A stretch of 58,582 nucleotides of DNA. Source: an uncultured Faecalibacterium sp. GTDB taxonomy: Bacteria > Bacillota > Clostridia > Oscillospirales > Ruminococcaceae. Made by a program: the position numbers and the translations under genes. This document shows, one piece after another, positions 1-58,582 of this stretch (position 1 is its first letter; every line of letters starts with the position of its first letter). The stretch lies in NCBI GenBank assembly GCA_904394215.1, contig CAJFNF010000016.1, positions 1 to 58,582 on the forward strand, in the 5' to 3' direction. Under the pieces are notes generated by a model. That model was not told the DNA's origin. It searched no databases and worked only from the letters and a program-made list of their open reading frames with translations.

Positions 1-1802
1 GCATGACCGGCACAGCCCGCACCGAGGCCACCGAGTTCACCGAGATCTACGGCCTGAACATCGTCACCATCCCCACCAACAAGCCCAACATCCGCAAGGA
101 CTACCCCGACGTGGTCTACTCCACCGTGGCGGGCAAGTACCGGGCCGTCATCGACCAGGTGATGGCCTGCCATGAAAAGGGCCAGCCTGTCCTGGTGGGC
201 ACCGTCAGCGTGGAAAAGAGCGAGATCCTGGCCAAGATGCTCCAGAAGCGGACCAAAGACTTCAACGTGCTGAACGCCAAGAACCACGAGCGCGAGGCCG
301 AGATCGTGGCCCAGGCCGGCAAGAAGGGCGCCATCACCATCGCCACCAACATGGCAGGCCGCGGCACCGACATCATGCTGGGCGGCAACGCCGAGTTCAT
401 GGCCAAGGCCCAGATGCGCAAAGAGCAGTTCTGCGAGAAGCTGCTGAGCCCCGATGCCCCCGAGAACGCCCTGCCCGAGCAGGTGGAGAACCTGCTGGTG
501 GAGGCCGACGGCCACAGCGACACCACCGACGCCAACATCCTGGCAGCCCGTGCCCGGTTTGACGAGCTGTACAACCAGTATAAAGCCGAGATCGCCACCG
601 AGGCCGAAGAGGTCCGGGCAGCAGGCGGCCTGTTCATCATCGGCACCGAGCGCCACGAGAGCCGCCGCATTGACAACCAGCTCCGCGGCCGCGCCGGCCG
701 CCAGGGCGACCCCGGCGCCTCCCGGTTCTACCTGAGCCTGGAAGACGACCTGATGCGCCTGTTCGGCGGCGAGCGGGTCCAGGGCCTGATGAACTCCATG
801 GGCCTGGATGAGGACACCCCCATCGAGACCAAGATGATCACCTCCACCATCGAGAGTGCCCAGAAGAAGCTGGAAGGCCGCAACTTCGAGATCCGCAAGA
901 ACGTTCTGCGGTACGACGACGTCATGAACCAGCAGCGCGAGATCATCTATGGCCAGCGCCGCAAGGTGCTGGACGGCGAGGACGTCAGCGCCGACATCCA
1001 CAAGATGCTGCGGGACAACATCGACAGCAGCTGCGCCCTGTTCCTGGCCGGCGAGGACAAGGATACCTGGGACTTCGCCGCCCTCCGCCGCCACTACAAG
1101 GGTTGGCTGGCCACCGACGCCGACTTCCACTACACCCCCGAGGAGCTGGCCGACCTGACCCCCCAGAAGGTGGCGGACGCCCTGTATGACCGGGGCATCG
1201 ATGTCCTGAAGGACAAGGAGACCCGGTACGGCCTGCCCCTGATGCGGGAGCTGGAGCGGATCTGCCTGCTGCGGTGCGTGGACCGCTACTGGATGGACCA
1301 CATCGACAATATGGACCAGCTGCGGAAGGGTATTTCCCTGCGCAGCTACGGCCAGAAGGACCCCGTGGTGGAATACCGGATCGAGGGCTTTGACATGTTC
1401 GACCAGATGGTGGACTCCATCCGGGAGGACACCGTCAAGATGCTGCTGATGATCGAGGTCCGGCCGGTGCAGCAGGGCCAGCAGCCCGCCCAGGCTGCCC
1501 CCGCCCAGAGCGCCCCGGCCCAGCAGCCCGCCGCCCCTGCGGCGCCTGCCGCCCCCAAGGCCGGCCCCATCCCGGCGGTTCACCCCAGCCAGGCCGACGT
1601 GGCCGCCCTGCGCCAGAAGATGGCCGGCCAGAGTGCCGGTGACCGGGCCGCCGCTGCCGGCCAGCTGTCGGGCGGCGCCAACAAGCCGGTCCGGGCAGGC
1701 AAGATCGGCCGCAACGATCCCTGCCCCTGCGGCAGCGGCTTGAAGTGGAAAAAGTGCACCTGCCAGCAGTACCACCCCGACCTGTACAAGCAGTCCAAGT
1801 AA
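1..1802 (+). CDS. secA: Preprotein translocase ATPase SecA, C-terminal part (5' end outside window)
   Basis: SecA is the cytoplasmic ATPase that pushes secretory preproteins through SecYEG. Reading is open to the window edge, and the first methionine at base 3 is the internal MTGTA helicase motif rather than a start, so roughly the first third of the protein is missing. Visible SecA hallmarks are the NMAGRGTDI motif, IIGTERHESRRIDNQLRGR and the GDPG segment of the second nucleotide-binding fold. After an Ala/Pro/Gln-rich linker, the last 25 or so residues form a SEC-C zinc site (CPCGSG followed by CTC), where the usual final Cys-His pair is Cys-Cys. The stop is followed at once by a strong intrinsic terminator. 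Identification is secure; only the N-terminus is unseen. Confidence 0.97.
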   Translation, partial: MTGTARTEATEFTEIYGLNIVTIPTNKPNIRKDYPDVVYSTVAGKYRAVIDQVMACHEKGQPVLVGTVSVEKSEILAKMLQKRTKDFNVLNAKNHEREAEIVAQAGKKGAITIATNMAGRGTDIMLGGNAEFMAKAQMRKEQFCEKLLSPDAPENALPEQVENLLVEADGHSDTTDANILAARARFDELYNQYKAEIATEAEEVRAAGGLFIIGTERHESRRIDNQLRGRAGRQGDPGASRFYLSLEDDLMRLFGGERVQGLMNSMGLDEDTPIETKMITSTIESAQKKLEGRNFEIRKNVLRYDDVMNQQREIIYGQRRKVLDGEDVSADIHKMLRDNIDSSCALFLAGEDKDTWDFAALRRHYKGWLATDADFHYTPEELADLTPQKVADALYDRGIDVLKDKETRYGLPLMRELERICLLRCVDRYWMDHIDNMDQLRKGISLRSYGQKDPVVEYRIEGFDMFDQMVDSIREDTVKMLLMIEVRPVQQGQQPAQAAPAQSAPAQQPAAPAAPAAPKAGPIPAVHPSQADVAALRQKMAGQSAGDRAAAAGQLSGGANKPVRAGKIGRNDPCPCGSGLKWKKCTCQQYHPDLYKQSK

Positions 1803-1812
1803 ACCGCAAACC

Positions 1813-1847
1813 AAAAGCCCGCTTCCTTCAGGGAAGCGGGCTTTTTT
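1813..1847. terminator. Bidirectional intrinsic terminator between secA and deoB
   Basis: A perfect 10-bp GC-rich stem (1817-1826 with 1832-1841) with a 5-base loop is flanked by an A run on the left and a T run on the right. It can therefore end both secA on the plus strand and deoB on the minus strand, whose stop codons converge here. Confidence 0.9.
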
Positions 1848-1868
1848 CTGTGTGCGCCGGGAAAAAGC

Positions 1869-3047
1869 TCAGGCCTTGATCTCGTTCCAGACGCTCTTGC
1901 CGTCCAGGCTGGAGGCGTCCACCCCCAGGTATTCGCAGACGGTCTGGGCGATGGTGGCAAAGCTCATCCGGGTGCCCAGGTTGACGCCGGGGCGGATGTG
2001 CTTGCCGTAGACCATCCAGGGCACGTACTCCCGGGTGTGGTCGGTGGTCTTGAGGTAGGAGGGGTCGCAGCCGTGGTCGGCGGTGACCATCAGGATGTCA
2101 TCCTCCCCCATGCCGGGCAGGAAGTCGGTGAGGAACCGGTCAAACTCGGTGGCGGCGGCGGCGTAGCCGGGGACGTTGCGGCGGTGGCCGTACAGCATGT
2201 CGAAGTCCACCAGGTTCACGAAGGCCAGGCCCTCGAAGTCCCGGGTCTGCAGCGCCTGGGTGAAGGCGATGCCGTTGGTGTTGCCGGTGGTCTTGATCTT
2301 CTCGGTGACCCCCTGGCCGTCAAAGATATCGAAGATCTTGCCCACGGCGATGACGTCCCTGCCGGCCTTTTTCAGCAGGTCCAGCATGGTGTCCCGGGGG
2401 GGCTTGAGGCTCAGGTCGTGGCGGTTGGTGGTGCGCTGGAAGTTGTCCGCCCTGTCCCCCACGAAGGGCCGGGCGATGACACGGCCCACGCCGTACTTGC
2501 CGGTGAGCATTTCGCGGGCGATCTCGCAGCAGCGGTACAGCTCAGGCACCGGCACCAGGGCCTCATTGGCCGCCACCTGGAACACGCTGTCGGCGCTGGT
2601 GTAGACAATCAGAGCGTTCTGGGCCATGGCCTGCTCGCCGTAGTCCTTCAGCACCTCGGTGCCGGAGTAGGGCTTGTTGCACAGCACCTTGTAGCCGGTC
2701 TTGGCTTCATACGCAGCGATCAATTCATCGGGGAAGCCGTTGGGGAAGGTGGGCAGGGGTTCGGGGCTCACCACGCCCGCAATCTCCCAGTGGCCGATGG
2801 TGGTGTCCTTGCCCATGCTCTGCTCCTGCAGCCGGGCAAAGGCGCCGATGGGGGCAGGGTCGGGCCGGCCCGCCGTCACCCCGTCCATATTGAACAGGCC
2901 CAGGCGGCCCATGTTGGGGCAGTCAAAGGCGGGGTCCCTGGCGATGGCCCCCAGGGTGTTGGTGCCTGCATCGCCGAAGGCAGCCGCGTCCGGCTCTGCA
3001 CCGATGCCGAAGCTGTCCAGCACAATCAGAAATACACGTTTTGCCAT
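1869..3047 (-). CDS. deoB: Phosphopentomutase DeoB
   Basis: DeoB interconverts (deoxy)ribose 1-phosphate and 5-phosphate, linking nucleoside phosphorolysis to the pentose phosphate pool. The 392-residue product has the family's usual length and alkaline-phosphatase-superfamily metal sites: LDSFGIGA with the first Asp near residue 11, TIGHWE, and the C-terminal TADHGCDPSYLKTTDHTREYVP region. The ATG at 3047 gives the conserved MAKRVFLIVLDSFGIG start and is preceded by an AAAGGA ribosome-binding site; the reading frame stays open further upstream but that part is not DeoB-like. The gene stands alone, but deoD, cdd and a pyrimidine-nucleoside phosphorylase at the other end of the window would feed it. 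Confidence 0.97.
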   Translation of the reverse strand: MAKRVFLIVLDSFGIGAEPDAAAFGDAGTNTLGAIARDPAFDCPNMGRLGLFNMDGVTAGRPDPAPIGAFARLQEQSMGKDTTIGHWEIAGVVSPEPLPTFPNGFPDELIAAYEAKTGYKVLCNKPYSGTEVLKDYGEQAMAQNALIVYTSADSVFQVAANEALVPVPELYRCCEIAREMLTGKYGVGRVIARPFVGDRADNFQRTTNRHDLSLKPPRDTMLDLLKKAGRDVIAVGKIFDIFDGQGVTEKIKTTGNTNGIAFTQALQTRDFEGLAFVNLVDFDMLYGHRRNVPGYAAAATEFDRFLTDFLPGMGEDDILMVTADHGCDPSYLKTTDHTREYVPWMVYGKHIRPGVNLGTRMSFATIAQTVCEYLGVDASSLDGKSVWNEIKA

Positions 3048-3143
3048 AATTTGTTGTCCTTTCTGCGGGGGAGGCGGCTGCCCCCCTCCGCTTCTGTGGG
3101 GCGGTTTGTGCCGGGCCGGGGGCCCGGCCGCCCTGCTGGTATC

Positions 3144-3170
3144 AGTATACCATATTTCACCACCCCGCAA
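3144..3170 (-). promoter_or_regulatory. Possible deoB promoter (extended -10)
   Basis: On the minus strand a TGG-TATACT extended -10 (3144-3149) lies 15 bp downstream of TTGCGG (3165-3170). The short spacer is compensated by the TGn extension; moderate support only. Confidence 0.4.
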
Positions 3171-3250
3171 AAGGGGCAAAGTCACACTTTCACCCCTCTT
3201 CCCCACTTCAAAAAGCAGGGGTGTTTCCCAACATTTTCTCAAAAAAATGC

Positions 3251-3279
3251 TTGCTCATTTATATCCATCCAGTTATAAT
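3251..3279 (+). promoter_or_regulatory. Sigma-A type promoter of pyk-luxS
   Basis: TTGCTC (3251-3256), a 17-bp spacer and a perfect TATAAT (3274-3279) stand about 60 bases before the pyk start codon. Confidence 0.8.
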
Positions 3280-3340
3280 AAGAGTGTATCGTTGAAAATC
3301 ATTCAAATTGGCATTCGGTATGCCAGGAGGTAAATCGCAC

Positions 3341-5107
3341 ATGCGCAAGACCAAGATCATCTGCACCCTCGGACCTTCCACCGACAAGGAAGGCGTGCTG
3401 CGGGCGCTCGTGGAAAACGGGATGAACGTGGCCCGCTTCAATTTTTCCCATGGCTCCCATGAAGAGCACAAGGGCCGTCTGGAGGCCCTGAAGGCCATCC
3501 GGGAAGAGCTGAACCAGCCTGTGGCCGCCATGCTGGACACCAAAGGCCCCGAGATCCGTCTGAAGGACTTCAAGAATGGTTCCGAGATGCTGGAGGAAGG
3601 CCAGACCTTCACCCTCACCACCCGCGATGTGGAAGGCACCAAGGAAATCGTCAGCATCACCTATAAGGATCTGCCCCACGATGTGGCCCCCGGCGGCTCC
3701 ATCATGCTGGACGACGGCCTGATCAAGCTGTCCATCCGGGAAGTCACCGATACCGATATCACCTGCACCGTCCTGAACGGCGGCAAGATCAAGAACAAGA
3801 AGGGCGTCAACGTTCCCGGCGTCCACCTGTCCATGCCCTATATGAGCCAGCGGGACCGGGACGACATCATCTTCGGCATCGAGCAGGGCTTTGACCTGAT
3901 CGCCGCTTCCTTTGTGCGCACCGCACAGGATGTCTATGAGATCCGCAACCTGCTGAACATGTATGACTCCAAGATCCGGATCATCGCCAAGATCGAGAAC
4001 CCCGAGGGCGTCGAGAACATCGACAGCATCCTGGCTGCCGCCGACGCCGTCATGGTGGCCCGCGGCGACCTGGGCGTTGAAATCGATTTCTCTGAGCTGC
4101 CCGGCGTCCAGAAGTCCATCATCGACCGGTCCTTCTCCTACGGCAAGCCCATTGTCACCGCCACCCAGATGCTGGACAGCATGATCAGCAACCCCCGCCC
4201 CACCCGCGCCGAGATCTCGGACGTGGCCAACGCCATCTATGACGGCACCTCTGCCATCATGCTGTCGGGCGAGACCGCTGCCGGCGCCTACCCCGTGGAG
4301 GCCCTGCGCACCATGGCCCAGATCGCCGAGCGCACCGAGGCGGATGTCCACTACCAGATTCACCGCCTGAGCCGGATGAAGGTCAACGGCACCACCAGCG
4401 TCAGCGACGCTACCGCCCATGCCGCCTGCCTCACCGCCCAGGATGTCAACGCCTCGGCCATCGTCACCGTGTCCGAGTCGGGCAACACCGCCCGCCTGCT
4501 GAGCAAGTACCGCCCCCAGCAGCCCATCATCGCCTTCGTCATGGACCCCCAGGTCCAGCGCCAGCTGTCCCTGTCCTGGGGCATCACTCCCCTGCTGATG
4601 CCTCTGGCCCACAGCACCGATGAGCTGATCGAGGTCTCCACCTCCCTGGCCGAGAAGTACGGCTACATCCACAACGGCGAGCTGGCTGTGGTCACCGCCG
4701 GCGTGCCGGTGGGCGTCAGCGGCACCACCAACATGGTCAAGATCCACATGGTGGGCAACTGCCTGGTGTCCGGCGTGGGCGTGGGCCGTGAGGACGGCGA
4801 GAACGCCAGCGCCACCGGCAAGGCCTGTGTCTGCCACAGCATTGATGAGGTGAAGGCCCACTTCAAGCCGGGCATGATCCTGGTGCTGCCCTCCACCAAC
4901 AACGATATGATGCCCTATATCCGGGACGCTGCCGCCCTGGTGGTGGAGGAGCCCGGCCTGAACAGCCATGCTGCCATCGCCGCCAAGGCCCTGATGAAGC
5001 CCGCCATCATCGGCGCCCAGAACGCCACCACCCACATCCGGGACGGCCTGGACATCGCTGTGGACTGCGCCCACGGCAACGTCCAGTCCCTGCAGGCCCA
5101 GGGCTAA
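3341..5107 (+). CDS. pyk: Pyruvate kinase with extra C-terminal PEP-utiliser-like domain
   Basis: Pyruvate kinase makes pyruvate and ATP from phosphoenolpyruvate, the last step of glycolysis. The start at 3341 (MRKTKIICTLGPS) follows an AGGAGG site; an in-frame ATG at 3308 lacks one and is ignored. The 588-residue length is the long Bacillus-type form: TIM barrel with inserted B domain (FNFSHG, MLDTKGPEIR, MVARGDLGVE), the allosteric C domain, then about 90 residues ending in a mobile PEP-utiliser-like domain with the GLNSHAAI motif normally carrying the phosphohistidine. luxS follows 13 bases after the stop, with its ribosome-binding site touching the pyk stop codon, so the two genes are probably co-transcribed from the promoter at 3251. 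Confidence 0.96.
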   Translation: MRKTKIICTLGPSTDKEGVLRALVENGMNVARFNFSHGSHEEHKGRLEALKAIREELNQPVAAMLDTKGPEIRLKDFKNGSEMLEEGQTFTLTTRDVEGTKEIVSITYKDLPHDVAPGGSIMLDDGLIKLSIREVTDTDITCTVLNGGKIKNKKGVNVPGVHLSMPYMSQRDRDDIIFGIEQGFDLIAASFVRTAQDVYEIRNLLNMYDSKIRIIAKIENPEGVENIDSILAAADAVMVARGDLGVEIDFSELPGVQKSIIDRSFSYGKPIVTATQMLDSMISNPRPTRAEISDVANAIYDGTSAIMLSGETAAGAYPVEALRTMAQIAERTEADVHYQIHRLSRMKVNGTTSVSDATAHAACLTAQDVNASAIVTVSESGNTARLLSKYRPQQPIIAFVMDPQVQRQLSLSWGITPLLMPLAHSTDELIEVSTSLAEKYGYIHNGELAVVTAGVPVGVSGTTNMVKIHMVGNCLVSGVGVGREDGENASATGKACVCHSIDEVKAHFKPGMILVLPSTNNDMMPYIRDAAALVVEEPGLNSHAAIAAKALMKPAIIGAQNATTHIRDGLDIAVDCAHGNVQSLQAQG

Positions 5108-5120
5108 GGAGGCAGCTGCC

Positions 5121-5579
5121 ATGGAACGGATTGCCAGCTTCTGCGTGGACCACACCAAACTGATGCCCGGGATGTACCTGAGCCGCCAGGACGGGGACGT
5201 CCTGACCTGGGACATCCGGATGAAGCGGCCCAACCAGGGGGATTACCTGTCCACCGGCGCCGCCCACGCCATGGAGCATCTGTTCGCCACCTATGCCCGC
5301 AACAGTGCCTGGAGCCAGGGGGTCATCTATGTGGGCCCCATGGGCTGCCGCACCGGCTTCTACCTGCTGACCCGGGGGCTCACCCCCGCCCAGGCATTGG
5401 AGCTGACGGCAGACTCCTTCCGGTTTATGGCCGGCTATGACGGGCCCATCCCCGGCGCCAGCGCCGCCGAGTGCGGCAACTGGCAGGATATGGACCTGCC
5501 CGCCGCCCGGGCCGAAGCTGCCGCCATGCTGCCGGTGCTGGAAGGCCTCACCGCCGACCAGCTCCACTACAACGCGTAA
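5121..5579 (+). CDS. luxS: S-ribosylhomocysteine lyase LuxS
   Basis: LuxS cleaves S-ribosylhomocysteine to homocysteine and DPD, recycling the activated methyl cycle and yielding the AI-2 precursor. The 152-residue protein carries the metal-binding H-x-x-E-H motif (His49, Glu52, His53) and the third ligand Cys118 in AECGNW. Start ATG 5121 sits 8 bases after an AAGGAGG site that overlaps the pyk stop. The gene is probably expressed with pyk and is ended by a terminator at 5595. No Pfs/SAH nucleosidase gene is adjacent. Confidence 0.96.
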   Translation: MERIASFCVDHTKLMPGMYLSRQDGDVLTWDIRMKRPNQGDYLSTGAAHAMEHLFATYARNSAWSQGVIYVGPMGCRTGFYLLTRGLTPAQALELTADSFRFMAGYDGPIPGASAAECGNWQDMDLPAARAEAAAMLPVLEGLTADQLHYNA

Positions 5580-5594
5580 TAAGTCTTTTTGAAA

Positions 5595-5627
5595 CGCCTG
5601 CCGGTTTTGCACCGGCGGGCGTTTTTT
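5595..5627 (+). terminator. Intrinsic terminator after luxS
   Basis: An 11-bp stem (5595-5605 with 5611-5621, one G-T pair) is followed by six T residues. Confidence 0.88.
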
Positions 5628-5645
5628 GGCTTTTCCCCGGCCTGT

Positions 5646-5674
5646 ACATATTCTTCCCGCCTTTCTCATACCTT
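5646..5674 (+). promoter_or_regulatory. Sigma-E type promoter of spoIIID
   Basis: ACATATT (5646-5652) and CATACCTT (5667-5674) are separated by 14 bp. This fits the known Bacillus sigma-E pattern (ATATT, about 14 bp, CATACA-T), and spoIIID is a classic sigma-E target in Bacillus. The match lies 27 bases upstream of the spoIIID start. Confidence 0.75.
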
Positions 5675-5700
5675 TTAGAAAGGTGATCGGAGGGATCGGT

Positions 5701-5967
5701 ATGAAAGGTGACCCGGAACAGCGGGCCGTCCTGCTGGGAGAATACATCGTACAGCACGGCGCCACCGTGCGGGCGGCCGCGGCCGCCTTTGGCTACAGCA
5801 AGTCGACGGTCCACAAGGACGTGGCCTTCCGCCTGCGGGAGGTGAGCCCCGGCCTGTTTGCCCAGGTGAAAGCCGTTCTGGCCCGCAACAAGGCCGAGCG
5901 CCATCTGCGGGGCGGGGCCGCCACCCGGGAAAAATACAGCCGCCTGCACCGCCAGGCATCCCACTGA
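5701..5967 (+). CDS. spoIIID: Sporulation transcription factor SpoIIID
   Basis: SpoIIID is a small mother-cell DNA-binding regulator that activates and represses sigma-E genes and helps turn on the later mother-cell programme. The 88-residue product shows the diagnostic segments: GEYIVQHGATVRAAAAAFG, the helix-turn-helix SKSTVHKDV, and the C-terminal HLRGGAATREKY. ATG 5701 follows a GGAGGG site at about 5689; a longer reading from 5626 would run through the promoter. The Ala-rich HTH is a high-GC version of the family. The gene is monocistronic, ending in a bidirectional terminator facing sigG. Confidence 0.94.
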   Translation: MKGDPEQRAVLLGEYIVQHGATVRAAAAAFGYSKSTVHKDVAFRLREVSPGLFAQVKAVLARNKAERHLRGGAATREKYSRLHRQASH

Positions 5968-6006
5968 AAAAGCTGCCGCAAGAGGGTTTCCCCTGCGGCA
6001 GCTTTT
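5968..6006. terminator. Bidirectional terminator between spoIIID and sigG
   Basis: A perfect 13-bp inverted repeat (5968-5980 with 5994-6006) bounded by A and T runs separates the convergent spoIIID and sigG genes. Confidence 0.9.
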
Positions 6007-6035
6007 CTTTTATATATAAGACACAGGGCAGCGGT

Positions 6036-6812
6036 TCAGGAGGATTCCCCCATCTTGCGGAACTGCTGCAGGGCGCTCTTTTCCAGCCGGCTGACCTGGG
6101 CCTGGCTGATGCCGATCTCCCTGGCCACCTCCATCTGGGTCTTGCCCAGGAAGTACCGCAGCTCCATGATCTTCCGCTCCCGGTCGGACAGGCTGCGGAC
6201 GGTCTGGCGGAATTCCAGGCCGCTGATCCAGCTGTCCTCCCCGTCGGTATCCTTCACCTGGTCCATCATATACATGGCGTCCCCGCCGTCGCTGTACACC
6301 GGCTCTTCCAGGCTCACCGGCTCCACCACCGATTCCAGGGCCGCCGTCACCTCCCGGCGGGATAACCCCACCCGGACGCAGATTTCGTTGAGGCTGGGCT
6401 CCCGGCCCAGCTCTTTTTCCAGCTGTTCCCGGGCCTGCATGGCCCGGTAGGCGGTGTCCCGCAGGGACCGGCTGACCCGCAGGGCATTGTTGTCCCGCAG
6501 GAACCGCCGGATCTCCCCCACAATCATGGGCACCCCATAGGTGGAAAACCGCACGTCCAGGCTGGGGTCAAAGTGATCGATGGCCTTGATCAGCCCAATG
6601 CACCCCACCTGAAACAGATCGTCCAGGTTTTCGCTCCGCTGGGAAAACTTCTGCACCACGCTCAGCACCAGCCGCAGGTTGCCCTCGATCATCCGGCGGC
6701 GGGCCGCCTGGTCTCCGGCCTGGGCCGCGGTGAGGAGGGCGCGCTTTTCTGCTTCGCTCAAAACGGGCAGCTCGGCGGTGTTGACGCCGCACAGCTCCAC
6801 TTTGTTGTACAT
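6036..6812 (-). CDS. sigG: RNA polymerase sporulation sigma factor SigG
   Basis: Sigma-G directs late forespore transcription. The 258-residue protein keeps the nearly invariant N-terminus NKVELCGVNTAELPVL, region 2 (GNLRLVLSVVQKF, DDLFQVGCIGLIKAIDHFD, FSTYGVPMIVGEIRRFLRDN) and region 4 HTH (GKTQMEVAREIGISQAQVSRLEKSAL). ATG 6812 has a GGGAGG site 8 bases upstream; further upstream in-frame sequence is not conserved. It lies just downstream of spoIIGA-sigE, the same order as in Bacillus, but has its own forespore-type promoter (6842-6872) and is separated from sigE by a terminator. Confidence 0.96.
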   Translation of the reverse strand: MYNKVELCGVNTAELPVLSEAEKRALLTAAQAGDQAARRRMIEGNLRLVLSVVQKFSQRSENLDDLFQVGCIGLIKAIDHFDPSLDVRFSTYGVPMIVGEIRRFLRDNNALRVSRSLRDTAYRAMQAREQLEKELGREPSLNEICVRVGLSRREVTAALESVVEPVSLEEPVYSDGGDAMYMMDQVKDTDGEDSWISGLEFRQTVRSLSDRERKIMELRYFLGKTQMEVAREIGISQAQVSRLEKSALQQFRKMGESS

Positions 6813-6841
6813 CCTGTGCCTCCCGGTCTTTGTGTTACCGG

Positions 6842-6872
6842 AAGTATGGCCGGGCCGCCCTCTGCTCATGCA
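6842..6872 (-). promoter_or_regulatory. Sigma-F/sigma-G type promoter of sigG
   Basis: On the minus strand TGCATG (6867-6872), a 15-bp spacer and GGCCATACTT (6842-6851) fit the related forespore consensus patterns (G-H-A-T-R, 18 bp, CAT-n-n-T-A for sigma-G; extended GG version for sigma-F), apart from the last base. In Bacillus sigG is made by sigma-F and then by itself. Confidence 0.65.
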
Positions 6873-6918
6873 GGGGCCGGGCTGTCAAATCATGGCACCG
6901 TTTTCCACAATCCCTGAC

Positions 6919-6941
6919 AAAAAGGGCGGAAAACCGCCCCC
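6919..6941 (-). terminator. Intrinsic terminator after sigE
   Basis: Two bases after the sigE stop a GGGCGG/CCGCCC stem with a TTTT loop is followed by five T residues on the minus strand. Confidence 0.85.
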
Positions 6942-6942
6942 T

Positions 6943-7647
6943 TTACTCCTGTTCCAGCTGGCGCCGCAGGTCCCGGATGATCCGCTTTTCCAGCCGGGAA
7001 ATATAGCTCTGGCTGATGCCGATGGCGTCGGCGGCCTCCTTCTGGGTGTGCTCCACCCCGTCCACCAGGCCGAACCGCAGCTCCATGATCTGCCGTTCCC
7101 GGGCGCTGAGCCGCTCCACCGACCGGCGCAGCACCGCACGCTCGGCGTTCTGTTCCAGCCGCTGGCCCACCTGGTTCTCGTCGGTGCCCAGCACGTCGGA
7201 CAACAGCAGCTCGTTGCCGTCGCTGTCCACGTTGAGGGGCTCGTCGATGCTGGCCTCCTGGCGGCGGTTGGAAGTCTTGCGCAGGTACATCAGGATTTCA
7301 TTGCCGATGCACCGGCTGGCATAGGTGGCCAGCTTGATGTTCCGCTCCAGGGTGAAGGTGTTCACCGCCTTGATCAGGCCGATGGTGCCGATGGACACCA
7401 GATCCTCCGAGGGCACCCCGCTGGATTCAAACTTCCTGGATAAGTACACCACCAGCCGCAGGTTGTGGGTGATCAGCTCATCCCGGGCGGCCTGGTCCCC
7501 GGCAGCCATCCGGCCCAGCAGCTCCTTTTCCTGATCAGGGGTCAGGGGCGGGGGCAGGCTGGGGCCCCCGGTCAGATAGTGGACCGCCCCCCAGGCCCCC
7601 GCCCGGGCCCACCATTTCCGCCATACCATCACAATCCAGTTCAGCAT
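6943..7647 (-). CDS. sigE: Pro-sigma-E, mother-cell sporulation sigma factor
   Basis: Sigma-E runs early mother-cell transcription and is made as an inactive precursor cleaved by SpoIIGA. The 234-residue product has the membrane-binding pro-sequence (about residues 1-30, rich in Trp, Arg and Ala) followed by LPPPL, the HNLRLVVYLSRKF and DLVSIGTIGLIKAVNTF region 2 motifs, the DEPLNVDSDGNELLLSDVLGTD linker and the region 4 HTH ending ISQSYISRLEKRII. Start ATG 7647 has a GGGGGAGA site. It lies 18 bases downstream of spoIIGA, so protease and substrate are co-expressed. Sigma-E would act on the spoIIID promoter at 5646 and probably on yabP. Confidence 0.97.
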   Translation of the reverse strand: MLNWIVMVWRKWWARAGAWGAVHYLTGGPSLPPPLTPDQEKELLGRMAAGDQAARDELITHNLRLVVYLSRKFESSGVPSEDLVSIGTIGLIKAVNTFTLERNIKLATYASRCIGNEILMYLRKTSNRRQEASIDEPLNVDSDGNELLLSDVLGTDENQVGQRLEQNAERAVLRRSVERLSARERQIMELRFGLVDGVEHTQKEAADAIGISQSYISRLEKRIIRDLRRQLEQE

Positions 7648-7665
7648 ACCGATCTCCCCCTTGTC

Positions 7666-8520
7666 TCAGGATAATCCCATCCGGCCCGCCAGGTCGGACC
7701 CCAGCAGCAATGTCCACCCCTCCCCGGCGCCCCCGGGGCAAAAGGCGGCCAGCAGGCCCTCGGCCCGCCAGCTGCGGCCTCCGGCCTGGCGGCACAGGGC
7801 ATCCGCCGGCACCGCCGGCAGCAGGGTCCGGCCGGCGATGGTGCCACAGACCAGATACCGCAGCCCCAAAGCCGGGTCGGGCAGCCCGCCGGTGCCCTCC
7901 AGCGCGGCGTCCAGCCCATCCCGCCAGGCCTGGGGCAGGGCGCCCCGCACCGCCCCATACTGGACCAGTACCACCGGTCGCCCCGCCACCGGGTCGGCCA
8001 GGGTGAAGCCGCTGTCATAAAAGGCCTCCACCGGGATCTTCGCCCCGCCCAGCTCCAGCCAGGCGGGCACCGCCGCACGGTCGGGCCGGCCCAGCAGGCT
8101 CATCAGCCCCCGCACCGCCAGATACACCGCCGCCGTCCCCGCCAGCAGCCGCCCCGGGGTGATATCCAGATAGGCGGTGAGATTGGCGGCGCGGCCTCCC
8201 GGCACCAGGGCTGCGGCCCCGGTCAGCAGCAGGTTGAGGGCCAGGAACCAGCCCCCCAGCCGCCCAAACACCCGGGCGCCCGGCCAGCCGTAGGCCAGGG
8301 CCACCGCCCCGGCGCCCGCCGCCGCCTTGTATAGCAGCGCCAGGCCCAAAGGCAGCGGCGGCGCCAGCAGCACCAGGCAGCTGGCCGCCCCCAGGGCAGC
8401 CCCGGCGGCAACCCGGACCCCGCGGCCCCGGACCCCCGCCAGCAGCCCGGCAGCCAGCAGAAAGGCCGCCGACGCTGCAAAATTCGTCAAGAGCAATTCA
8501 TCTATGTACAGAACTTTCAC
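7666..8520 (-). CDS. spoIIGA: Sigma-E processing peptidase SpoIIGA
   Basis: SpoIIGA is a membrane aspartic protease that removes the pro-sequence of sigma-E after a forespore signal. The 284-residue protein begins MKVLYIDELLLTNF, the typical family start, has an N-terminal hydrophobic half with about five membrane segments (to about residue 142), then a soluble domain with the catalytic D-S-G motif at 169-171 (FYDSGFTLADP; Bacillus has D-T-G). The start is GTG at 8520; no ATG lies nearby and the ribosome-binding site is weak. It is followed by sigE after 18 bases. Sequence is diverged and Ala/Gly-rich, but context and motif make the call firm. Confidence 0.92.
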   Translation of the reverse strand: MKVLYIDELLLTNFAASAAFLLAAGLLAGVRGRGVRVAAGAALGAASCLVLLAPPLPLGLALLYKAAAGAGAVALAYGWPGARVFGRLGGWFLALNLLLTGAAALVPGGRAANLTAYLDITPGRLLAGTAAVYLAVRGLMSLLGRPDRAAVPAWLELGGAKIPVEAFYDSGFTLADPVAGRPVVLVQYGAVRGALPQAWRDGLDAALEGTGGLPDPALGLRYLVCGTIAGRTLLPAVPADALCRQAGGRSWRAEGLLAAFCPGGAGEGWTLLLGSDLAGRMGLS

Positions 8521-8617
8521 GGTGCATCGCCCCTGCTGTCCAGCATACCGCGGCCCCGGCGGGAAAAGGCGCGAACCAGAAAATCCGCCCCCCTTCGTCC
8601 CCGTCCGGGGGCCGGGG

Positions 8618-8646
8618 TTTATCTTTTTTCACAAAACCCCTTGCAA
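8618..8646 (-). promoter_or_regulatory. Possible spoIIGA-sigE promoter sharing its -35 with the tRNA promoter
   Basis: Read on the minus strand, the self-complementary TTGCAA at 8641-8646 is followed after 17 bp by GATAAA (8618-8623), a 4-of-6 match. The spacer contains TTTTGTGAAAAAA, loosely like a Spo0A box but not a true match. Confidence 0.35.
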
Positions 8647-8669
8647 AATGGTTCCGGTTGCGCTATAAT
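8641..8669 (+). promoter_or_regulatory. Sigma-A promoter of tRNA-Asn
   Basis: TTGCAA (8641-8646), 17 bp, perfect TATAAT (8664-8669), then the tRNA 22 bases later. Confidence 0.88.
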
Positions 8670-8691
8670 AGCTCTCGCAAACTTCATAGAT

Positions 8692-8765
8692 GCCTCTTTA
8701 GCTCAGTCGGTTAGAGCACCTGACTGTTAATCAGGGTGTCGCCTGTTCGAGTCAGGCAAGAGGCG
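8692..8765 (+). tRNA. tRNA-Asn (anticodon GTT)
   Basis: A complete cloverleaf can be drawn: a perfect 7-bp acceptor stem (8692-8698 with 8758-8764), D arm GCTC/GAGC, anticodon stem CCTGA/TCAGG around loop CTGTTAA (anticodon GTT, 8726-8728), a 5-base variable loop, T arm GCCTG/CAGGC with TTCGAGT, and discriminator G at 8765. CCA is not encoded. It has its own promoter and terminator. An accessory gene island begins downstream, a common arrangement at tRNA genes, but no duplicated tRNA end was seen. Confidence 0.97.
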
Positions 8766-8772
8766 CTTGGTC

Positions 8773-8802
8773 AGCACAGATCGGTCCGATCTGTGCTTTT
8801 TT
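8773..8802 (+). terminator. Intrinsic terminator after tRNA-Asn
   Basis: A near-perfect palindromic stem of about 10-12 bp (8773-8784 with 8786-8797) is followed by six T residues. Confidence 0.88.
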
Positions 8803-8879
8803 GTGCATTACGCACAGATCCGTCCGGAATTTTTGGCGTAAACACCATGCTTTTTTCTTCTGAATTTCAGAAACGACCC

Positions 8880-8908
8880 TTGAAGAAACTGTCGCATTGT
8901 GGTAAACT
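8880..8908 (+). promoter_or_regulatory. Sigma-A type promoter of a putative small RNA
   Basis: TTGAAG (8880-8885), 17-bp spacer, TAAACT (8903-8908). No open frame with a ribosome-binding site follows, but a highly structured stretch does. Confidence 0.55.
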
Positions 8909-8913
8909 ACACA

Positions 8914-9078
8914 TGAGCTTTGAGGGCCGGCAGGCACCTCAGAGCTGCAGCACCTTGATCAAAGGGTAGGCGCTCCCTTCTTTTGATAGCAGCTGACCTC
9001 TGCTTTGTCCTGTTTCTCCGCAGGGCAGGGCAAAGCAGAGGACTGCGTGCTGCTAATGCCAGGCTGGTTCATTTTCTT
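8914..9078 (+). ncRNA. Putative structured small RNA with one long bulged hairpin (6S-like architecture)
   Basis: Nested complementary blocks can be read by eye: CCGGC (8927-8931) with GCTGG (9063-9067), GGCA (8933-8936) with TGCC (9057-9060), GCAGCAC (8947-8953) with GTGCTGC (9047-9053), and an 11-bp stem 8997-9007 with 9031-9041. Between the outer and inner helices is a large one-sided bubble (8954-8996). The outer helix is followed by a pyrimidine-rich tail (9068-9079). A consensus-like promoter ends 6 bases upstream. A closing stem, a big central bubble and a terminal hairpin in about 165 nt resemble bacterial 6S RNA, but I recognise no conserved 6S sequence, so the family is inference. 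It could instead be an unnamed regulatory RNA. This fills most of the 474-bp gap between the tRNA and the exporter gene. Confidence 0.42.
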
Positions 9079-9120
9079 CAGCGCAGGCCCCGGTTCAGGG
9101 GGGATGGACTAATTTTCCTC

Positions 9121-9149
9121 TTGTGAATTGGGCCGGAATATGATAGAAT
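9121..9149 (+). promoter_or_regulatory. Sigma-A type promoter of the peptide-exporter operon
   Basis: TTGTGA (9121-9126), 17-bp spacer, TGA-TAGAAT (-10 at 9144-9149). An AT-richer 90-base leader separates it from the start codon at 9240. Confidence 0.65.
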
Positions 9150-9239
9150 GTGTCCATAGTCCGGTATGAACAATTTAAAAATACATTGTAAAGAGACCGT
9201 GACCTATCACTCCACGCTTCTCTTGTAAAGGAACCATCT

Positions 9240-11570
9240 ATGCGTTATACTTATGTGCGGCAGCACGACACCACAGACTGCGCGGCTGCCTGCCTCGCGA
9301 TGGTGTGCCTGCACTACCGAAAGGAAATCACCATCACGCGGCTGCGTGATATGATGGGCACCGACCTGAAAGGCACCAATCTGGTTGGCCTGCAGAAGGC
9401 GGCCAACGAGCTGGGGTTCACCTCAGCGGCCGTCCGGGTTGACCGCGAAAACTTTCTCAGCGACTTTTCTCTTCCCTGCATTGCGCAGGAGATTACCGAC
9501 CAGGGCTTGACCCACTTTGTGGTCGTATTCAAGAAAACCACCATTCCTGACGAGGCCGCCCGCCGCAAGCACATGCTGAAGGTGACCGAGGAAAAGGAAG
9601 AAGCCGAAAAAACCGGCAAAAAGTACAAGGACAAGGAATACGTCATCGTCGGCGACCCGGCCACCGAGCTGCGGAAGATGACCCTTGACGAGTTCTACAA
9701 GAACTTTACCGGCGTGCTTCTGCTGCTCAACCCCACCGCTGATTTCCAGCCGGGCAAGGTTGAACAGGGCAGTATGTTCAAGCGATACATGAACCTGCTG
9801 CTGCCCCAGAAGAAGCTGTTTGCTTACGCCATTCTCAGTTCGATTCTGCTCACCATCCTGGGCATCGCCTCTTCCCTGTTCAACAAGATCCTGATGGACG
9901 AGGTGCTTCCCTACGGGCTGCAGAATCTGCTGCTGACGCTGGTCCTGGTGTTCAGCGTCGTCAATATTACTTCAGCAGTCATCACCTTTGTGCGGCAGTG
10001 GATTCTGGTCCATCTGTCCATCAAGATTGATATACCGATGATGCTTGGCTACTTCGGGCACATTTACAAGCTGCCCATGAAGTTCTTCGCCACCCGCAAA
10101 ACCGGTGATATCACCACCCGCTACTCCGACGCCAACACCATCAAGTCCATCTTCACCAGCATTGCGCTGAGCCTGATCATGGACATTGCGATGGCAGTCG
10201 TCACCGGCATCATCCTCTTCAAGATGAATGCCGCCCTCTTTTCGGTCTCCCTGTTCATGACGCTGGTCAGCATCCTGCTGGTGCTGGTGTACAAGCGCCC
10301 CTACAAGAAGATCAATGAGGAGACGATGCAGCAGGCGTCCGTCCTGAACAGCCAGATGATCGAGGGCCTGCGGGGCATCGAGACCATCAAGTGCAACGCA
10401 GGCGAGGACAACGAGCTGGAGCGTCTGGAGCGGGAATACATCAAGAGCCTGAAGATCAGCATCCGGTCCAGCAAACTTTCCACCGTCCAGACGCTGATCA
10501 CCACCCTGATCACCACAGGCTTCTCGATGCTGACCACCTACATCGGCATTACCCAAGTGCTGCAGGGTGACATCACCCTGGGTTCGTTTATGGCGTTCAG
10601 TACCCTGTCCAGCTATTTTACCAACCCGGTGAGCAACCTTGTGAGCCTGCAGCTCCAGATCCAGGAAGCCTCCATTTCGATGAAGCGCCTGACTGAGATT
10701 ATGGACTATGAGACCGAGCAGTCGGACGACCAGGAACACACCGAACTCGAGCAGATCGAGGGCGACATCGAATTCCGGGACGTCACCTTCCGCTACGGCA
10801 ACCGCAACCCGGCTTTGGACCACGTTTCCTTCACCATTCCCGCAGGGAAAAAGGTGGCGCTGGTTGGTTCTTCGGGCAGCGGCAAATCCACCATCACCAA
10901 ACTGCTGCTCAAGTATTATGAGCCGGAGTCGGGTGAGATCCGGGTGAATGGCGTCAACCTGGACGAGTATACCAATGACTCGGTCCGCCGCGCCATCTCC
11001 TATGTTCCGCAGAACATTGAGCTTTTCAGCAAGACCATCCTGGACAATATCCGCATCTCGCGCCCTGACGCGACGGTGGATGAAGTCAAGGAGGCGGCCA
11101 AAAAGGCGGATGCCCACGAGTTTATCCGCAAGCTGCCGCTGCAGTACTACACCTACCTGGAGGAGGCCGGCAACGGCCTGTCCGGCGGTGAGAAGCAGCG
11201 GATCGCGCTGGCCCGGGCATTCCTGAAAAACTCAAACCTCTATATTTTGGACGAATCCACGAGCAACCTCGACTTTGCTACAGAGAATGCCATCTTTGAC
11301 ATGATCTACAACCAGCTGGCCGACCGCTCGATGCTGATTGTCGCCCACCGCCTTTCCACCGTCCGCGGCTGTGACGAGATCCTCGTGATGGACGAGGGCC
11401 ATGTGGTTGAGCGGGGTACTCACGATGAGCTGATGGCCAAGCAGGGCAAGTATTACGCCCTGTGGAACCTGCAGCAGGGCATCTTCCGCAGACGGGAAGA
11501 GCCCAAACCGGTTGTTGAGACGGTCGGCGCCTCTGTTGATGAGGACGACGATGACTCGATGACCTACTGA
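9240..11570 (+). CDS. Peptidase-containing (C39) ABC exporter for double-glycine leader peptides
   Basis: This 776-residue half-transporter would cleave leader peptides at Gly-Gly and export the cargo. Domains in order: C39 peptidase with catalytic Cys14 (QHDTTDCAAACLAM, with DCA instead of the usual DCG), His92 (LTHFVVVF) and Asp139 (VGDP); six membrane segments about 195-455; ATPase with Walker A GSSGSGKS (543-550), signature LSGGEKQ (647-653), Walker B LYILDE (667-672) and His703. Between His92 and Asp139 there is an unusual charged Lys/Glu-rich stretch (about 99-132) longer than in typical C39 domains. The tail ends in an acidic run (767-772). ATG 9240 follows AAAGGA. Two leader-bearing small proteins lie directly downstream and are the likely substrates. 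Codon choice is visibly less GC-biased than in neighbouring core genes, hinting at horizontal acquisition. Confidence 0.93.
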   Translation: MRYTYVRQHDTTDCAAACLAMVCLHYRKEITITRLRDMMGTDLKGTNLVGLQKAANELGFTSAAVRVDRENFLSDFSLPCIAQEITDQGLTHFVVVFKKTTIPDEAARRKHMLKVTEEKEEAEKTGKKYKDKEYVIVGDPATELRKMTLDEFYKNFTGVLLLLNPTADFQPGKVEQGSMFKRYMNLLLPQKKLFAYAILSSILLTILGIASSLFNKILMDEVLPYGLQNLLLTLVLVFSVVNITSAVITFVRQWILVHLSIKIDIPMMLGYFGHIYKLPMKFFATRKTGDITTRYSDANTIKSIFTSIALSLIMDIAMAVVTGIILFKMNAALFSVSLFMTLVSILLVLVYKRPYKKINEETMQQASVLNSQMIEGLRGIETIKCNAGEDNELERLEREYIKSLKISIRSSKLSTVQTLITTLITTGFSMLTTYIGITQVLQGDITLGSFMAFSTLSSYFTNPVSNLVSLQLQIQEASISMKRLTEIMDYETEQSDDQEHTELEQIEGDIEFRDVTFRYGNRNPALDHVSFTIPAGKKVALVGSSGSGKSTITKLLLKYYEPESGEIRVNGVNLDEYTNDSVRRAISYVPQNIELFSKTILDNIRISRPDATVDEVKEAAKKADAHEFIRKLPLQYYTYLEEAGNGLSGGEKQRIALARAFLKNSNLYILDESTSNLDFATENAIFDMIYNQLADRSMLIVAHRLSTVRGCDEILVMDEGHVVERGTHDELMAKQGKYYALWNLQQGIFRRREEPKPVVETVGASVDEDDDDSMTY

Positions 11571-11576
11571 TGGTGC

Positions 11577-11633
11577 AACCAGGTGCGCACCTGGTTACAT
11601 AAATGATTCCCGTCCGGTTGCGCAACCGAACGG
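11577..11633. repeat. Two adjacent palindromes between exporter and peptide genes
   Basis: A perfect 20-bp palindrome (11577-11596, core GGTGCGCACC) and, 13 bases on, a 24-bp palindrome with one mismatched pair (11610-11633, core GGTTGCGCAACC) sit just after the exporter stop. They could be paired operator sites or, in mRNA, two stable hairpins separating exporter and peptide cistrons; a TTTTTT run follows at 11645-11650. Confidence 0.7.
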
Positions 11634-11681
11634 CAATCGACACATTTTTTCGTTTCAATCATTTGAAGGGAGTAATTCATT

Positions 11682-12023
11682 ATGATGATGCCTGCAAACT
11701 ACTCTGTTATCGCAGAGAACGAAATGACCTACGTCCTGATGACCGCTTCCAACTGGAAGACCTTCAACACCAACCTGATCAAGATCATCGGCAACACCTT
11801 CATTCAGCCCGTTGTCGACGCTACCCTGGGCGTTATGTTCGGCGGCAACTGGGGCAATGGTGAGAGCCTGTTCGGCAAGGGCGGCGAGATCTCCGGCTTC
11901 TACACCGGCGACAAGACTGTCCTGAACAAGATCATGGGCACCCTGGGCGGCCTGGCTGCTGTCTACACCCTGGGCACCGGCGACGCTAAGACTGTCCACA
12001 CCGACAGCGTTGTCAAGTTCTAA
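11682..12023 (+). CDS. Leader-type small secreted-peptide paralogue lacking the double-glycine site
   Basis: 113 residues (111 if the third of three tandem ATGs is used); AAGGGAG lies 9 bases upstream. The N-terminus PANYSVIAENEMTYV matches the leader of the next gene (PANYAVIAEDELTYV), and the core shares NWKTF-TN, KI-GNTF, LG-FG-N and GGLAA-YTLGTGDAKT. Compared with that paralogue, a 12-residue block containing the Gly-Gly-Gly cleavage site and the first mature residues is absent, so the predicted C39 cut site is gone. It is glycine-rich and moderately hydrophobic with no classical signal peptide. It may be a non-processed partner, an immunity-like or decoy protein, or an allele in decay; function unknown. 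It sits between the exporter and the intact paralogue. Confidence 0.8.
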   Translation: MMMPANYSVIAENEMTYVLMTASNWKTFNTNLIKIIGNTFIQPVVDATLGVMFGGNWGNGESLFGKGGEISGFYTGDKTVLNKIMGTLGGLAAVYTLGTGDAKTVHTDSVVKF

Positions 12024-12059
12024 GTCAGATTCATTCCAAATTAAGAAAGGTGGTTTATC

Positions 12060-12440
12060 ATGACCTTTCCTGCAAATTACGCAGTAATTGCAGAGGATGA
12101 GCTGACTTATGTCACCGGCGGCGGCGTGATCGCAAATGTTCTGCCCGCTGTTATGACCGCTGACAACTGGAAGACTTTCAGCACCAACGTTGTCAAGATC
12201 GTTGGCAACACCTTCATGAGCGGCTTTGTGAGCACTGTTCTGGGCACCGTTTTTGGTACCAACTATGCTTTCGGCGCTGTTTCTGATAAGATCGGCACCA
12301 AGCTGGCTGGCATGGACTTCCTGAATGGTGCTATGCAGGTTGTGGGCGGCCTGGCTGCCATCTACACCCTGGGCACTGGTGACGCAAAGACCGAGCATGT
12401 TGAGAACGTTACCACTGTCAACCCCACTACTGCTGCTTAA
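12060..12440 (+). CDS. Double-glycine leader peptide precursor, candidate bacteriocin-like or signalling cargo
   Basis: 126 residues with an AAAGGTGG site ahead of ATG 12060. Residues 1-21 form a leader (NYAVIAEDELTYVTGG) ending in Gly20-Gly21(-Gly22), the type cut by C39 exporters such as the one encoded upstream. The mature part would be about 104 residues, long for a class II bacteriocin. It is Gly/Ala/Val/Thr-rich with hydrophobic stretches (about 44-66 and 91-104), no cysteines and therefore no disulfides or lanthionines, and a polar Thr/Asn-rich end. It is paralogous to the preceding gene along most of its length. I recognise no named family. Codon use is less GC-rich than in the chromosome around it. 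A strong terminator follows at 12528. Confidence 0.82.
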   Translation: MTFPANYAVIAEDELTYVTGGGVIANVLPAVMTADNWKTFSTNVVKIVGNTFMSGFVSTVLGTVFGTNYAFGAVSDKIGTKLAGMDFLNGAMQVVGGLAAIYTLGTGDAKTEHVENVTTVNPTTAA

Positions 12441-12527
12441 GTCTCATTCAGCTCTGATTCCGATTGCAAGTGTATTTTAGTCTGACCCCGCCCCCCGGGG
12501 TTGGGGCAGATCAAAATGCCTCGTTAT

Positions 12528-12569
12528 GGTGTGCCAGGAGGCAAGTCCTCCTGGCGCACCTTATTTTTT
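12528..12569 (+). terminator. Strong intrinsic terminator after the peptide genes
   Basis: A 14-bp stem with one G-T pair (12528-12541 with 12547-12560), 5-base loop, then TTATTTTTT. It ends the exporter-peptide unit. Confidence 0.9.
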
Positions 12570-12589
12570 GCAATTTTTATCTCTGCAGC

Positions 12590-12759
12590 TTGCCTGTTCC
12601 ATCCGACCGGATGCGACAGGCAAAAGCGGACGGTGAGCGTATCCGATTCAGTGATCACCGCCGGCTTTTGCCTGCTGCGCCCCGCATGGCCCCCTGCCCC
12701 GCCCTCTTTGCGGCGGACGGGCGGTTCTGTGCGGCCAGAGGGACGAAGTGCAGGGGCAT
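12590..12759 (+). promoter_or_regulatory. Structured leader with mutually exclusive hairpins before the accessory genes
   Basis: This gene-free stretch is full of long complementary blocks: TTGCCTGT (12590-12597) with ACAGGCAA (12616-12623), reinforced by CATCC/GGATG; AGGCAAAAGC (12618-12627) with GCTTTTGCCT (12664-12673), enclosing CGGTGA/TCACCG; and CCCCTGC (12691-12697) with GCAGGGG (12750-12756), enclosing CCCTCT/AGAGGG. The first two helices share bases 12618-12623, so only one can form at a time, as in attenuators or riboswitches. No clear promoter was found between the terminator at 12528 and here. Function is unknown. Confidence 0.5.
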
Positions 12760-12784
12760 ACTTTAATCAAACAGGTGAAACATT

Positions 12785-13240
12785 ATGCATGAAATTCAAG
12801 TAAGTGAAAGCAAAACCCTCAAGCTCACCAACGTGCTCAGCCGCCGCATTATGCCCGAGGAGTTCGCCAACATCAACCTGATCGTCACCCAGATGGAGAA
12901 CTTTGTCCGCAGCCACGATGCCCAGCCCATCGGCCCCCTGGTGCAGCACGTTGTGATGACCAAGGGCCCCAAGCCGGAAGTCCAGATGTACCTGCTGCGC
13001 CAGGCCAACCAGATGATCCCCCGGCTGGACCCCCAGTATCACATGGATGCTGTGCTGCGGGTGAAGGACTGCCTGTACGCCCATTACATGGGCCCCATGA
13101 GCCGCAGCGAGCTGGCTTCCCAGAAGCTGAACATCCTGGCCTTTGAGCAGGATCTCAAGCTGTCGGGCAGCGTGTACAGCGTCTTTGTCAGCCAGGACGA
13201 CGACGACAGCGTCGTGGACGTCTTTATGGAAAAGGAATAA
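12785..13240 (+). CDS. Unknown 151-residue cytosolic protein of the exporter island, possibly GyrI-like fold
   Basis: No signal peptide or membrane segment. The pattern (mixed N-terminal part, IGPLVQHVVM, VLRVKDCLYAHYMGPMSR about midway, closing YSVFVSQDDDDSVVDVFME) resembles effector-binding GyrI/AraC-C-type or DUF5085-like domains with a strand-helix-strand repeat, but similarity is loose. It starts with ATG 12785 behind a modest AGGTGA and ends 5 bases before the HlyD-type gene, so it is translated with the accessory exporter genes. It may sense a ligand, chaperone the peptides or act in immunity. The acidic run near the C-terminus echoes the acidic tail of the exporter. Confidence 0.6.
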   Translation: MHEIQVSESKTLKLTNVLSRRIMPEEFANINLIVTQMENFVRSHDAQPIGPLVQHVVMTKGPKPEVQMYLLRQANQMIPRLDPQYHMDAVLRVKDCLYAHYMGPMSRSELASQKLNILAFEQDLKLSGSVYSVFVSQDDDDSVVDVFMEKE

Positions 13241-13245
13241 CTCTT

Positions 13246-14361
13246 ATGACCAACATTCGTGTCACCAACCTGTACGATCTGCAGGACCGCCGGATCATGA
13301 TGGAGAAAAAGCTGCCCCCCTACGGGTATGCCCTGCTCCTGATTGTCGCCGCCCTGATGGTGGGTCTGGTGATTTGGAGCACCGTGACCCCGCGGATTTA
13401 TATCTCCCAGCTTTCGGGCACCGTGCAGGCCACCAACAAGACCTACATCATGTCCTCTTACTCGGGCCAGATCACCGAGCTGAACGTCTCGGAGGGCAGC
13501 TACGTGGAGGCCGGGGACCTGATCGCTCATATCAAGAGCTCCGACCTGGACCTGCAGCAGAGCCAGCTGGAAAACCAGCTGGAAATCTACCAGACCCAGC
13601 TGGCCCAGTACAACAAGCTGATCCAGTCCATCCAGGACAACACCAACTATTTCAGCGAGACCGACCCGGCCGACCAGTCCTACTACTACCAGTACGAGAA
13701 CTACCAGAGCCAGGTGGCCCAGCACACCTTTGATTCCTCCTCCTACCAGGCGGCGGGCTATACCGAGGCCCAGATCCAGGCCCTGATGGAGCAGAACCAG
13801 AGCGAGCTGGAACAGATTTACTACTCGGCCCTGCAGTCTGCTGCCCAGAATGTCAGCAGCATCCAGGCCAACATTGAAAACGTCCAGTCCCAGCTGGATG
13901 CCCTGAGCACCGGCGCCAACGATTACTACATCTATGCGCCCACCTCGGGCGTCATCCACATGGACAGCCCCTACAGCGTAGGGATGGTGCTGTCGGCGGG
14001 CTCGGTGCTGGCCACCGTTTCCAGCGAGAACTCGGACTATGAGATCGTGGCCTATGCCTCCCTCAGCGACCGTCCCCTGCTGGATGTGGGCGACCCCTGC
14101 ACCATCGCCGTCACCGGCCTGGCCCAGACGGCCTACGGCACCCTTACCGGCACCGTTACCGCTATCGACAGCGACGTGACCACCAGCAACAACACCTCCT
14201 TCTACAAGGTCACCGTCAAGCCGGACAGCACCTACCTGATCAGCAAGAGCGGCGACCAGGTGGATCTGTCCAACGGCATGAGCGTCACCGCCCGGGTCCA
14301 GTACGACGAGGTGACCTACTTCCAGTATGCGCTGGAAGCCCTGGGCGTCCTGGTGCGCTGA
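13246..14361 (+). CDS. HlyD-family membrane fusion/accessory protein of the peptide exporter
   Basis: 371 residues: short cytoplasmic N-terminus, one membrane segment (about 27-46), a lipoyl/barrel half (YIMSSYSGQITELNVSEGSYVEAGDLI, about 71-98), a Gln-rich coiled coil (about 100-230), the second lipoyl half (YYIYAPTSGVIHMDSPYSVGMVLSAGSVLATVSS, about 228-262) and a beta-barrel end. This is the adaptor architecture that partners C39 ABC exporters (ComB/MesE/LcnD type) and supports cargo passage across the cell wall. Its separation from the exporter gene by a terminator and structured leader suggests independent tuning. Start ATG 13246 overlaps the ribosome-binding region of the previous gene's end. 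Confidence 0.9.
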   Translation: MTNIRVTNLYDLQDRRIMMEKKLPPYGYALLLIVAALMVGLVIWSTVTPRIYISQLSGTVQATNKTYIMSSYSGQITELNVSEGSYVEAGDLIAHIKSSDLDLQQSQLENQLEIYQTQLAQYNKLIQSIQDNTNYFSETDPADQSYYYQYENYQSQVAQHTFDSSSYQAAGYTEAQIQALMEQNQSELEQIYYSALQSAAQNVSSIQANIENVQSQLDALSTGANDYYIYAPTSGVIHMDSPYSVGMVLSAGSVLATVSSENSDYEIVAYASLSDRPLLDVGDPCTIAVTGLAQTAYGTLTGTVTAIDSDVTTSNNTSFYKVTVKPDSTYLISKSGDQVDLSNGMSVTARVQYDEVTYFQYALEALGVLVR

Positions 14362-14423
14362 GGCTTTTCCCTGATTTCCGGCGGGGATGCTTCCCCCTGG
14401 TTTTGTCCGCAACGAGGTACAAC

Positions 14424-15896
14424 ATGAAGTTTTTTGCAAAACGGCTGCCGGCCCTGCTGCTGCTGGCCGCCCTGACTGTCAGCGCGGCCCAGCCCGCCGC
14501 CGCCCTTCAGCTGCCCTCCCTCAACTGGCCTTCCTTTGGCAAGGAAGAGGTGGCTGTGGAAAGCATTGATCCCGGCTCCTACGAGGCCGAGATGACCGTG
14601 GGCACCACCCAGCAGCTGAAACCCACCGTTCTGCCCGACAACGCCACCGACAAGGAAGTGGTCTTTGCCTCGGAGGACATCAGCATCATCCAGGTGGGCC
14701 AGGACGGCCTGATCGGCGCCGCATCGGTGGGCTCCACCCGGGTATCGGCCACCGCCGGCGGTGTGACCATCTACTACGACATCACCGTCACCCCTGACCC
14801 TTCCACCGTGGTGTCCGACATGGACGCCGCCATCTCCCAGGAGGAGATCGCGGTGGGCGGCACCGCCACCATCTCGGTGTCGGTGAGCCCCAGTTCGGCG
14901 GCCTCTACCGCCAGCGTGACCTTCACCTCTTCCAATGAGTCTGTGGCCACCGTCAACAACTTTGGCCGGGTCACCGCTGTGGGCAAGGGCAGCGCCACCA
15001 TCACCATCACCTGCGGCGACATCGTCCGCACCGTCAACGTGAAGGTGTACATTCCCACCGACGGCATCCATCTGAACACCAACTACCTGGTTCTGAAGCC
15101 GGGGGCCACCGCCCAGATCACCGGCAGCGTCTCCCCTTCCACGGCGCCCCAGACCCTGACCTTCAAGTCCAGTGACACCAAGGTGGCCACTGTCAGCGGA
15201 AATGGCACTGTAACGGCTGTGGGGGTGGGCTCCACCTCCATCATCGTCTCCAACGGGGACTCCTCCAGCATGGTGACGGTGATCGTCAACCAGGGCACCA
15301 GCCAGAACACCGCCGGCAGCGGCTCCGGCTCGGGCGCCGACAGCGGTGCTGACAGCGAAACCACCGCCGAGGACCCCATCGTCCAGCAGATCAACGACCC
15401 CCAGATTGAACTGGTGAACCTGAACCAGGGGGACATCCCCACCATTACCACCCAGATGCTGGACGCCCTGCGCCGCACCGGTAAGACCATGAACGTCACC
15501 GGCGACGGCTATGTGCTGACCATCCGGGGCACCGACATCCGCAACACCCAGAACGCCCTGTCCACGGCGGTGACCTTCACCCCCAGCGAAGAGGGGCTGG
15601 AATTCAGTCTGAATGAGGGCGGCGCCATGCCTTGTGCCGTCAGCCTGACCCTCACCGGGGACAACGCCAGCTACAGCCGGCTGTACCTGTACAACGAGGC
15701 TACCCAGCAGTGGCAGTACCTGAACAGCTATGCAGACAGCGTGGTCACCACCGACACGGCGGGCCGCTATCTGCTGACCAACAACACACTGACCTTCGTC
15801 CACATGAACTTTTACGCCCTGGTTGCCGCAGGCGTGGTCCTGGTGGCCATCATTGTGGTGTACATTGTGGTGAAAAAGAGGTATTGGTTCTGGTGA
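14424..15896 (+). CDS. Membrane-anchored surface protein with three BIG2 domains
   Basis: 490 residues. A cleavable signal peptide (MKFFAKRLPALLLLAALTVSAAQPAAA), three bacterial Ig-like (BIG2) repeats (about 45-120, 130-205, 212-290; repeated SxxxSVATV and GxAxITV-type motifs), a Gly/Ser/Asp linker (about 295-330), a further beta-rich domain (about 335-455) and a C-terminal membrane helix (about 462-483) with basic tail KKRYWFW. It is therefore anchored in the membrane and projects through the wall. Start ATG 14424 has GAGG upstream. It closes the exporter island and could dock, display or give immunity to the exported peptides; no direct evidence. An intrinsic terminator follows. Confidence 0.85.
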   Translation: MKFFAKRLPALLLLAALTVSAAQPAAALQLPSLNWPSFGKEEVAVESIDPGSYEAEMTVGTTQQLKPTVLPDNATDKEVVFASEDISIIQVGQDGLIGAASVGSTRVSATAGGVTIYYDITVTPDPSTVVSDMDAAISQEEIAVGGTATISVSVSPSSAASTASVTFTSSNESVATVNNFGRVTAVGKGSATITITCGDIVRTVNVKVYIPTDGIHLNTNYLVLKPGATAQITGSVSPSTAPQTLTFKSSDTKVATVSGNGTVTAVGVGSTSIIVSNGDSSSMVTVIVNQGTSQNTAGSGSGSGADSGADSETTAEDPIVQQINDPQIELVNLNQGDIPTITTQMLDALRRTGKTMNVTGDGYVLTIRGTDIRNTQNALSTAVTFTPSEEGLEFSLNEGGAMPCAVSLTLTGDNASYSRLYLYNEATQQWQYLNSYADSVVTTDTAGRYLLTNNTLTFVHMNFYALVAAGVVLVAIIVVYIVVKKRYWFW

Positions 15897-15932
15897 TGCA
15901 GGCCATCCATATAAGAATCTTACCTTCCCTCT

Positions 15933-15985
15933 AAGCACACAAAGCCCTGTCTCCCACCGGAGGCGGGGCTTTGTGCTTTTCTTTT
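15933..15985 (+). terminator. Intrinsic terminator ending the exporter island
   Basis: AAGC/GCTT, ACAAAGCCC/GGGCTTTGT and CTCC/GGAG pairings with a 2-base bulge, then TTTTCTTTT. Confidence 0.85.
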
Positions 15986-16369
15986 CCCCGGTGAGGCGTG
16001 CCGGGACCGCAAGGCCCCACGGCGGGTGCAGATGTTGTTTTGATTTGTGATCTAAACCCGCCCACCGCCCTTTCAGCGGTCCCCCGGCCCTGCGGGCCCG
16101 CCCCGGTGGGGCTCTGAGCCACGAGCTGCTCATCCTGGGTGTACGCTGCGGGATGCCTCTCACTGAGACAATGCCAATAGAGAAAAAGGGGCCTCCCGGG
16201 TCGGGGGCTGCTTCCTTTTTCCGGGGGGCTGGGCCGGAGCGGTCGGGCAGAGGCTTTCAGGCACCAGGCGGCCCCCAAACAGAGGGAGCAGTTAATTGGT
16301 ACTGGCCCCGCCGGTGGGCGCGGCCGCAGGTCAGGGGCGGGCAAACAAAAACAAATCCCCGTCCCAAGC
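15986..16369. other. Gene-free GC-rich spacer
   Basis: No frame here has a credible start, ribosome-binding site or family resemblance. It holds several short inverted repeats (for example an imperfect hairpin at 16182-16222 with A and T runs at its ends) but no promoter I trust. The dispersed element begins at its right end. Confidence 0.5.
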
Positions 16370-16585
16370 GGAACGAGGATTGATTGGATATCGGGCAATC
16401 AGAAACTTTGCATCGGACCGGGCCGCAGGCCCAAACGTAAACGAAGATCCAGGGCCTTGCAACCCCCTAGCCCTCACGTAAGCGCGGCCAGAGGCCTTGC
16501 AACCCCCTAGCCCTCACGTAAGCGCGGCCAGAGTGTATGGTACCCAGTGAAAAGCTTTTTGGTTCCTTTTTCTCGAAAAAGGAAC
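16370..16585 (-). repeat. Dispersed repeat element, copy A (3' of glmS)
   Basis: Read on the minus strand, directly after the glmS stop: an 11-bp hairpin (16562-16572 with 16575-16585), an AAAAGCTTTT-like block, ACTGGGTACC (16539-16548 complement), a tandemly duplicated 40-bp segment, a 49-base block (16406-16454) and AATCCTCGTTCC (16370-16381). The same blocks in the same order occur at 58271-58485 after the pyrimidine-nucleoside phosphorylase gene. The 49-base block is identical at 40 of 49 positions by hand alignment. Length is 216 versus 215 bases. The hairpin may serve as the glmS terminator. Family and function unknown. Confidence 0.75.
16454..16533. repeat. Perfect 40-bp direct tandem repeat, two copies
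   Basis: Bases 16454-16493 and 16494-16533 are identical, with no spacer. The duplication lies inside dispersed element copy A; copy B at 58.3 kb shows no such duplication, so it looks like a recent local event. Confidence 0.95.
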
Positions 16586-16588
16586 ACC

Positions 16589-18409
16589 TTACTCTACCGT
16601 GACACTCTTGGCCAGGTTCCGGGGTTTATCCACGTCGCAGCCACGGAGCACCGCCATGTAGTAGGCGAACAGCTGCAGCGGCACAATCAGCTGCAGGGGC
16701 ATCAGGATGTCCTCGTACTGGTCCAGCCGCACCACATAGTCGGCGATGCCCTCCGGCACCACCGCATCCTTGGTGGTGAACAGCAGCACCTTGGCCCCCC
16801 GGCTCTTGGTTTCCTTGGCGTTGGACAGGGTCTTCTCATAGACCTTGTGCTGGGTGGCCAGGACGATCACCGGCACCCCGTCGGTCACCAGGCTGATGGT
16901 GCCGTGCTTCAGCTCCCCGGCCGCGTAAGCGTCCGAATGGACGTAGCTGATCTCCTTCAGCTTGAGGCTCCCCTCCAGGGACAGGGCGTAGTCGAAGCCC
17001 CGGCCAATGAAAAAGCAGCTCTGGGTGTTTACAAACAGGCTAGCCAGGTATTTGATATACTCACAGTCATCCAGCCGGGGCTTCACAACCTCCGGCGCCC
17101 GCTGCAGCTGGGCGGTGTTGCGGCGGGTTTCGGCCTCGGTCAGCTTGCCGCGGGCATAGGCCAGCCGCAGGGCAAACAGGTACAGCACGCACATCTGAAC
17201 CATATAGGCCTTGGTGGAGGCCACCGCAATCTCGGGGCCGGCGTAGGTGTACATCACATAATCTGCGGCCCGGGCAATGGAACTGCCCACCACATTGACG
17301 ATGGCCAGCACCGGCACCCCCTGGCTCTTGGCCAGTTTCAGGGCCGCCAGGGTGTCGCTGGTCTCGCCCGACTGGCTGATGATGATCACCAGGTCCTCGG
17401 GGCTGAGGATGGGGTCCCGGTAACGGAACTCGCTGGCAATGTCCACCTCTGCCGGCAGCCGGGCCAGGGTCTCGATGGCGGCCTTGCCCACCATGCCGGC
17501 GTGCATGGCGGTACCGCAGGCCACCAGGTGGATCCGCTGGATGGCCGCCAGCCGTTCATCGGTGAGGGCCGGGATCCGCAGGCTGGGCATCCCGTCCTCC
17601 ACCCGGGGCCCTACCGTGGCGGTGATGGCGGCGGGCTGTTCGTTGATTTCCTTCAGCATGAAGTGGGGATATCCGCCCTTTTCGGCGGCCTCCACATCCC
17701 AGTCGGCGGTGAGGCGCTCCCGCTGGACGGGGCGCCCAAACTCGTCATAGAAGGTGACTGCACCGGCGGTGCAGACCACCATGTCCCCTTCCTCCAGGAC
17801 GCTGTAGCTGCGGGTATATTTCAGGATGGCGGGGATATCCGAGGCCAGGAAGTTCTCCCCTTCCCCATAGCCCACGATCAGGGGGCTCTCCCGCCGGACC
17901 GCAAACAGGGTGTCGGGCCAGTCCCGGAACAGGACCGCCAGGGCGTAGCTGCCCCGCACCCGGGCCAGGGCCTCGGTGAGGGCCTTCAGGGGCTCCCCCT
18001 GGTAGCAGCTGTCAATCAGCTTCACCAGCACCTCGGTGTCGGTCTCGCTGACAAAGGTGTACCCCTTGGCCTCCAGCATCTCCTTCAGGGCGCCGTAGTT
18101 CTCGATGATGCCATTGTGCACGATGCTCACATAGGGGGTGGAGTGGGGATGGCTGTTGACGTCGCTGGGCTCCCCGTGGGTGGCCCAGCGGGTATGGCCG
18201 ATGCCGCAGTGGGTCACAGGCAGGTTCTCCTGTTCCAGCTTGGCCCGCAGGGCGGCCAGCCGCCCCTTGGTTTTCACCACGCGGATGGCGTCCCCGGTTT
18301 CCAGGGCCACGCCGGCCGAGTCATAGCCCCGGTACTCCAGCTTGGTCAGACCATCCAGCAATACGTCCTGGGCGCAGCGGGCGCCCACGTAGCCTACAAT
18401 GCCACACAT
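16589..18409 (-). CDS. glmS: Glutamine-fructose-6-phosphate aminotransferase GlmS
   Basis: GlmS makes glucosamine 6-phosphate from fructose 6-phosphate and glutamine, the entry step to peptidoglycan amino sugars. The 606-residue protein begins MCGIVGYVG, so Cys2 is the N-terminal nucleophile after Met removal. The glutaminase half shows YRGYDSAGVAL, HTRWATHGEPSDVNSHPH and HNGIIENY; the isomerase half has two SIS domains (ACGTAMHAG, SQSGETSDTL, FIGRGFDYALSLEGSLKLKEISYVHSDAYAAGELKHG) and ends with the conserved KSVTVE. ATG 18409 is preceded by GGAGGTG. The 5' leader carries a glmS ribozyme, so the mRNA should self-cleave when the product accumulates. Dispersed element copy A begins just past the stop. 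Confidence 0.98.
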   Translation of the reverse strand: MCGIVGYVGARCAQDVLLDGLTKLEYRGYDSAGVALETGDAIRVVKTKGRLAALRAKLEQENLPVTHCGIGHTRWATHGEPSDVNSHPHSTPYVSIVHNGIIENYGALKEMLEAKGYTFVSETDTEVLVKLIDSCYQGEPLKALTEALARVRGSYALAVLFRDWPDTLFAVRRESPLIVGYGEGENFLASDIPAILKYTRSYSVLEEGDMVVCTAGAVTFYDEFGRPVQRERLTADWDVEAAEKGGYPHFMLKEINEQPAAITATVGPRVEDGMPSLRIPALTDERLAAIQRIHLVACGTAMHAGMVGKAAIETLARLPAEVDIASEFRYRDPILSPEDLVIIISQSGETSDTLAALKLAKSQGVPVLAIVNVVGSSIARAADYVMYTYAGPEIAVASTKAYMVQMCVLYLFALRLAYARGKLTEAETRRNTAQLQRAPEVVKPRLDDCEYIKYLASLFVNTQSCFFIGRGFDYALSLEGSLKLKEISYVHSDAYAAGELKHGTISLVTDGVPVIVLATQHKVYEKTLSNAKETKSRGAKVLLFTTKDAVVPEGIADYVVRLDQYEDILMPLQLIVPLQLFAYYMAVLRGCDVDKPRNLAKSVTVE

Positions 18410-18509
18410 AAGCAAAACACCTCCATGCCGGCAGGAACCCCCGCCTTTCAGGGCAGGGCCTGCTCAGCTTCCCGGGCGGCCCGGGGGCCGCCTGTACGAT
18501 TGTATTCAC

Positions 18510-18670
18510 AGCATGGCTTGCTTTGAAGAGATCTGTTGCGGTATTGCTGCCGTTTTTTGCTCCTCTCTATCGGCTGGTACAGCCATCAGCCGGAAGAACA
18601 TCCGCCGAATCTTTCGATGATCCTTCTCCTCGTCACCCTCACGGCTGTCACCCGCGTGGCCCGGCGCTTT
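18510..18670 (-). ncRNA. glmS ribozyme (glucosamine-6-phosphate-activated)
   Basis: On the minus strand upstream of glmS the sequence reads AAGCGCCGG at 18661-18669, where cleavage is expected before the first G (18667), followed by the conserved core GACGAGG ... ATCGAAAGATTCGGCGGATG (within 18597-18634) and, further on, pseudoknot and P4-like elements down to about 18510. Core and order match the known glmS ribozyme, and the position is exactly the glmS 5' leader. The 3' boundary is approximate. Confidence 0.9.
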
Positions 18671-18713
18671 TTGTCAACTCGAGGTACACATTCCTTCTTT
18701 CAATCCCATTTGT

Positions 18714-18743
18714 ATTTTATCGCTTCCCCAGCATCTTATGCAG
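18714..18743 (-). promoter_or_regulatory. Possible glmS promoter
   Basis: CTGCAT (18738-18743), 18-bp spacer, TAAAAT (18714-18719) on the minus strand, overlapping the end of the upstream gene. Transcripts would start about 40 bases before the ribozyme cleavage site. Confidence 0.45.
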
Positions 18744-19274
18744 CCGGGGCTGCCACACCAGGCGGTAGACCTTCAGCAGGTTGACCAGGGCCCGGTCAAA
18801 CAGCAGAAAAGCCACGTTCCCGATCAGCAAAGTCACGGCGGCCAGCACAAAGGCCGCCTCCTGGACCTCATCTGCCACCTGCCCGGCGGGAAACAGCACC
18901 AGCAGCACCCCGTACAGGGCCAGCACCGAGCCGTTGCACAGCAGCAGTTTGGCCGCCAGGCGCACCGGCGCCGGCCGCAGCCGGTCCAGCCGGGGCTTCA
19001 CCAGGGGGTAATACCCCAGCAGCACCACAAAGAACAGGGCCGTCTCCTTGTCGGGCACAAACAGCACCCCCAGGACGCTGGCGGCTCCATAAGTGATCCA
19101 GGCGTAGCGGCGGCCGCATTCCTCGGCTACTGCCCCAATCAAAAGGCCCCCGGCAGCGGGGGCAATGAACATGGCGATGGGCAGGATGGCCCCCAGCAGC
19201 ATCAAAACCACCGACAGGGCCACCACCATGCCGCACAGCGCCACAGGCCAGCTTGGGTTGGTGTTTCGTTTCAT
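18717..19274 (-). CDS. Integral membrane protein of unknown function
   Basis: 185 residues, mostly hydrophobic, with about five or six membrane segments (roughly 11-34, 36-55, 59-75, 79-97, 108-128, 140-163), a short basic N-terminus and a basic C-terminal tail (KVYRLVWQPRLHKMLGKR). The start ATG overlaps the stop of the DUF5685 gene by 4 bases (ATGA), so the two are translationally coupled and probably act together. Overall look is of a small transporter substrate-binding or ECF S-component-like membrane protein, but no family can be named with confidence. Confidence 0.75.
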   Translation of the reverse strand: MKRNTNPSWPVALCGMVVALSVVLMLLGAILPIAMFIAPAAGGLLIGAVAEECGRRYAWITYGAASVLGVLFVPDKETALFFVVLLGYYPLVKPRLDRLRPAPVRLAAKLLLCNGSVLALYGVLLVLFPAGQVADEVQEAAFVLAAVTLLIGNVAFLLFDRALVNLLKVYRLVWQPRLHKMLGKR

Positions 19275-20143
19275 AAGGGGAACTCCCAGTTCAAATCCCA
19301 GGAGCCGTGCTCCAGGGGGTCCACGGTATCCCGCAGGCCCAGGATGATGATGTTGTCCAGCAGGGACCGGTTCAGCTTGATATCCATCAGGGTGTACACC
19401 CGGGCCAGGTCGTTGATGGCCGCGATGGCCTGGCGGCGAGCGTTTTCCTGGGCGGCCTCCTGGCTGAGACCGTTGGCCACAAAGACGTTGTACCGGTCCT
19501 CTTTCTGGTCCTGCTGGTGGCGCTGGGCCTTATCCAGCAGGTAGAAGGCCTTGCCGATGCAGCTGCCAATATAGCGCATATTCTTCCGCTGGACCGGGTC
19601 GTCGGAGGCCAGCACCGAGAACAGCGCCCCGTAGACGTTGCTCATGGGCTCGGAGGCCACCGCATAGTTCTGGCCCCGCAGCTGCTGCTGGGCCACAGCC
19701 TGGGCCTGCTGCTGGCAGAAGATCCGCTCCAGGGCAGGCTCCTCCTGGACCGCCTTGCGGTAGGCCCGGTAGAGGGTCAGCCGCTGGATGGCCCGCTGGA
19801 CCTTCTCCTTGAAGGGCAGCTCGCTGGTCCGGCGGTCCTGCAGCCGGTGCCAGCTCATCATCACCTGGATCTGGGCCGCCAGCCGGATGCCCCGGGTCTG
19901 GCACATCATGGGCACCGGGGTCAGGCTCCCCGGCAGACGGATGCTCTGGCAGGTGGCCTGCCGCCCCGCCAGACTGTCGGACAGCAGGGCCAGGGTGCCC
20001 ACCCGGTGGGGCAGGCTCTGGTAAGCCAAAAAGCCATAGTCCAGGTACAGCTGATAGCTGACCCCCCGGACATAGCGCAGGTAAATATTATAATCACGGA
20101 TTGTAAGTTCCGGCAGATAAGGGTGAAGTCTGCCTGTCAACAT
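19271..20143 (-). CDS. DUF5685-like protein of unknown function
   Basis: 290 residues. The opening MLTGRLHPYLPELTIRDYNIYLRYVRGVSYQLYLDYGFLAYQSL resembles the DUF5685 N-terminus (G-x-L-x-P-x-x-x-E-L-x-x-x-x-Y-x-x-Y) found in Clostridia, although the Cys residues often found there are not obvious. The rest is mainly helical with a Gln-rich middle (about 150-175). No signal peptide or membrane helix. ATG 20143 has GGAGG 9 bases upstream; upstream in-frame codons lack one. It precedes the membrane gene with a 4-base overlap and has its own promoter at 20265. Confidence 0.7.
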   Translation of the reverse strand: MLTGRLHPYLPELTIRDYNIYLRYVRGVSYQLYLDYGFLAYQSLPHRVGTLALLSDSLAGRQATCQSIRLPGSLTPVPMMCQTRGIRLAAQIQVMMSWHRLQDRRTSELPFKEKVQRAIQRLTLYRAYRKAVQEEPALERIFCQQQAQAVAQQQLRGQNYAVASEPMSNVYGALFSVLASDDPVQRKNMRYIGSCIGKAFYLLDKAQRHQQDQKEDRYNVFVANGLSQEAAQENARRQAIAAINDLARVYTLMDIKLNRSLLDNIIILGLRDTVDPLEHGSWDLNWEFPL

Positions 20144-20264
20144 GGCGCACAGCCTCCATTGTACCAAACCTTACGCACCTTTGCTTGCGCAGGGCGCTTT
20201 CGGCCGGGCTGACTGTGCAGCCCCGGCCCGCGGACTCAGGATAGCCCAAATTGTGATCATTCTT

Positions 20265-20293
20265 AGTATAATCGATTTTGTTCCCAGATGCAA
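20265..20293 (-). promoter_or_regulatory. Sigma-A promoter of the DUF5685-membrane protein pair
   Basis: TTGCAT (20288-20293), 17 bp, TATACT (20265-20270) on the minus strand. The rest of the 20168-20456 gap shows nothing else recognisable. Confidence 0.75.
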
Positions 20294-20456
20294 TTCCTAT
20301 TTGGAAAGTCTTTGCATTTGTCCCCGGCCCCGGCTCGGGTTGGCTGTTCAATCCGCATTATTTTATCCTGGATACGTTGTTTTTTACATTTCCATTTCCT
20401 GGCCTATTTTTGTATGTTTTGACACTTCATTTGTCTGGTCATTGCTCAGGAAAAAG

Positions 20457-21674
20457 TCAGCCTTTTTTCTCCGGTGCGCCGCCCTGGCTGTGGGGATGGC
20501 TGCGGCGGCCGTCAAAGCCCTCTTTGGCCATGGGGCGGGCGGTTTTGGCGCCGGGAGCGCTGTAGTACATATACACCTGGCAGGGGATCATGCCGTTGTA
20601 CATTTTGCGGCGCTTGGTGGCCCGGCGGTCATAGTGGGCCTCAAATTCCATGTCGGCGGTGATGACATAGACCCCTGCGCAGGGATGGGCCTCCATCTGG
20701 CGGCCAAAGGTCTGGGCCAGGCGGGCAGCCCCCTCGATGGTGCTCATCCGCTCGCCGTAGGGCGGGTTGGTCAGGACGATGGCCTCTGCCCGGGGGGCAA
20801 AGTTTGCCACGTCTGCCACCTCAAAGTGGCAGCGCTTGTCAACCCCGGCCAGACGGGCGTTGGCCTTGGCCAGCTCCACGGCGGCAGGGTCCACATCGTA
20901 GCCGAAGCCCTCAAAGGCGGCGTCCTGCTTGATCTCTTCCAGGGCCTTCCGGCGCTGGTCGGCCCACACCTGCTGGGGCACAAAGCTGTAGTGCTCGGCG
21001 GCAAACCGGCGCTGGAGGCCGGGGGCGATGTTCATGGCCTTCTGGGCGGCCTCAATCACCAGGGTGCCGCTGCCGCAGAAGGGGTCCTCCACCAGGCTGT
21101 CCCGGCGCACCCGGCCCAGGTCGGCGATGGTGGCGGCCAGGGTCTCCCGCAGGGGGGCCTCCATGGCGTTGCGGCGGTAGCCCCGCTTGTGGAGGCCCTC
21201 GCCGCTGGTGTCCAGCATGATCTCGCACTGGTCCTTCCGCAGCAGGAACTGGACCCGGTAGACGCTGCCGGTCTCGGGCAGGGTGGAGGTCTTGTGGCCC
21301 TGCATCAGCCGCTTGACGACGGCCTTCTTGATGATGCTCTGGCAGGCGGGCACGCTGGACAGCTTGCTGTTCAGGGAGGAGCCCTTCACCGGGAAGGCGG
21401 CATCTGCCGGCAGCAGCTCCTCCCAGGGGATGGCGTAGACCCCGTCGAACAGGTCGTCAAAGGTCTCGGCCTTGTAGTTGGCCAGCAGCAGCATCACCCG
21501 CTCCACCGTCCGGAGGTTCAGGTTGGCGGCGGCGATCATCTCAGCCCCGCCCCGGAAGGTCAGCCGGCCGTCGGTGACCCGCAGGTCCTCAGCGCCCAGC
21601 CGCTTGAGCTCAAAGCTGGCGGTGGACTCGCAGCCAAAAAAGCAGGGTACAATCAGTTCATACATTGCAGACAT
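20457..21674 (-). CDS. THUMP-domain class I rRNA methyltransferase (RlmL/YpsC type)
   Basis: 405 residues. Order: N-terminal ferredoxin-like and THUMP RNA-binding parts (1-160), then a Rossmann SAM methyltransferase with DPFCGSGT (197-204) and the catalytic NPPY of the N6/N2 amino-methyltransferase type (303-306, TNPPYGERM). This matches the Bacillus YpsC group thought to methylate 23S rRNA guanine N2. Start ATG 21674 has AAAGGA 7 bases upstream. A long His/Ser/Gly C-terminal tail is not conserved. It follows the yabR-like gene but is separated by a structured, terminator-like spacer, so may be a separate unit. Confidence 0.9.
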   Translation of the reverse strand: MSAMYELIVPCFFGCESTASFELKRLGAEDLRVTDGRLTFRGGAEMIAAANLNLRTVERVMLLLANYKAETFDDLFDGVYAIPWEELLPADAAFPVKGSSLNSKLSSVPACQSIIKKAVVKRLMQGHKTSTLPETGSVYRVQFLLRKDQCEIMLDTSGEGLHKRGYRRNAMEAPLRETLAATIADLGRVRRDSLVEDPFCGSGTLVIEAAQKAMNIAPGLQRRFAAEHYSFVPQQVWADQRRKALEEIKQDAAFEGFGYDVDPAAVELAKANARLAGVDKRCHFEVADVANFAPRAEAIVLTNPPYGERMSTIEGAARLAQTFGRQMEAHPCAGVYVITADMEFEAHYDRRATKRRKMYNGMIPCQVYMYYSAPGAKTARPMAKEGFDGRRSHPHSQGGAPEKKG

Positions 21675-21702
21675 GGAGACATCCTTTCTTTTGCAGCAAA
21701 AG

Positions 21703-21765
21703 GGGCCCGCCCCTGCAGGGGTGCGCGGCAAGGTTGCCTTGCACGGTTCCCGCTGGGGCAGGCCC
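21703..21765 (-). terminator. Terminator-like composite hairpin after the S1 protein gene
   Basis: An outer 11-bp GC stem (21703-21713 with 21755-21765) encloses a second hairpin (21721-21744). Only four T residues follow, so termination may be partial. Confidence 0.4.
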
Positions 21766-21793
21766 GGGTCATTTGGTGGAATCTTGAACCAGA

Positions 21794-22300
21794 TCAGCGG
21801 CCGCCCCGGCGGTTCCGGGAGGCATAGCCGCCCCGCCGTCCGCCCGACTCGTGGTCGAGATCTGCCATTTTTTCTTCGCTCTGGCTCTTGAAGCGGCTCA
21901 TCATGTCCTCAAAGGACAGGTTGTCGCTCTTGGCAGGGGGCCGGGGCTGCCATACCCGGGGCCCATCGTCCCGCGGGGGGCGCTTGCCGCCCCGGGGCCC
22001 GCCGCGGCCCTCCCTCGGGCCGGAGGAACGGGGGCCGCGGCCATTGTCCCGCCCGGTGCGCTGGGGAGGCGGCAGCAGCTGTTTGATGGACAGGGCGATC
22101 TTGCCTTCCGGCGAGATGCCGATCACCTTGACGTTTACCGTTTCCCCCTCGTGGAGCACAGCCGCAATGTCCTGCACATAGGAGTTGGACACTTCCGAAA
22201 TGTGGACCATGCCCACACGTCCCTCGGGCAGTGCCACAAACGCGCCGAAGGGTTTGATGCCGGTGATCCGGCCTTCCAATACGTTACCTACCTCTATCAA
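21794..22300 (-). CDS. yabR: S1-domain RNA-binding protein (YabR-like)
   Basis: 168 residues: an S1 RNA-binding fold (about 3-72: VGNVLEGRITGIKPFGAFVAL, GMVHISEVS, VNVKVIGISPEGKIALSIK) followed by a long basic Arg/Gly/Pro tail rich in RGG-like segments (75-168), typical of RNA chaperone-like tails. The start is TTG 22300 with AAAGGG 9 bases before. Position after divIC matches yabR in Bacillus, where the role is still unclear. The low-complexity RGG tail is longer than in Bacillus. Confidence 0.85.
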   Translation of the reverse strand: MIEVGNVLEGRITGIKPFGAFVALPEGRVGMVHISEVSNSYVQDIAAVLHEGETVNVKVIGISPEGKIALSIKQLLPPPQRTGRDNGRGPRSSGPREGRGGPRGGKRPPRDDGPRVWQPRPPAKSDNLSFEDMMSRFKSQSEEKMADLDHESGGRRGGYASRNRRGGR

Positions 22301-22374
22301 AGCTCTATACCCTTTCTTCAGCCAGAGAGTTCCCGGGCCGCCCGCAAAAAGCAGCCCGCCGCAAACAGACGACT

Positions 22375-22671
22375 TCAGTTGCCCGAGATATCAATGATGA
22401 TCCGCTCGTTGGGTGCCGCATAGCCGTAGGAATCCCGTGCGATCCACTCCACGATCTCGTCGGGGTTGCCGTCCAGGATCCGTTCCAGCTCCTCGTTCTC
22501 CGAGTTCTGCTGGGCGATCTGGTCGTTGAGGGCGTCCAGCTCAGCCTGTTTGGAGCTGATGGTCACCTGATTGGACACATAGGCCGCCAGCATGCTCAGC
22601 AGCAGCAGTACAAAAAACAGGCGGGTAATCCCCCACCAGAGGGTCTTGGTTTTTTTACGGGTCCGTGCCAT
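22375..22671 (-). CDS. divIC: Septum formation initiator DivIC (FtsB-like)
   Basis: 98 residues from the ATG at 22671, chosen because GGAGG lies 8 bases upstream; ATGs further upstream lack a site. Short basic cytoplasmic end (MARTRKKTKT), one membrane segment (about 13-32), then a coiled coil (35-65) and the DivIC-typical WIARDSYGYAAPNERIIIDI end. DivIC works with FtsL and DivIB in the divisome and during asymmetric septation. It sits in the standard yabP-yabQ-divIC-yabR order. Confidence 0.9.
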   Translation of the reverse strand: MARTRKKTKTLWWGITRLFFVLLLLSMLAAYVSNQVTISSKQAELDALNDQIAQQNSENEELERILDGNPDEIVEWIARDSYGYAAPNERIIIDISGN

Positions 22672-22717
22672 TCTGGCCGCCTCCATCCCATGGATCAAAC
22701 TGCGCACAACCGAATCG

Positions 22718-23173
22718 TTATACATTGGAATTATACAACAGATGCTCCTGGTTTGGCAAGTTCTTTTTTTGCTTTTCTGCGGCGGTTTTTGCCGCTTTGG
22801 CGGCCCGTCGGGCCCGCAGCGCCCCGACGGCAGGGGCCAGGGCCCGCCGCCCGATCAGCCGGGCCATGGCCCAGCCCGGCCACAGCACCATCCGCCACAC
22901 CCGGCTTGTCACCGGGGCCAGCAGGCTGTGGGCGGCCAGGGCCCCTGCAAACCCCGACGCCACCATATACCACCGCAGGGTCCCGGCGTCGCTGTAGCCG
23001 GCGGCGTAGCTCTGGAGGAACAGCAGCAGCATCCCCACCAGGGCCAGGTCAGGGAAAAAGGCGGCCCGGCCCTTCCGGGGGCCCACCGCCCGCAAAGCCC
23101 CCACCAGGGCGCCCAGATAGAGGCAGCAGGCCATCTCCCGCCCCGCCTGCCAGGGGGCCAGCACCGGGGCCAT
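22718..23173 (-). CDS. yabQ: Spore cortex biosynthesis membrane protein YabQ
   Basis: 151 residues with about four membrane segments in the first 100 residues and a basic Ala/Lys tail, as in YabQ, which is needed for spore cortex formation. The start ATG at 23173 shares its A with the yabP TGA stop (TGATG), giving tight coupling. The identification rests on size, topology and the conserved yabP-yabQ-divIC order more than on sequence. Confidence 0.82.
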   Translation of the reverse strand: MAPVLAPWQAGREMACCLYLGALVGALRAVGPRKGRAAFFPDLALVGMLLLFLQSYAAGYSDAGTLRWYMVASGFAGALAAHSLLAPVTSRVWRMVLWPGWAMARLIGRRALAPAVGALRARRAAKAAKTAAEKQKKNLPNQEHLLYNSNV

Positions 23174-23457
23174 CAGCGGATCAGGCGGCGCAGCAGGCCG
23201 CCCGGGGTCCGGGCCTCGGTGTATTCCAGGGCATCGATCCGGCCCGACAGTTTGGCCTCCCCCCGCTCCAGGTCCAGGGAGGTGACGCTCAGCTGGGCCC
23301 CCGACAGGTTGAGCACGCAGTCGGACGTCTCGATCACCGCGCTGTCCGGGTCGCACCGGACCACCCGGCGCACCCCGGTGACGGTGAGACGGCTCCGCGC
23401 TTCCAAAATCAGGTTGTGCGGCGCCGCCTCGGCCGGCCGTGCGGTCTGTTTTTCCAT
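23173..23457 (-). CDS. yabP: Sporulation protein YabP
   Basis: 94 residues, soluble, beta-rich, with the family's HNLILEARSRLTVTGV and GAQLSVTSLDLERGEAKLSGRIDALEY pattern shared with YqfC-type spore proteins. YabP is a mother-cell protein needed for cortex assembly. ATG 23457 is chosen because the conserved part begins just after it. It may have its own sigma-E promoter (23492-23520). Confidence 0.88.
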   Translation of the reverse strand: MEKQTARPAEAAPHNLILEARSRLTVTGVRRVVRCDPDSAVIETSDCVLNLSGAQLSVTSLDLERGEAKLSGRIDALEYTEARTPGGLLRRLIR

Positions 23458-23491
23458 GGTATCGCCCCCCGCCCTTGGTTTCCTGTTACCC

Positions 23492-23520
23492 AGTCTATGC
23501 GGCGGGGCGGCGGCTTTATT
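23492..23520 (-). promoter_or_regulatory. Possible sigma-E promoter of yabP-yabQ
   Basis: On the minus strand AATAAA (23515-23520), which includes the yabO stop codon, is followed after 15 bp by CATAGACT (23492-23499). This is a partial match to the sigma-E pattern, and yabP is sigma-E-controlled in Bacillus. Confidence 0.35.
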
Positions 23521-23761
23521 CAGCGATGACTTCGTACATCTCCCGGGCCACATCCTTGGTGTGGGGCTCGGTGTCCGACAGCACCCGCACCTTCACCGGG
23601 CGGTTGCCGAAGGTGATCTCGATCACGTCCCCGGGGTTGACGGCGGCGCTGGCCTTGGCCACCTTGCCGTTGATCAGGATCCGGCCGGCGTCGGCCACCT
23701 CGTTGGCCACCGTCCGCCGCTTGATCAGGCGGGAAACTTTCAGGTATTTGTCCAGGCGCAT
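23516..23761 (-). CDS. yabO: S4-domain RNA-binding protein (YabO/RlbP, Hsp15-like)
   Basis: 81 residues, essentially one S4 domain: MRLDKYLKVSRLIKRRTVANEVADAGRILINGKVAK. Hsp15-like proteins bind stalled 50S subunits in ribosome rescue. AGGAGG precedes ATG 23761. It lies between hup and yabP as in related Clostridia; a terminator stands between it and hup. Confidence 0.92.
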   Translation of the reverse strand: MRLDKYLKVSRLIKRRTVANEVADAGRILINGKVAKASAAVNPGDVIEITFGNRPVKVRVLSDTEPHTKDVAREMYEVIAE

Positions 23762-23776
23762 GGGTTTTTCCTCCTA

Positions 23777-23824
23777 TAAAAAAGGCTGCCGGCGCGTCCG
23801 CACGGGGCGGACCCTTCCGGCAGC
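23777..23824 (-). terminator. Intrinsic terminator after hup
   Basis: On the minus strand GCTGCCGG (23817-23824) pairs with CCGGCAGC (23785-23792), with an inner GTCCGC/GCGGAC stem, then seven T residues. The abundant hup message may stop here with some read-through to yabO. Confidence 0.85.
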
Positions 23825-23851
23825 GGTATTACACAATTCCTTCCCGGCAGC

Positions 23852-24121
23852 TTACAGGGAATCCTTCAGGGCCTTGCCCTGCTTGAAGACGATGCTGCGG
23901 GATGCAGCGATGGTGATGGGCTCCTGGGTGCGGGGGTTGATGCCCTGGCGCTCGGCCCGCTCCCGCACCTCAAAGGTGCCGAAGCCGGAGATGGTCACCT
24001 TTTCGCCGTTTGCGAGGGCCCGGCTCAGAGCCTCGAACACAGCGTTCACTGCCTTGTCGGCGTCCTTCTTGGTCATATCGGTGTAGGCAGCAACCTGTGC
24101 AGTCAAATCAGCCTTCGTCAT
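23852..24121 (-). CDS. hup: DNA-binding protein HU
   Basis: 89 residues, the standard length. HU signatures KADLTAQVA, KKDADKAVNAVFEAL, GEKVTISGFGTFEVRERAERQGINPRTQEPITI and the C-terminal FKQGKALKDSL are intact. HU compacts and bends chromosomal DNA. GGAGGT lies 7 bases before ATG 24121. It starts 21 bases after mazG, so shares that promoter, and is followed by a terminator. Confidence 0.97.
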   Translation of the reverse strand: MTKADLTAQVAAYTDMTKKDADKAVNAVFEALSRALANGEKVTISGFGTFEVRERAERQGINPRTQEPITIAASRSIVFKQGKALKDSL

Positions 24122-24142
24122 AATAGTACCTCCAAAATTGAT

Positions 24143-24874
24143 TCATTGTTCGGATCGTTCAGCCTCCTGCCCGCCTTCCACAGCGCGGCAGAATGCCTTG
24201 GATGCAAATGTCAGCGCCTCTTCTGCGTCGACGCCTGCCAGCCGGATGGAATCCGCCGCAGCCAGCAGCAGTTCGCCGGCTGCCCGGGCGGCCTCATCGG
24301 AAGAAGGCTGCCCCCCGGCCGTCTCCTGCCAGCGTTCCTCTGCCTGGCGCAGGACGGACAGGGCCTGCTCCTGGCCGGCGGGGCCGATGCCGTGGCCCGC
24401 CGCCCGCTTCTGGAGCTTCTGGGCCCGCATCAAAGCCGGCAGGGTGGCGGGGACGGTGTCCAGCTCATCCGCCAGGGTCCGGCGGCCCTTTTCCTTATTT
24501 TTGAGCGCATCCCAGCCATTTATACCGGCGTTCCGGGCAGCCGAGGATGCAAAGACGTTGGGGTGGCGAAAGACCAGCTTTTCGCACACTTCCCTGCAGA
24601 TATCCGAGAAGGTGCTGCGGCCCTGCTCTTCTTCCAGCACCGCGTGGAACACCACCTGCATCAGCACGTCCCCCAGCTCTTCCCGCAGCATCCCGGGGTC
24701 GTTTGCGTCGATGGCCTCCAAAGCCTCGCAGGTCTCTTCCAGGAAGTTTTTGCGGATGGACTGGTGGGTCTGGACCTTGTCCCAGGGGCAGCCGTCCTGC
24801 GGGTCGCGCAGGATGCGGATGATCCGGACCAGATCCTCCGCCGTGTAGTGCTCCTTTTCGGGCCAGTCGATCAT
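24143..24874 (-). CDS. mazG: Nucleoside triphosphate pyrophosphohydrolase MazG (YabN-type pyrophosphatase domain)
   Basis: 243 residues with two MazG modules. The first is complete: LRDPQDGCPWDKVQTHQSIRKNFLEETCEALEAI (Glu cluster binding Mg2+) and LREELGDVLMQVVFHA. The second, C-terminal part is degenerate and Ala-rich. MazG removes pyrophosphate from NTPs and damaged nucleotides. Bacillus YabN carries an additional N-terminal methylase domain, which is absent here. ATG 24874 is preceded by AAGGAGAAGG. First gene of the mazG-hup unit. Confidence 0.92.
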   Translation of the reverse strand: MIDWPEKEHYTAEDLVRIIRILRDPQDGCPWDKVQTHQSIRKNFLEETCEALEAIDANDPGMLREELGDVLMQVVFHAVLEEEQGRSTFSDICREVCEKLVFRHPNVFASSAARNAGINGWDALKNKEKGRRTLADELDTVPATLPALMRAQKLQKRAAGHGIGPAGQEQALSVLRQAEERWQETAGGQPSSDEAARAAGELLLAAADSIRLAGVDAEEALTFASKAFCRAVEGGQEAERSEQ

Positions 24875-24922
24875 GCAGCCTTCTCCTTTTCTGCCGGTTT
24901 TTGCCAACACAAATCCTAGTAT

Positions 24923-24951
24923 ATTTTAACTTATATGGTGTCGATTTTCAA
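24923..24951 (-). promoter_or_regulatory. Sigma-A promoter of mazG-hup
   Basis: TTGAAA (24946-24951), 17 bp, TAAAAT (24923-24928) on the minus strand, in an AT-rich pocket. Confidence 0.75.
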
Positions 24952-25000
24952 GCGTTTGCGGCGATTTCCCGAATTTTTCATTTCCCGGGGCCCGGACCGG

Positions 25001-25030
25001 AAAAAGGCGCCCCCGGCCCGGGAGCGCCTG
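25001..25030 (-). terminator. Intrinsic terminator after the zinc-ribbon gene
   Basis: AGGCGC/GCGCCT arms with a GC-rich inner part, then five T residues on the minus strand. Confidence 0.75.
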
Positions 25031-25047
25031 TGCATCCAGACATCCTG

Positions 25048-25536
25048 TCACAGCTGGGCGCCGCACTTGGTGCAGAACAGCGCGTCTGCTGCCACCTCTG
25101 CGCCGCACTGGGGGCAGTACTTCTTGGCGTCGGCTTCGCCGGGGGTGCCGGCGGCCTCCTCAGCTGGGGCGGCCTCCTCCTGGACGGGATCGGCCATCAC
25201 GTCGGCCATGTCGGCCTCCACATCGGCGGAAGCGTGCTCCACCTCGCTGGCCTCGGCGGGGGTCAGCTTGGCTTTCAGCTGGCGGTTCTCCTGCTCAATG
25301 GAGTCAATCATGTCGATATAGCGGTCCACCAGGGGCTGGTTTTCCTCGTTGCCCTTGGCCAGGCTGTACACCAGGGCGCCCAGCTGGCGCTGGGCCCGGC
25401 TGATCTTGGCCTGGTTGGACAGGGTCTTGGCCTGGGTCTTGCCCTTTTCGGTCAGGTCGCTGGCGACGCTGACACCCATCTCCACGTATTCACGGCTTTT
25501 GGCCAGAATGGTATCCTTCCACTTTTCTGCATCCAT
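25048..25536 (-). CDS. Coiled-coil protein with C-terminal zinc ribbon
   Basis: 162 residues: helical N-terminal half (WKDTILAKSREYVEMGVSVASDLTEKGKTQAKTLSNQAKIS) with heptad-like spacing and a likely coiled coil (about 45-85), an Ala/Glu/Asp-rich linker, and a double CxxC zinc ribbon at the end (CPQCGAEVAADALFCTKCGAQ). Such proteins are common in Clostridia; function is unknown. ATG 25536 follows GAGGTG; longer in-frame readings have no conserved sequence. Its own promoter and terminator make it monocistronic. Confidence 0.82.
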   Translation of the reverse strand: MDAEKWKDTILAKSREYVEMGVSVASDLTEKGKTQAKTLSNQAKISRAQRQLGALVYSLAKGNEENQPLVDRYIDMIDSIEQENRQLKAKLTPAEASEVEHASADVEADMADVMADPVQEEAAPAEEAAGTPGEADAKKYCPQCGAEVAADALFCTKCGAQL

Positions 25537-25611
25537 TTTCAAAGACACCTCGCTTCTCCGTAGTCTTTGCCGGCGGGGCCCGGGGCCCGCCGCCGGCCAG
25601 GTTACAAATTC

Positions 25612-25640
25612 AGTATACCGCACTTTCCAGCGGGATGCAA
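25612..25640 (-). promoter_or_regulatory. Sigma-A promoter of the zinc-ribbon gene
   Basis: TTGCAT (25635-25640), 17 bp, TATACT (25612-25617) on the minus strand. Confidence 0.78.
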
Positions 25641-25700
25641 CCAATTCACCCCGGCTTTTACAGTTTTATAATCCTTCTGCCATTTCCTTGTCACAGATGG

Positions 25701-26636
25701 TCACAGCACCGAGGCGTAGAACTCCCGCAGCATGGCCCCCTCGGGGATCAGGTCCCGGTTCAGGGGGTCCACGTGCTCAAAGCGGCGGGCGGTTTCGTCC
25801 CACATTTCGGTGTAGCGGCTGTCGGGGCTCATCCACCGGCCCACCTCGGGCAGCAGCCCGGCGATGATGTGGAGCTCATAGGTGAAGGCGGTGTCCAGCA
25901 AAAAGTCGGCGGTGTTCTTGAAGCCCTTGATATAGCGGGTCTCCCCGTCCAGCACCCGCTCCCACATGGCCAGGGTCTTTTCGGGGCTGCGGCCCCGGAC
26001 GGCGGCATCCCGCAGCACCCGGCGGCACAGCCGGATATCCTGGGTGCTGATGAGGCGGCGGCCCTCCTGGCAGTATTCCTCCCGCAGGCCGGCGTAAATC
26101 CGGTAGATGTGGCCCGAGGGCACCAGGCTGGTCAAAGCCGGGTTGAGGGCGTGGATCCCCTCCACAATGCAGACGCCCCCCTGCAGGTCGATAGGCTCGG
26201 TCTGCTCCGACCGGGCCTCCTTCACAAAGTCATAGATGGGCAGCACCGTCTTGTCGGTCTGGCTCAGCTCCTGCAGGCACTGGCGGATCAGGGGCATATC
26301 CAGGGTGTCGGGGTGCTCGTAGTCCAGGGTGCCGTCGGGCATCTTGGGGTAATACTCCGACCCCCGGAAGAAATTGTCCAGGCTGATGACCTGGGCCGGG
26401 GTGCCCATCTCACAGAGGGTGGCGGCCAGCTTGTGGGCGGTGGTGGTCTTGCCGCTGGCCGAAGGGCCGGTCAGCATGATGATCTTGGCCCCCGACTGCC
26501 GGATTTTCTTTGCGGCATACCGCAGGCGGCGGCAGTAGCTCCCCTCGCTGATCTCCACCAGCTGGGCGGGGCTGCGGGCTGCCACGTTGCACAGATCAAT
26601 CTCCACCAGGCGCTTTGGTACCCAAATCGTGATCAT
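25701..26636 (-). CDS. Uridine kinase-like nucleoside kinase
   Basis: 311 residues. A short N-terminal extension (1-50) precedes a uridine kinase/phosphoribulokinase P-loop domain: GPSASGKT (57-64), VISLDNFFRGSEYYPKMPDGTLDYEHPDTLD with the catalytic Asp, and VCIVEGIHALNP. It lacks the TGS and threonyl-tRNA-synthetase-like domains seen in longer relatives. The likely reaction is phosphorylation of uridine/cytidine or a related small alcohol, so it may salvage nucleosides brought in by the importer at 50.8-55.9 kb. The ATG lies inside the end of hemZ (41-base overlap) with AAGGAG upstream. Last gene of the long ispDF operon. Confidence 0.85.
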   Translation of the reverse strand: MITIWVPKRLVEIDLCNVAARSPAQLVEISEGSYCRRLRYAAKKIRQSGAKIIMLTGPSASGKTTTAHKLAATLCEMGTPAQVISLDNFFRGSEYYPKMPDGTLDYEHPDTLDMPLIRQCLQELSQTDKTVLPIYDFVKEARSEQTEPIDLQGGVCIVEGIHALNPALTSLVPSGHIYRIYAGLREEYCQEGRRLISTQDIRLCRRVLRDAAVRGRSPEKTLAMWERVLDGETRYIKGFKNTADFLLDTAFTYELHIIAGLLPEVGRWMSPDSRYTEMWDETARRFEHVDPLNRDLIPEGAMLREFYASVL

Positions 26637-28056
26637 AAAACGCAGACACTCCTTTTTTGCGCTCCAGAACCTGGTCGAAGCGCTGAATGTATTCGTTGGG
26701 ATACTTGAAATTGAAGATGCGCTGCATCCTGTGGCCGGCGGCGTCTACCAGCTTGGTGCTGCCGCCCGCCCCCGCCGAGAGGATGGTCTGCACTTCCTCC
26801 ATGATGTAGATGTTGTAGCAGCCCTCCTTGCCCGGCTTGCTCCAGCCCACATTTTCCAGGTTCTGGAGGGTATTCTTCTGGCGGTAGAGGTAGTAGGGCC
26901 GGTAGCCGGCGGCGGGCAGCAGGCTGCACTTTTCCAGCATGGCGGCCACGTCGGCATAGCGGTTGTCCTCCTGCTCCTCCATCACAATCCGGGAGGCCCG
27001 CTTGAGGGTCAGGGTGTGGACGGTGATGTTTTCGGGGTCCAGGGAGATGGCGGTGCGCAGACTCTGTTCAAAGCCCTCCACCGTGTCGCCGGGCAGGCCG
27101 GCGATCAGGTCCATGTTGATGTCGGTGTGGCCGGCGGCCCGGGCCGCGGCGTAGCAGTCCAGGATATCCTGGGCGGTGTGGCGGCGGCCGATCCGGGCCA
27201 ACACCTCATCCGAGAAGGTCTGGGGGTTGATGGAGATCCGGGTGGCGCCGTATTCCTTGATGACCGCCAGCTTTTCGGCGTCGGTGCAGTCGGGGCGGCC
27301 CGCCTCCACCGTGTACTCGGCCAGCCCTTCCAGGGGGAACTCCCGGCGCACCGTCCCCATCAGCTGCCGCAGCTGGTCTGCCGACAGGCTGGTGGGGGTG
27401 CCGCCGCCGATGTAGATGCTCTGGAGCTGGAGCCCCGCCTGGTCCGCCTGCTGGCGGATGGCGGACAGCTCCCTGCACAGGCAGTCCACATAGGGCTGGA
27501 CCAGTTTCCGGTCCCGGTCCAGGTTGCAGCTGACAAAGCTGCAGTAGCTGCACCGTGATGGGCAGAAGGGGATGCCGATATACAGGCTGTAGGCCCTGGG
27601 CCGGGACCCGCGGCGGAGGATGGGCTCCTGCAGGTCGGCGATGGCTTTGGCCATCCGGTATTTTTCCTCCGAGCAGTCAAAGTGGTGGAGGAACCAGTCG
27701 TCAATCTGATCCTGGGTCCAGCCCGCCGACCGCTTGTCGTGGATCAGCCGCACCGGCCGCACCCCGGTCATCTTGCCCCAGGGGGGCCGGATGCCGGTCC
27801 ACTGGCGCAGCAGGTCATAGGTCAGGCTGGCCAGGGCAAACTCGGGGGTATCCCCGTCGGGCACCGGGGCGGTGAGGGTTTTGCTTTTGCCCTTTTCCCG
27901 CACCAGCACCGACAGGCCAGCCTCGTCCCGGCTGGCCCAGACGCAGTCCTCGCCGTCCTCCGGCGGGGTCAAAGTCAGGGGCGCCATGGGGTAAAACAGC
28001 CGCACCAGGTGTTCCACGTCGTACCCCGACGGCAGGCCCGTAATATAAATCTTCAT
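26596..28056 (-). CDS. hemZ: HemZ-type radical SAM coproporphyrinogen III oxidase-like protein
   Basis: 486 residues. Radical SAM cluster motif C165-x3-C169-x2-C172 in YIGIPFCPSRCSYCSF, then YIGGGTPTSLS, EYTVEAGRPD, RISINPQTFSDEVLARIGRRHT and DLIAGLPGDT as in HemN/HemZ. The 150-residue N-terminal domain is the HemZ type. HemZ-like proteins act in haem metabolism, but many Clostridia carry one without a haem pathway, so the substrate is uncertain. It starts 10 bases after the MBL hydrolase and overlaps the kinase gene. Confidence 0.9.
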   Translation of the reverse strand: MKIYITGLPSGYDVEHLVRLFYPMAPLTLTPPEDGEDCVWASRDEAGLSVLVREKGKSKTLTAPVPDGDTPEFALASLTYDLLRQWTGIRPPWGKMTGVRPVRLIHDKRSAGWTQDQIDDWFLHHFDCSEEKYRMAKAIADLQEPILRRGSRPRAYSLYIGIPFCPSRCSYCSFVSCNLDRDRKLVQPYVDCLCRELSAIRQQADQAGLQLQSIYIGGGTPTSLSADQLRQLMGTVRREFPLEGLAEYTVEAGRPDCTDAEKLAVIKEYGATRISINPQTFSDEVLARIGRRHTAQDILDCYAAARAAGHTDINMDLIAGLPGDTVEGFEQSLRTAISLDPENITVHTLTLKRASRIVMEEQEDNRYADVAAMLEKCSLLPAAGYRPYYLYRQKNTLQNLENVGWSKPGKEGCYNIYIMEEVQTILSAGAGGSTKLVDAAGHRMQRIFNFKYPNEYIQRFDQVLERKKGVSAFYDHDLGTKAPGGD

Positions 28057-28066
28057 GTTGTGTTCC

Positions 28067-28666
28067 TTATGCTCTGGCGTGTTTCAGATACCAGTTGTTG
28101 TTCAGTTCTTCCCCGAAGGTGGACAGTTCCCCGTGTCCGGGCAGGACCTGGGCGTCGGCGGGAATGGGCAGGCCGGCCAGCTTTTTCAGCGACTCGCTGA
28201 GCTGGCGGCTGCTGCCGCCGGGCAGATCGGTGCGGCCCACGCTCCCCGCAAAGAGGGTGTCCCCGGTGAAGAGGTAGTTTTCGCACAGCAGGCAGACGCT
28301 GCCGGGGGTGTGGCCAGGGGTGTGCCACACCGTGAAGATCATCTCATCCACCTGGATGGTGCCCCCTTCCTGATAGCCGCTGTCGGCCTCGCTCAGGGGG
28401 TAGAACTGGCTGCCCTCCAGGTCGGCGGCCTCGCACCAGAGTTTGGCCCCCCACTTCTGTTTCAGCTCCATTGCGCTGCCCACATGGTCAAAGTGGCCGT
28501 GGGTGCACAGGATCTGGGTGAGGGAGGCCCCCTCCTGGTCCAGGATCTTGTTGTAGTCGGCTGCGGCCCCCGCCGGGTCGATGACCACCCCGTGGCCCGC
28601 ATCCGAAATCAGCAGGAAGGTATTGGTGTACATGGGGGCCTGCCCCACCACATGATATGCCTTCAT
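28067..28666 (-). CDS. Metallo-beta-lactamase fold hydrolase (glyoxalase II-like)
   Basis: 199 residues with the dinuclear metal motif H56-x-H58-x-D60-H61 (CTHGHFDHVG), a later His in TPGHTPGS, Asp in FTGDTLF and His in LPGHGEL. It looks like the single-domain hydroxyacylglutathione hydrolase-like group (Bacillus YqgX type), acting on small thioesters. One base separates it from dtd upstream, so the two are cotranslated. Substrate unknown. Confidence 0.88.
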   Translation of the reverse strand: MKAYHVVGQAPMYTNTFLLISDAGHGVVIDPAGAAADYNKILDQEGASLTQILCTHGHFDHVGSAMELKQKWGAKLWCEAADLEGSQFYPLSEADSGYQEGGTIQVDEMIFTVWHTPGHTPGSVCLLCENYLFTGDTLFAGSVGRTDLPGGSSRQLSESLKKLAGLPIPADAQVLPGHGELSTFGEELNNNWYLKHARA

Positions 28667-28667
28667 T

Positions 28668-29129
28668 TCAGTCTCCCTTCTTCCATTCGTCGGTGTCCAT
28701 CACGATGGTGCAGGGGCCCTCGTTCACCAGGGCCACCTGCATATCCGCGCCGAACTCCCCGTGCTTGACCTCTTTGAGGCCCTGTTTGCCCATCTCGGCC
28801 ACAAACAGGTCGTAGGCTTCCACCGACAGGGGCGGCTTTGCGGCCCGGATGAAGCTGGGCCGCATCCCCTTTTTGGTGTCCCCGTACAGGGTGAACTGGG
28901 ACACCACCAGGGCCGAATAGCCGTTGTCCCTGGCGCTGCGGTTCAGCTTGCCGTTTTCGTCGTGGAAGATCCGCAGCCCGGCGCACTTCTCCGCAAAGCG
29001 GGGCACCATGTCCAGGGTGTCGGTGTCCTTGACCCCGAACAGGATCACCAGGCCGGGGCCGATGGCCCGGGGTTCGCCGCCGTTCACCCGCACGCTGGCG
29101 GAGGAAACAGCCTGTATCACAGCTCTCAT
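28668..29129 (-). CDS. dtd: D-aminoacyl-tRNA deacylase
   Basis: 153 residues, the usual length. Dtd removes D-amino acids (and Gly) from tRNA. Motifs: MRAVIQAVSSASVRV, the SQFTLYGDT segment and the C-terminal Gly-cis-Pro site in VNEGPCTI. It stands 9 bases after relA, an order also found in Bacillus (relA-dtd), so quality control of translation and the stringent response are co-expressed. Confidence 0.95.
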   Translation of the reverse strand: MRAVIQAVSSASVRVNGGEPRAIGPGLVILFGVKDTDTLDMVPRFAEKCAGLRIFHDENGKLNRSARDNGYSALVVSQFTLYGDTKKGMRPSFIRAAKPPLSVEAYDLFVAEMGKQGLKEVKHGEFGADMQVALVNEGPCTIVMDTDEWKKGD

Positions 29130-29138
29130 TGGCTTTGT

Positions 29139-31454
29139 TTAACTCCTTGTCACCTTGAGCACATCCCGGACCTTGTTCAGGCGGGCCACCACCCGGTCCA
29201 GGTGCTCGGTATTGTTGATGCCGATGGTCAGGTTGACGATGCCGTAGCTGTCCACCTGGCGGGCGTTGACGGTATACAGGGGCACCCGCATATCCGACAG
29301 AGCGCTCAGCACGTCTTTCAGCAGGTCGTTGCGGTCCAGGGCCACGATTTCCAGCCCGGCCTTGTAGCTCTCCTTGACGCTGTCGGCCCAGTAGGCCTTG
29401 ACCCACCGGGGGGCGTTGGAGGGGTCCTTCATGCTGGACTGGGCGTTGGCGCAGTTGGCCTTGTGGATCGATACGCCGAAGCCCCGGGTGATGAAGCCCA
29501 CAATGGGGTCCCCGGGCAGGGGGTTGCAGCACTTGGCGAACTTGATGGGGGTGTTGTCGAAGCCCTCCACAATGACGCCGTCGGTGGAGTGGACCTTCCG
29601 CAGGTCCACCTTGGCCAGCTCGGCGGGGGGATTCTCCGCCGCCCGCAGCTTCTGGTATTCCTCCTTGAACTTGGGCAGGCAGTTGGCGATGGTAATGCCG
29701 CCGTAGCCGATGGCCGCATACAGGTCCTCGGCGCTGTTCTGGCGCATCCGGCGGCAGCAGCTGCCCACAAACTCATCCAGCTTGTCGTCGGCGATCAGGA
29801 TATTCTCCCGCCGCAGCTCCTTGGACAGGGCGTCCCGGCCCTGGGTGATGTTCTCGTCCCGCCGCATCTTCTTGAACCAGTTGCGGATCTTGCTCTTGGC
29901 CTCGCTGGTGCGGACGATCTTCAGCCAGTCCCGGCTGGGGCCCTTGTCGGCGGGGCCCAGGATTACCTCGATGATCTCGCCGGTGGCCACCACATGGTCG
30001 ATGGGGACCATCCGGTTGTTGACCTTGCAGCCGATCATCCGGTTGCCCACCGCCGAGTGGATGGCATAGGCAAAGTCGATGCAGGTGGCCCCGGCAGGCA
30101 GGTTGATGACGTCGCCCTTGGGGGTGAAGGCAAAGACTTCCTCGGGCAGCAGGTCGCTCTTCAGGTCGTGGAGCAGGTTGCCCGAATCATCCGACAGGCG
30201 CTGGTTTTCCAGCAGCTGCCGGACCCAGGCCAGCCGGTCGTCCAGCTTGTCGTGGCCCACAATGCCGTCCTTGTACTTCCAGTGGGCCGCCACGCCGTAT
30301 TCGGCCATCTCGTCCATCTGGCGGGTACGGATCTGCACCTCAAAGGGGATCCCCTCGTGGCCGATGACGGTGGTGTGGAGGCTCTGGTAGCCGTTGGGCT
30401 TGGGGGTGGAGATATAGTCCTTGAACCGGTTGGGCAGGGGGTGGTACATGTCGTGGATCAGGCCCAGGGCGCTGTAGCACTCGGTGATGGTGTCCAGGAT
30501 GATCCGGACGGCGTAGACGTCGTAGATCTCCTCAAAGGACTTGTTCTGGACGTACATCTTGCGGTAGATGCCGTAGATGCTCTTGACCCGGCGCTTCATG
30601 GTGGCGCCCTTGATGCCGCTCTCTTCCAGCCGCTTTTCGATCAGGGCCGACACGTTGGCCAGGAATTCCTCCCCCGACCGCTCGTTCAGCAGCTTGCTGA
30701 TCTCCTGGTAGCCCACCGGGTCCAGGTAATGGAGGCTGCGGTCCTCCAGTTCTTCCTTGATGTTCAAAATGCCCAGGCGGTTGGCGATGGGGGCGTAGAC
30801 CTCCATGGTCTCACGGGCCTTGTCCCGGCGCTTCTGCTCGGGCCAGGCGTCGCCGGTGCGCATATTGTGGAGCCGGTCACACAGCTTGATGATCATGACC
30901 CGCACATCCTGGCTCATGGCCAGCAGCATCTTGCGCAGGTTCTCGGCCTGCTGCTCCTCGATGCTGGAAAACTGGATCTTGGTCAGCTTGGTGACGCCGT
31001 CCACCAGCAGGGCCACATCCGCCCCAAAGGCAGCTTTGATCTGGTCCACGGTGGTGGGGGTGTCCTCCACCACGTCGTGGAGCAGGGCCGCGGCGATGCT
31101 CTCGCTGTCCATGCCCAGGTCCAGCACCAGGCGGGCCACCGCCAGGGGATGGCAGATATAGGGCTCGCCGCTGCGGCGCTTGACGTCCTTGTGGGCCTCG
31201 TCGGCCATGTGATAGGCCTTTTCAATCATATCCATGTTGTAGGCCCGGCCGCTGGCCTGGATGGCCTCCAGCAGTTTGTCATAGGTGATGATCTCGGGGC
31301 GGGCCTCCGAGGGGACCACATAGTCCGCCGCCTCTGCGGGGGTGGCAGTGGCCACCACCGTCCCCACCTCATGCACCTGGTGCTGCAGGTGGCTCTTGGC
31401 GGTATAGGAATCCTGCACAGGGGCAGGCGCTGCCGTTGTTTTTCCCTCTGCCAT
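29139..31454 (-). CDS. relA: Bifunctional (p)ppGpp synthetase/hydrolase RelA/SpoT (Rel)
   Basis: 771 residues. A disordered 50-residue N-terminus precedes the HD hydrolase (YICHPL, LLHDVVEDT with His126-Asp127, KLCDRLHNMRT), the synthetase domain (YAVRIILDTITECYSALGLIHDMYHPLPNRFKDYISTPKPNGYQSLHTTVIG), the TGS domain (VFAFTPKGDVINLPAGATCIDFAYAIH), a zinc-finger-like section (KCCNPLPGDPIVGFITRGFGVSIHKANC) and an ACT domain at the end. Both catalytic sites look intact, so it should make and remove the alarmone. ATG 31454 lies 2 bases after the recJ stop, with GGAGGAG inside the recJ end. Confidence 0.97.
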   Translation of the reverse strand: MAEGKTTAAPAPVQDSYTAKSHLQHQVHEVGTVVATATPAEAADYVVPSEARPEIITYDKLLEAIQASGRAYNMDMIEKAYHMADEAHKDVKRRSGEPYICHPLAVARLVLDLGMDSESIAAALLHDVVEDTPTTVDQIKAAFGADVALLVDGVTKLTKIQFSSIEEQQAENLRKMLLAMSQDVRVMIIKLCDRLHNMRTGDAWPEQKRRDKARETMEVYAPIANRLGILNIKEELEDRSLHYLDPVGYQEISKLLNERSGEEFLANVSALIEKRLEESGIKGATMKRRVKSIYGIYRKMYVQNKSFEEIYDVYAVRIILDTITECYSALGLIHDMYHPLPNRFKDYISTPKPNGYQSLHTTVIGHEGIPFEVQIRTRQMDEMAEYGVAAHWKYKDGIVGHDKLDDRLAWVRQLLENQRLSDDSGNLLHDLKSDLLPEEVFAFTPKGDVINLPAGATCIDFAYAIHSAVGNRMIGCKVNNRMVPIDHVVATGEIIEVILGPADKGPSRDWLKIVRTSEAKSKIRNWFKKMRRDENITQGRDALSKELRRENILIADDKLDEFVGSCCRRMRQNSAEDLYAAIGYGGITIANCLPKFKEEYQKLRAAENPPAELAKVDLRKVHSTDGVIVEGFDNTPIKFAKCCNPLPGDPIVGFITRGFGVSIHKANCANAQSSMKDPSNAPRWVKAYWADSVKESYKAGLEIVALDRNDLLKDVLSALSDMRVPLYTVNARQVDSYGIVNLTIGINNTEHLDRVVARLNKVRDVLKVTRS

Positions 31455-31456
31455 AA

Positions 31457-33592
31457 TTACTTCTCCTCCAAACACTTCAGAATCGGCGCGTCGGCCAGGT
31501 TTTTCTTGCCGGCCACCCGCACCAGTTCCAGACAGGCTGCGCCGTCCCTCTCTGCCTGTGCCACCAGGCCCACCTGGCGCAGGGCTTCCACCGCCACCAG
31601 GGTTTTGCCGGTGGAGGCGGTGCCCATCCGGGCGCACAGGGGCTGCAGATCATCGGCGTGCCAGCGCCGGGTTTTCAATTCACGATAGACGGCGGCCACT
31701 TCCTCCCGGGAAGGGCAGACCAGCTGCCGCTCTTCCGGGGAAAGGGAAGCCCCCCGCTTCAAAGCGTCCACCAGGGCGGCCTGCCGGGCCGCGTCGGGCC
31801 CCAGGCCCGCCGGGTGGAGGTCCAGGATCCGGCCCGAAATCTGGGCTCCCCTGGCCCCCTCGTACACCGAGAGGCTGAGGGCTGCGTCCACCGCATCCCC
31901 CATCTGGTAGGGCACCTGCTGGGGCGGCATCCCGAACCAGACGGCGTAGAGGCTGGCGCTGCCCTGATGGAGCCGCAAGCGGCTGTGCTTGCCGTCGGAC
32001 ACCGGGTAAATCCCCTCCACGATGGCCCGTTCCAGCAAAAACACCGGGGCGGGGTTGTCGGCCCCAAAGGGGGCCATCCGCTCCACCGCCCGGACCTCCT
32101 CCACCGTCACCCGGGACAGCCGGAGGGACAGGTCGCACACCAGCGGGGGCGCCTGGATCACCGGGCATTCCCGGGCGGCCCACTCGTTCATCCGGCGGCG
32201 CAGCTCGGGCAGGTTTTCCTCCCGCACCAGCAGGCCGGCGGCCATGGCGTGGCCGCCAAACCGGATCAGCAGGTCAGAGCAGGCGGTGATGCAGGCGTGG
32301 AGGTTGAACCCCGGCACGCTGCGGCCGCTGCCCTTGGCCTCGCCGTTTTCGGCGATGGACACCACCATCACCGGCCGGCCGAATTTTTCCACCAGCCGGG
32401 AGGCCACAATCCCGATGACCCCCTGGTGCCAGCCGGCCCCCCACAGCAGCATCACCCGGTCCTGGGTGCGCTGGGGCTCGGCGGCCAGCATCTCTTCCAC
32501 CGCCTTTTCGATCTTCTGCTCGGTCTCCTGGCGCTGGGCGTTGATTTCATTCAGATGGCGGGCCAGGCAGCACGCCCGGTCCGGGTCCTCGCAGAGGACC
32601 AGCTGCAGGGCCGAGGCGGCGCTGTCCATCCGGCCGGCGGCGTTGAGCCGGGGTGCGATCCCAAAGCTGACGTTGTCGGCGGTGACCGTCTTGCCCGCCA
32701 GCCCCACCTCCTTCAGCAGGGCGGCCAGCCCCGGCCGCTGGGTGTTCTGCAAAATCTGCAGCCCCGCCTTGACGATGGTGCGGTTCTCCCCGGTGAGGGG
32801 CATTACGTCGGCCACCGTGCCGATGGCCGCCAGGTCGCTGCAAAATTCCAGCAGCTCCTCGGGCATGCAGTCCTCCAGGGCGGCGCACAGCTTGAAGGCC
32901 ACCCCGGCGCCGCACAGCTCCTTGAAGGGGCTGTGGTCGTCCTGCCGCCGGGGGTCCACCACCGCCACTGCGGTGGGCAGGGTGCTGGGGGGCAGATGGT
33001 GGTCGGTGATCACCAGGTCAATCCCCAGGGAGGCCGCATAGGCCGCCTCTTCCACCGCCGAGATGCCGTTGTCCACCGTCACAATCAGGGTATAGCCCTT
33101 TTCGTGGATCCGGTCGATGGCCCGGCGGGACAGGCCGTAGCCGTCCCCTTCCCGGCTGGGCAGCATGCACTTGACATTGCCCCCCAGCCCCTTCAGCTGC
33201 TCATACAGCAGGGAGGTGGCGGTGACGCCGTCCACGTCGTAGTCCCCGTAAATCACAATGGTCTCGCCGGTTTCCAGGGCTTTGTGGATCCGGGCGCAGG
33301 CCTTGTCCATATCCTTCATCAGCATGGGGTCACTGATGCTGTCCTCCCCTGCCAGGAAGGACAGGGCTTCTTCCGGCTCGGTAAACCCCCGGGCGGCCAG
33401 CAGCCCCGCCAGCAGGCTGGCTTCCTTCTGCTGCTGGGCCATGACGGCGGCCACCTTGGCGTCGTCCCACTCTTCCCCATTATAGGCAGCTTCCTGCTCC
33501 AGCTGTTCGGTCCGCTCCTCGGCGATGGCCTCCTGCAGGCCGGCCACCGCCTCCCGGTCCAGGGGACGGAGCTCCCACGGGCGGCCGGTCAT
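31457..33592 (-). CDS. recJ: Single-stranded-DNA exonuclease RecJ
   Basis: 711 residues. DHH-family nuclease motifs: YGDYDVDG (115-122), VDNG (173-176), TDHH (196-199), then GAGVAFKL and the DHHA1 region with GGHAMAAG, followed by an OB-fold (about 480-580) and a Bacillus-type C-terminal extension. RecJ degrades 5' single-stranded ends in recombination and mismatch repair. The start overlaps the xpaC stop by 4 bases (ATGA) and the stop lies 2 bases before relA; recJ-relA-dtd is a common Firmicute order. Confidence 0.95.
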   Translation of the reverse strand: MTGRPWELRPLDREAVAGLQEAIAEERTEQLEQEAAYNGEEWDDAKVAAVMAQQQKEASLLAGLLAARGFTEPEEALSFLAGEDSISDPMLMKDMDKACARIHKALETGETIVIYGDYDVDGVTATSLLYEQLKGLGGNVKCMLPSREGDGYGLSRRAIDRIHEKGYTLIVTVDNGISAVEEAAYAASLGIDLVITDHHLPPSTLPTAVAVVDPRRQDDHSPFKELCGAGVAFKLCAALEDCMPEELLEFCSDLAAIGTVADVMPLTGENRTIVKAGLQILQNTQRPGLAALLKEVGLAGKTVTADNVSFGIAPRLNAAGRMDSAASALQLVLCEDPDRACCLARHLNEINAQRQETEQKIEKAVEEMLAAEPQRTQDRVMLLWGAGWHQGVIGIVASRLVEKFGRPVMVVSIAENGEAKGSGRSVPGFNLHACITACSDLLIRFGGHAMAAGLLVREENLPELRRRMNEWAARECPVIQAPPLVCDLSLRLSRVTVEEVRAVERMAPFGADNPAPVFLLERAIVEGIYPVSDGKHSRLRLHQGSASLYAVWFGMPPQQVPYQMGDAVDAALSLSVYEGARGAQISGRILDLHPAGLGPDAARQAALVDALKRGASLSPEERQLVCPSREEVAAVYRELKTRRWHADDLQPLCARMGTASTGKTLVAVEALRQVGLVAQAERDGAACLELVRVAGKKNLADAPILKCLEEK

Positions 33593-34908
33593 TGCAGGCC
33601 CTCCCCGGTGAGGCCGTCGCTGGCCAGCATCCCTTCCAGCGCCGCGATCTCGCTGGACACATCCAGGGCCGCGTCGGACAGCAGGGTATCATAGAGGTTC
33701 TCATACGCCGTGTTCAAAGTGTGCAGGATCCCGCCGATGTCCCGGCGGATGGCTTCGGCGTTGTCCCCCTTCTGGCCCTGGACGTCGTTGTAGGTGTGGA
33801 GCAGCTTCAGGGTGGTGGGGATATAGTATTCCGCAAACCGCCGGGCCTTGGGTGCGCTTTCGGGGTGGCTTTCCAGCCAGGCGCAGATGGACTCGGTGGT
33901 CTGCTGCATTTTTTCCAGTTCTTCGGCGGCGGCAGGGTCCTCCATCAGCTTCTGCTCCTGGGCCAGCACTTGGGCGAACCGCCGGGCAGTGTCCAGATGG
34001 ATGGGTTTTGCCGCTCCCTGTTCCTCCGCCCTGGGTTCAGGGGCGGGCTGGGGCTGGGGGGCGTCGGGGATGTTGTGGGCCGCCCGGAAATCGGCTGCGC
34101 TGAGGAACAGGCAGTCCTCCCGCTCGTCCATCCAGCCGGCCAGCCAGCCTTTCTCCATCATCTCCTGCAGCCGCTTGCGGAGCTTTTTCTTGCGGATCTG
34201 CAGCAGCCCCGCCAGGTCGTCCAGGTAGATCCCCTGGGAGACATCCATGGCGGCGCAGGCGTCGGCGCAGCGGTTGAGCAGTTTGGAGGCTTCCAGCCGG
34301 TCGCCTCCCACCACCATCCCCACGATGGAACCGATCCAGATCCCCGTCAGGCCCAGGCCGGTGATCAGCAGGGCATTGAAGCCCGCGGTGCCTTCCATCA
34401 CGGCCTCTGTGCCGATGAAGCAGGCCATCGACCCCAGGAAGCCGCCGAACACCAGCACCCCGAAGCAGATCATCATGGCCAGGCCCAGCGCAAACTGTTT
34501 GGCAGCACTGCGGCGGAGGGGTTTGCTGTAGTCCTCCTCCGGCACCGGCCGGGCCTGGGCCCGGCTTTCGCCCCGGGCGGGGCCGCCGAAGTCTGCCGCG
34601 TAGTCATAGGGCCCGGGGCCGTCGCTGCGGCGGGCTTCCCGCCGGCGGCGGCGCTCCTCCCGGCGCTGGCTGCGCTCTGAGCCAAAGGCCTCCCGGAAGG
34701 CGTCGTCCACCTCCCCTACCACGCTGTTCATCAGCTGGGTGAAGCTGCGGCCCACCTGGGCAGCCTGGCGGCCGATCTCATCGCCGTAGCCGTCAAAGCC
34801 GCTGCGGAAGGCGTCCGAAACGGTGACCCCCAGATCCCGCAGCTGCTGTTCCAGCTCCTGCTGGACCGCTTCCTCCTGCTGTTTTTTTGTCCGTTCCTTG
34901 TGGTCCAT
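33589..34908 (-). CDS. XpaC-like membrane-associated protein (5-bromo-4-chloroindolyl phosphate hydrolysis family)
   Basis: 439 residues. Basic coiled N-terminus (to about 130, very Arg/Glu-rich), two membrane segments (about 145-170 and 180-205), then a helical cytoplasmic part with a basic RKKKLRKRLQEMMEKGWL stretch and a C-terminal XpaC-like helical domain (IHLDTARRFAQVL... YYIPTTLKLLHTYNDVQGQ). XpaC proteins are often near TelA-type genes; biochemical role is unclear despite the family name. ATG 34908 has a GAGGGAAG site; it lies 10 bases after the FAD gene. Confidence 0.82.
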   Translation of the reverse strand: MDHKERTKKQQEEAVQQELEQQLRDLGVTVSDAFRSGFDGYGDEIGRQAAQVGRSFTQLMNSVVGEVDDAFREAFGSERSQRREERRRRREARRSDGPGPYDYAADFGGPARGESRAQARPVPEEDYSKPLRRSAAKQFALGLAMMICFGVLVFGGFLGSMACFIGTEAVMEGTAGFNALLITGLGLTGIWIGSIVGMVVGGDRLEASKLLNRCADACAAMDVSQGIYLDDLAGLLQIRKKKLRKRLQEMMEKGWLAGWMDEREDCLFLSAADFRAAHNIPDAPQPQPAPEPRAEEQGAAKPIHLDTARRFAQVLAQEQKLMEDPAAAEELEKMQQTTESICAWLESHPESAPKARRFAEYYIPTTLKLLHTYNDVQGQKGDNAEAIRRDIGGILHTLNTAYENLYDTLLSDAALDVSSEIAALEGMLASDGLTGEGLQ

Positions 34909-34918
34909 GATTCTTCCC

Positions 34919-36514
34919 TCAATCTCCCGCCGGGTGATAACGGCCCACAATGGCCGCTGCAACCCGCAAGCCATCCACGGCGGCGCTCATGATGCCGCCG
35001 GCATATCCTGCCCCTTCGCCGCAGGGGTACAGCCCTGCCAGCTGGGTGCATGCATAGTCTTCCCCCCGCACCAGCCGCACCGGGCTGGAAGTCCGGGTTT
35101 CCAGCCCCGTCAAAATGGCCTCGGGGGCGGTGTAACCCGCCAGCTTGCGGTCAAAGGCCCGCAGGCCCGCCCGCAGCGCTTCGGCCAGCTCGCCGGGCAG
35201 CAGGCTGCCCAGGTCTGCCGGCACCACCCCACGGTTGTAGGTGGGCTGGACCCGGGTGATCTTCAGTTCCCCCCGGCCCTCCAAAAAGCTGACAATGTTT
35301 TCCGCCGGGGCCGCATAGGGGCCGCCGGCCCGTCCGGCGGCGTAGGCCCGGGCTTCCAGTTCCCGTTGGAAGGCGATGGCCTTCCGGGGATCGTCCCCGA
35401 AGTCGGCGGGGCCCACCCCCGCCACCACCGCCGCGTTGGCGTTGCGGCCGTCCCGGGCGTGGTAGCTCATGCCGTTGGTGACCACCCGGCCTTCCTCGCT
35501 GGCCGCCGCCACCACCTGGCCCCCGGGGCACATGCAGAAGGTGTACACCCCCCGGCCGTTCACATGGTGGGACAGCTGGTACTCCCCCCGGGGCAGGGCC
35601 GGATGGCCGGCGGCATCGTGGTAGAGGCTCTTCTCGATTTCACTCTGGAGGTGTTCCGCCCGGAACCCCACGCTGAAGGGCTTGCACTGGAGCACCAGGC
35701 CCCCCTCCATCAGGGATTCAAAGGTATCCCGGGCCGAATGGCCCACCGCCAGCACCAGCGCCTGGCAGGGGATCTCCCCAGCGGTGGTCCTGACCCCGGT
35801 CAGGACACCGTCTTGGGTGCGCAGGCCGGTGAGGGCGGTGTTGAACCGCACCTCGCCCCCCAGGGCCTGGATCTCCTTCCGGATGGAGGTGATGACCCCC
35901 CGCAGCAGGTCGGTGCCCACGTGGGGTTTCTGCTTCCAGGCGATTTCCGCCGGGGCCCCGTGGGCCAGGAACACCCTCGTCACGTAGTCGCACAGGGGGT
36001 CACCGATGCGGGTGGTGAGCTTGCCGTCCGAGAAGGTGCCGGCGCCCCCCTCCCCAAACTGAATATTGGCATTTTCGTCCAGCTCACCGGTGGCGGAAAA
36101 ATGTTCCACCGCCTTGACCCGCTCTTCCAGGGCGGGGCCCCGCTCCAGCACGATGGGGGCAAAGCCCTGCTGGGCCAGGGCCAGGGCGGCGAACAGCCCC
36201 GCAGGCCCCAGGCCGCAGACCACCGGCCGGTCCCGGAGCACCTCGGGCCCCGGGGTCAGCACAAAGTCTGCTTCCCTGTGGAAAGCAACGCAGGGCAAGG
36301 CCCCTGCATAGGCAGGTTCCTCACCCTCATCTTTGAGCGTTACTGCTATGGTATAGACCAGTTTGGGCCGGCCGTGGCGGGCGTCCACCGACAGGCGGGC
36401 CACCCCCATCTGCCGGACTTTGTGCCGGGGCAGCCCCAGAAGGGCCAGCGCCCTGGCCTGGGCCTGCTCCTCCCCGGCGGAGAGGGGCAGGCGGATATCT
36501 CTGACCAGTATCAT
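34919..36514 (-). CDS. FAD-dependent oxidoreductase, COG2509 type
   Basis: 531 residues. A 95-residue N-terminal domain precedes the dinucleotide-binding GLGPAGLFAAL and VLERG pair, FGEGGAGTFSDGKLTTRI, a middle substrate-like domain, and a closing GLYPCGEGAGYAGGIMSAAVDGL. These are the hallmarks of the uncharacterised FAD-dependent dehydrogenase family COG2509. Reaction unknown. Start ATG 36514 has only a weak ribosome-binding site. Thirty bases separate it from the cdaR gene, so it is probably part of the same transcript. Confidence 0.88.
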   Translation of the reverse strand: MILVRDIRLPLSAGEEQAQARALALLGLPRHKVRQMGVARLSVDARHGRPKLVYTIAVTLKDEGEEPAYAGALPCVAFHREADFVLTPGPEVLRDRPVVCGLGPAGLFAALALAQQGFAPIVLERGPALEERVKAVEHFSATGELDENANIQFGEGGAGTFSDGKLTTRIGDPLCDYVTRVFLAHGAPAEIAWKQKPHVGTDLLRGVITSIRKEIQALGGEVRFNTALTGLRTQDGVLTGVRTTAGEIPCQALVLAVGHSARDTFESLMEGGLVLQCKPFSVGFRAEHLQSEIEKSLYHDAAGHPALPRGEYQLSHHVNGRGVYTFCMCPGGQVVAAASEEGRVVTNGMSYHARDGRNANAAVVAGVGPADFGDDPRKAIAFQRELEARAYAAGRAGGPYAAPAENIVSFLEGRGELKITRVQPTYNRGVVPADLGSLLPGELAEALRAGLRAFDRKLAGYTAPEAILTGLETRTSSPVRLVRGEDYACTQLAGLYPCGEGAGYAGGIMSAAVDGLRVAAAIVGRYHPAGD

Positions 36515-36544
36515 CTGTTGTTCGTTCCGTTTCTCTCAGTATGG

Positions 36545-37843
36545 TTAGTTGCTCTGAATCCGGCACTGGACCGTATAGCTGCCCAGGGCAAAGACCCGGC
36601 CGTCCGCCGGGACGTAGATGCTGCAGGCAATGTTCTGCTGGCCCAGGGACACCGCGAAGTCGTCGGCGTCAATCCGGGCCACCACCTGGTCGGCGGTGAG
36701 GCCCGCCAGCACCGAAGTGGGCCCGCAGAGGGTCACGTTCAGCAGCCGGTCGCTCTCCACCGTCAGCTGGTAGGTGGAGGGCAGGTTCACCACTTCCACG
36801 TTCTCAGCGGGGATGTTCAGGGTCTTGGTGGTCATGTTGCTGCAGTTGAAGCTGACGGTAACGTTGTCCACATTGTCCAGGGACACAATCCCCGAAGGCA
36901 GGGTGATGGGCATCTCGTAGACCTTGTCCAGGGCGAAGGTGGACAGGTCGATGGTACCCACCGCCAGCTCGCTGAGGTTGTCCACCGTGTTGGCAGGGCC
37001 CGCCACCCGCAGCTCGGTCTGGCTCAGGGAGTAGATCAGCACCGAGTCGTCAAAGTTGGGCGGTGTATTTACAAAGCGTACATTGATGGGTAGTTTTGCC
37101 ATCTTGTAGACAGTCAAGGTGACTTCCACCGAGGAGTGGTCGGCGGTGACGTAGTCAAAGGTCAGCTCGTGGCCGCTCTCGTTGTAGAACCGCAGGCTGG
37201 TATTGATTGTGACGCTGTCGCTCAGGGGGTCGCTGTAGCTGACCTCGGCGGTGCAGCTGGCCACATCGGCCAGCTCGCTGGAGGGGCCCGAGAGGGTCAC
37301 CGTCTCACTGGAAGCGGCAGTGCTGTAGAGGATATAGCCGTCCTCGATGGTGAGGTACCGGGTGTTCACCTGGATGGGGAGGGTCTTTTCCTCCACCACG
37401 TCAAACACCACGCTGACGGTGCTGTCGGCGTTGGCGATGGACACCGAGATGTTCCCCGCCACCGCGCTGTTGATGCACCGGACCCGCAGCTGCAGGGTCT
37501 TGGTGCCGCTGGACCGCACCGAGGAGCTGTCAGGATAGACCACAAAGTCCTCCTGGGTCAAATCGCCGATGGTGTAGCCGTCCCCCGAGATGGTCAGGTC
37601 CACCGTCCGTTCAGGGGCCTGGACAATGCTGAGGCCCCGGGAGGTAAAGACGCTGGAGTCGTAGCTGTAATCCACCGGCACGCCCCGCATCACGATGGTG
37701 GTGCCGGGCTGCACCACGGTGGTCACCACCACCCACATCAGCACGGCCAGCAGGAAGGCCATGACCAGCCGGACCCGGCGGTCCTCCAGGATGGATCGCC
37801 CCTGCAGCCCCTCCAGGCGGAATGGTTTCTTGATAGGGCTCAT
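36545..37843 (-). CDS. cdaR: YbbR-domain regulator of diadenylate cyclase (CdaR-like)
   Basis: 432 residues: one N-terminal membrane segment (about 24-42) followed by about four extracellular YbbR beta-domains. CdaR is the membrane partner that tunes CdaA. Its start overlaps the cdaA stop by 4 bases (ATGA), with GGAGGG inside cdaA. In many Firmicutes the third gene is glmM; here a FAD gene follows instead and no glmM is in the window. Confidence 0.92.
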   Translation of the reverse strand: MSPIKKPFRLEGLQGRSILEDRRVRLVMAFLLAVLMWVVVTTVVQPGTTIVMRGVPVDYSYDSSVFTSRGLSIVQAPERTVDLTISGDGYTIGDLTQEDFVVYPDSSSVRSSGTKTLQLRVRCINSAVAGNISVSIANADSTVSVVFDVVEEKTLPIQVNTRYLTIEDGYILYSTAASSETVTLSGPSSELADVASCTAEVSYSDPLSDSVTINTSLRFYNESGHELTFDYVTADHSSVEVTLTVYKMAKLPINVRFVNTPPNFDDSVLIYSLSQTELRVAGPANTVDNLSELAVGTIDLSTFALDKVYEMPITLPSGIVSLDNVDNVTVSFNCSNMTTKTLNIPAENVEVVNLPSTYQLTVESDRLLNVTLCGPTSVLAGLTADQVVARIDADDFAVSLGQQNIACSIYVPADGRVFALGSYTVQCRIQSN

Positions 37844-38733
37844 TTGTTTTCGCCCTCCTTCTTTCTCCAATCCATCAGGGACAGCACCTGTCCCTTGAAG
37901 GTATCGAACCCCTTGGATTTGTCGGCGGCGGTCTCCTTGGGGATCATCTCGTCCACCAGCCGGGTATAGAGGGTCTGGCGGTCAAAGTGCCGGATCAGCA
38001 CGCCGTTTTTGGCCATCGAGATGATGCCGGTCTCCTCGCTGACCACAATGGCGATGGCGTCGGAGTTTTCGGCGATGCCCAGGCAGGCCCGATGGCGGGT
38101 GCCCATGTCTTTGCCCAGGTCCAGGTTGTTGGACAGGGGCAGCACACAGCCCGCCGCCTTGATGCGGCCGTCCTCGATGATGGCGGCGCCGTCGTGGAGG
38201 GGGGTGCCCTCGTAGAAGATGGTGCCCAGGACTTCGGGGTTGACCTCGCAGTCCACCGGGGTGCCGGTGCGCTCGATCTCAGACAGGTCGGTGCGGCGCT
38301 CCAGCACAATCAGGGCGCCGGTCTTGGTCTCGGAAAACCGCTCGACGGCGTCGCAGATGGCGATGATGGCGCTGCGCCAGCTGCCCCGGGTGGCGGGGTC
38401 CACATGGCGGACCCGGAAAAATTTCAAGAACCACTGGTCGGTCTGGCCCATCCGTTCCAGCGCGCGCCGGATCTCGGGCTGAAAGACCACCACCAGGGTC
38501 AGCAGACCGACCTGGAGCAGGGAGTCCATGATCCAGGTGACGGTGCGCATGTTGGCGCTGCTGGCAATCACGTAGATCAGGCCCACCACCAGGGCGCCCC
38601 TGGCCAGCTGCCCCGCCCGGGTGCGGCTGACGATCCCCAGGATCTGATAGATCACAAAGGTGACGATCAGCACATCCAGCAGGTCGGCCAGGTTAAAGGT
38701 TTGGAAATTGGCAATGATGGCACTCCAGTTCAT
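37840..38733 (-). CDS. cdaA: Diadenylate cyclase CdaA
   Basis: 297 residues: three membrane helices (about 15-35, 43-60, 66-84) and a DAC domain with the D-G-A motif (181-183, PLHDGAAII) and R-H-R motif (213-215, GTRHRACLG). It makes the essential messenger c-di-AMP from two ATP. AGGAGTG precedes ATG 38733. It lies 15 bases after ispDF and overlaps cdaR. Confidence 0.96.
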   Translation of the reverse strand: MNWSAIIANFQTFNLADLLDVLIVTFVIYQILGIVSRTRAGQLARGALVVGLIYVIASSANMRTVTWIMDSLLQVGLLTLVVVFQPEIRRALERMGQTDQWFLKFFRVRHVDPATRGSWRSAIIAICDAVERFSETKTGALIVLERRTDLSEIERTGTPVDCEVNPEVLGTIFYEGTPLHDGAAIIEDGRIKAAGCVLPLSNNLDLGKDMGTRHRACLGIAENSDAIAIVVSEETGIISMAKNGVLIRHFDRQTLYTRLVDEMIPKETAADKSKGFDTFKGQVLSLMDWRKKEGENK

Positions 38734-38748
38734 TGGTTATCACTCCTG

Positions 38749-39912
38749 TCAGCGGGGCTGGATCAGCGCCACCGCATGGGCGGCGATGCCCAGGCCCTCC
38801 CCAGTAAAGCCCAGGTGTTCCTCGGTGGTAGCCTTGACGCTCACTGCCTCCACCGGAAGCCCAAAGGCGTCGGCCAGATGCCGGCGCATGGCGGGGATAT
38901 GGGGGGCCAGCTTGGGCCGCTGGCACAGGATGGTGGCGTCGATGTTCCCCACCTGCCAGCCGGCCCGGCCCACCAGGCCCGCCACCGCCCGGGCCAGGGC
39001 CAGGCTGTCGGCCCCGGCATAGGCGGGGTCGGTGTCGGGGAAGTGCTGGCCGATGTCCCCCAGGGCCGCGGCCCCCAGCACCGCATCCATGACGGCATGG
39101 GTCAGGACGTCGGCGTCCGAGTGGCCCAGCAGGCCCTTCTCATAGGGCACCGTCACCCCGCCCAGAATCAGCGGGCGGCCTTCCACCAGCCGGTGCACGT
39201 CGTAGCCATGTCCAATCCGCATCTTGGTTTCTCCCTGCATTGCCCCGGGCAAATCCTCCCGGGTGGTAATCTTGTAGTTGGCGTAGTTCCCCCGGGTCAG
39301 GTGCACCGGCAGCCCCGAAAGCTCAAAGAGGCTGGCGTCATCGGTGACCAGCCGGGCCTTTTCGGGATCCAGCCGGCGGGTGACTTCCAGGTATGTATCC
39401 CGGTCAAAGCACTGGGGGGTCTGGACCGCATAGAGGGCCGACCGGTCGGGGGTCCGGCCCACCAGGCAGCCCTCCGGGACGGTCCGGCCGTCCCCGGGGG
39501 TGCCCTCCTTGACGGTATCCTTCACCGGGACAGCCGGGACGGCGGCCCCCCACCGGGCAGCCCCTTCCAGGGCCGCCTCGATGACCGCCTGGCTCACAAA
39601 GGGCCGGGCCCCATCGTGGATGGCCACCAGCCCTTCCGAAGCTGCTTCCACCCCGCGGCAGGCGCTCTCGGCCCTGGTGGCCCCGCCGGCCACCAGGCGA
39701 ACCGGTTTGCTGCACCCGGCCGCTTCCTGCCGGGCCAGGGCGGGGTCGGGACCTGTCACCACAATGATCTCACCGATCCTGGGGCAGGCATCGAACGCCC
39801 GGAGGCTGCGGCCCAGCACCGTTTCGCCCCCCAAATCAACGGCGAGTTTATCAAAGCCCATCCGGGTGGATGAACCTGCTGCCAGCACGACAGCGGAAGC
39901 TTTCTGTTTCAT
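38749..39912 (-). CDS. ispDF: Bifunctional IspD-IspF of the MEP isoprenoid pathway
   Basis: 387 residues, a natural fusion. Residues 1-228 are IspD, MEP cytidylyltransferase ([29 protein letters not shown]); residues 229-387 are IspF, MEcPP synthase ([63 protein letters not shown]). The fused form joins the third and fifth steps of the pathway and is known from several bacterial lineages. First gene of the long minus-strand operon, with its promoter at 39986-40014 and an AGGAAC site before ATG 39912. Confidence 0.96.
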
Positions 39913-39985
39913 TTCTCTGTTCCTGTCCTCGCTGCACCTTTGCTCTGGGCAAAGGTTCGTTATATCCTACAAAAATCCGATTATT

Positions 39986-40014
39986 ATTATACCGCATCGG
40001 CCTGTAAACTGCAA
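39986..40014 (-). promoter_or_regulatory. Sigma-A promoter of the ispDF-cdaA-...-relA-...-hemZ operon
   Basis: TTGCAG (40009-40014), 17 bp, perfect TATAAT (39986-39991) on the minus strand, 73 bases before the ispDF start. No terminator was seen between here and 25.7 kb on that strand. Confidence 0.85.
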
Positions 40015-40100
40015 CCATTTCGCCCGGCCCCCCTGCCGGCAGATCTGCCCCGGATTTTCCGGTGGGATTTCTCCCCGAGTTTGTACCCGGAAGGGCAAAC

Positions 40101-40137
40101 AAAAACAGCGCACAGGCTGTCTGCCTGTGCGCTGTTG
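40101..40137 (-). terminator. Intrinsic terminator after the phosphoglucomutase gene
   Basis: A long perfect stem (ACAGCGCACAGGC and complement) with a 5-base loop, then five T residues on the minus strand. Confidence 0.9.
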
Positions 40138-40157
40138 CGGGTCAGAAAAAGCGGCAA

Positions 40158-41840
40158 TTATGCCAGCATGGGCTTGATGGCTGCGGCCAGGGCGTCCTTC
40201 TGGGCCTGTGCCTCGGCCAGATCCTTGCCCAGGGTGGTGAAATAGGTCTTGATCTTGGGCTCGGTGCCGGAGGGACGGACCACCACGGTAGCGCCGCCTT
40301 CCAGGGTGTAGATCAGGACGTTGGCTGCGGGCAGGCCGGTCTCCTCGGGCTTCTCGTAGTCGGTGACCTTGGCCACCTTGTGGCCTGCAAATTCAGCCGG
40401 CGGGTTGTCCCGCAGGTTCTTCATGATGCCGGCCATCTTGTCCATACCGGTAAGGCCGGGGAACTCGTAGCTGTCCACCTTGTTCAGGTAGCGGCCGTAC
40501 TGCTGGTAGATCTCCTCCAGGCGCTGCTTGATGGAAGAACCGATGCTGCGGTAGTATGCAGCCATCTCGCAGATCAGCATGGAACCGATGATGGCGTCCT
40601 TGTCCCGAACGTAGGGTCCGGCCAGGTAGCCGTAGCTCTCCTCAAAGCCGAAGATGAAGCGGTCCACTTCACCGGCAGCCTCCAGATTGGCGATCTGGTC
40701 GCCGATCCACTTGAAGCCGGTCAGGACGCTGCGCATCTCGACGCCGTAGTGGGCGGCGATGGCGTCGGCCAGGGGGGTGGAGACGATGGACTTGACGGCC
40801 ACCGGGCGGTCGGGCATGGTGCCCTTCTCAATGCGGCCGGCGCAGATGTAGTCCAGCAGCAAAGCGCCCATCTCGTTGCCGCTCACCAGCTCATAGCTGC
40901 CGTCGGGGCACTTCATGGCGATGCCCACACGGTCGGCGTCGGGGTCGGTGGCCAGCATCAGGTCGGCGCCCGACTTCTCAGCCAGCTCCAGGCCCAGCTT
41001 CAGGGCGTCGAAAATCTCGGGGTTGGGGTAGGAGCAGGTGGTGAAGTAGCCGTTGGGATACTCCTGCTCGGGGACGATGGTGATGTCGGTGATGCCCATG
41101 TCGTTCAGCACATGGGTGACAGGCACCAGGCCGGAGCCGTTCAGGGGGCTGTACACCAGCTTGAGGCCTGCGGTCTTGCACAGGCCGGGACGGACCTGGC
41201 GGGCCTCGATGGCCTGGTACAGGGCGTTCTTGCAGTCGTCCCCCACAAAGCGGATCAGGCCCTGCTCCACGCCTTCGGCGAAGGAGATGTACTTGGCGCC
41301 GTTGAGGACGTCGGTCTTCTGGATTTCCGCGTAGACAATGGCAGCGGCGTCATCGGTCATCTGGCAGCCGTCAGGGCCGTAGGCCTTGTAGCCGTTGTAC
41401 TTGGCGGGGTTGTGGGATGCGGTGACCATGATGCCCGCATTGCAGTTGTAGTACCGGGTGGCAAAGCTCAGGGCCGGCACCGGCATCAGGGCGTCATAGA
41501 TCCGGACCTTGATGCCGTTGGCTGCCAGCACGCCGGCGGCAGTCTTGGCAAACAGGTCGCTCTTCAGGCGGCTGTCGTAGCTGATGGCCACCGTCTGGGT
41601 GCCCCCCTGGGTCTTGACCCAGTTGGCCAGGCCCTGGGTGGCCTGACGGACCACGTAAATATTCATCCGGTTGGTGCCGGCGCCCAGGACGCCCCGCAGG
41701 CCGGCAGTACCAAACTTCAAAGCCACTGCAAAGCGGTCCTTGATCTCGGCATCGTTCCCCTCAATTTTTGCCAGTTCGGGCTTGAGATCGGCGTCCTCCA
41801 GGTCGGCCGCCATCCAGCGCTTGTATTCATCGAGATACAT
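40158..41840 (-). CDS. Alpha-phosphoglucomutase/phosphomannomutase
   Basis: 560 residues, the long PgcA-like form. The active-site serine lies in TASHNP (Ser142); the metal loop DPDADR and the sugar-specificity loop GFEESYGY are present, and the phosphate-binding RPSGTEPKIK motif is near the end. It interconverts glucose 1- and 6-phosphate for cell-wall and storage sugars. ATG 41840 is chosen with AAGGTG 7 bases upstream; a GTG three codons earlier is possible. It is monocistronic, with its own promoter and terminator. Confidence 0.94.
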   Translation of the reverse strand: MYLDEYKRWMAADLEDADLKPELAKIEGNDAEIKDRFAVALKFGTAGLRGVLGAGTNRMNIYVVRQATQGLANWVKTQGGTQTVAISYDSRLKSDLFAKTAAGVLAANGIKVRIYDALMPVPALSFATRYYNCNAGIMVTASHNPAKYNGYKAYGPDGCQMTDDAAAIVYAEIQKTDVLNGAKYISFAEGVEQGLIRFVGDDCKNALYQAIEARQVRPGLCKTAGLKLVYSPLNGSGLVPVTHVLNDMGITDITIVPEQEYPNGYFTTCSYPNPEIFDALKLGLELAEKSGADLMLATDPDADRVGIAMKCPDGSYELVSGNEMGALLLDYICAGRIEKGTMPDRPVAVKSIVSTPLADAIAAHYGVEMRSVLTGFKWIGDQIANLEAAGEVDRFIFGFEESYGYLAGPYVRDKDAIIGSMLICEMAAYYRSIGSSIKQRLEEIYQQYGRYLNKVDSYEFPGLTGMDKMAGIMKNLRDNPPAEFAGHKVAKVTDYEKPEETGLPAANVLIYTLEGGATVVVRPSGTEPKIKTYFTTLGKDLAEAQAQKDALAAAIKPMLA

Positions 41841-41902
41841 TGTGAACACCTTACCTTTGTTTTACAGGGCATACTGCCCATGATTCAGACAACTATACTT
41901 AT

Positions 41903-41931
41903 AGTTTATGCCACCGGGACAAGTCTGTCAA
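41903..41931 (-). promoter_or_regulatory. Sigma-A promoter of the phosphoglucomutase gene
   Basis: Perfect TTGACA (41926-41931), 17 bp, TAAACT (41903-41908) on the minus strand. Confidence 0.85.
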
Positions 41932-41979
41932 TTCTATAATATGCAACAAGATACCGCCCGCAAAACCGGCAATTAGCAC

Positions 41980-42013
41980 AAAAAACAGGGCGGTGCTTGT
42001 GGCACTGCCCTGT
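41980..42013 (-). terminator. Intrinsic terminator after the LCP gene
   Basis: ACAGGGC-GTGC paired with GCAC-GCCCTGT (one mismatch), 5-base loop, then six T residues on the minus strand. Confidence 0.88.
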
Positions 42014-42021
42014 CTGTGGTT

Positions 42022-43431
42022 TTATGCTGCCTGGCTGTCCGCCCCGCTGGACGCGGCATCCGAAGCGGCGCTGTCGGCCGAGGGGGCCGGCTCGCCGCTG
42101 AGGACCGACTGGATCAAAGCCTGGGCCTGGGCCACTGAGTCCTCGTCGGGTTTCATGACGTAGAGCTTCTGGCCCTGGGCCGAATAGCAGTGGGTGCTGG
42201 AAGAGCTGCTGCCGGTGACACTGTAGTTTTCGATGTCCCAGGAGGCAAAATCGGACAGCTGCATCCGCACCAGTGCGGTGATCTCGTTGGAGGAAAGGCT
42301 GGTGACAAAGTTGTCCGCCACCGCCGCCAGCAGTTTGCTGTAGCTGGTCAGCAGGGCCGGGCTCTTGATCTTGTCCAGCATGGCGTCGATCACCTTCATC
42401 TGGTTGATGCCCCGCTGGATGTCGCCGGTGGCAAAGGCGTGGCGCTCCCGGGCAAAGGCCAGGGCGGCGGCGCCGTCCAGGTGGTTCCAGCCCTCTTCAA
42501 AGGTGGTGGGGTCATAGTAGCCGGGGCTGCCCACCGAGGTGAAGGCCTGGTCTGAATAGACGTCCACGCCCCCCAGGGCGTCCACAATATCGATGAAACC
42601 GGCAAAGTTGATCCGGACGTACTGGTCCACCTCAATGCCGTAGAGGTTGCCCAGGGTGTCCATGGAGGTCTGCACCCCGTACAGGCCGGCGTGGGTCAGC
42701 TTGTCCTTGCTGTCGGTGCCGGCCAGGTCCACATAGTAGTCCCGGGGGGTGTTGATGAGGGCCACCCGCTTGGTGAGGGGGTTCACCACCGCCAGGATGT
42801 TCACATCGCTGCGGGCATCCTCGGTGAGCTCGCCCCGGTTGTCCACGCCGCTGAGGTAGACCACAAAAGGTTCGGTGGTGATGGCCATGGCCTGCAGGTC
42901 GGTGACGGGCTCCTCCCCCACCGTGACCTTGTCCAGGGCGGCCAGGCCCTGCTGGGCCCAGACGCAGCCCACCGCCATGCCGGCGCTGAGAACCAGGGAC
43001 AGCACCCGGGTCAGGAAGCCCCGCACCGGGTACTGCTGGCACCGGAACACCAGCAGCCACACCAACAGCAGCAGCACGCCCAGGATGATCAGATAATAGA
43101 TGGGCAGCATCTGGGTGCGGTACAGCTGGAAGAGGGCTGCCGCGCTCAGAACGGCCTGAATCAGGAGGATCAGCATAAGGAAACCTCGGTTGGGTGTAGA
43201 TTGGGTCCTGGCAGGGGCGGGCCGCTCAGCAGCGGGCTGCCGGGCCGCCCGGGGCTGTTCCGGGGCGGGGGCGGCAGGGGGCGGGGCGGCCTCCTGGGCC
43301 GGCTGGAAGAAATCCCGGCTGTCCACCGGCACCGGATCGCTGGAGGACATCTCGTCGCTGCGGCGGATCTTCCGCGGCATCTGCCGCTTTGACCCCGACC
43401 GGCGCTCCTCCGGCTCAAAATCAAAGTCCAT
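42022..43431 (-). CDS. LytR-CpsA-Psr (LCP) family cell-wall ligase
   Basis: 469 residues. A disordered Pro/Ala-rich cytoplasmic N-terminus (1-82), three membrane segments (about 83-105, 108-130, 138-160), then the LCP domain (about 190-400: YLSGVDNRG, DVNILAVVNPLTKRVALINTPRDYYVDL, GGVDVYSD, FARERHAFATGD) and a Ser/Ala-rich tail. LCP enzymes attach teichoic acids or glycopolymers to peptidoglycan. GGAG precedes ATG 43431. It is the last gene of nadE-NusG domain II-LCP. Confidence 0.93.
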   Translation of the reverse strand: MDFDFEPEERRSGSKRQMPRKIRRSDEMSSSDPVPVDSRDFFQPAQEAAPPPAAPAPEQPRAARQPAAERPAPARTQSTPNRGFLMLILLIQAVLSAAALFQLYRTQMLPIYYLIILGVLLLLVWLLVFRCQQYPVRGFLTRVLSLVLSAGMAVGCVWAQQGLAALDKVTVGEEPVTDLQAMAITTEPFVVYLSGVDNRGELTEDARSDVNILAVVNPLTKRVALINTPRDYYVDLAGTDSKDKLTHAGLYGVQTSMDTLGNLYGIEVDQYVRINFAGFIDIVDALGGVDVYSDQAFTSVGSPGYYDPTTFEEGWNHLDGAAALAFARERHAFATGDIQRGINQMKVIDAMLDKIKSPALLTSYSKLLAAVADNFVTSLSSNEITALVRMQLSDFASWDIENYSVTGSSSSSTHCYSAQGQKLYVMKPDEDSVAQAQALIQSVLSGEPAPSADSAASDAASSGADSQAA

Positions 43432-43449
43432 AGGGCAAGCTCCTTTGCA

Positions 43450-43806
43450 TCAGTCGGCGGGCACAATGGCCAGCACGGCGCGGGCGGGCAGGCAGGTGGC
43501 GGTCTGATCCTCCAGGGTCAGCCAGCCAAAGCCCTCGCAGATGTGGTCGGGACAGGGAGAGTCCACAAAGCGGGCTGCCCCATCCTTCACCTCGATGTGG
43601 ACGGTGAGATAGCCTGTGTCCACATCGTAGGTTTTGTCTACGTCCAGGGGCAGGTCCAGCACGGTGTTCTTGTCGCCGTAGACCAGCTGGGCTTTCAGGG
43701 GCAGGGTGGTATCCTTGCCTGCGTCCCGCAGCCGGAACAGCAGCGCCGCCGCGGCCAGGATCACCACCGCAAAGAGGATATTTACAAGCAGTTTTTTGCG
43801 CTGCAT
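43450..43806 (-). CDS. NusG domain II-like single-pass membrane protein
   Basis: 118 residues: basic N-terminus, one membrane helix (about 7-24), then an extracellular beta domain (KAQLVYGDKNTVLDLPLDVDKTYDV...VEVKDGAARFVDSPCPDHICEGFGWL) of the NusG_II type, with a conserved Cys pair (SPCPDHIC). Such proteins occur in Clostridia near RnfC/ApbE-type or cell-envelope genes; function is unknown. It starts 12 bases after nadE and ends 18 bases before the LCP gene. Confidence 0.85.
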   Translation of the reverse strand: MQRKKLLVNILFAVVILAAAALLFRLRDAGKDTTLPLKAQLVYGDKNTVLDLPLDVDKTYDVDTGYLTVHIEVKDGAARFVDSPCPDHICEGFGWLTLEDQTATCLPARAVLAIVPAD

Positions 43807-43818
43807 ACAGACAACTCC

Positions 43819-45741
43819 TTACTGGATCTGCAATTCCTCCAGCTGGGCCAGCCAGGCCGCAGCCGAAGCATCGCTGGGCATCCGCCAGTCCCCCCGGGGA
43901 GACAGGGTGACGCTGCCCACTTTGGGGCCGTCGGGCAGGCAGCTGCGCTTGAACTGCTGGGCAAAGAACCGCCAGTAGAAGCTCCGCAGCCACTTGTAGA
44001 GGACGGCGTCGGGATATTCAGGCCGGCCCGCAAAGGCGGCTTTGGCCAGACGGAAAATCTTGCGGGGGCCAAAGCCAAACCGCAGCACATAATACAGGCA
44101 GAAATCGTGGAGCTCATAGGGTCCCACCAGCTCTTCGGTGCGCTGGGCGATCTCCCCGTCCTTGGCAGGCAGCAGCTCGGGGGACACCGGGGTATCCAGG
44201 ATGTCCAGCAGCACCTTCCGCAGGGCCTCGTGGCGGGCGATGTCGGCCTCATACTGCACCAGATGGCGCACCAGGGTCTTGGGGACGCCGGCGTTGACGC
44301 CGTACATGCTCATGTGGTCCCCGTTGTAGGTGGCCCAGCCCAGGGCCAGCTCGGACAGGTCCCCGGTGCCCACCACAAAACCGCCGTTGTAGTTGGCGAT
44401 GTCCATCAGTTCCAGGGTGCGGACCCGGGCCTGGCAGTTTTCAAAGGTGACGTCGGGGGTCTTGCCGTCGTGGCCGATGTCCGCAAAGTGGCTGCGGACG
44501 GTGTTGGTGATGTTGACCTCCCGGAAGGAGACCCCCAGCTCCTGGCAAAGGATCTCGGCGTTGCTGCGGGTGCGTTTGGTGGTGCCGAAGCAGGGCATGG
44601 TCACCGCCAGCACATCGGCGGCGGGCCGGCCCAGCTGGGCCATGGCCCGAGCCGCCACCAGCAGGGCCAGGCAGCTGTCCAGGCCCCCCGAGATGCCGAT
44701 CACCGCCGTTTTGGCGTGGGTGTGCTCGATGCGCTTGGCCAGGCCGTCGGCCTGCATCCGCAGGATCAGCTCGCACCGCTCGGCCCGGCGCTTGGGATCC
44801 CCCGGCACAAAGGGGGCCGGGTCAACCCACCGGGTCAGCACCGTCTCGGTGACTTTCAGGTCAAAGTACACCGTCTGGTACCCCTCTTCCGAGGGGACAA
44901 AGCTGGTGTTCCGGGCCCGCTCGGCCAGCATCCGGGCGCAGTCCAGCTCAGTCTCGGCGTTCCCGCCTTCAAAGGGCAGGGCCTCGGCCAGCATGGAGCC
45001 GTTTTCCGCAATCAGGTTGTGGCCCGAGAACACCATGTCCTGGGTGCTCTCCCCGTGGCCTGCCGAGGCGTACAGGTAGCAGCACAGCAGCCGGGCCGAC
45101 TGGTTGGACACCAGGGCCCGGCGGTATTCCGCCTTGCCCACCGTCTCATCGCTGGCCGACAGGTTGGCGATGACGGTGGCCCCGGCCATGGCGTGGAAGG
45201 TGGAGGGGGGCAGGGCGCTCCACAGGTCCTCGCACACCTCGATGCCCAGCACAAATTCCGGCATCTGCCGGCAGGCGAACAGCAAAGAGCTGCCGAAGGG
45301 CACCTGCCACTTCCCCACCTCCACGGTGCGGACCCCTTTGGGGCCGGGGGTAAAGTGGCGCTTTTCGTAGAATTCCCCGTAGTTGGGCAGATAGGTCTTG
45401 GGGACCAGGCCCAGCAGCCGGCCCCGGCTGACGGCGGCAGCGCAGTTGTACAGCTTGCCGTTCACCAGCACCGGCAGGCCCACCAGGGCCACCAGGTCCA
45501 TGGACTGGCTGGCCTTGCAGACTGCATCCAGCCCTTCCAGGGCCGCCTGCTGCAGGGCCTGCTGGAAAAACAGGTCCCCGCAGGTGTAGCCGGTGAGGCA
45601 CAGCTCGGGGAACACCGCCAGCTTGACCCCCCGGGCCGCGCAGTCTTTCAGGGCCGAGACAATCTGCCCGGCGTTGTAGGCACAGTCCGCCACCCGCAGG
45701 GCGGGGGAAAGGGCCGCTGCTTTCAGAAAACCATCCTTCAT
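43819..45741 (-). CDS. nadE: Glutamine-dependent NAD+ synthetase
   Basis: 640 residues, the long two-domain form. N-terminal nitrilase-type glutaminase with catalytic Glu46 (FPELCLTGY), Lys115 (PKTYLPNYGEFYEKRHF) and Cys170 (GIEVCEDLW); C-terminal ATP pyrophosphatase with SGGLDS (351-356) and later GTGDLSELALGW. It amidates deamido-NAD to NAD using glutamine. ATG 45741 is chosen because the conserved part starts right after it and AGGATG lies upstream. Confidence 0.95.
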   Translation of the reverse strand: MKDGFLKAAALSPALRVADCAYNAGQIVSALKDCAARGVKLAVFPELCLTGYTCGDLFFQQALQQAALEGLDAVCKASQSMDLVALVGLPVLVNGKLYNCAAAVSRGRLLGLVPKTYLPNYGEFYEKRHFTPGPKGVRTVEVGKWQVPFGSSLLFACRQMPEFVLGIEVCEDLWSALPPSTFHAMAGATVIANLSASDETVGKAEYRRALVSNQSARLLCCYLYASAGHGESTQDMVFSGHNLIAENGSMLAEALPFEGGNAETELDCARMLAERARNTSFVPSEEGYQTVYFDLKVTETVLTRWVDPAPFVPGDPKRRAERCELILRMQADGLAKRIEHTHAKTAVIGISGGLDSCLALLVAARAMAQLGRPAADVLAVTMPCFGTTKRTRSNAEILCQELGVSFREVNITNTVRSHFADIGHDGKTPDVTFENCQARVRTLELMDIANYNGGFVVGTGDLSELALGWATYNGDHMSMYGVNAGVPKTLVRHLVQYEADIARHEALRKVLLDILDTPVSPELLPAKDGEIAQRTEELVGPYELHDFCLYYVLRFGFGPRKIFRLAKAAFAGRPEYPDAVLYKWLRSFYWRFFAQQFKRSCLPDGPKVGSVTLSPRGDWRMPSDASAAAWLAQLEELQIQ

Positions 45742-45805
45742 AAAAGACACATCCTGTCCATCTTCACACCAAAATCTGCGGCCCAAAGGAGCCGATAACG
45801 AATTT

Positions 45806-45811
45806 AGTATA
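45806..45811 (-). promoter_or_regulatory. Probable extended -10 promoter of nadE operon
   Basis: TGC-TATACT on the minus strand (-10 at 45806-45811), about 65 bases before the start; the -35 (TTTTCG, 17 bp upstream) is poor. Confidence 0.45.
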
Positions 45812-45856
45812 GCACAGTTTCACCAAAACGAAAAGAAACAATCTGTTAAAAGCGCA

Positions 45857-45884
45857 GAAAAAAGGGCCTGCGCGATGCAGGCCC
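45857..45884 (-). terminator. Intrinsic terminator after rnpB
   Basis: GGGCCTGC/GCAGGCCC stem with a 5-base loop, then six T residues on the minus strand. Confidence 0.9.
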
Positions 45885-45897
45885 CCTACCTTCTCAA

Positions 45898-46249
45898 GTG
45901 GAAAACGAGATAGACCGTAAGCCGGGTTCTGTATTAAACGACGATCTGTCTAGGCCCGCCATTGCTGGCGGGCTCGTGCCGCCTTCGGGACACGCGAGCA
46001 GCGCTGTACGTCCCATATAGGCGTTGCTTCCGGTAGGGTTTACAAAGCCGGATGGTCACCCATCCGCTGGTGAGCTCTTGCCTCGCCCTTTCATCCTTAC
46101 CGCGCCAGAGGCGCGGCGGTTTCCTTTCTGTTGCACTTTCCCTGGGGTCACCCCCGGCTGCCGTTAGCAGTTACCGTGCTCTGCGAAGCCCGGACTTTCC
46201 TCAGGGCGGTCAAGCCGCCCCGCCGCCGTATGTTCCACTCGTTTTCCAC
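45898..46249 (-). ncRNA. rnpB: RNase P RNA (class A)
   Basis: RNase P RNA matures tRNA 5' ends. The minus strand contains the invariant segments in order: GAGGAAAGTCCGGGC-type P4 5' strand (near 46195-46207), AACTGC..ACGGCAGCC, AGGGTGA..GGAAAGTGCAACAGAAA, GGGTGACCATCCGGC, GTAAACCCTACCGGAAGCAA and, at the 3' end, AGACAGATCGTCG...ACAGAACCCGGCTTACGGTC (P4 3' strand). The ends pair as a 12-bp P1 helix (46238-46249 with 45898-45909), which defines the limits. It has its own promoter and terminator. Confidence 0.97.
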
Positions 46250-46254
46250 GCAAC

Positions 46255-46283
46255 ATGATACCATACTCGGCCGTTATTTGCAA
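46255..46283 (-). promoter_or_regulatory. Sigma-A promoter of rnpB, sharing its -35 hexamer
   Basis: TTGCAA (46278-46283), 17 bp, TATCAT (46255-46260) on the minus strand; predicted start falls at the P1 helix (about 46249). Confidence 0.8.
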
Positions 46284-46306
46284 GTCTTGGGATTTTTTGT
46301 TATACT
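46278..46306 (+). promoter_or_regulatory. Sigma-A promoter of the RluD-type gene, sharing its -35 hexamer
   Basis: The same self-complementary TTGCAA (46278-46283) read on the plus strand is followed after 17 bp by TATACT (46301-46306). Confidence 0.75.
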
Positions 46307-46342
46307 GAATAAACATATCCTGCCGCCAAAGGAGGTCCAGCC

Positions 46343-47251
46343 ATGCGGCTCTATCTGCCTGTTCCCCCTGCCGCCGGGCCGGAGGGGATGCTGCTGCGGA
46401 ACCTCCTGCGGGGGTTCGCCCTGTCCACCGACCTGCTGCGGGGGATCAAATTCCACAGCGGCGGCTTCTTTGCCGACGGCCGGCCGGTGCTGGCCAACCA
46501 GCGGGTGTTCCCCGGCCAGGTGGTCACCTTTTCCCTGCCCGTGGACGAGGGGGGCTGCCTGCCCCAGCCTGAAATCCCGGTGCAGACGGCCTATGAGGAT
46601 TTTTTCGCCATCGTGCTGGACAAGCCCGCCGGCCTTGCCGTCCACCCCACCCTCAACTATCCCGGGGGCACCCTGGCCAACGGCTACGCCGCCCGCCGTC
46701 TGGCGGAGGGCCGCAGCCCGGTGTTCCGGCCGGTGAACCGGATCGACAAGGACACCAGCGGCCTGGTACTGGCGGCCCAGAACGCCTATGCCGCCCCCCT
46801 GCTGGCCCGCCACGTGGAGAAGCTCTACTATGCGGTGGTGGAGGGGGAGCTGCCTTTGGGCTCCGGGGTGATCGACGCCCCCATCGGCCGCCGCCCCGAC
46901 AGCATCATCGGCCGCTGCGTCACCCCCGACGGCAAACCCAGCCGCACCGAGTATACCATTATAAAAGCCGAAAAGGGCCTCAGCCTGGCGGCCTGCGTGC
47001 CGGTCACCGGCCGGACCCACCAGATCCGGGTCCACTTCGCTTCCATCGGCCACCCCCTGGCGGGGGACGGCCTCTACGGCGGCCGCCGGGACCGGATCGG
47101 CCGTCAGGCCCTACACTGCGCCCGCCAGCAGTTCCAGGTGCCCCGGGGCCATTCCATGCCGGACGGGTTCTGGCTGGACACCCCCTTGCAGCTGGAGACG
47201 GTGACGGTGGAAAGCCCCCTGCCTCCCGACATAATTGCGTTATTTTCGTGA
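46343..47251 (+). CDS. RluD-family pseudouridine synthase
   Basis: 302 residues. The catalytic motif is NRIDKDTSGL (Asp135) in place of the common HRLDxxTSG; the VVLDKPAGLAVHP entry and the VTGRTHQIRVHFASIGHPLAGDGLYGG end are typical of RluA/RluD enzymes. There is a weak S4-like N-terminal part (about 17-70: LRNLLRG...LLRGIKFHSGGFFADGRPVLANQRVFPGQVV). It isomerises uridines in 23S rRNA or tRNA. AGGAGG precedes ATG 46343. It is transcribed divergently from rnpB from a promoter that shares its -35 element. Confidence 0.92.
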   Translation: MRLYLPVPPAAGPEGMLLRNLLRGFALSTDLLRGIKFHSGGFFADGRPVLANQRVFPGQVVTFSLPVDEGGCLPQPEIPVQTAYEDFFAIVLDKPAGLAVHPTLNYPGGTLANGYAARRLAEGRSPVFRPVNRIDKDTSGLVLAAQNAYAAPLLARHVEKLYYAVVEGELPLGSGVIDAPIGRRPDSIIGRCVTPDGKPSRTEYTIIKAEKGLSLAACVPVTGRTHQIRVHFASIGHPLAGDGLYGGRRDRIGRQALHCARQQFQVPRGHSMPDGFWLDTPLQLETVTVESPLPPDIIALFS

Positions 47252-47290
47252 AAAGTCGGTGAAAGGTTGATCCAAAATCTGTGCAAAACC

Positions 47291-47318
47291 TTGCCTCATG
47301 GCCTGCCGGGTGTATAAT
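47291..47318 (+). promoter_or_regulatory. Promoter before the M23 peptidase gene
   Basis: TTGCCT (47291-47296), 16 bp, TG-x-less TGTATAAT with perfect -10 TATAAT (47313-47318). The start point would lie about 10 bases before a terminator-like hairpin. Confidence 0.7.
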
Positions 47319-47334
47319 TTAGATAAGAACGCAG

Positions 47335-47371
47335 GGCCCGGCAGCCGCTGGTCTGGCCGGGCCGTCTTTTT
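47335..47371 (+). terminator. Terminator-like hairpin in the M23 gene leader
   Basis: GGCCCGGC (47335-47342) pairs with GCCGGGCC (47356-47363), then GTCTTTTT. It can end the upstream RluD transcript but also lies immediately downstream of the promoter at 47291, so it may attenuate the M23 gene. Confidence 0.75.
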
Positions 47372-47508
47372 GTACATTTGCTTTCTGTTCAGGGGACAGG
47401 CCGTGGGCCTTGCTCCCCTTTTCCCGGTTTACCCGGGTTTTGCCGCTGCCCCGGGCAGCGCCCGGCCCCTGCAGGGGGTCCAATCCCACCGGAAGGAGAA
47501 CCACTCTT

Positions 47509-49374
47509 TTGATTGACGATAAAATGCAGGAGCAGCAACAGGCCCAGCAGCCGGCTGCCCCGCCTCCCATGACAACAAAAGAAAAACTGCGTGCCTTCTG
47601 GGCGCGGATTCAGTGCAGCAGCCTGCTGCACCGGCATCACTTCCGCGCCCGGACCCGCCACCGGATGGAGGGATTCAGCGCCATCCTGCGCCATATCCCC
47701 CTGGCCCGCCAGGCCGGCGCATTTTTGTATTCCCTGGGCTTTGCCGGCGAATACACCATGATCCGCGCCGGCCGCACCACCCGGGCCGCCGCCCTCTGGC
47801 TGGCTGCCGCCTTCCTGGCGGCCTGGCATCAGGTGGCCGAAATCGCCTTCCCCGGGGCCCGTACCGTCCTGCGGGAGCTGTTCGGCCCCATCTATGTGTT
47901 CTGCCGGGGCATCCGCAACATCTGGGTCTACGGCAACACCGTCCGGCGGGAAAAAGGCTTCTGGGCCGGCATCGCCGCCGACATCGCCTATCTGGGCCGG
48001 GGCATCGCCCGCTATGCCCGGCTGCTGCCCCGGATGGTGGTCTACTTCCTGCCCCTGGGGGCCCTGGCCATCCTGCTGGCTGTGGTCCAGCTGATGGTGG
48101 GCAGCCCCTACACTTTGGCGGTGGACGTCAACGGGGTGACGGTGGGCCACGTGGCCAACGAGGATATCTTTGATTCCGCCCGGGAGGACGTGCTGCAGCG
48201 CGTCAACTATGCCGGCACCAGCAGCGACACCCAGCTGACCATCGAGCCCACTTACCGGCTGGCCATCTCCACCGACGTGCTGGACGAGAGCCAGATGGCC
48301 GACGCCATCCTGTCCGCCGTCAGCGACGAGATCACCGAGGGCACCGCCCTCTACCTGGACGGGGAACTGACCGCCGTCTGTGCCGAGGGGGACCAGCTCC
48401 AGATGTACCTGGACGGGATGCTGGACGCCTACAAGGATCCCAACGATCCCGACGCGGTGGTCAGCTTCAACCGCACCGTCACCCTGGAGGACGGCCTCTA
48501 CTTCACCGACAGCTTCATGGACTATGCCGACGTGGTGTCCCTGCTGTCGGGGGTGCGGCAGGCCCAGCAGGTCTACACCGTCCAGCAGGGGGACAGCATC
48601 AGCCTGATCGCCACCAAGAACAACCTCACCACCGCCGAGCTGTGCGAGCTCAACGGCATCACCCCCGACGCCTCCATCTTCCCCGGGGACGAGCTGATCG
48701 TCACCCGCGAGGAGGCCATGCTGGAGGTCCATATCACCAAGAACGTCACCTGGACCGAGGAAATCCCCTTCACCACCGAGAAGACCCAGTCCAGCGAGTA
48801 CGCCTACGGCACCACCCACACCGTCCAGCAGGGCGAGAACGGCGTGCGGACCATCACCGCCCAGAACGTCTACGACACCCAGGGCAACCTGCTGTCCCAG
48901 ACCATCACCAGCAGCGAGGTCACCAAGGAGCCGGTAACCCAGAAGATCGTGGTGGGTACCAAGCTGCCCAGCGGCAGCGTGGCCCAGGTGGGCAACGGCA
49001 CCTTCATCTGGCCGGTGCCCAAGTATACCTACTGCTCCCGCTGGTATTCCAGCAGCCACAAGGGCGTGGACATCTGCGCCCCCGCCGGCACCCCGATTTA
49101 CGCTTCTTCCAGCGGCGTGGTCAGCAAGGCCGGCTATGAGCGCTCGGGCGCCGGCACCGGCTACGGCTACTCCATCATCATCAACCACGGCAATGGCTAC
49201 AGCACCGTCTACGCCCACTGCCTGTCCCTGACCGTCAGCGCCGGCCAGTCGGTGAGCCAGGGCCAGCTGATCGGCTACGTGGGTTCCACCGGCCAGTCCA
49301 GCGGCAACCACTGCCACTTCGAGATCCGGTACAACGGCCGCTACCTGCCGCCCCAGAACTACTTCAAGAAATAA
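47509..49374 (+). CDS. Membrane-anchored LysM-G5-M23 peptidoglycan endopeptidase
   Basis: 621 residues from a TTG start at 47509, chosen because AAGGAG lies 10 bases upstream; the first ATG (47524) is too far from it. A long, basic cytoplasmic N-terminal region with weakly hydrophobic parts (about 91-108), a clear membrane helix (about 175-197), an extracellular alpha-beta part, LysM (about 355-399), G5 (about 405-484) and an M23 LytM-type zinc peptidase (about 500-615) with H517-x3-D521 and H601-x-H603. It should cut peptide cross-bridges in growth or sporulation. The 180-base leader has GC hairpins. deoD follows after 61 bases. Confidence 0.93.
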   Translation: MIDDKMQEQQQAQQPAAPPPMTTKEKLRAFWARIQCSSLLHRHHFRARTRHRMEGFSAILRHIPLARQAGAFLYSLGFAGEYTMIRAGRTTRAAALWLAAAFLAAWHQVAEIAFPGARTVLRELFGPIYVFCRGIRNIWVYGNTVRREKGFWAGIAADIAYLGRGIARYARLLPRMVVYFLPLGALAILLAVVQLMVGSPYTLAVDVNGVTVGHVANEDIFDSAREDVLQRVNYAGTSSDTQLTIEPTYRLAISTDVLDESQMADAILSAVSDEITEGTALYLDGELTAVCAEGDQLQMYLDGMLDAYKDPNDPDAVVSFNRTVTLEDGLYFTDSFMDYADVVSLLSGVRQAQQVYTVQQGDSISLIATKNNLTTAELCELNGITPDASIFPGDELIVTREEAMLEVHITKNVTWTEEIPFTTEKTQSSEYAYGTTHTVQQGENGVRTITAQNVYDTQGNLLSQTITSSEVTKEPVTQKIVVGTKLPSGSVAQVGNGTFIWPVPKYTYCSRWYSSSHKGVDICAPAGTPIYASSSGVVSKAGYERSGAGTGYGYSIIINHGNGYSTVYAHCLSLTVSAGQSVSQGQLIGYVGSTGQSSGNHCHFEIRYNGRYLPPQNYFKK

Positions 49375-49435
49375 CCGGGCGGTTGCTTTTGCACCAGCCC
49401 TCATCCACCCATCAACCAAAAGGAGGTCTTGTTGT

Positions 49436-50155
49436 ATGTCTACTCCCCACATTGCAGCTGAACCGGGCGATTTCGCCAAAACCGTCCTGATGCCCGGCGA
49501 CCCGCTGCGGGCCCAGTTCATCGCCGAAACCTTTCTGAAGGACGTCCGCCAGGTCACCGCCGTCCGCGGGATGCTGGGCTTCACCGGCACCTATGAGGGC
49601 CGGCCCATCAGCGTCATGGGCAGCGGTATGGGCATGCCTTCCATCGGCATCTACTCCTACGAGCTGTTCAAGTTCTACGGCGTGGACAACATCATCCGCA
49701 TCGGCTCCGCCGGCAGCTACACCGAGAAGGCCAAGCTGTTCGACGTGGTGCTGGCCACCGGCGCCGTCAGCGAGTCCAGCTACGCCAAGACCCAGAGCGG
49801 CTTTGAGGGCCACATCACCTTCCCCAGCCAGGAGCTGAACAACAAGCTGCGGGCTTCCGCCGCCGAGCAGGGCATCCCCCTGATCGAGGGCAACATCCAC
49901 TCGGCCGACGTATTCTACCGCCAGCCCTCGGATGAAAAGCCCACCTACTGGGAAAAGCTGCGGGACCAGCAGGGCTGCGTCTGCGTGGAGATGGAGAGCT
50001 TCGCCCTCTTCGCCAATGCCCAGGTCCTGGGCAAGCACGCCGCCTGCCTGCTGACCATCTCGGACAGCTTTGTCTCCCCCGAGGTCACCACCGCTGAACA
50101 GCGCCAGAAGAGCTTCACCGACATGATGAAGGTGGCCCTGGGCGCCCGCTACTGA
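49436..50155 (+). CDS. deoD: Purine-nucleoside phosphorylase DeoD
   Basis: 239 residues, typical of the hexameric bacterial form. Signatures: MPGDPLRAQFIAETFL (phosphate site), GMGMPSIGIYSYEL, and CVEMESFALFANA with the ribose-binding Met-Glu. It splits purine (deoxy)ribonucleosides to base and pentose 1-phosphate, whose further use needs DeoB (1.9-3.0 kb). AAAGGAGG precedes ATG 49436. cdd follows 11 bases after the stop. Confidence 0.96.
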   Translation: MSTPHIAAEPGDFAKTVLMPGDPLRAQFIAETFLKDVRQVTAVRGMLGFTGTYEGRPISVMGSGMGMPSIGIYSYELFKFYGVDNIIRIGSAGSYTEKAKLFDVVLATGAVSESSYAKTQSGFEGHITFPSQELNNKLRASAAEQGIPLIEGNIHSADVFYRQPSDEKPTYWEKLRDQQGCVCVEMESFALFANAQVLGKHAACLLTISDSFVSPEVTTAEQRQKSFTDMMKVALGARY

Positions 50156-50166
50156 GGAGGGGCCCC

Positions 50167-50592
50167 ATGGCAGGATTGACCCGGGAGGAAAAGCAGGAAC
50201 TGATCCGTCTGGCCCAGCAGGCCCGCACCCGGGCGGTGGCCCCCTACAGCCGGTTTACGGTGGGGGCAGCCCTCCGCAGCGTGGACGGGCAGGTTTTCAC
50301 CGGCTGCAATATCGAAAACGCCGCCTTCACCCCCACCAACTGCGCCGAGCGCACCGCCCTGTTCAAGGCGGTCAGCGAGGGGGTCACCAAATTCACCGAC
50401 ATTGCGGTGGTTGGCGCCCGCATCGGGGAGGTCAACGAACTGGTCACCGGCCCCTGCGGGGTGTGCCGCCAGGCCCTCTATGAGTTCTGCGGCCCCAGCC
50501 TCAATGTCATCATGGCAAAGACCCCCGACGACTTCATCGAGCGCACCCTGGGGGAGCTGCTGCCCTTCGGTTTCGGCCCCGCCAACATCTGA
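50167..50592 (+). CDS. cdd: Cytidine deaminase
   Basis: 141 residues. Zinc site Cys59-Ala-Glu61 (NCAERTALF) and PCGVC (Cys97, Cys100), with the substrate motif FTGCNIENAAFTPTNC. It deaminates (deoxy)cytidine to (deoxy)uridine, a substrate of the pyrimidine phosphorylase at 57 kb. GAGGAGG lies just after the deoD stop, so the two genes are co-translated. Confidence 0.96.
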   Translation: MAGLTREEKQELIRLAQQARTRAVAPYSRFTVGAALRSVDGQVFTGCNIENAAFTPTNCAERTALFKAVSEGVTKFTDIAVVGARIGEVNELVTGPCGVCRQALYEFCGPSLNVIMAKTPDDFIERTLGELLPFGFGPANI

Positions 50593-50690
50593 CACAAATT
50601 CCCTAAAATTCCTGTTGGAAAATGCCGGAATTGTGTTGATTTTCTCCATTTTCCCGGCAGATTTGTAAAGATTTTGTAATGGAAAACCGC

Positions 50691-50719
50691 TTGCACCCGG
50701 TTCCCTTTCCCGTTATACT
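50691..50719 (+). promoter_or_regulatory. Sigma-A promoter of the BMP lipoprotein gene
   Basis: TTGCAC (50691-50696), 17 bp, TATACT (50714-50719), about 95 bases before the start. The 222-base gap after cdd also holds a weak AT-rich hairpin (50594-50629) but no riboswitch I recognise. Confidence 0.8.
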
Positions 50720-50814
50720 GGAAAGGTAGAGAATTGCGGCGGCATTGCCCCGCTTTTCTCATTTCGTACCTGTCACAAATGGTTGCATACAAGTGTGAAA
50801 AGGAGAGTATTCTT

Positions 50815-52017
50815 ATGCATATGATTTCGCGTCGTAACTTCATGGCTGTGGTGGGCGCAGCCGCTGTTGCTTCTGTTCTGACCGCCTGCGGCGGTTCTTC
50901 CAGCACCGCATCCAGCACCGCATCCAGCACCGCATCCAGCACCGCTGCCTCTTCCGCCGCTTCCGGCGCAGCTTCCGAGGCCGCTGAGGGCTCCAACGTC
51001 TCTTATGTGGCTCTGTGCTGCGACACCGGCACCATCGACGACGAGAGCTTCAACCAGGCCTGCTGGACTGCCGTCCAGAACTACATGGGCGACAACTGCC
51101 AGTACTACATCCCCGAGGCCGACGCTTCCGATGAGGAGCGCGAGACCATGGTCCGCCGTGCCGTCAGCGACGGCGCCGACACCGTTGTCTGCGTGGGCTA
51201 CCTGTACGGCGCATCCCTGGCCTGGGCTGCTGAGCAGTACCCCGACATCCGCTTCATCGCCATCGATGTGACCCAGGCCGATATCGGCACCGACTCCATC
51301 CCCGCCAACTGCTACTGCATCACCTTCAAGGAGGAGCAGGCAGGCTACCTGGCAGGCTATGCCATCACCAAAGACGGCTTCACCAAGCTGGGCTTCCTGG
51401 GCGGCATCGCCGTCCCCGCCGTCATCCGCTACGGCTACGGCTACATCCAGGGCATCGACGCAGCTGCACAGGAGACCGGCAACCCCGTTGAAGTCAACTA
51501 CTTCTACGGCGGCCAGTTCTACGGCGACGCCAACATCACCTCCCGTATGGAGGGCTGGTACTCCAACGGCACCGAGATCGTCTTCGCCTGCGGCGGCGGC
51601 ATCTACACCTCCGCTCTGGAGGCTGCTGTCAAGAACAACGGCTATGTGGTGGGCGTCGACGTCGACCAGAACTACATCGGCGCTGAGGGCGTGGCCGACG
51701 GCAGCTACAGCTACAACCCCTTCGTCACCTCTGCCATGAAGCAGCTGACCGTGGCCGTTGAGGCCGCCCTGACCGACATCGACGAGGGCAACTGGTCCAC
51801 CATCGCTGCCACCAACGGCAACTTCGGCCTGCAGGAGGGCGACTACATCGGCCTGCCCACCGCCGAGGACAGCTGGAACTTCCGCACCTTCACCGTGGAG
51901 GAGTACGAGGCTGTCAAGGACAAGATCGCTTCCGGCGAGATCGTGGTGGACAACTCCAGCGAGGACAGCGTCAAGCCTGTCACCAGCGACCTGGTCACCG
52001 TCAACTACATCCAGTAA
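50815..52017 (+). CDS. BMP/PnrA-family nucleoside-binding lipoprotein
   Basis: 400 residues. Lipoprotein signal with twin basic start (MHMISRRNFM), hydrophobic core and lipobox VLTAC (Cys25), a low-complexity Ser/Thr/Ala linker (27-60) built from 12-bp DNA repeats, then the BMP domain (SYVALCCDTGTIDDESFNQACW, FKEEQAGYLAGYA, GFLGGIAVPAVIRYGYGYIQGIDAAA, VFACGGGIYTSALEAA, VGVDVDQNYI). PnrA-like proteins deliver purine or other nucleosides to ABC importers, matching the three genes that follow. GGAGAG precedes ATG 50815. Confidence 0.94.
   Translation: MHMISRRNFMAVVGAAAVASVLTACGGSSSTASSTASSTASSTAASSAASGAASEAAEGSNVSYVALCCDTGTIDDESFNQACWTAVQNYMGDNCQYYIPEADASDEERETMVRRAVSDGADTVVCVGYLYGASLAWAAEQYPDIRFIAIDVTQADIGTDSIPANCYCITFKEEQAGYLAGYAITKDGFTKLGFLGGIAVPAVIRYGYGYIQGIDAAAQETGNPVEVNYFYGGQFYGDANITSRMEGWYSNGTEIVFACGGGIYTSALEAAVKNNGYVVGVDVDQNYIGAEGVADGSYSYNPFVTSAMKQLTVAVEAALTDIDEGNWSTIAATNGNFGLQEGDYIGLPTAEDSWNFRTFTVEEYEAVKDKIASGEIVVDNSSEDSVKPVTSDLVTVNYIQ
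50901..50945 (+). repeat. 12-bp tandem repeat in the lipoprotein linker
   Basis: The unit CAGCACCGCATC is repeated 3.75 times in frame, encoding Ser-Thr-Ala-Ser. Copy number could vary between strains. Confidence 0.9.
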
Positions 52018-52031
52018 TCTCCGTACATACC

Positions 52032-52067
52032 AAGGGCAGGGCACCTTCCAGGGTGCCCGCCCTTTTT
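52032..52067 (+). terminator. Intrinsic terminator after the BMP gene
   Basis: AAGGGC-GGGCACC paired with GGGTGCCC-GCCCTT (one bulge), then five T residues. It allows the binding protein to be made in excess over the transporter. Confidence 0.88.
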
Positions 52068-52208
52068 GTTTTGCCCTGGTTTTGGGCATTGTGCCAGAAA
52101 AGCAGGGCGCAGGTTTGGCTGGTTCGACGGTTTCAGAATCTGGTGTTTTTGACGGGGATAAAATCTCTTTCTTTTTTGCAAAATGCCAGATTTTGGGACA
52201 TCTTTTCC

Positions 52209-52238
52209 TTGCAAATCAGCATGAGAATACGTTATAAT
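52209..52238 (+). promoter_or_regulatory. Sigma-A promoter of the nucleoside ABC importer genes
   Basis: TTGCAA (52209-52214), 18 bp, TATAAT (52233-52238). Confidence 0.75.
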
Positions 52239-52289
52239 GGGTAAAGTGATAACAATGCGTCACCACCATGTGAAAGGAGAGTGAGCAGA

Positions 52290-53825
52290 TTGGCCGAGGA
52301 TTATGTGATCGAGATGCTCCATATTACCAAGGAATTCCCTGGAATCAAGGCGAACGATGATATTACCCTCCAACTGCGCAGAGGTGAAGTTCACGCCCTG
52401 CTGGGCGAGAACGGTGCCGGCAAAAGCACCCTGATGAGCGTGCTGTTCGGCCTGTACCAGCCCGAACAGGGCAAGATCCTGAAGGACGGCAAGGAGGTCC
52501 AGATCCGCAACCCCAACGACGCCAATGCCCTGGGCATCGGCATGGTCCACCAGCACTTCAAGCTGGTGGAATGCTTCACCGTTCTGGACAACATCATTCT
52601 GGGGGTGGAGCCCAACAAGATGGGCTTCCTCCAGAAAGCCGAGGCCCGGAAAAAGGTGATGGCCCTCAGTGAAAAGTACGGCCTGCGGGTGGACCCCGAT
52701 GCCCTGGTCAGCGATATCTCGGTGGGCATGCAGCAGCGTGTCGAGATCCTCAAGATGCTGTACCGGGACAACGAGATCCTGATCTTTGACGAGCCCACCG
52801 CCGTCCTGACTCCCCAGGAGATCGACGAGCTGATGGAGATCATGCGGGGGTTCAAAAAAGAGGGCAAGAGCATCCTGTTCATCACCCACAAGCTCAACGA
52901 GATCATGGCGGTGGCAGACCGCTGCACCGTCCTGCGGAAGGGCAAGTATGTGGGCGTCACCAACATTGCCGACACCACCCCCGAGGAACTGTCCCGGATG
53001 ATGGTGGGCCGTGACGTCCAGCTCCAGGTGGAGAAGGCCCCCGCCCACCCCGGCGAGGTGATCCTGGATGTCCAGCACGTGGACGTGCCCGGCTCCACCC
53101 ACAAGAAGAATGCGGTGCAGGATGTGTCCTTCCAGGTGCGGGCCGGCGAAATCGTCTGCCTGGCCGGCATCGAGGGCAACGGCCAGACCGAGTTTATCTA
53201 CGGCCTCACCGGCCTGGAAAAGGTCACCAAGGGCACCATCAACTTCTGCGGCAAGGACATCACCCACGCCTCCATCCGGGAGCGGTCCAAGACCGGCATG
53301 AGCCACATCCCCGAGGACCGGCACAAGCACGGCCTGGTGCTGGACTACACCCTGGAAAAGAACATGGTGCTGCAGCGCTACTGGCAGCCCGAGTTCCAGA
53401 GCCACGGCTTCATCCGGGCGGACAAGGTCCGGGAGTACTCTGACCGGCTGATCGAGCAGTACGACGTCCGCAGCGGCCAGGGCAGCCTGACCATCGCCCG
53501 CAGCATGTCGGGCGGCAACCAGCAGAAGGCCATCATCGCCCGCGAGATCGACCGCGACCCCAAGCTGCTGGTGGCAGTCCAGCCCACCCGCGGCCTGGAC
53601 GTGGGCGCCATCGAGTATATCCACCGCCAGATCGTGGCCCAGCGGGACGCCGGCAAGGCGGTTCTGCTGGTGAGCCTGGAGCTGGATGAGGTCATGAACC
53701 TGTCCGACCGGATCCTCGTGATGTACGAGGGCGAAGTGGTGGGCGAGTTCGACCCCAAGAAGACCACCGTCCAGGAGCTGGGCCTGTATATGGCCGGCGC
53801 CCGCAAGCAGGGGAAAGGAGAGTAA
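52290..53825 (+). CDS. Nucleoside ABC importer, double ATPase (NupO/YufO-like)
   Basis: 511 residues from TTG 52290, which is 10 bases after AAAGGAG (the GTG at 52281 is too close). Two ATPase halves: the first with Walker A GENGAGKS (39-46), signature SVGMQQR and Walker B ILIFDEPTAVLTP; the second with a degenerate Walker A (GIEGNGQTE, no Lys) and signature MSGGNQQK, as is usual for this sugar/nucleoside class. It energises the permeases that follow. The next gene starts 7 bases after the stop. Confidence 0.94.
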   Translation: MAEDYVIEMLHITKEFPGIKANDDITLQLRRGEVHALLGENGAGKSTLMSVLFGLYQPEQGKILKDGKEVQIRNPNDANALGIGMVHQHFKLVECFTVLDNIILGVEPNKMGFLQKAEARKKVMALSEKYGLRVDPDALVSDISVGMQQRVEILKMLYRDNEILIFDEPTAVLTPQEIDELMEIMRGFKKEGKSILFITHKLNEIMAVADRCTVLRKGKYVGVTNIADTTPEELSRMMVGRDVQLQVEKAPAHPGEVILDVQHVDVPGSTHKKNAVQDVSFQVRAGEIVCLAGIEGNGQTEFIYGLTGLEKVTKGTINFCGKDITHASIRERSKTGMSHIPEDRHKHGLVLDYTLEKNMVLQRYWQPEFQSHGFIRADKVREYSDRLIEQYDVRSGQGSLTIARSMSGGNQQKAIIAREIDRDPKLLVAVQPTRGLDVGAIEYIHRQIVAQRDAGKAVLLVSLELDEVMNLSDRILVMYEGEVVGEFDPKKTTVQELGLYMAGARKQGKGE

Positions 53826-53832
53826 GCGCTTT

Positions 53833-54969
53833 ATGGATACCAAGAAGAAGAAACTTTCCCGCGGCGCCAACGGCCGGGCGGCCTTCATCAGCGTGCTGGC
53901 AGCTCTGCTGTGCATTGTGATCGGCCTGATCTGCGGCTACCTGGCGCTGATGGTCATCAACGCCCAGCACGCCTGGAGCGACGGCTTTGTCCGGATTCTG
54001 CAGGGCGGCTTCTATGACGCCCCCTACGGCGTGGGCCGCACCCTGGCCAACGCCGCACCCCTGATCATGACCGGTCTTTCGGTGGCCTTCGCCTTCAAAA
54101 CCGGCCTGTTCAACATCGGCGCCGCCGGCCAGTACACCCTGGGCGCCTACGGCGCTTTGTACTGCGCCATCATCCTTCACCTGCCCTGGTACCTGAGCCT
54201 GATTGTGGCCACCATCCTGGGCGGCCTGTGGGGCGCCATCCCCGGCCTGTTCAAGGCCTACCTGAACATCAACGAGGTCATCACCTCCATCATGTTCAAC
54301 TGGATCGGCCTGTATCTGGTGAATGAGATCATCTACGGCAACGGCTCGGGCGCCATGTACGATTCCCGCAACACCCGCACCTGGAGCCTGCGCCGGATGG
54401 ACGACGCCGCCAAGATCCAGATCCCCGACTTTGGCCTGAACGACCTGTTCCAGACCAACAGCACCACCATCGCCATCTTCCTGGCCATTGTGGTGGCCAT
54501 TGTGGTCTGGATCATCCTGGAAAAGACCACCTTCGGCTATGAGCTGAAGGCCGTCGGCCTCAACAAGAACGCTGCCCGCTACGCCGGCATCAACGAGAAA
54601 AAGAACCTGGTGCTGTCCATGGTGATTGCAGGCGCCCTAGCCGGTTTCGGCGCAGGCCTGTACTACCTGGCCGGCGTCTCCGAGTGGAACCCCCTGAACT
54701 CCACCACCCTGCCTGCCATGGGCTTCAACGGCATTTCGGTGGCCCTGCTGGCCAGCTCCAACCCCATCGGCACCATCTTCTCGGCCCTGTTCATCTCCCA
54801 CATCACGGTGGGCGGCTCGTTCCTGTCCACCCGGTACTATCCCACTGAGGTGGCCGACCTGATCAGCGGCATTATCATCTACCTGTGCGCCTTCTCGATG
54901 CTGTTCCGCGGCAAGATCGCCAAGCTCCTGTCCGGCAAGCATTCCAAGGCCGCCAAAAAGGAGGACTAA
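53833..54969 (+). CDS. Nucleoside ABC importer permease 1 (NupP/YufP-like)
   Basis: 378 residues, about nine or ten membrane segments. Family motifs: ANAAPLIMTGLSVAFAFKTGLFNIGAAGQ, GLWGAIPGLFKAYLNINEVITSIMFNW, YELKAVGLNKNAARYAGIN, and GFNGISVALLASSNPIG. Permease 1 of the BMP-type importer. It shares the transcript with the ATPase and permease 2, which starts 3 bases later. Confidence 0.93.
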   Translation: MDTKKKKLSRGANGRAAFISVLAALLCIVIGLICGYLALMVINAQHAWSDGFVRILQGGFYDAPYGVGRTLANAAPLIMTGLSVAFAFKTGLFNIGAAGQYTLGAYGALYCAIILHLPWYLSLIVATILGGLWGAIPGLFKAYLNINEVITSIMFNWIGLYLVNEIIYGNGSGAMYDSRNTRTWSLRRMDDAAKIQIPDFGLNDLFQTNSTTIAIFLAIVVAIVVWIILEKTTFGYELKAVGLNKNAARYAGINEKKNLVLSMVIAGALAGFGAGLYYLAGVSEWNPLNSTTLPAMGFNGISVALLASSNPIGTIFSALFISHITVGGSFLSTRYYPTEVADLISGIIIYLCAFSMLFRGKIAKLLSGKHSKAAKKED

Positions 54970-54972
54970 GCC

Positions 54973-55890
54973 ATGCTGTTACTGATCAAATATACCCTGC
55001 TGTACGGCATCGTCCTGATGCTGGTGGCCCTGGGCGGCATGTTCAGCGAGCACTCCGGCATCATCAACATTGCCCTGGAGGGCATCATGGTCATCGGCGG
55101 CGTCGCCGGCGTCCTGGCCCTGACCATGCTTCCCGCCTCCATGCCTGCCTGGATGATTGTGGTGCTTTCGATCCTGATCTCGGCCCTGGCCGGCATGGTG
55201 TATTCCCTGCTGCTGGCCTTTGCCTCCATCAACCTGAAGGCCGACCAGACCATCGGCGGCACCGCCCTGAACCTGCTGGCCACCGCTCTGGCCGTGGTGT
55301 TGTCCAAATATTTCAGCGAGAGCGGCAGCGCCAAGCTGAACTACACCAACCGCCCCTTCCTGTTCTCCATCGGCGGGCTGGAGCTCAGCGTCTTTGTGCC
55401 CCTGGGCCTGGTGCTGCTGATCATCAGCTTTGTGGTGATGTACAAGACCCGCTTCGGCCTGCGCCTGCGGGCCTGCGGCGAGCATCCCCAGGCTGCCGAC
55501 TCGGTGGGCATCAACGTCTACAAGATGCGCTACGCCGGCGTCCTGATTTCGGGCGCCCTGGGCGCCATCGGCGGCATGGCCTATATCGTGCCCCCCGTCC
55601 AGACCTGGAACTTTGAGGTGGGCGTGGCCGGCGCCGGCTTCCTGGCCCTGGCTGTTATGATCTTCGGCCAGTGGAAGCCCTTCCACATCTTTGGCGCCGC
55701 CATGTTCTTCGCCATCTTCAAGAGCCTGGCCAACATTGCCGACTCCACCTTCCTGGCCAACCTGGGATGGTCCAGCAACATCTACAATATGATGCCCTTC
55801 ATCGCATCCATGATCATCCTGGCTTTCACCTCCAAGAACAGCATGGCCCCCAAGGCCGAGGGTATCCCCTACGACAAGGGTTCCCGCTAA
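54973..55890 (+). CDS. Nucleoside ABC importer permease 2 (NupQ/YufQ-like)
   Basis: 305 residues, hydrophobic with about eight membrane segments. Motifs: GGMFSEHSGIINIALEGIMVIGG, ADQTIGGTALNLLATALAV, GLRLRACGEHPQAADSVGINVYKMRY, and GAGFLALAVMIFGQWKPF. It completes the importer with the first permease. GGAGG lies in the end of the previous gene. Confidence 0.93.
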   Translation: MLLLIKYTLLYGIVLMLVALGGMFSEHSGIINIALEGIMVIGGVAGVLALTMLPASMPAWMIVVLSILISALAGMVYSLLLAFASINLKADQTIGGTALNLLATALAVVLSKYFSESGSAKLNYTNRPFLFSIGGLELSVFVPLGLVLLIISFVVMYKTRFGLRLRACGEHPQAADSVGINVYKMRYAGVLISGALGAIGGMAYIVPPVQTWNFEVGVAGAGFLALAVMIFGQWKPFHIFGAAMFFAIFKSLANIADSTFLANLGWSSNIYNMMPFIASMIILAFTSKNSMAPKAEGIPYDKGSR

Positions 55891-55906
55891 ACACATTCGG
55901 CATCAG

Positions 55907-55939
55907 CGGCGGCAGGCAGCACGGCTTGCCGCCGTTTTT
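55907..55939 (+). terminator. Intrinsic terminator after the importer genes
   Basis: CGGCGGCAGGC (55907-55917) pairs with GCTTGCCGCCG (55924-55934, one mismatch/wobble), then five T residues. Confidence 0.85.
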
Positions 55940-55973
55940 GTTCCCTGCCTTTGAATGAAAGGAGGCGCTTCCC

Positions 55974-56867
55974 ATGCAGAAGATTCTGGTGATCGGCTGC
56001 CCCGGCGCCGGCAAGAGCACCTTTGCCCGCCGCCTGCGGGATATCACCGGCCTGCCCCTGTACTACCTGGACAGGCTCTGGCACAAAGCCGACCGCACCC
56101 ACATCACCGACTACAGCCGCACCCTCCCCCAGCGGCTGGAAGCCTGCGACACCGTCTTTTTCCTGGACTTCCCCCTGGAAGTCTGTCTGGCGGGGGTGGA
56201 AAACCGCCGGGGCGCGCAGCGCCCGGACATGCCCTGGGTGGAGGAGGAGCTGGACGCAGAGTTCCTGCAATACATCCTCGACTTCGGCCAGGCGCAGCTC
56301 CCCGCCATCCGCGCCATGCTGGAGCCATACCGGGGGCGCCGGCAGGTCTTTGCCTTCCACAGCCGGGCCGAGGCGGACGCCTGGCTGAACGCCCTGGCGG
56401 TGACCCTCCGCCCCTACCGCCCTGGGGACTGCCCCGCGCTGGCGGCCCTCTTTTACGAGACGGTCCACACCGTCAATACGGCCCACTATACCCCCGCCCA
56501 GCTGGACGCCTGGGCCCCCGCCTGCGGCCCCGACCTCGCTGCCTGGGACAAGAGCTTCCGGGCGCATCGGACCCTGGTGGCCGAGCTGGACGGGCGGCTG
56601 GCGGGCTTCGGGGATCTGGACCCCGCCGCCGGCTACCTGGACCGGCTCTACGTCCACAAGGACCTGCAGGGCCAGGGCGTCGCCACCGCCCTCTGCAACG
56701 CGCTGGAAGAGGCTGCCGCCGGGCCGGTGGTCACCCATGCCTCGGTCACGGCCCGCCCCTTCTTCGCCAGGCGCGGCTACCGGGTCCTGCGGGCCCAGCA
56801 GGTGGAGCGCAGAGGGGTGACCCTGGCCAACTACGTGATGGAAAAAGCGCAGACGGGCGATCTGTGA
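55974..56867 (+). CDS. Fusion of a shortened FlaR/adenylate-kinase-like P-loop domain with a GNAT acetyltransferase
   Basis: 297 residues. Residues 1-140 resemble the topology-modulation (FlaR)/adenylate-kinase-like family: Walker A GCPGAGKS (8-15), LPLYYLDRLWHKAD (27-40), YSRTLPQRLEACDTVFFLDFPLEVCL (47-72), RPDMPWVEEELDAEFLQYI and the VFAFHSRAEADAWL end. The conserved segment normally between the Walker A region and YSRTL (ending W-I-I-D-G-N-Y) is missing, about 20 residues around position 40-46. Residues 144-292 are a GNAT domain (LRPYRPGDCPALAALFYETVHTVN..., LYVHKDLQGQGVATAL with the acetyl-CoA loop QGQGVA). Substrates are unknown. AAAGGAGG precedes ATG 55974. It sits between importer and phosphorylase genes. 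Confidence 0.8.
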   Translation: MQKILVIGCPGAGKSTFARRLRDITGLPLYYLDRLWHKADRTHITDYSRTLPQRLEACDTVFFLDFPLEVCLAGVENRRGAQRPDMPWVEEELDAEFLQYILDFGQAQLPAIRAMLEPYRGRRQVFAFHSRAEADAWLNALAVTLRPYRPGDCPALAALFYETVHTVNTAHYTPAQLDAWAPACGPDLAAWDKSFRAHRTLVAELDGRLAGFGDLDPAAGYLDRLYVHKDLQGQGVATALCNALEEAAAGPVVTHASVTARPFFARRGYRVLRAQQVERRGVTLANYVMEKAQTGDL

Positions 56868-56895
56868 AGTTTCTGCCAACTTTCGGGCCGGGGCC

Positions 56896-56924
56896 TTGCC
56901 TTTGGGCAAAAGTCACACTATACT
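56896..56924 (+). promoter_or_regulatory. Sigma-A promoter of the pyrimidine phosphorylase gene
   Basis: TTGCCT (56896-56901), 17 bp, TATACT (56919-56924). Confidence 0.78.
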
Positions 56925-56961
56925 GGAAGCAACCTATCAATCGGGATTGGAGTGATCATCT

Positions 56962-58293
56962 ATGCGTATCTACGACATCATTGCAAAGAAGCGGGACGGC
57001 GGTACCCACACCCGCGCCGAGCTGGAAACCCTCATCAACGGCTATGTGGCGGGCGACGTGCCCGACTACCAGATGGCGGCCTGGATGATGGCGGTGTACC
57101 TGCGGGGGATGACCGATGAGGAGACCGCCCTGCTGACCGACGTCATGGCCCACAGCGGCGAGATGGTGGACCTGTCCCCCATCGCCGGCATCAAGGTGGA
57201 CAAGCATTCCACCGGCGGCGTCGGGGACAAGACCACCCTGGTGATCGCCCCCATTGCGGCGGCCTGCGGGGTGAAGATCGCCAAGATGAGCGGCCGGGGG
57301 CTGGGCCACACCGGCGGCACCATCGACAAGATGGAGAGCGTGCCCGGGACCCGCACCGCCCTGAGCCAGGAGGAGTTCTTCGCCCAAGTGAACCGCACCG
57401 GCATCGCCGTCATCGGCCAGAGCGAGAACATCGCGGTGGCGGACAAGAAGATGTACGCCCTGCGGGACGTCACCGCCACCGTCAGCTGCATTCCCCTGAT
57501 TGCCTCCAGCATCATGTCCAAGAAGCTGGCCTCGGGGTCCGACGCCATCCTGCTGGACGTCACCACCGGCACCGGCGCCTTTATGAAGACGGTGGAGGAG
57601 AGCGTCCAGCTGGCCAAGCTGATGGTGTCCATCGGCGCCCATCACGGCCGTAAGGTGGCGGCCATGATCACCGATATGGACACCCCCCTGGGCCACAACA
57701 TCGGCAACAGCCTGGAGGTCATCGAGAGCATGGAGGTCCTGAAGGGCCGGGGGCCCGCTGACCTCACCGAGGTATGCCTGCAGCTGGCCTCCTACATGCT
57801 GGTGCTGGCGGGCAAGGGCACCCCTGAGGAATGCCGGGCCATGGCCCAGCAGGTGATTGCCGACGGCAGCGCCTTTGCCAAGTGCAAGGAGATGTTTGCG
57901 GCCCAGGGCGGCGACGTCCGGGTGCTGGAGGATTACAGCCTCTTTGCCCAGCCTGCGGCCACCTGGGAGCTGCTGGCCGACGCCGACGGGTACATTGTGG
58001 AGAACGACGCCGAGAAGATCGGCACTGCTTCTGTCCTGTTGGGCGCCGGGCGCGAGAAGAAGGGCGACCCCCTGGACTATGCGGCCGGGATCATCCTGCA
58101 CAAAAAGCGCGGGGACTACGTCCACCGCGGGGACAGCCTGGCCACCTTCTGCGGCGCGCCCGAGCGCTTTGCCGCCGCCGCAGCCTGCTACCGCGCCGGG
58201 CTGGTCATCGGGCCCAAAAAGCCCGCAGAGCTGCCCCTGATCTACGCCATCGTGACAGAGGACCACGTCTCTTACTTTTCTGAAGAAAAGTAA
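56962..58293 (+). CDS. pdp: Pyrimidine-nucleoside phosphorylase
   Basis: 443 residues. The family signature KVDKHSTGGVGDKTTLV and the following GRGLGHTGGTIDKMESVPG are intact, then KKMYALRDVTATV and the C-terminal barrel-sandwich (GASREKKGDPLDYAAGI-like, HKKRGDYVHRGDSL). It splits uridine, deoxyuridine and thymidine. Deoxyribose or ribose 1-phosphate then goes to DeoB. GGAGTG precedes ATG 56962. The last codons and stop lie inside the hairpin of dispersed element copy B. Confidence 0.94.
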   Translation: MRIYDIIAKKRDGGTHTRAELETLINGYVAGDVPDYQMAAWMMAVYLRGMTDEETALLTDVMAHSGEMVDLSPIAGIKVDKHSTGGVGDKTTLVIAPIAAACGVKIAKMSGRGLGHTGGTIDKMESVPGTRTALSQEEFFAQVNRTGIAVIGQSENIAVADKKMYALRDVTATVSCIPLIASSIMSKKLASGSDAILLDVTTGTGAFMKTVEESVQLAKLMVSIGAHHGRKVAAMITDMDTPLGHNIGNSLEVIESMEVLKGRGPADLTEVCLQLASYMLVLAGKGTPEECRAMAQQVIADGSAFAKCKEMFAAQGGDVRVLEDYSLFAQPAATWELLADADGYIVENDAEKIGTASVLLGAGREKKGDPLDYAAGIILHKKRGDYVHRGDSLATFCGAPERFAAAAACYRAGLVIGPKKPAELPLIYAIVTEDHVSYFSEEK

Positions 58294-58485
58294 GCAAAAG
58301 ACTTTTTACTGGGTACCGGGCAACTGCTCCCACTCACGTTACCCCCAGCGGGCGGCAAACCCCTGCATCTTAGTCGGCGTTTGTGCCTGCGGCACAGTAC
58401 GATGCAAAGCGGTTCTTGGCCTGGATTGCAACAGCATATTTCAGCTTGTTTGACTGGCCCGTAAAAGAAAAAATCCTCGTTCCCT
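58271..58485 (+). repeat. Dispersed repeat element, copy B (3' end of the pyrimidine phosphorylase gene)
   Basis: Blocks in order: a 10-bp hairpin (58271-58280 with 58285-58294) overlapping the gene's stop codon, CAAAAGACTTTTT, ACTGGGTACC (58308-58317), a 49-base block (58361-58409) and AATCCTCGTTCC (58474-58485). Same order and spacing as copy A at 16370-16585 on the other strand. The remaining bases to the window end (58486-58582) show no gene. Confidence 0.75.
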
Positions 58486-58582
58486 GAACCGCCCCATATT
58501 GTGCGGACAGTACAAAAAAGAAGCCTGCAAGGGGTGGAATAAACGAATCAAAGACTGGCCTGGCGAAGCGAGAGCGGAGCCA

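What the first reader, a model, noticed from the sequence alone, without database searches (positions are those of the whole stretch)
9240..15896. Candidate undescribed peptide-export system: C39 ABC exporter, two paralogous leader peptides, HlyD adaptor, BIG2 surface protein and an unknown cytosolic partner
Seen: exporter with intact Cys14/His92/Asp139, an Asn-Tyr-x-Val-Ile-Ala-Glu-x-Glu leader ending in Gly-Gly, paralogous cargo, HlyD-type adaptor, membrane-anchored three-BIG2 protein, all on one strand between a tRNA and glmS, bounded by terminators and less GC-biased in codon use at the exporter and peptide genes. Known: C39 exporters plus HlyD proteins secrete double-glycine peptides. Inference: the long (about 104 residue) cysteine-free cargo is not a standard class II bacteriocin, and a dedicated wall-spanning anchored protein may display or neutralise it.
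Basis: partly seen in the sequence, partly recalled or inferred. Interest (0 to 1): 0.78.

Follow-up and report, generated by a model that had tools for sequence, protein, structure and literature searches.

The report
MAM export locus with GyrI-fold partner
This is the Faecalibacterium locus that exports MAM, an already described anti-inflammatory surface protein, and its unknown small gene turns out to encode a drug-binding-type fold that is found with the same exporter, carrying other cargoes, in other bacteria.

Summary
The genes are real, but the system is not undescribed: it is the mam locus of a Faecalibacterium (PCAT exporter, two MAM paralogues, a small protein, HlyD, Ig-domain protein), reported for F. 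prausnitzii (PMC8836110, PMC12184118). Correction: only the second peptide has Gly-Gly; the first lacks it, alone among 39 MAMs compared (36-nt in-frame gap).

New here: (1) MAM, PCAT and the 151-aa protein occur in the same 26 of 31 genus genomes, one PCAT each. (2) The order PCAT, GG cargo, 151-aa, HlyD, BIG2 recurs outside the genus. (3) The 151-aa protein has a GyrI-like fold (pLDDT 94.4; Foldseek probability 1.00) and is distantly related to DUF5085, of which studied members bind glycine-zipper toxins in the producer. (4) Outside the genus, cargoes are more hydrophobic and usually have a membrane-protein gene beside them; the Faecalibacterium loci read have none. (5) Five further GG-leader proteins in this genome have no other PCAT found. 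(6) Faecalibacterium PCATs carry a charged insertion near the active site.

Best reading: the 151-aa protein holds hydrophobic cargo before export, and MAM derives from a bacteriocin-type cargo. Both are inferred, not shown.

The parts
8692..8766 (+). tRNA-Asn (gtt), left border
   Evidence: ARAGORN; a tRNA-Asn is found upstream in 18 of 19 named Faecalibacterium loci
8773..8797 (+). terminator-like hairpin after the tRNA
9240..11570 (+). PCAT: C39 peptidase + ABC exporter (776 aa), Gln8/Cys14/His92/Asp139, with a charged insertion between His92 and Asp139
11682..12023 (+). mam1: MAM paralogue, 113 aa, leader helix kept, 12 residues including Gly-Gly absent (36-nt in-frame gap)
12060..12440 (+). 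mam2: MAM paralogue, 126 aa, leader ends at Gly20-Gly21(-Gly22)
12528..12560 (+). terminator-like hairpin after mam2 (14 pairs)
12785..13240 (+). p151: 151-aa protein without signal or membrane segment, GyrI-like fold (duplicated strand-helix-strand-strand), distant relative of DUF5085
13246..14361 (+). HlyD-type adaptor (371 aa)
   Evidence: Pfam HlyD_3 75.3 bits; below the cut-offs of TIGR01000 and TIGR01843
14403..15896 (+). BIG2 surface protein (497 aa from TTG; an ATG lies 7 codons in, at 14424): signal-like N-terminus (my reading), three Big_2, C-terminal hydrophobic segment, tail KKRYWFW
15938..15975 (+). terminator-like hairpin closing the locus (17 pairs)

Best explanation
This is the MAM export locus of an uncultured Faecalibacterium. 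The PCAT's C39 domain removes the double-glycine leader and its ABC part pushes the mature cargo out; HlyD continues the path across the wall; the membrane-anchored BIG2 protein stands at the surface end. The 151-aa protein (p151) is a cytosolic GyrI-fold protein. My most likely role for it: it shields the hydrophobic, export-competent cargo in the cytosol before the PCAT takes it, as the DUF5085 proteins TipE and ExiAB bind glycine-zipper T7SS toxins. Because p151 is found once per exporter and is more conserved than the cargo, a generic holdase is likelier than a cognate antitoxin. The same machine is found with bacteriocin-like cargoes in other Clostridia. In Faecalibacterium the cargo became MAM, the neighbouring immunity-like membrane gene is absent, and the PCAT gained an insertion. 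Shown: gene set, homology, co-occurrence, predicted fold, leader. Inferred: cleavage, export, p151 binding, display by BIG2, direction of evolution.
For: MAM identity: the profile of the two window peptides finds MAM in 26 of 31 genus genomes at E below 1e-19 (a 27th hit, G414 at E 7.9e-4, is a different GG peptide). One of them (L096) is a 135-aa protein ending in Val, as the paper states for F. duncaniae MAM. Genus: same-genus contigs have the lengths of named Faecalibacterium records. PCAT, p151 and MAM fall in the same 26 of 31 genomes. Order PCAT-p151-HlyD-BIG2 in 26 of 26. Outside the genus: of 23 loci with a near full-length p151 match, an HlyD lies downstream within 0.8 kb in 21; PCAT sequence lies upstream in 15 of the 16 with at least 1.5 kb upstream (in L141 only its C-terminal part), and downstream in the 16th. 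p151 fold: pLDDT 94.4, E-H-E-E twice; Foldseek CTR107, CtaZ, BmrR, EcmrR, GyrI, probability 1.00. Profile match 99.5%, E 8e-23, to five proteins (three near PCATs); of four of these scanned, one passes the GyrI-like and one the Cass2 cut-off. DUF5085 proteins bind glycine-zipper toxins: PMC10434224, PMC12744356 (passages). A pneumococcal PCAT locus also lists a GyrI-like protein, rtgX (PMC7018657, passages).
Against: No interaction of p151 with any cargo is shown. GyrI-like proteins usually bind small molecules. The structural matches are at TM about 0.5-0.7 and 4-6.5 A. DUF5085 matches of the p151 family itself stay weak (4 of 32 members up to E 0.1, best E 1.4e-4; 16-20 bits against a cut-off of 30 for two members). 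Glycine zippers: MAMs have 52 against a shuffle mean of 31 (29 of 39 with one, shuffle mean 19.7), but relatedness is ignored; the other cargoes have 23 against 14.7 (p 0.033) and only 8 of 19 have one, below the shuffle mean of 9.0. 8 of 26 genomes have mam away from the PCAT locus. mam1 has no Gly-Gly to be cut at. MAM itself was folded poorly (pLDDT 48.8).
Confidence: 0.55

Rival explanations
1. p151 is a ligand sensor: a stand-alone GyrI-like domain that binds a small molecule and sets expression or gating of the exporter.
For: The fold is that of BmrR, EcmrR, BrlR and Rob effector domains.
Against: p151 is one GyrI-like domain without room for a DNA-binding domain. It sits between cargo and adaptor, and in all 26 Faecalibacterium loci its match ends 5-18 bp before the HlyD match begins, as expected of a machine part.
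Confidence: 0.2
2. p151 is an immunity or sequestration protein that protects the producer from the exported cargo or another compound, like CtaZ or TipE, and is not needed for export.
For: CtaZ, a self-resistance protein (role recalled), is among the best folds; TipE and ExiAB protect against their toxins.
Against: Immunity proteins track their toxins; here one conserved p151 accompanies very different cargoes, and outside the genus a separate ORF with two or more membrane stretches sits between PCAT and p151 in 13 of 15 loci read. No toxicity of MAM is reported in the parts of the papers that I read.
Confidence: 0.2
3. An ordinary class II bacteriocin cluster: mam1 and mam2 are a two-peptide bacteriocin and the accessory genes are standard.
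For: GG leader, C39 exporter, HlyD; 4 of 5 non-Faecalibacterium cargoes scanned weakly resemble Bacteriocin_IIc (E 0.014-0.73, below cut-off).
Against: No family match for MAM; MAM is reported as the most abundant envelope protein with a lattice on the surface (PMC12184118); 36 of 39 MAMs lack a strongly hydrophobic stretch; no immunity-like ORF in the gap in 12 of 12 Faecalibacterium loci read; mam1 has no Gly-Gly.
Confidence: 0.08
4. Side question, not exclusive of the others: the missing Gly-Gly of mam1 is an assembly error between two similar neighbouring genes, and the locus is a plain two-MAM locus.
For: Draft genome in 88 contigs; 38 of 39 MAMs compared have Gly-Gly; a relative's mam1 (L079) is nearly the same as mam2 over the missing 36 nt.
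Against: The gap is in frame, the rest of mam1 is intact and distinct from mam2, and the contig is continuous.
Confidence: 0.4

Closest known systems
mam locus of Faecalibacterium prausnitzii / F. duncaniae (PMC8836110, PMC12184118)
   Same: MAM with MMMPAN leader, PCAT with Cys14/His92 and an Asp, cluster of three ORFs (two of them HlyD and Ig-domain), tRNA neighbours, two mam genes in some strains
   Different: Here mam1 lacks Gly-Gly and mam2 begins MTFPAN; the papers assign no family to the remaining ORF and describe MAM as exclusive to Faecalibacterium (95.33% of their motif hits), whereas the exporter set is found here outside it with other cargoes
PCAT1 of Acetivibrio thermocellus (4ry2 and others) and ComA (8hf4)
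   Same: C39 domain plus ABC exporter; best sequence matches in the PDB; catalytic residues equated in PMC12184118
   Different: Faecalibacterium enzymes measured have 44-48 residues from His to Asp, against 16-20 in the 11 other PCATs measured
DUF5085 partners of T7SS LXG toxins: TipE, ExiA/ExiB (PMC10434224, PMC12744356)
   Same: Soluble (TipE is also 151 aa), GyrI-like fold (stated for ExiA/B), encoded with an exported membrane-active protein
   Different: Another secretion system; TipE and ExiAB are cognate to their toxins; p151 is below the DUF5085 cut-off and one per exporter
CtaZ and CTR107 (7zhe, 5kax), stand-alone GyrI-like proteins
   Same: Fold over the whole length
   Different: Solved with small ligands; no exporter context tested
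Pneumococcal rtg PCAT locus (PMC7018657)
   Same: PCAT, accessory protein, GG peptides and, in 21.1% of strains, a GyrI-like protein rtgX
   Different: No Ig-domain protein in the gene table seen; regulated by Rgg; rtgX sequence not compared

Membership tests
MAM (Microbial Anti-inflammatory Molecule) | Sequence homology to Faecalibacterium MAM | tested here: met
   mam1 44.9% and mam2 39.5% identical to the 135-aa MAM at L096, E 1.9e-25 and 1.2e-20
MAM (Microbial Anti-inflammatory Molecule) | Published leader signature MMMPANx(8,11)VxGG | tested here: not met
   mam1 has MMMPAN..V but no GG; mam2 has VTGG but MTFPAN. The signature is narrower than the homologous family, so both are filed as MAM homologues, not as signature-positive MAMs
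MAM (Microbial Anti-inflammatory Molecule) | Envelope lattice and NF-kB inhibition | not testable with these tools
   needs protein
Peptidase-containing ABC transporter | C39 peptidase with catalytic Cys, His, Asp, then ABC membrane and ATPase domains | tested here: met
   (TIGR01193 over cut-off)
HlyD / bacteriocin accessory protein | HlyD_3 domain | tested here: met
   75.3 bits against 22.2
HlyD / bacteriocin accessory protein | NCBIfam TIGR01000 (bacteriocin accessory) cut-off | tested here: not met
   92.4 against 258.85 bits; also below TIGR01843 (121.1 against 208.65)
GyrI-like superfamily (p151) | Duplicated strand-helix-strand-strand fold | tested here: met
   predicted model, pLDDT 94.4; Foldseek probability 1.00
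GyrI-like superfamily (p151) | Pfam PF06445 match of p151 itself | tested here: not met
   no match in window p151 nor in the members of A2 and A3 among the families listed; a distant relative, L179, scores 27.7 against 26
DUF5085 (p151) | PF16895 cut-off | tested here: not met
   window p151 has no match; 4 of 32 members match up to E 0.1, best 1.4e-4; L153 20.1 and L181 16.2 against 30 bits. So: possibly works like DUF5085, not filed as one
Class II bacteriocin | Double-glycine leader | tested here: inconclusive
   mam2 yes, mam1 no
Class II bacteriocin | Named family match | tested here: not met
Class II bacteriocin | Killing activity | not testable with these tools
   needs assay

The most novel reading that the evidence does not exclude
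A four-part Gram-positive export machine (PCAT, GyrI-fold cytosolic holdase, HlyD adaptor, anchored BIG2 protein with an aromatic tail), spread thinly over Clostridia and carrying membrane-active bacteriocin-type proteins, was taken over in the ancestor of Faecalibacterium to build its MAM surface coat. The immunity gene was lost, the cargo became less hydrophobic, and the peptidase gained an insertion. The anti-inflammatory MAM would thus be a domesticated bacteriocin-type cargo, and p151 a generic chaperone for PCAT cargo.
Probability: 0.35. Interest if true: 0.75.

Novelty: new variant of a known kind. Interest (0 to 1): 0.52.

Why it matters
MAM is a candidate for how a major gut commensal calms the intestine. 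The papers read here describe it as without relevant homologues, propose the PCAT as its transporter, and only suggest that the neighbouring ORF cluster shares in transport. The comparison gives it an export machine with defined parts, a testable ancestor (bacteriocin-type cargo), and a named fold for the unknown gene. It also suggests that the GyrI fold, known for small-molecule binding and recently for binding glycine-zipper toxins, serves protein export in a second secretion system.

Tried and rejected
Considered and rejected: recent horizontal acquisition (the locus follows tRNA-Asn in 18 of 19 and precedes glmS in 14 of 19 named loci; in L127 glmS lies on the other side, and four stretches hold none; Faecalibacterium p151 forms one clade, 100/100). 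BIG2 as neutraliser: no evidence. p151 as a member of a curated family by sequence alone: none reached. PDB sequence search with p151: two unrelated weak hits; with the outgroup, CtaZ at E about 0.5. MAM structure: prediction too poor to use (pLDDT 48.8); no fold search made.

Limits: the Gly-zipper and hydropathy comparisons do not correct for relatedness. The count of membrane ORFs between PCAT and p151 is not corrected for A+T content; in L140 no GG cargo was found, and in L093, one of the 12 Faecalibacterium loci, mam lies elsewhere. In the outside set, L159 was a 20-residue spurious match; L157, L158 and L160 were partial; L154 has an in-frame stop and was left out of alignment A3; L143 and L144 come from one MAG and L181 and L182 from one genome. 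The GG-cargo script found candidates in 16 of 22 stretches scanned; five gave none and one (L139) gave an ABC ATPase. The His-Asp script read 20 of 26 Faecalibacterium PCATs and 11 outside ones; the rest were not matched by its pattern or broken in frame.

Not in print, as far as the listings of searches show: no paper that joins MAM or PCAT with DUF5085, none seen that gives the exporter set outside Faecalibacterium, and only PMC7018657 joining 'peptidase-containing ABC transporter' with GyrI. The library is open-access only. Papers seen: PMC8836110 (abstract, results 2.1-2.5, discussion, legends, passages); PMC12184118 (abstract, introduction, two results sections, discussion parts 1-2, term search); PMC10434224, PMC12744356, PMC7018657, PMC13289728 (passages); all others in search listings only.
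Full report
What is there. Six genes lie on the + strand between a tRNA-Asn (8692-8766) and a glmS-like gene (16589-18415, - strand; my naming): a C39/ABC exporter, two short proteins, a 151-aa protein, an HlyD-type adaptor and a three-BIG2 protein. One point is wrong: only the second peptide has the double glycine. The first keeps the leader helix MMMPANYSVIAENEMTYV, but a 36-nt in-frame gap removes 12 residues including Gly-Gly. Among 39 MAM proteins collected from the genus it is the only one without Gly-Gly. A strong hairpin follows the second peptide gene (12528-12560) and another closes the locus (15938-15975), so the peptides and the 151-HlyD-BIG2 group may be separate or attenuated transcripts.

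What it is. A search with the 151-aa family in named genomes returned Faecalibacterium as the close relatives, 84-89% identical in seven records, among them An121, An122, Candidatus F. gallistercoris, F. faecigallinarum and F. intestinigallinarum (the window's own record is left out there, and its same-genus contigs match these records in length). The two peptides are homologues of MAM: the profile finds MAM in 26 of 31 genomes of the genus (the 27th hit, G414, is another GG peptide). One genome carries a 135-aa protein ending in Val, the length and end given for F. duncaniae MAM (PMC12184118). PMC8836110 already describes mam next to a PCAT and to three ORFs, two of them HlyD and Ig-domain proteins, with two mam genes in some strains and tRNA genes near. 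PMC12184118 reports MAM as the most abundant envelope protein, models PCAT cleavage at Gly-Gly and proposes a hexameric surface lattice. So the locus is known; the remaining ORF has no function there.

Co-occurrence in the genus. MAM, the 151-aa protein and a PCAT (one per genome) occur in the same 26 of 31 genomes. The order PCAT, 151, HlyD, BIG2 holds in 26 of 26 loci read, and BIG2 ends in KKRYWFW in 26 of 26. In 8 of these 26 the mam gene lies elsewhere in the genome. Of the five genomes without the set, G409, G414 and G415 are 77-89% complete, but G410 (93%) and G081 (99%) probably lack it; G081 has a different C39 match in a 293-aa frame.

Beyond the genus. One search returned 44 loci; 19 are Faecalibacterium and 25 are not, of which L159 is spurious and L157, L158 and L160 are partial. 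An HlyD lies downstream in 21 of 23, within 0.8 kb (in L141 counted for its first copy). PCAT sequence 60-73% identical lies upstream in 15 of the 16 with at least 1.5 kb upstream (only a C-terminal part in L141; cut by the contig end in L144 and L152); in the 16th, L156, a 46% identical one lies downstream. BIG2 follows in 15; of the other eight, five end within 1.9 kb of p151, but L153, L154 and L156 had room and no hit. Eleven of 13 readable BIG2 C-termini end in a related aromatic tail. Hosts include Ruminococcus MAGs, Acetivibrio alkalicellulosi, Galacturonibacter, Desulfotruncus, Pseudoflavonifractor, Lachnospiraceae and a Coriobacteriales MAG. The module is rare: 5 of 394 genomes sampled from the order (4 of them this genus) and 9 of 391 from the class, the own genome included; the four weakest of these nine, E 1e-11 to 1e-14, are distant relatives without the full module. 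GG-leader cargoes were found in 16 of 22 stretches scanned; most share a leader of the type MEMxYDGxLVMPxxYAxMxEEEMTYVEGG, with varied mature parts.

Two contrasts. First, the mature parts of outside cargoes have a 19-residue stretch of mean hydropathy 1.6 or more in 15 of 19, against 3 of 39 MAMs (relatedness not corrected). Second, an ORF with two or more such stretches, other than the cargo, lies in the PCAT-p151 gap in 13 of 15 outside loci and in 0 of 12 Faecalibacterium loci read. This is the place where bacteriocin immunity genes usually sit (general knowledge). The PCATs differ too: 44-48 residues separate His and Asp in the 20 Faecalibacterium enzymes that the script could read, against 16-20 in 11 others. 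Faecalibacterium p151 forms one clade with support 100/100 on a long stem (0.99). Together these suggest, without proving, that MAM derives from a bacteriocin-type cargo.

The unknown protein. p151 of the window matches no Pfam or NCBIfam model. Its wider family touches DUF5085 weakly (4 of 32 members, best E 1.4e-4). Five distant relatives, three of them with PCAT genes in the stretch read (L178, L179, L180), align with it profile to profile over 144 columns (probability 99.5%, E 8e-23); of the four of these scanned, one passes the GyrI-like cut-off (27.7 against 26) and another the Cass2 cut-off (32.8 against 27). The AlphaFold2 model has pLDDT 94.4 and two strand-helix-strand-strand units. 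Foldseek returns CTR107, CtaZ, BmrR, EcmrR and GyrI, and also SOUL haem-binding proteins, with probability 1.00 at TM 0.5-0.7. The fold is therefore GyrI-like. In T7SS, the DUF5085 protein TipE (also 151 aa) binds and antagonises the glycine-zipper toxin TelE (PMC10434224), and the ExiA-ExiB pair binds the zipper of EsxX in the cytoplasm and is described there as GyrI-like (PMC12744356). I infer that p151 holds hydrophobic cargo before export. It is one per exporter and keeps 57-89% identity to the window across the genus, while 30 of 38 other MAMs are below 57% identity to mam2 (range 31-80%), which favours a generic partner. A glycine-zipper count gives only weak support. A ligand sensor or a self-protection protein remains possible.

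Reach of the exporter. The genome has one PCAT but seven GG-type leaders by a 12-sequence leader profile, plus one marginal hit (E 0.009): the two MAMs, three on contig C53 and two on C3. The profile was built partly from these, so their detection is by construction. All five non-MAM proteins have a strongly hydrophobic stretch (1.98-2.38). If they are exported, this PCAT is the only candidate found, in a genome 93% complete.

Verdict. A known locus with an error in the reported anatomy, a newly placed partner protein, and a wider family than published. The mechanism of p151 is the open and testable part.

Noticed in passing
G000:C53, L111:7122-8464: Three GG-leader hydrophobic proteins lie in a row next to genes that look like an MBOAT acyltransferase and an AlgX/DHHW-like protein (my reading of the sequence, no family search). 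A similar arrangement occurs in genome G414 (L113).
   Followed up: partly
G000:C3, L112:6639-7405 (- strand): Two further GG-leader hydrophobic proteins on a contig where no PCAT was found.
   Followed up: partly
window 11682-12023: mam1 lacks Gly-Gly through a 36-nt in-frame gap, alone among 39 MAMs compared; real loss or assembly error cannot be told apart.
   Followed up: partly
window 9240-11570, residues about 98-132: Charged insertion between catalytic His and Asp, present in the 20 Faecalibacterium PCATs measured and absent from 11 others measured.
   Followed up: yes
window 15873-15896: BIG2 protein ends in KKRYWFW; the tail is kept in 26 of 26 Faecalibacterium loci and in related form in 11 of 13 readable outside loci.
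   Followed up: yes
L101:4563-6889: The PCAT of genome G417 is read in two frames (203-aa first frame), so it may be broken or mis-sequenced while the rest of the module is found.
   Followed up: no
L141:21-13402: Galacturonibacter has two copies of part of the module with a repeated 425-aa transposase-like ORF (my reading) between and within them; the second copy has a shortened HlyD and BIG2.
   Followed up: no
L181, L182: One genome carries two modules with different cargoes, each with a PCAT read in more than one frame.
   Followed up: no
window 6943-8520 (- strand): Sigma-factor and SpoIIGA-like genes (my naming) precede the tRNA, in line with the sporulation cluster reported near mam.
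   Followed up: partly
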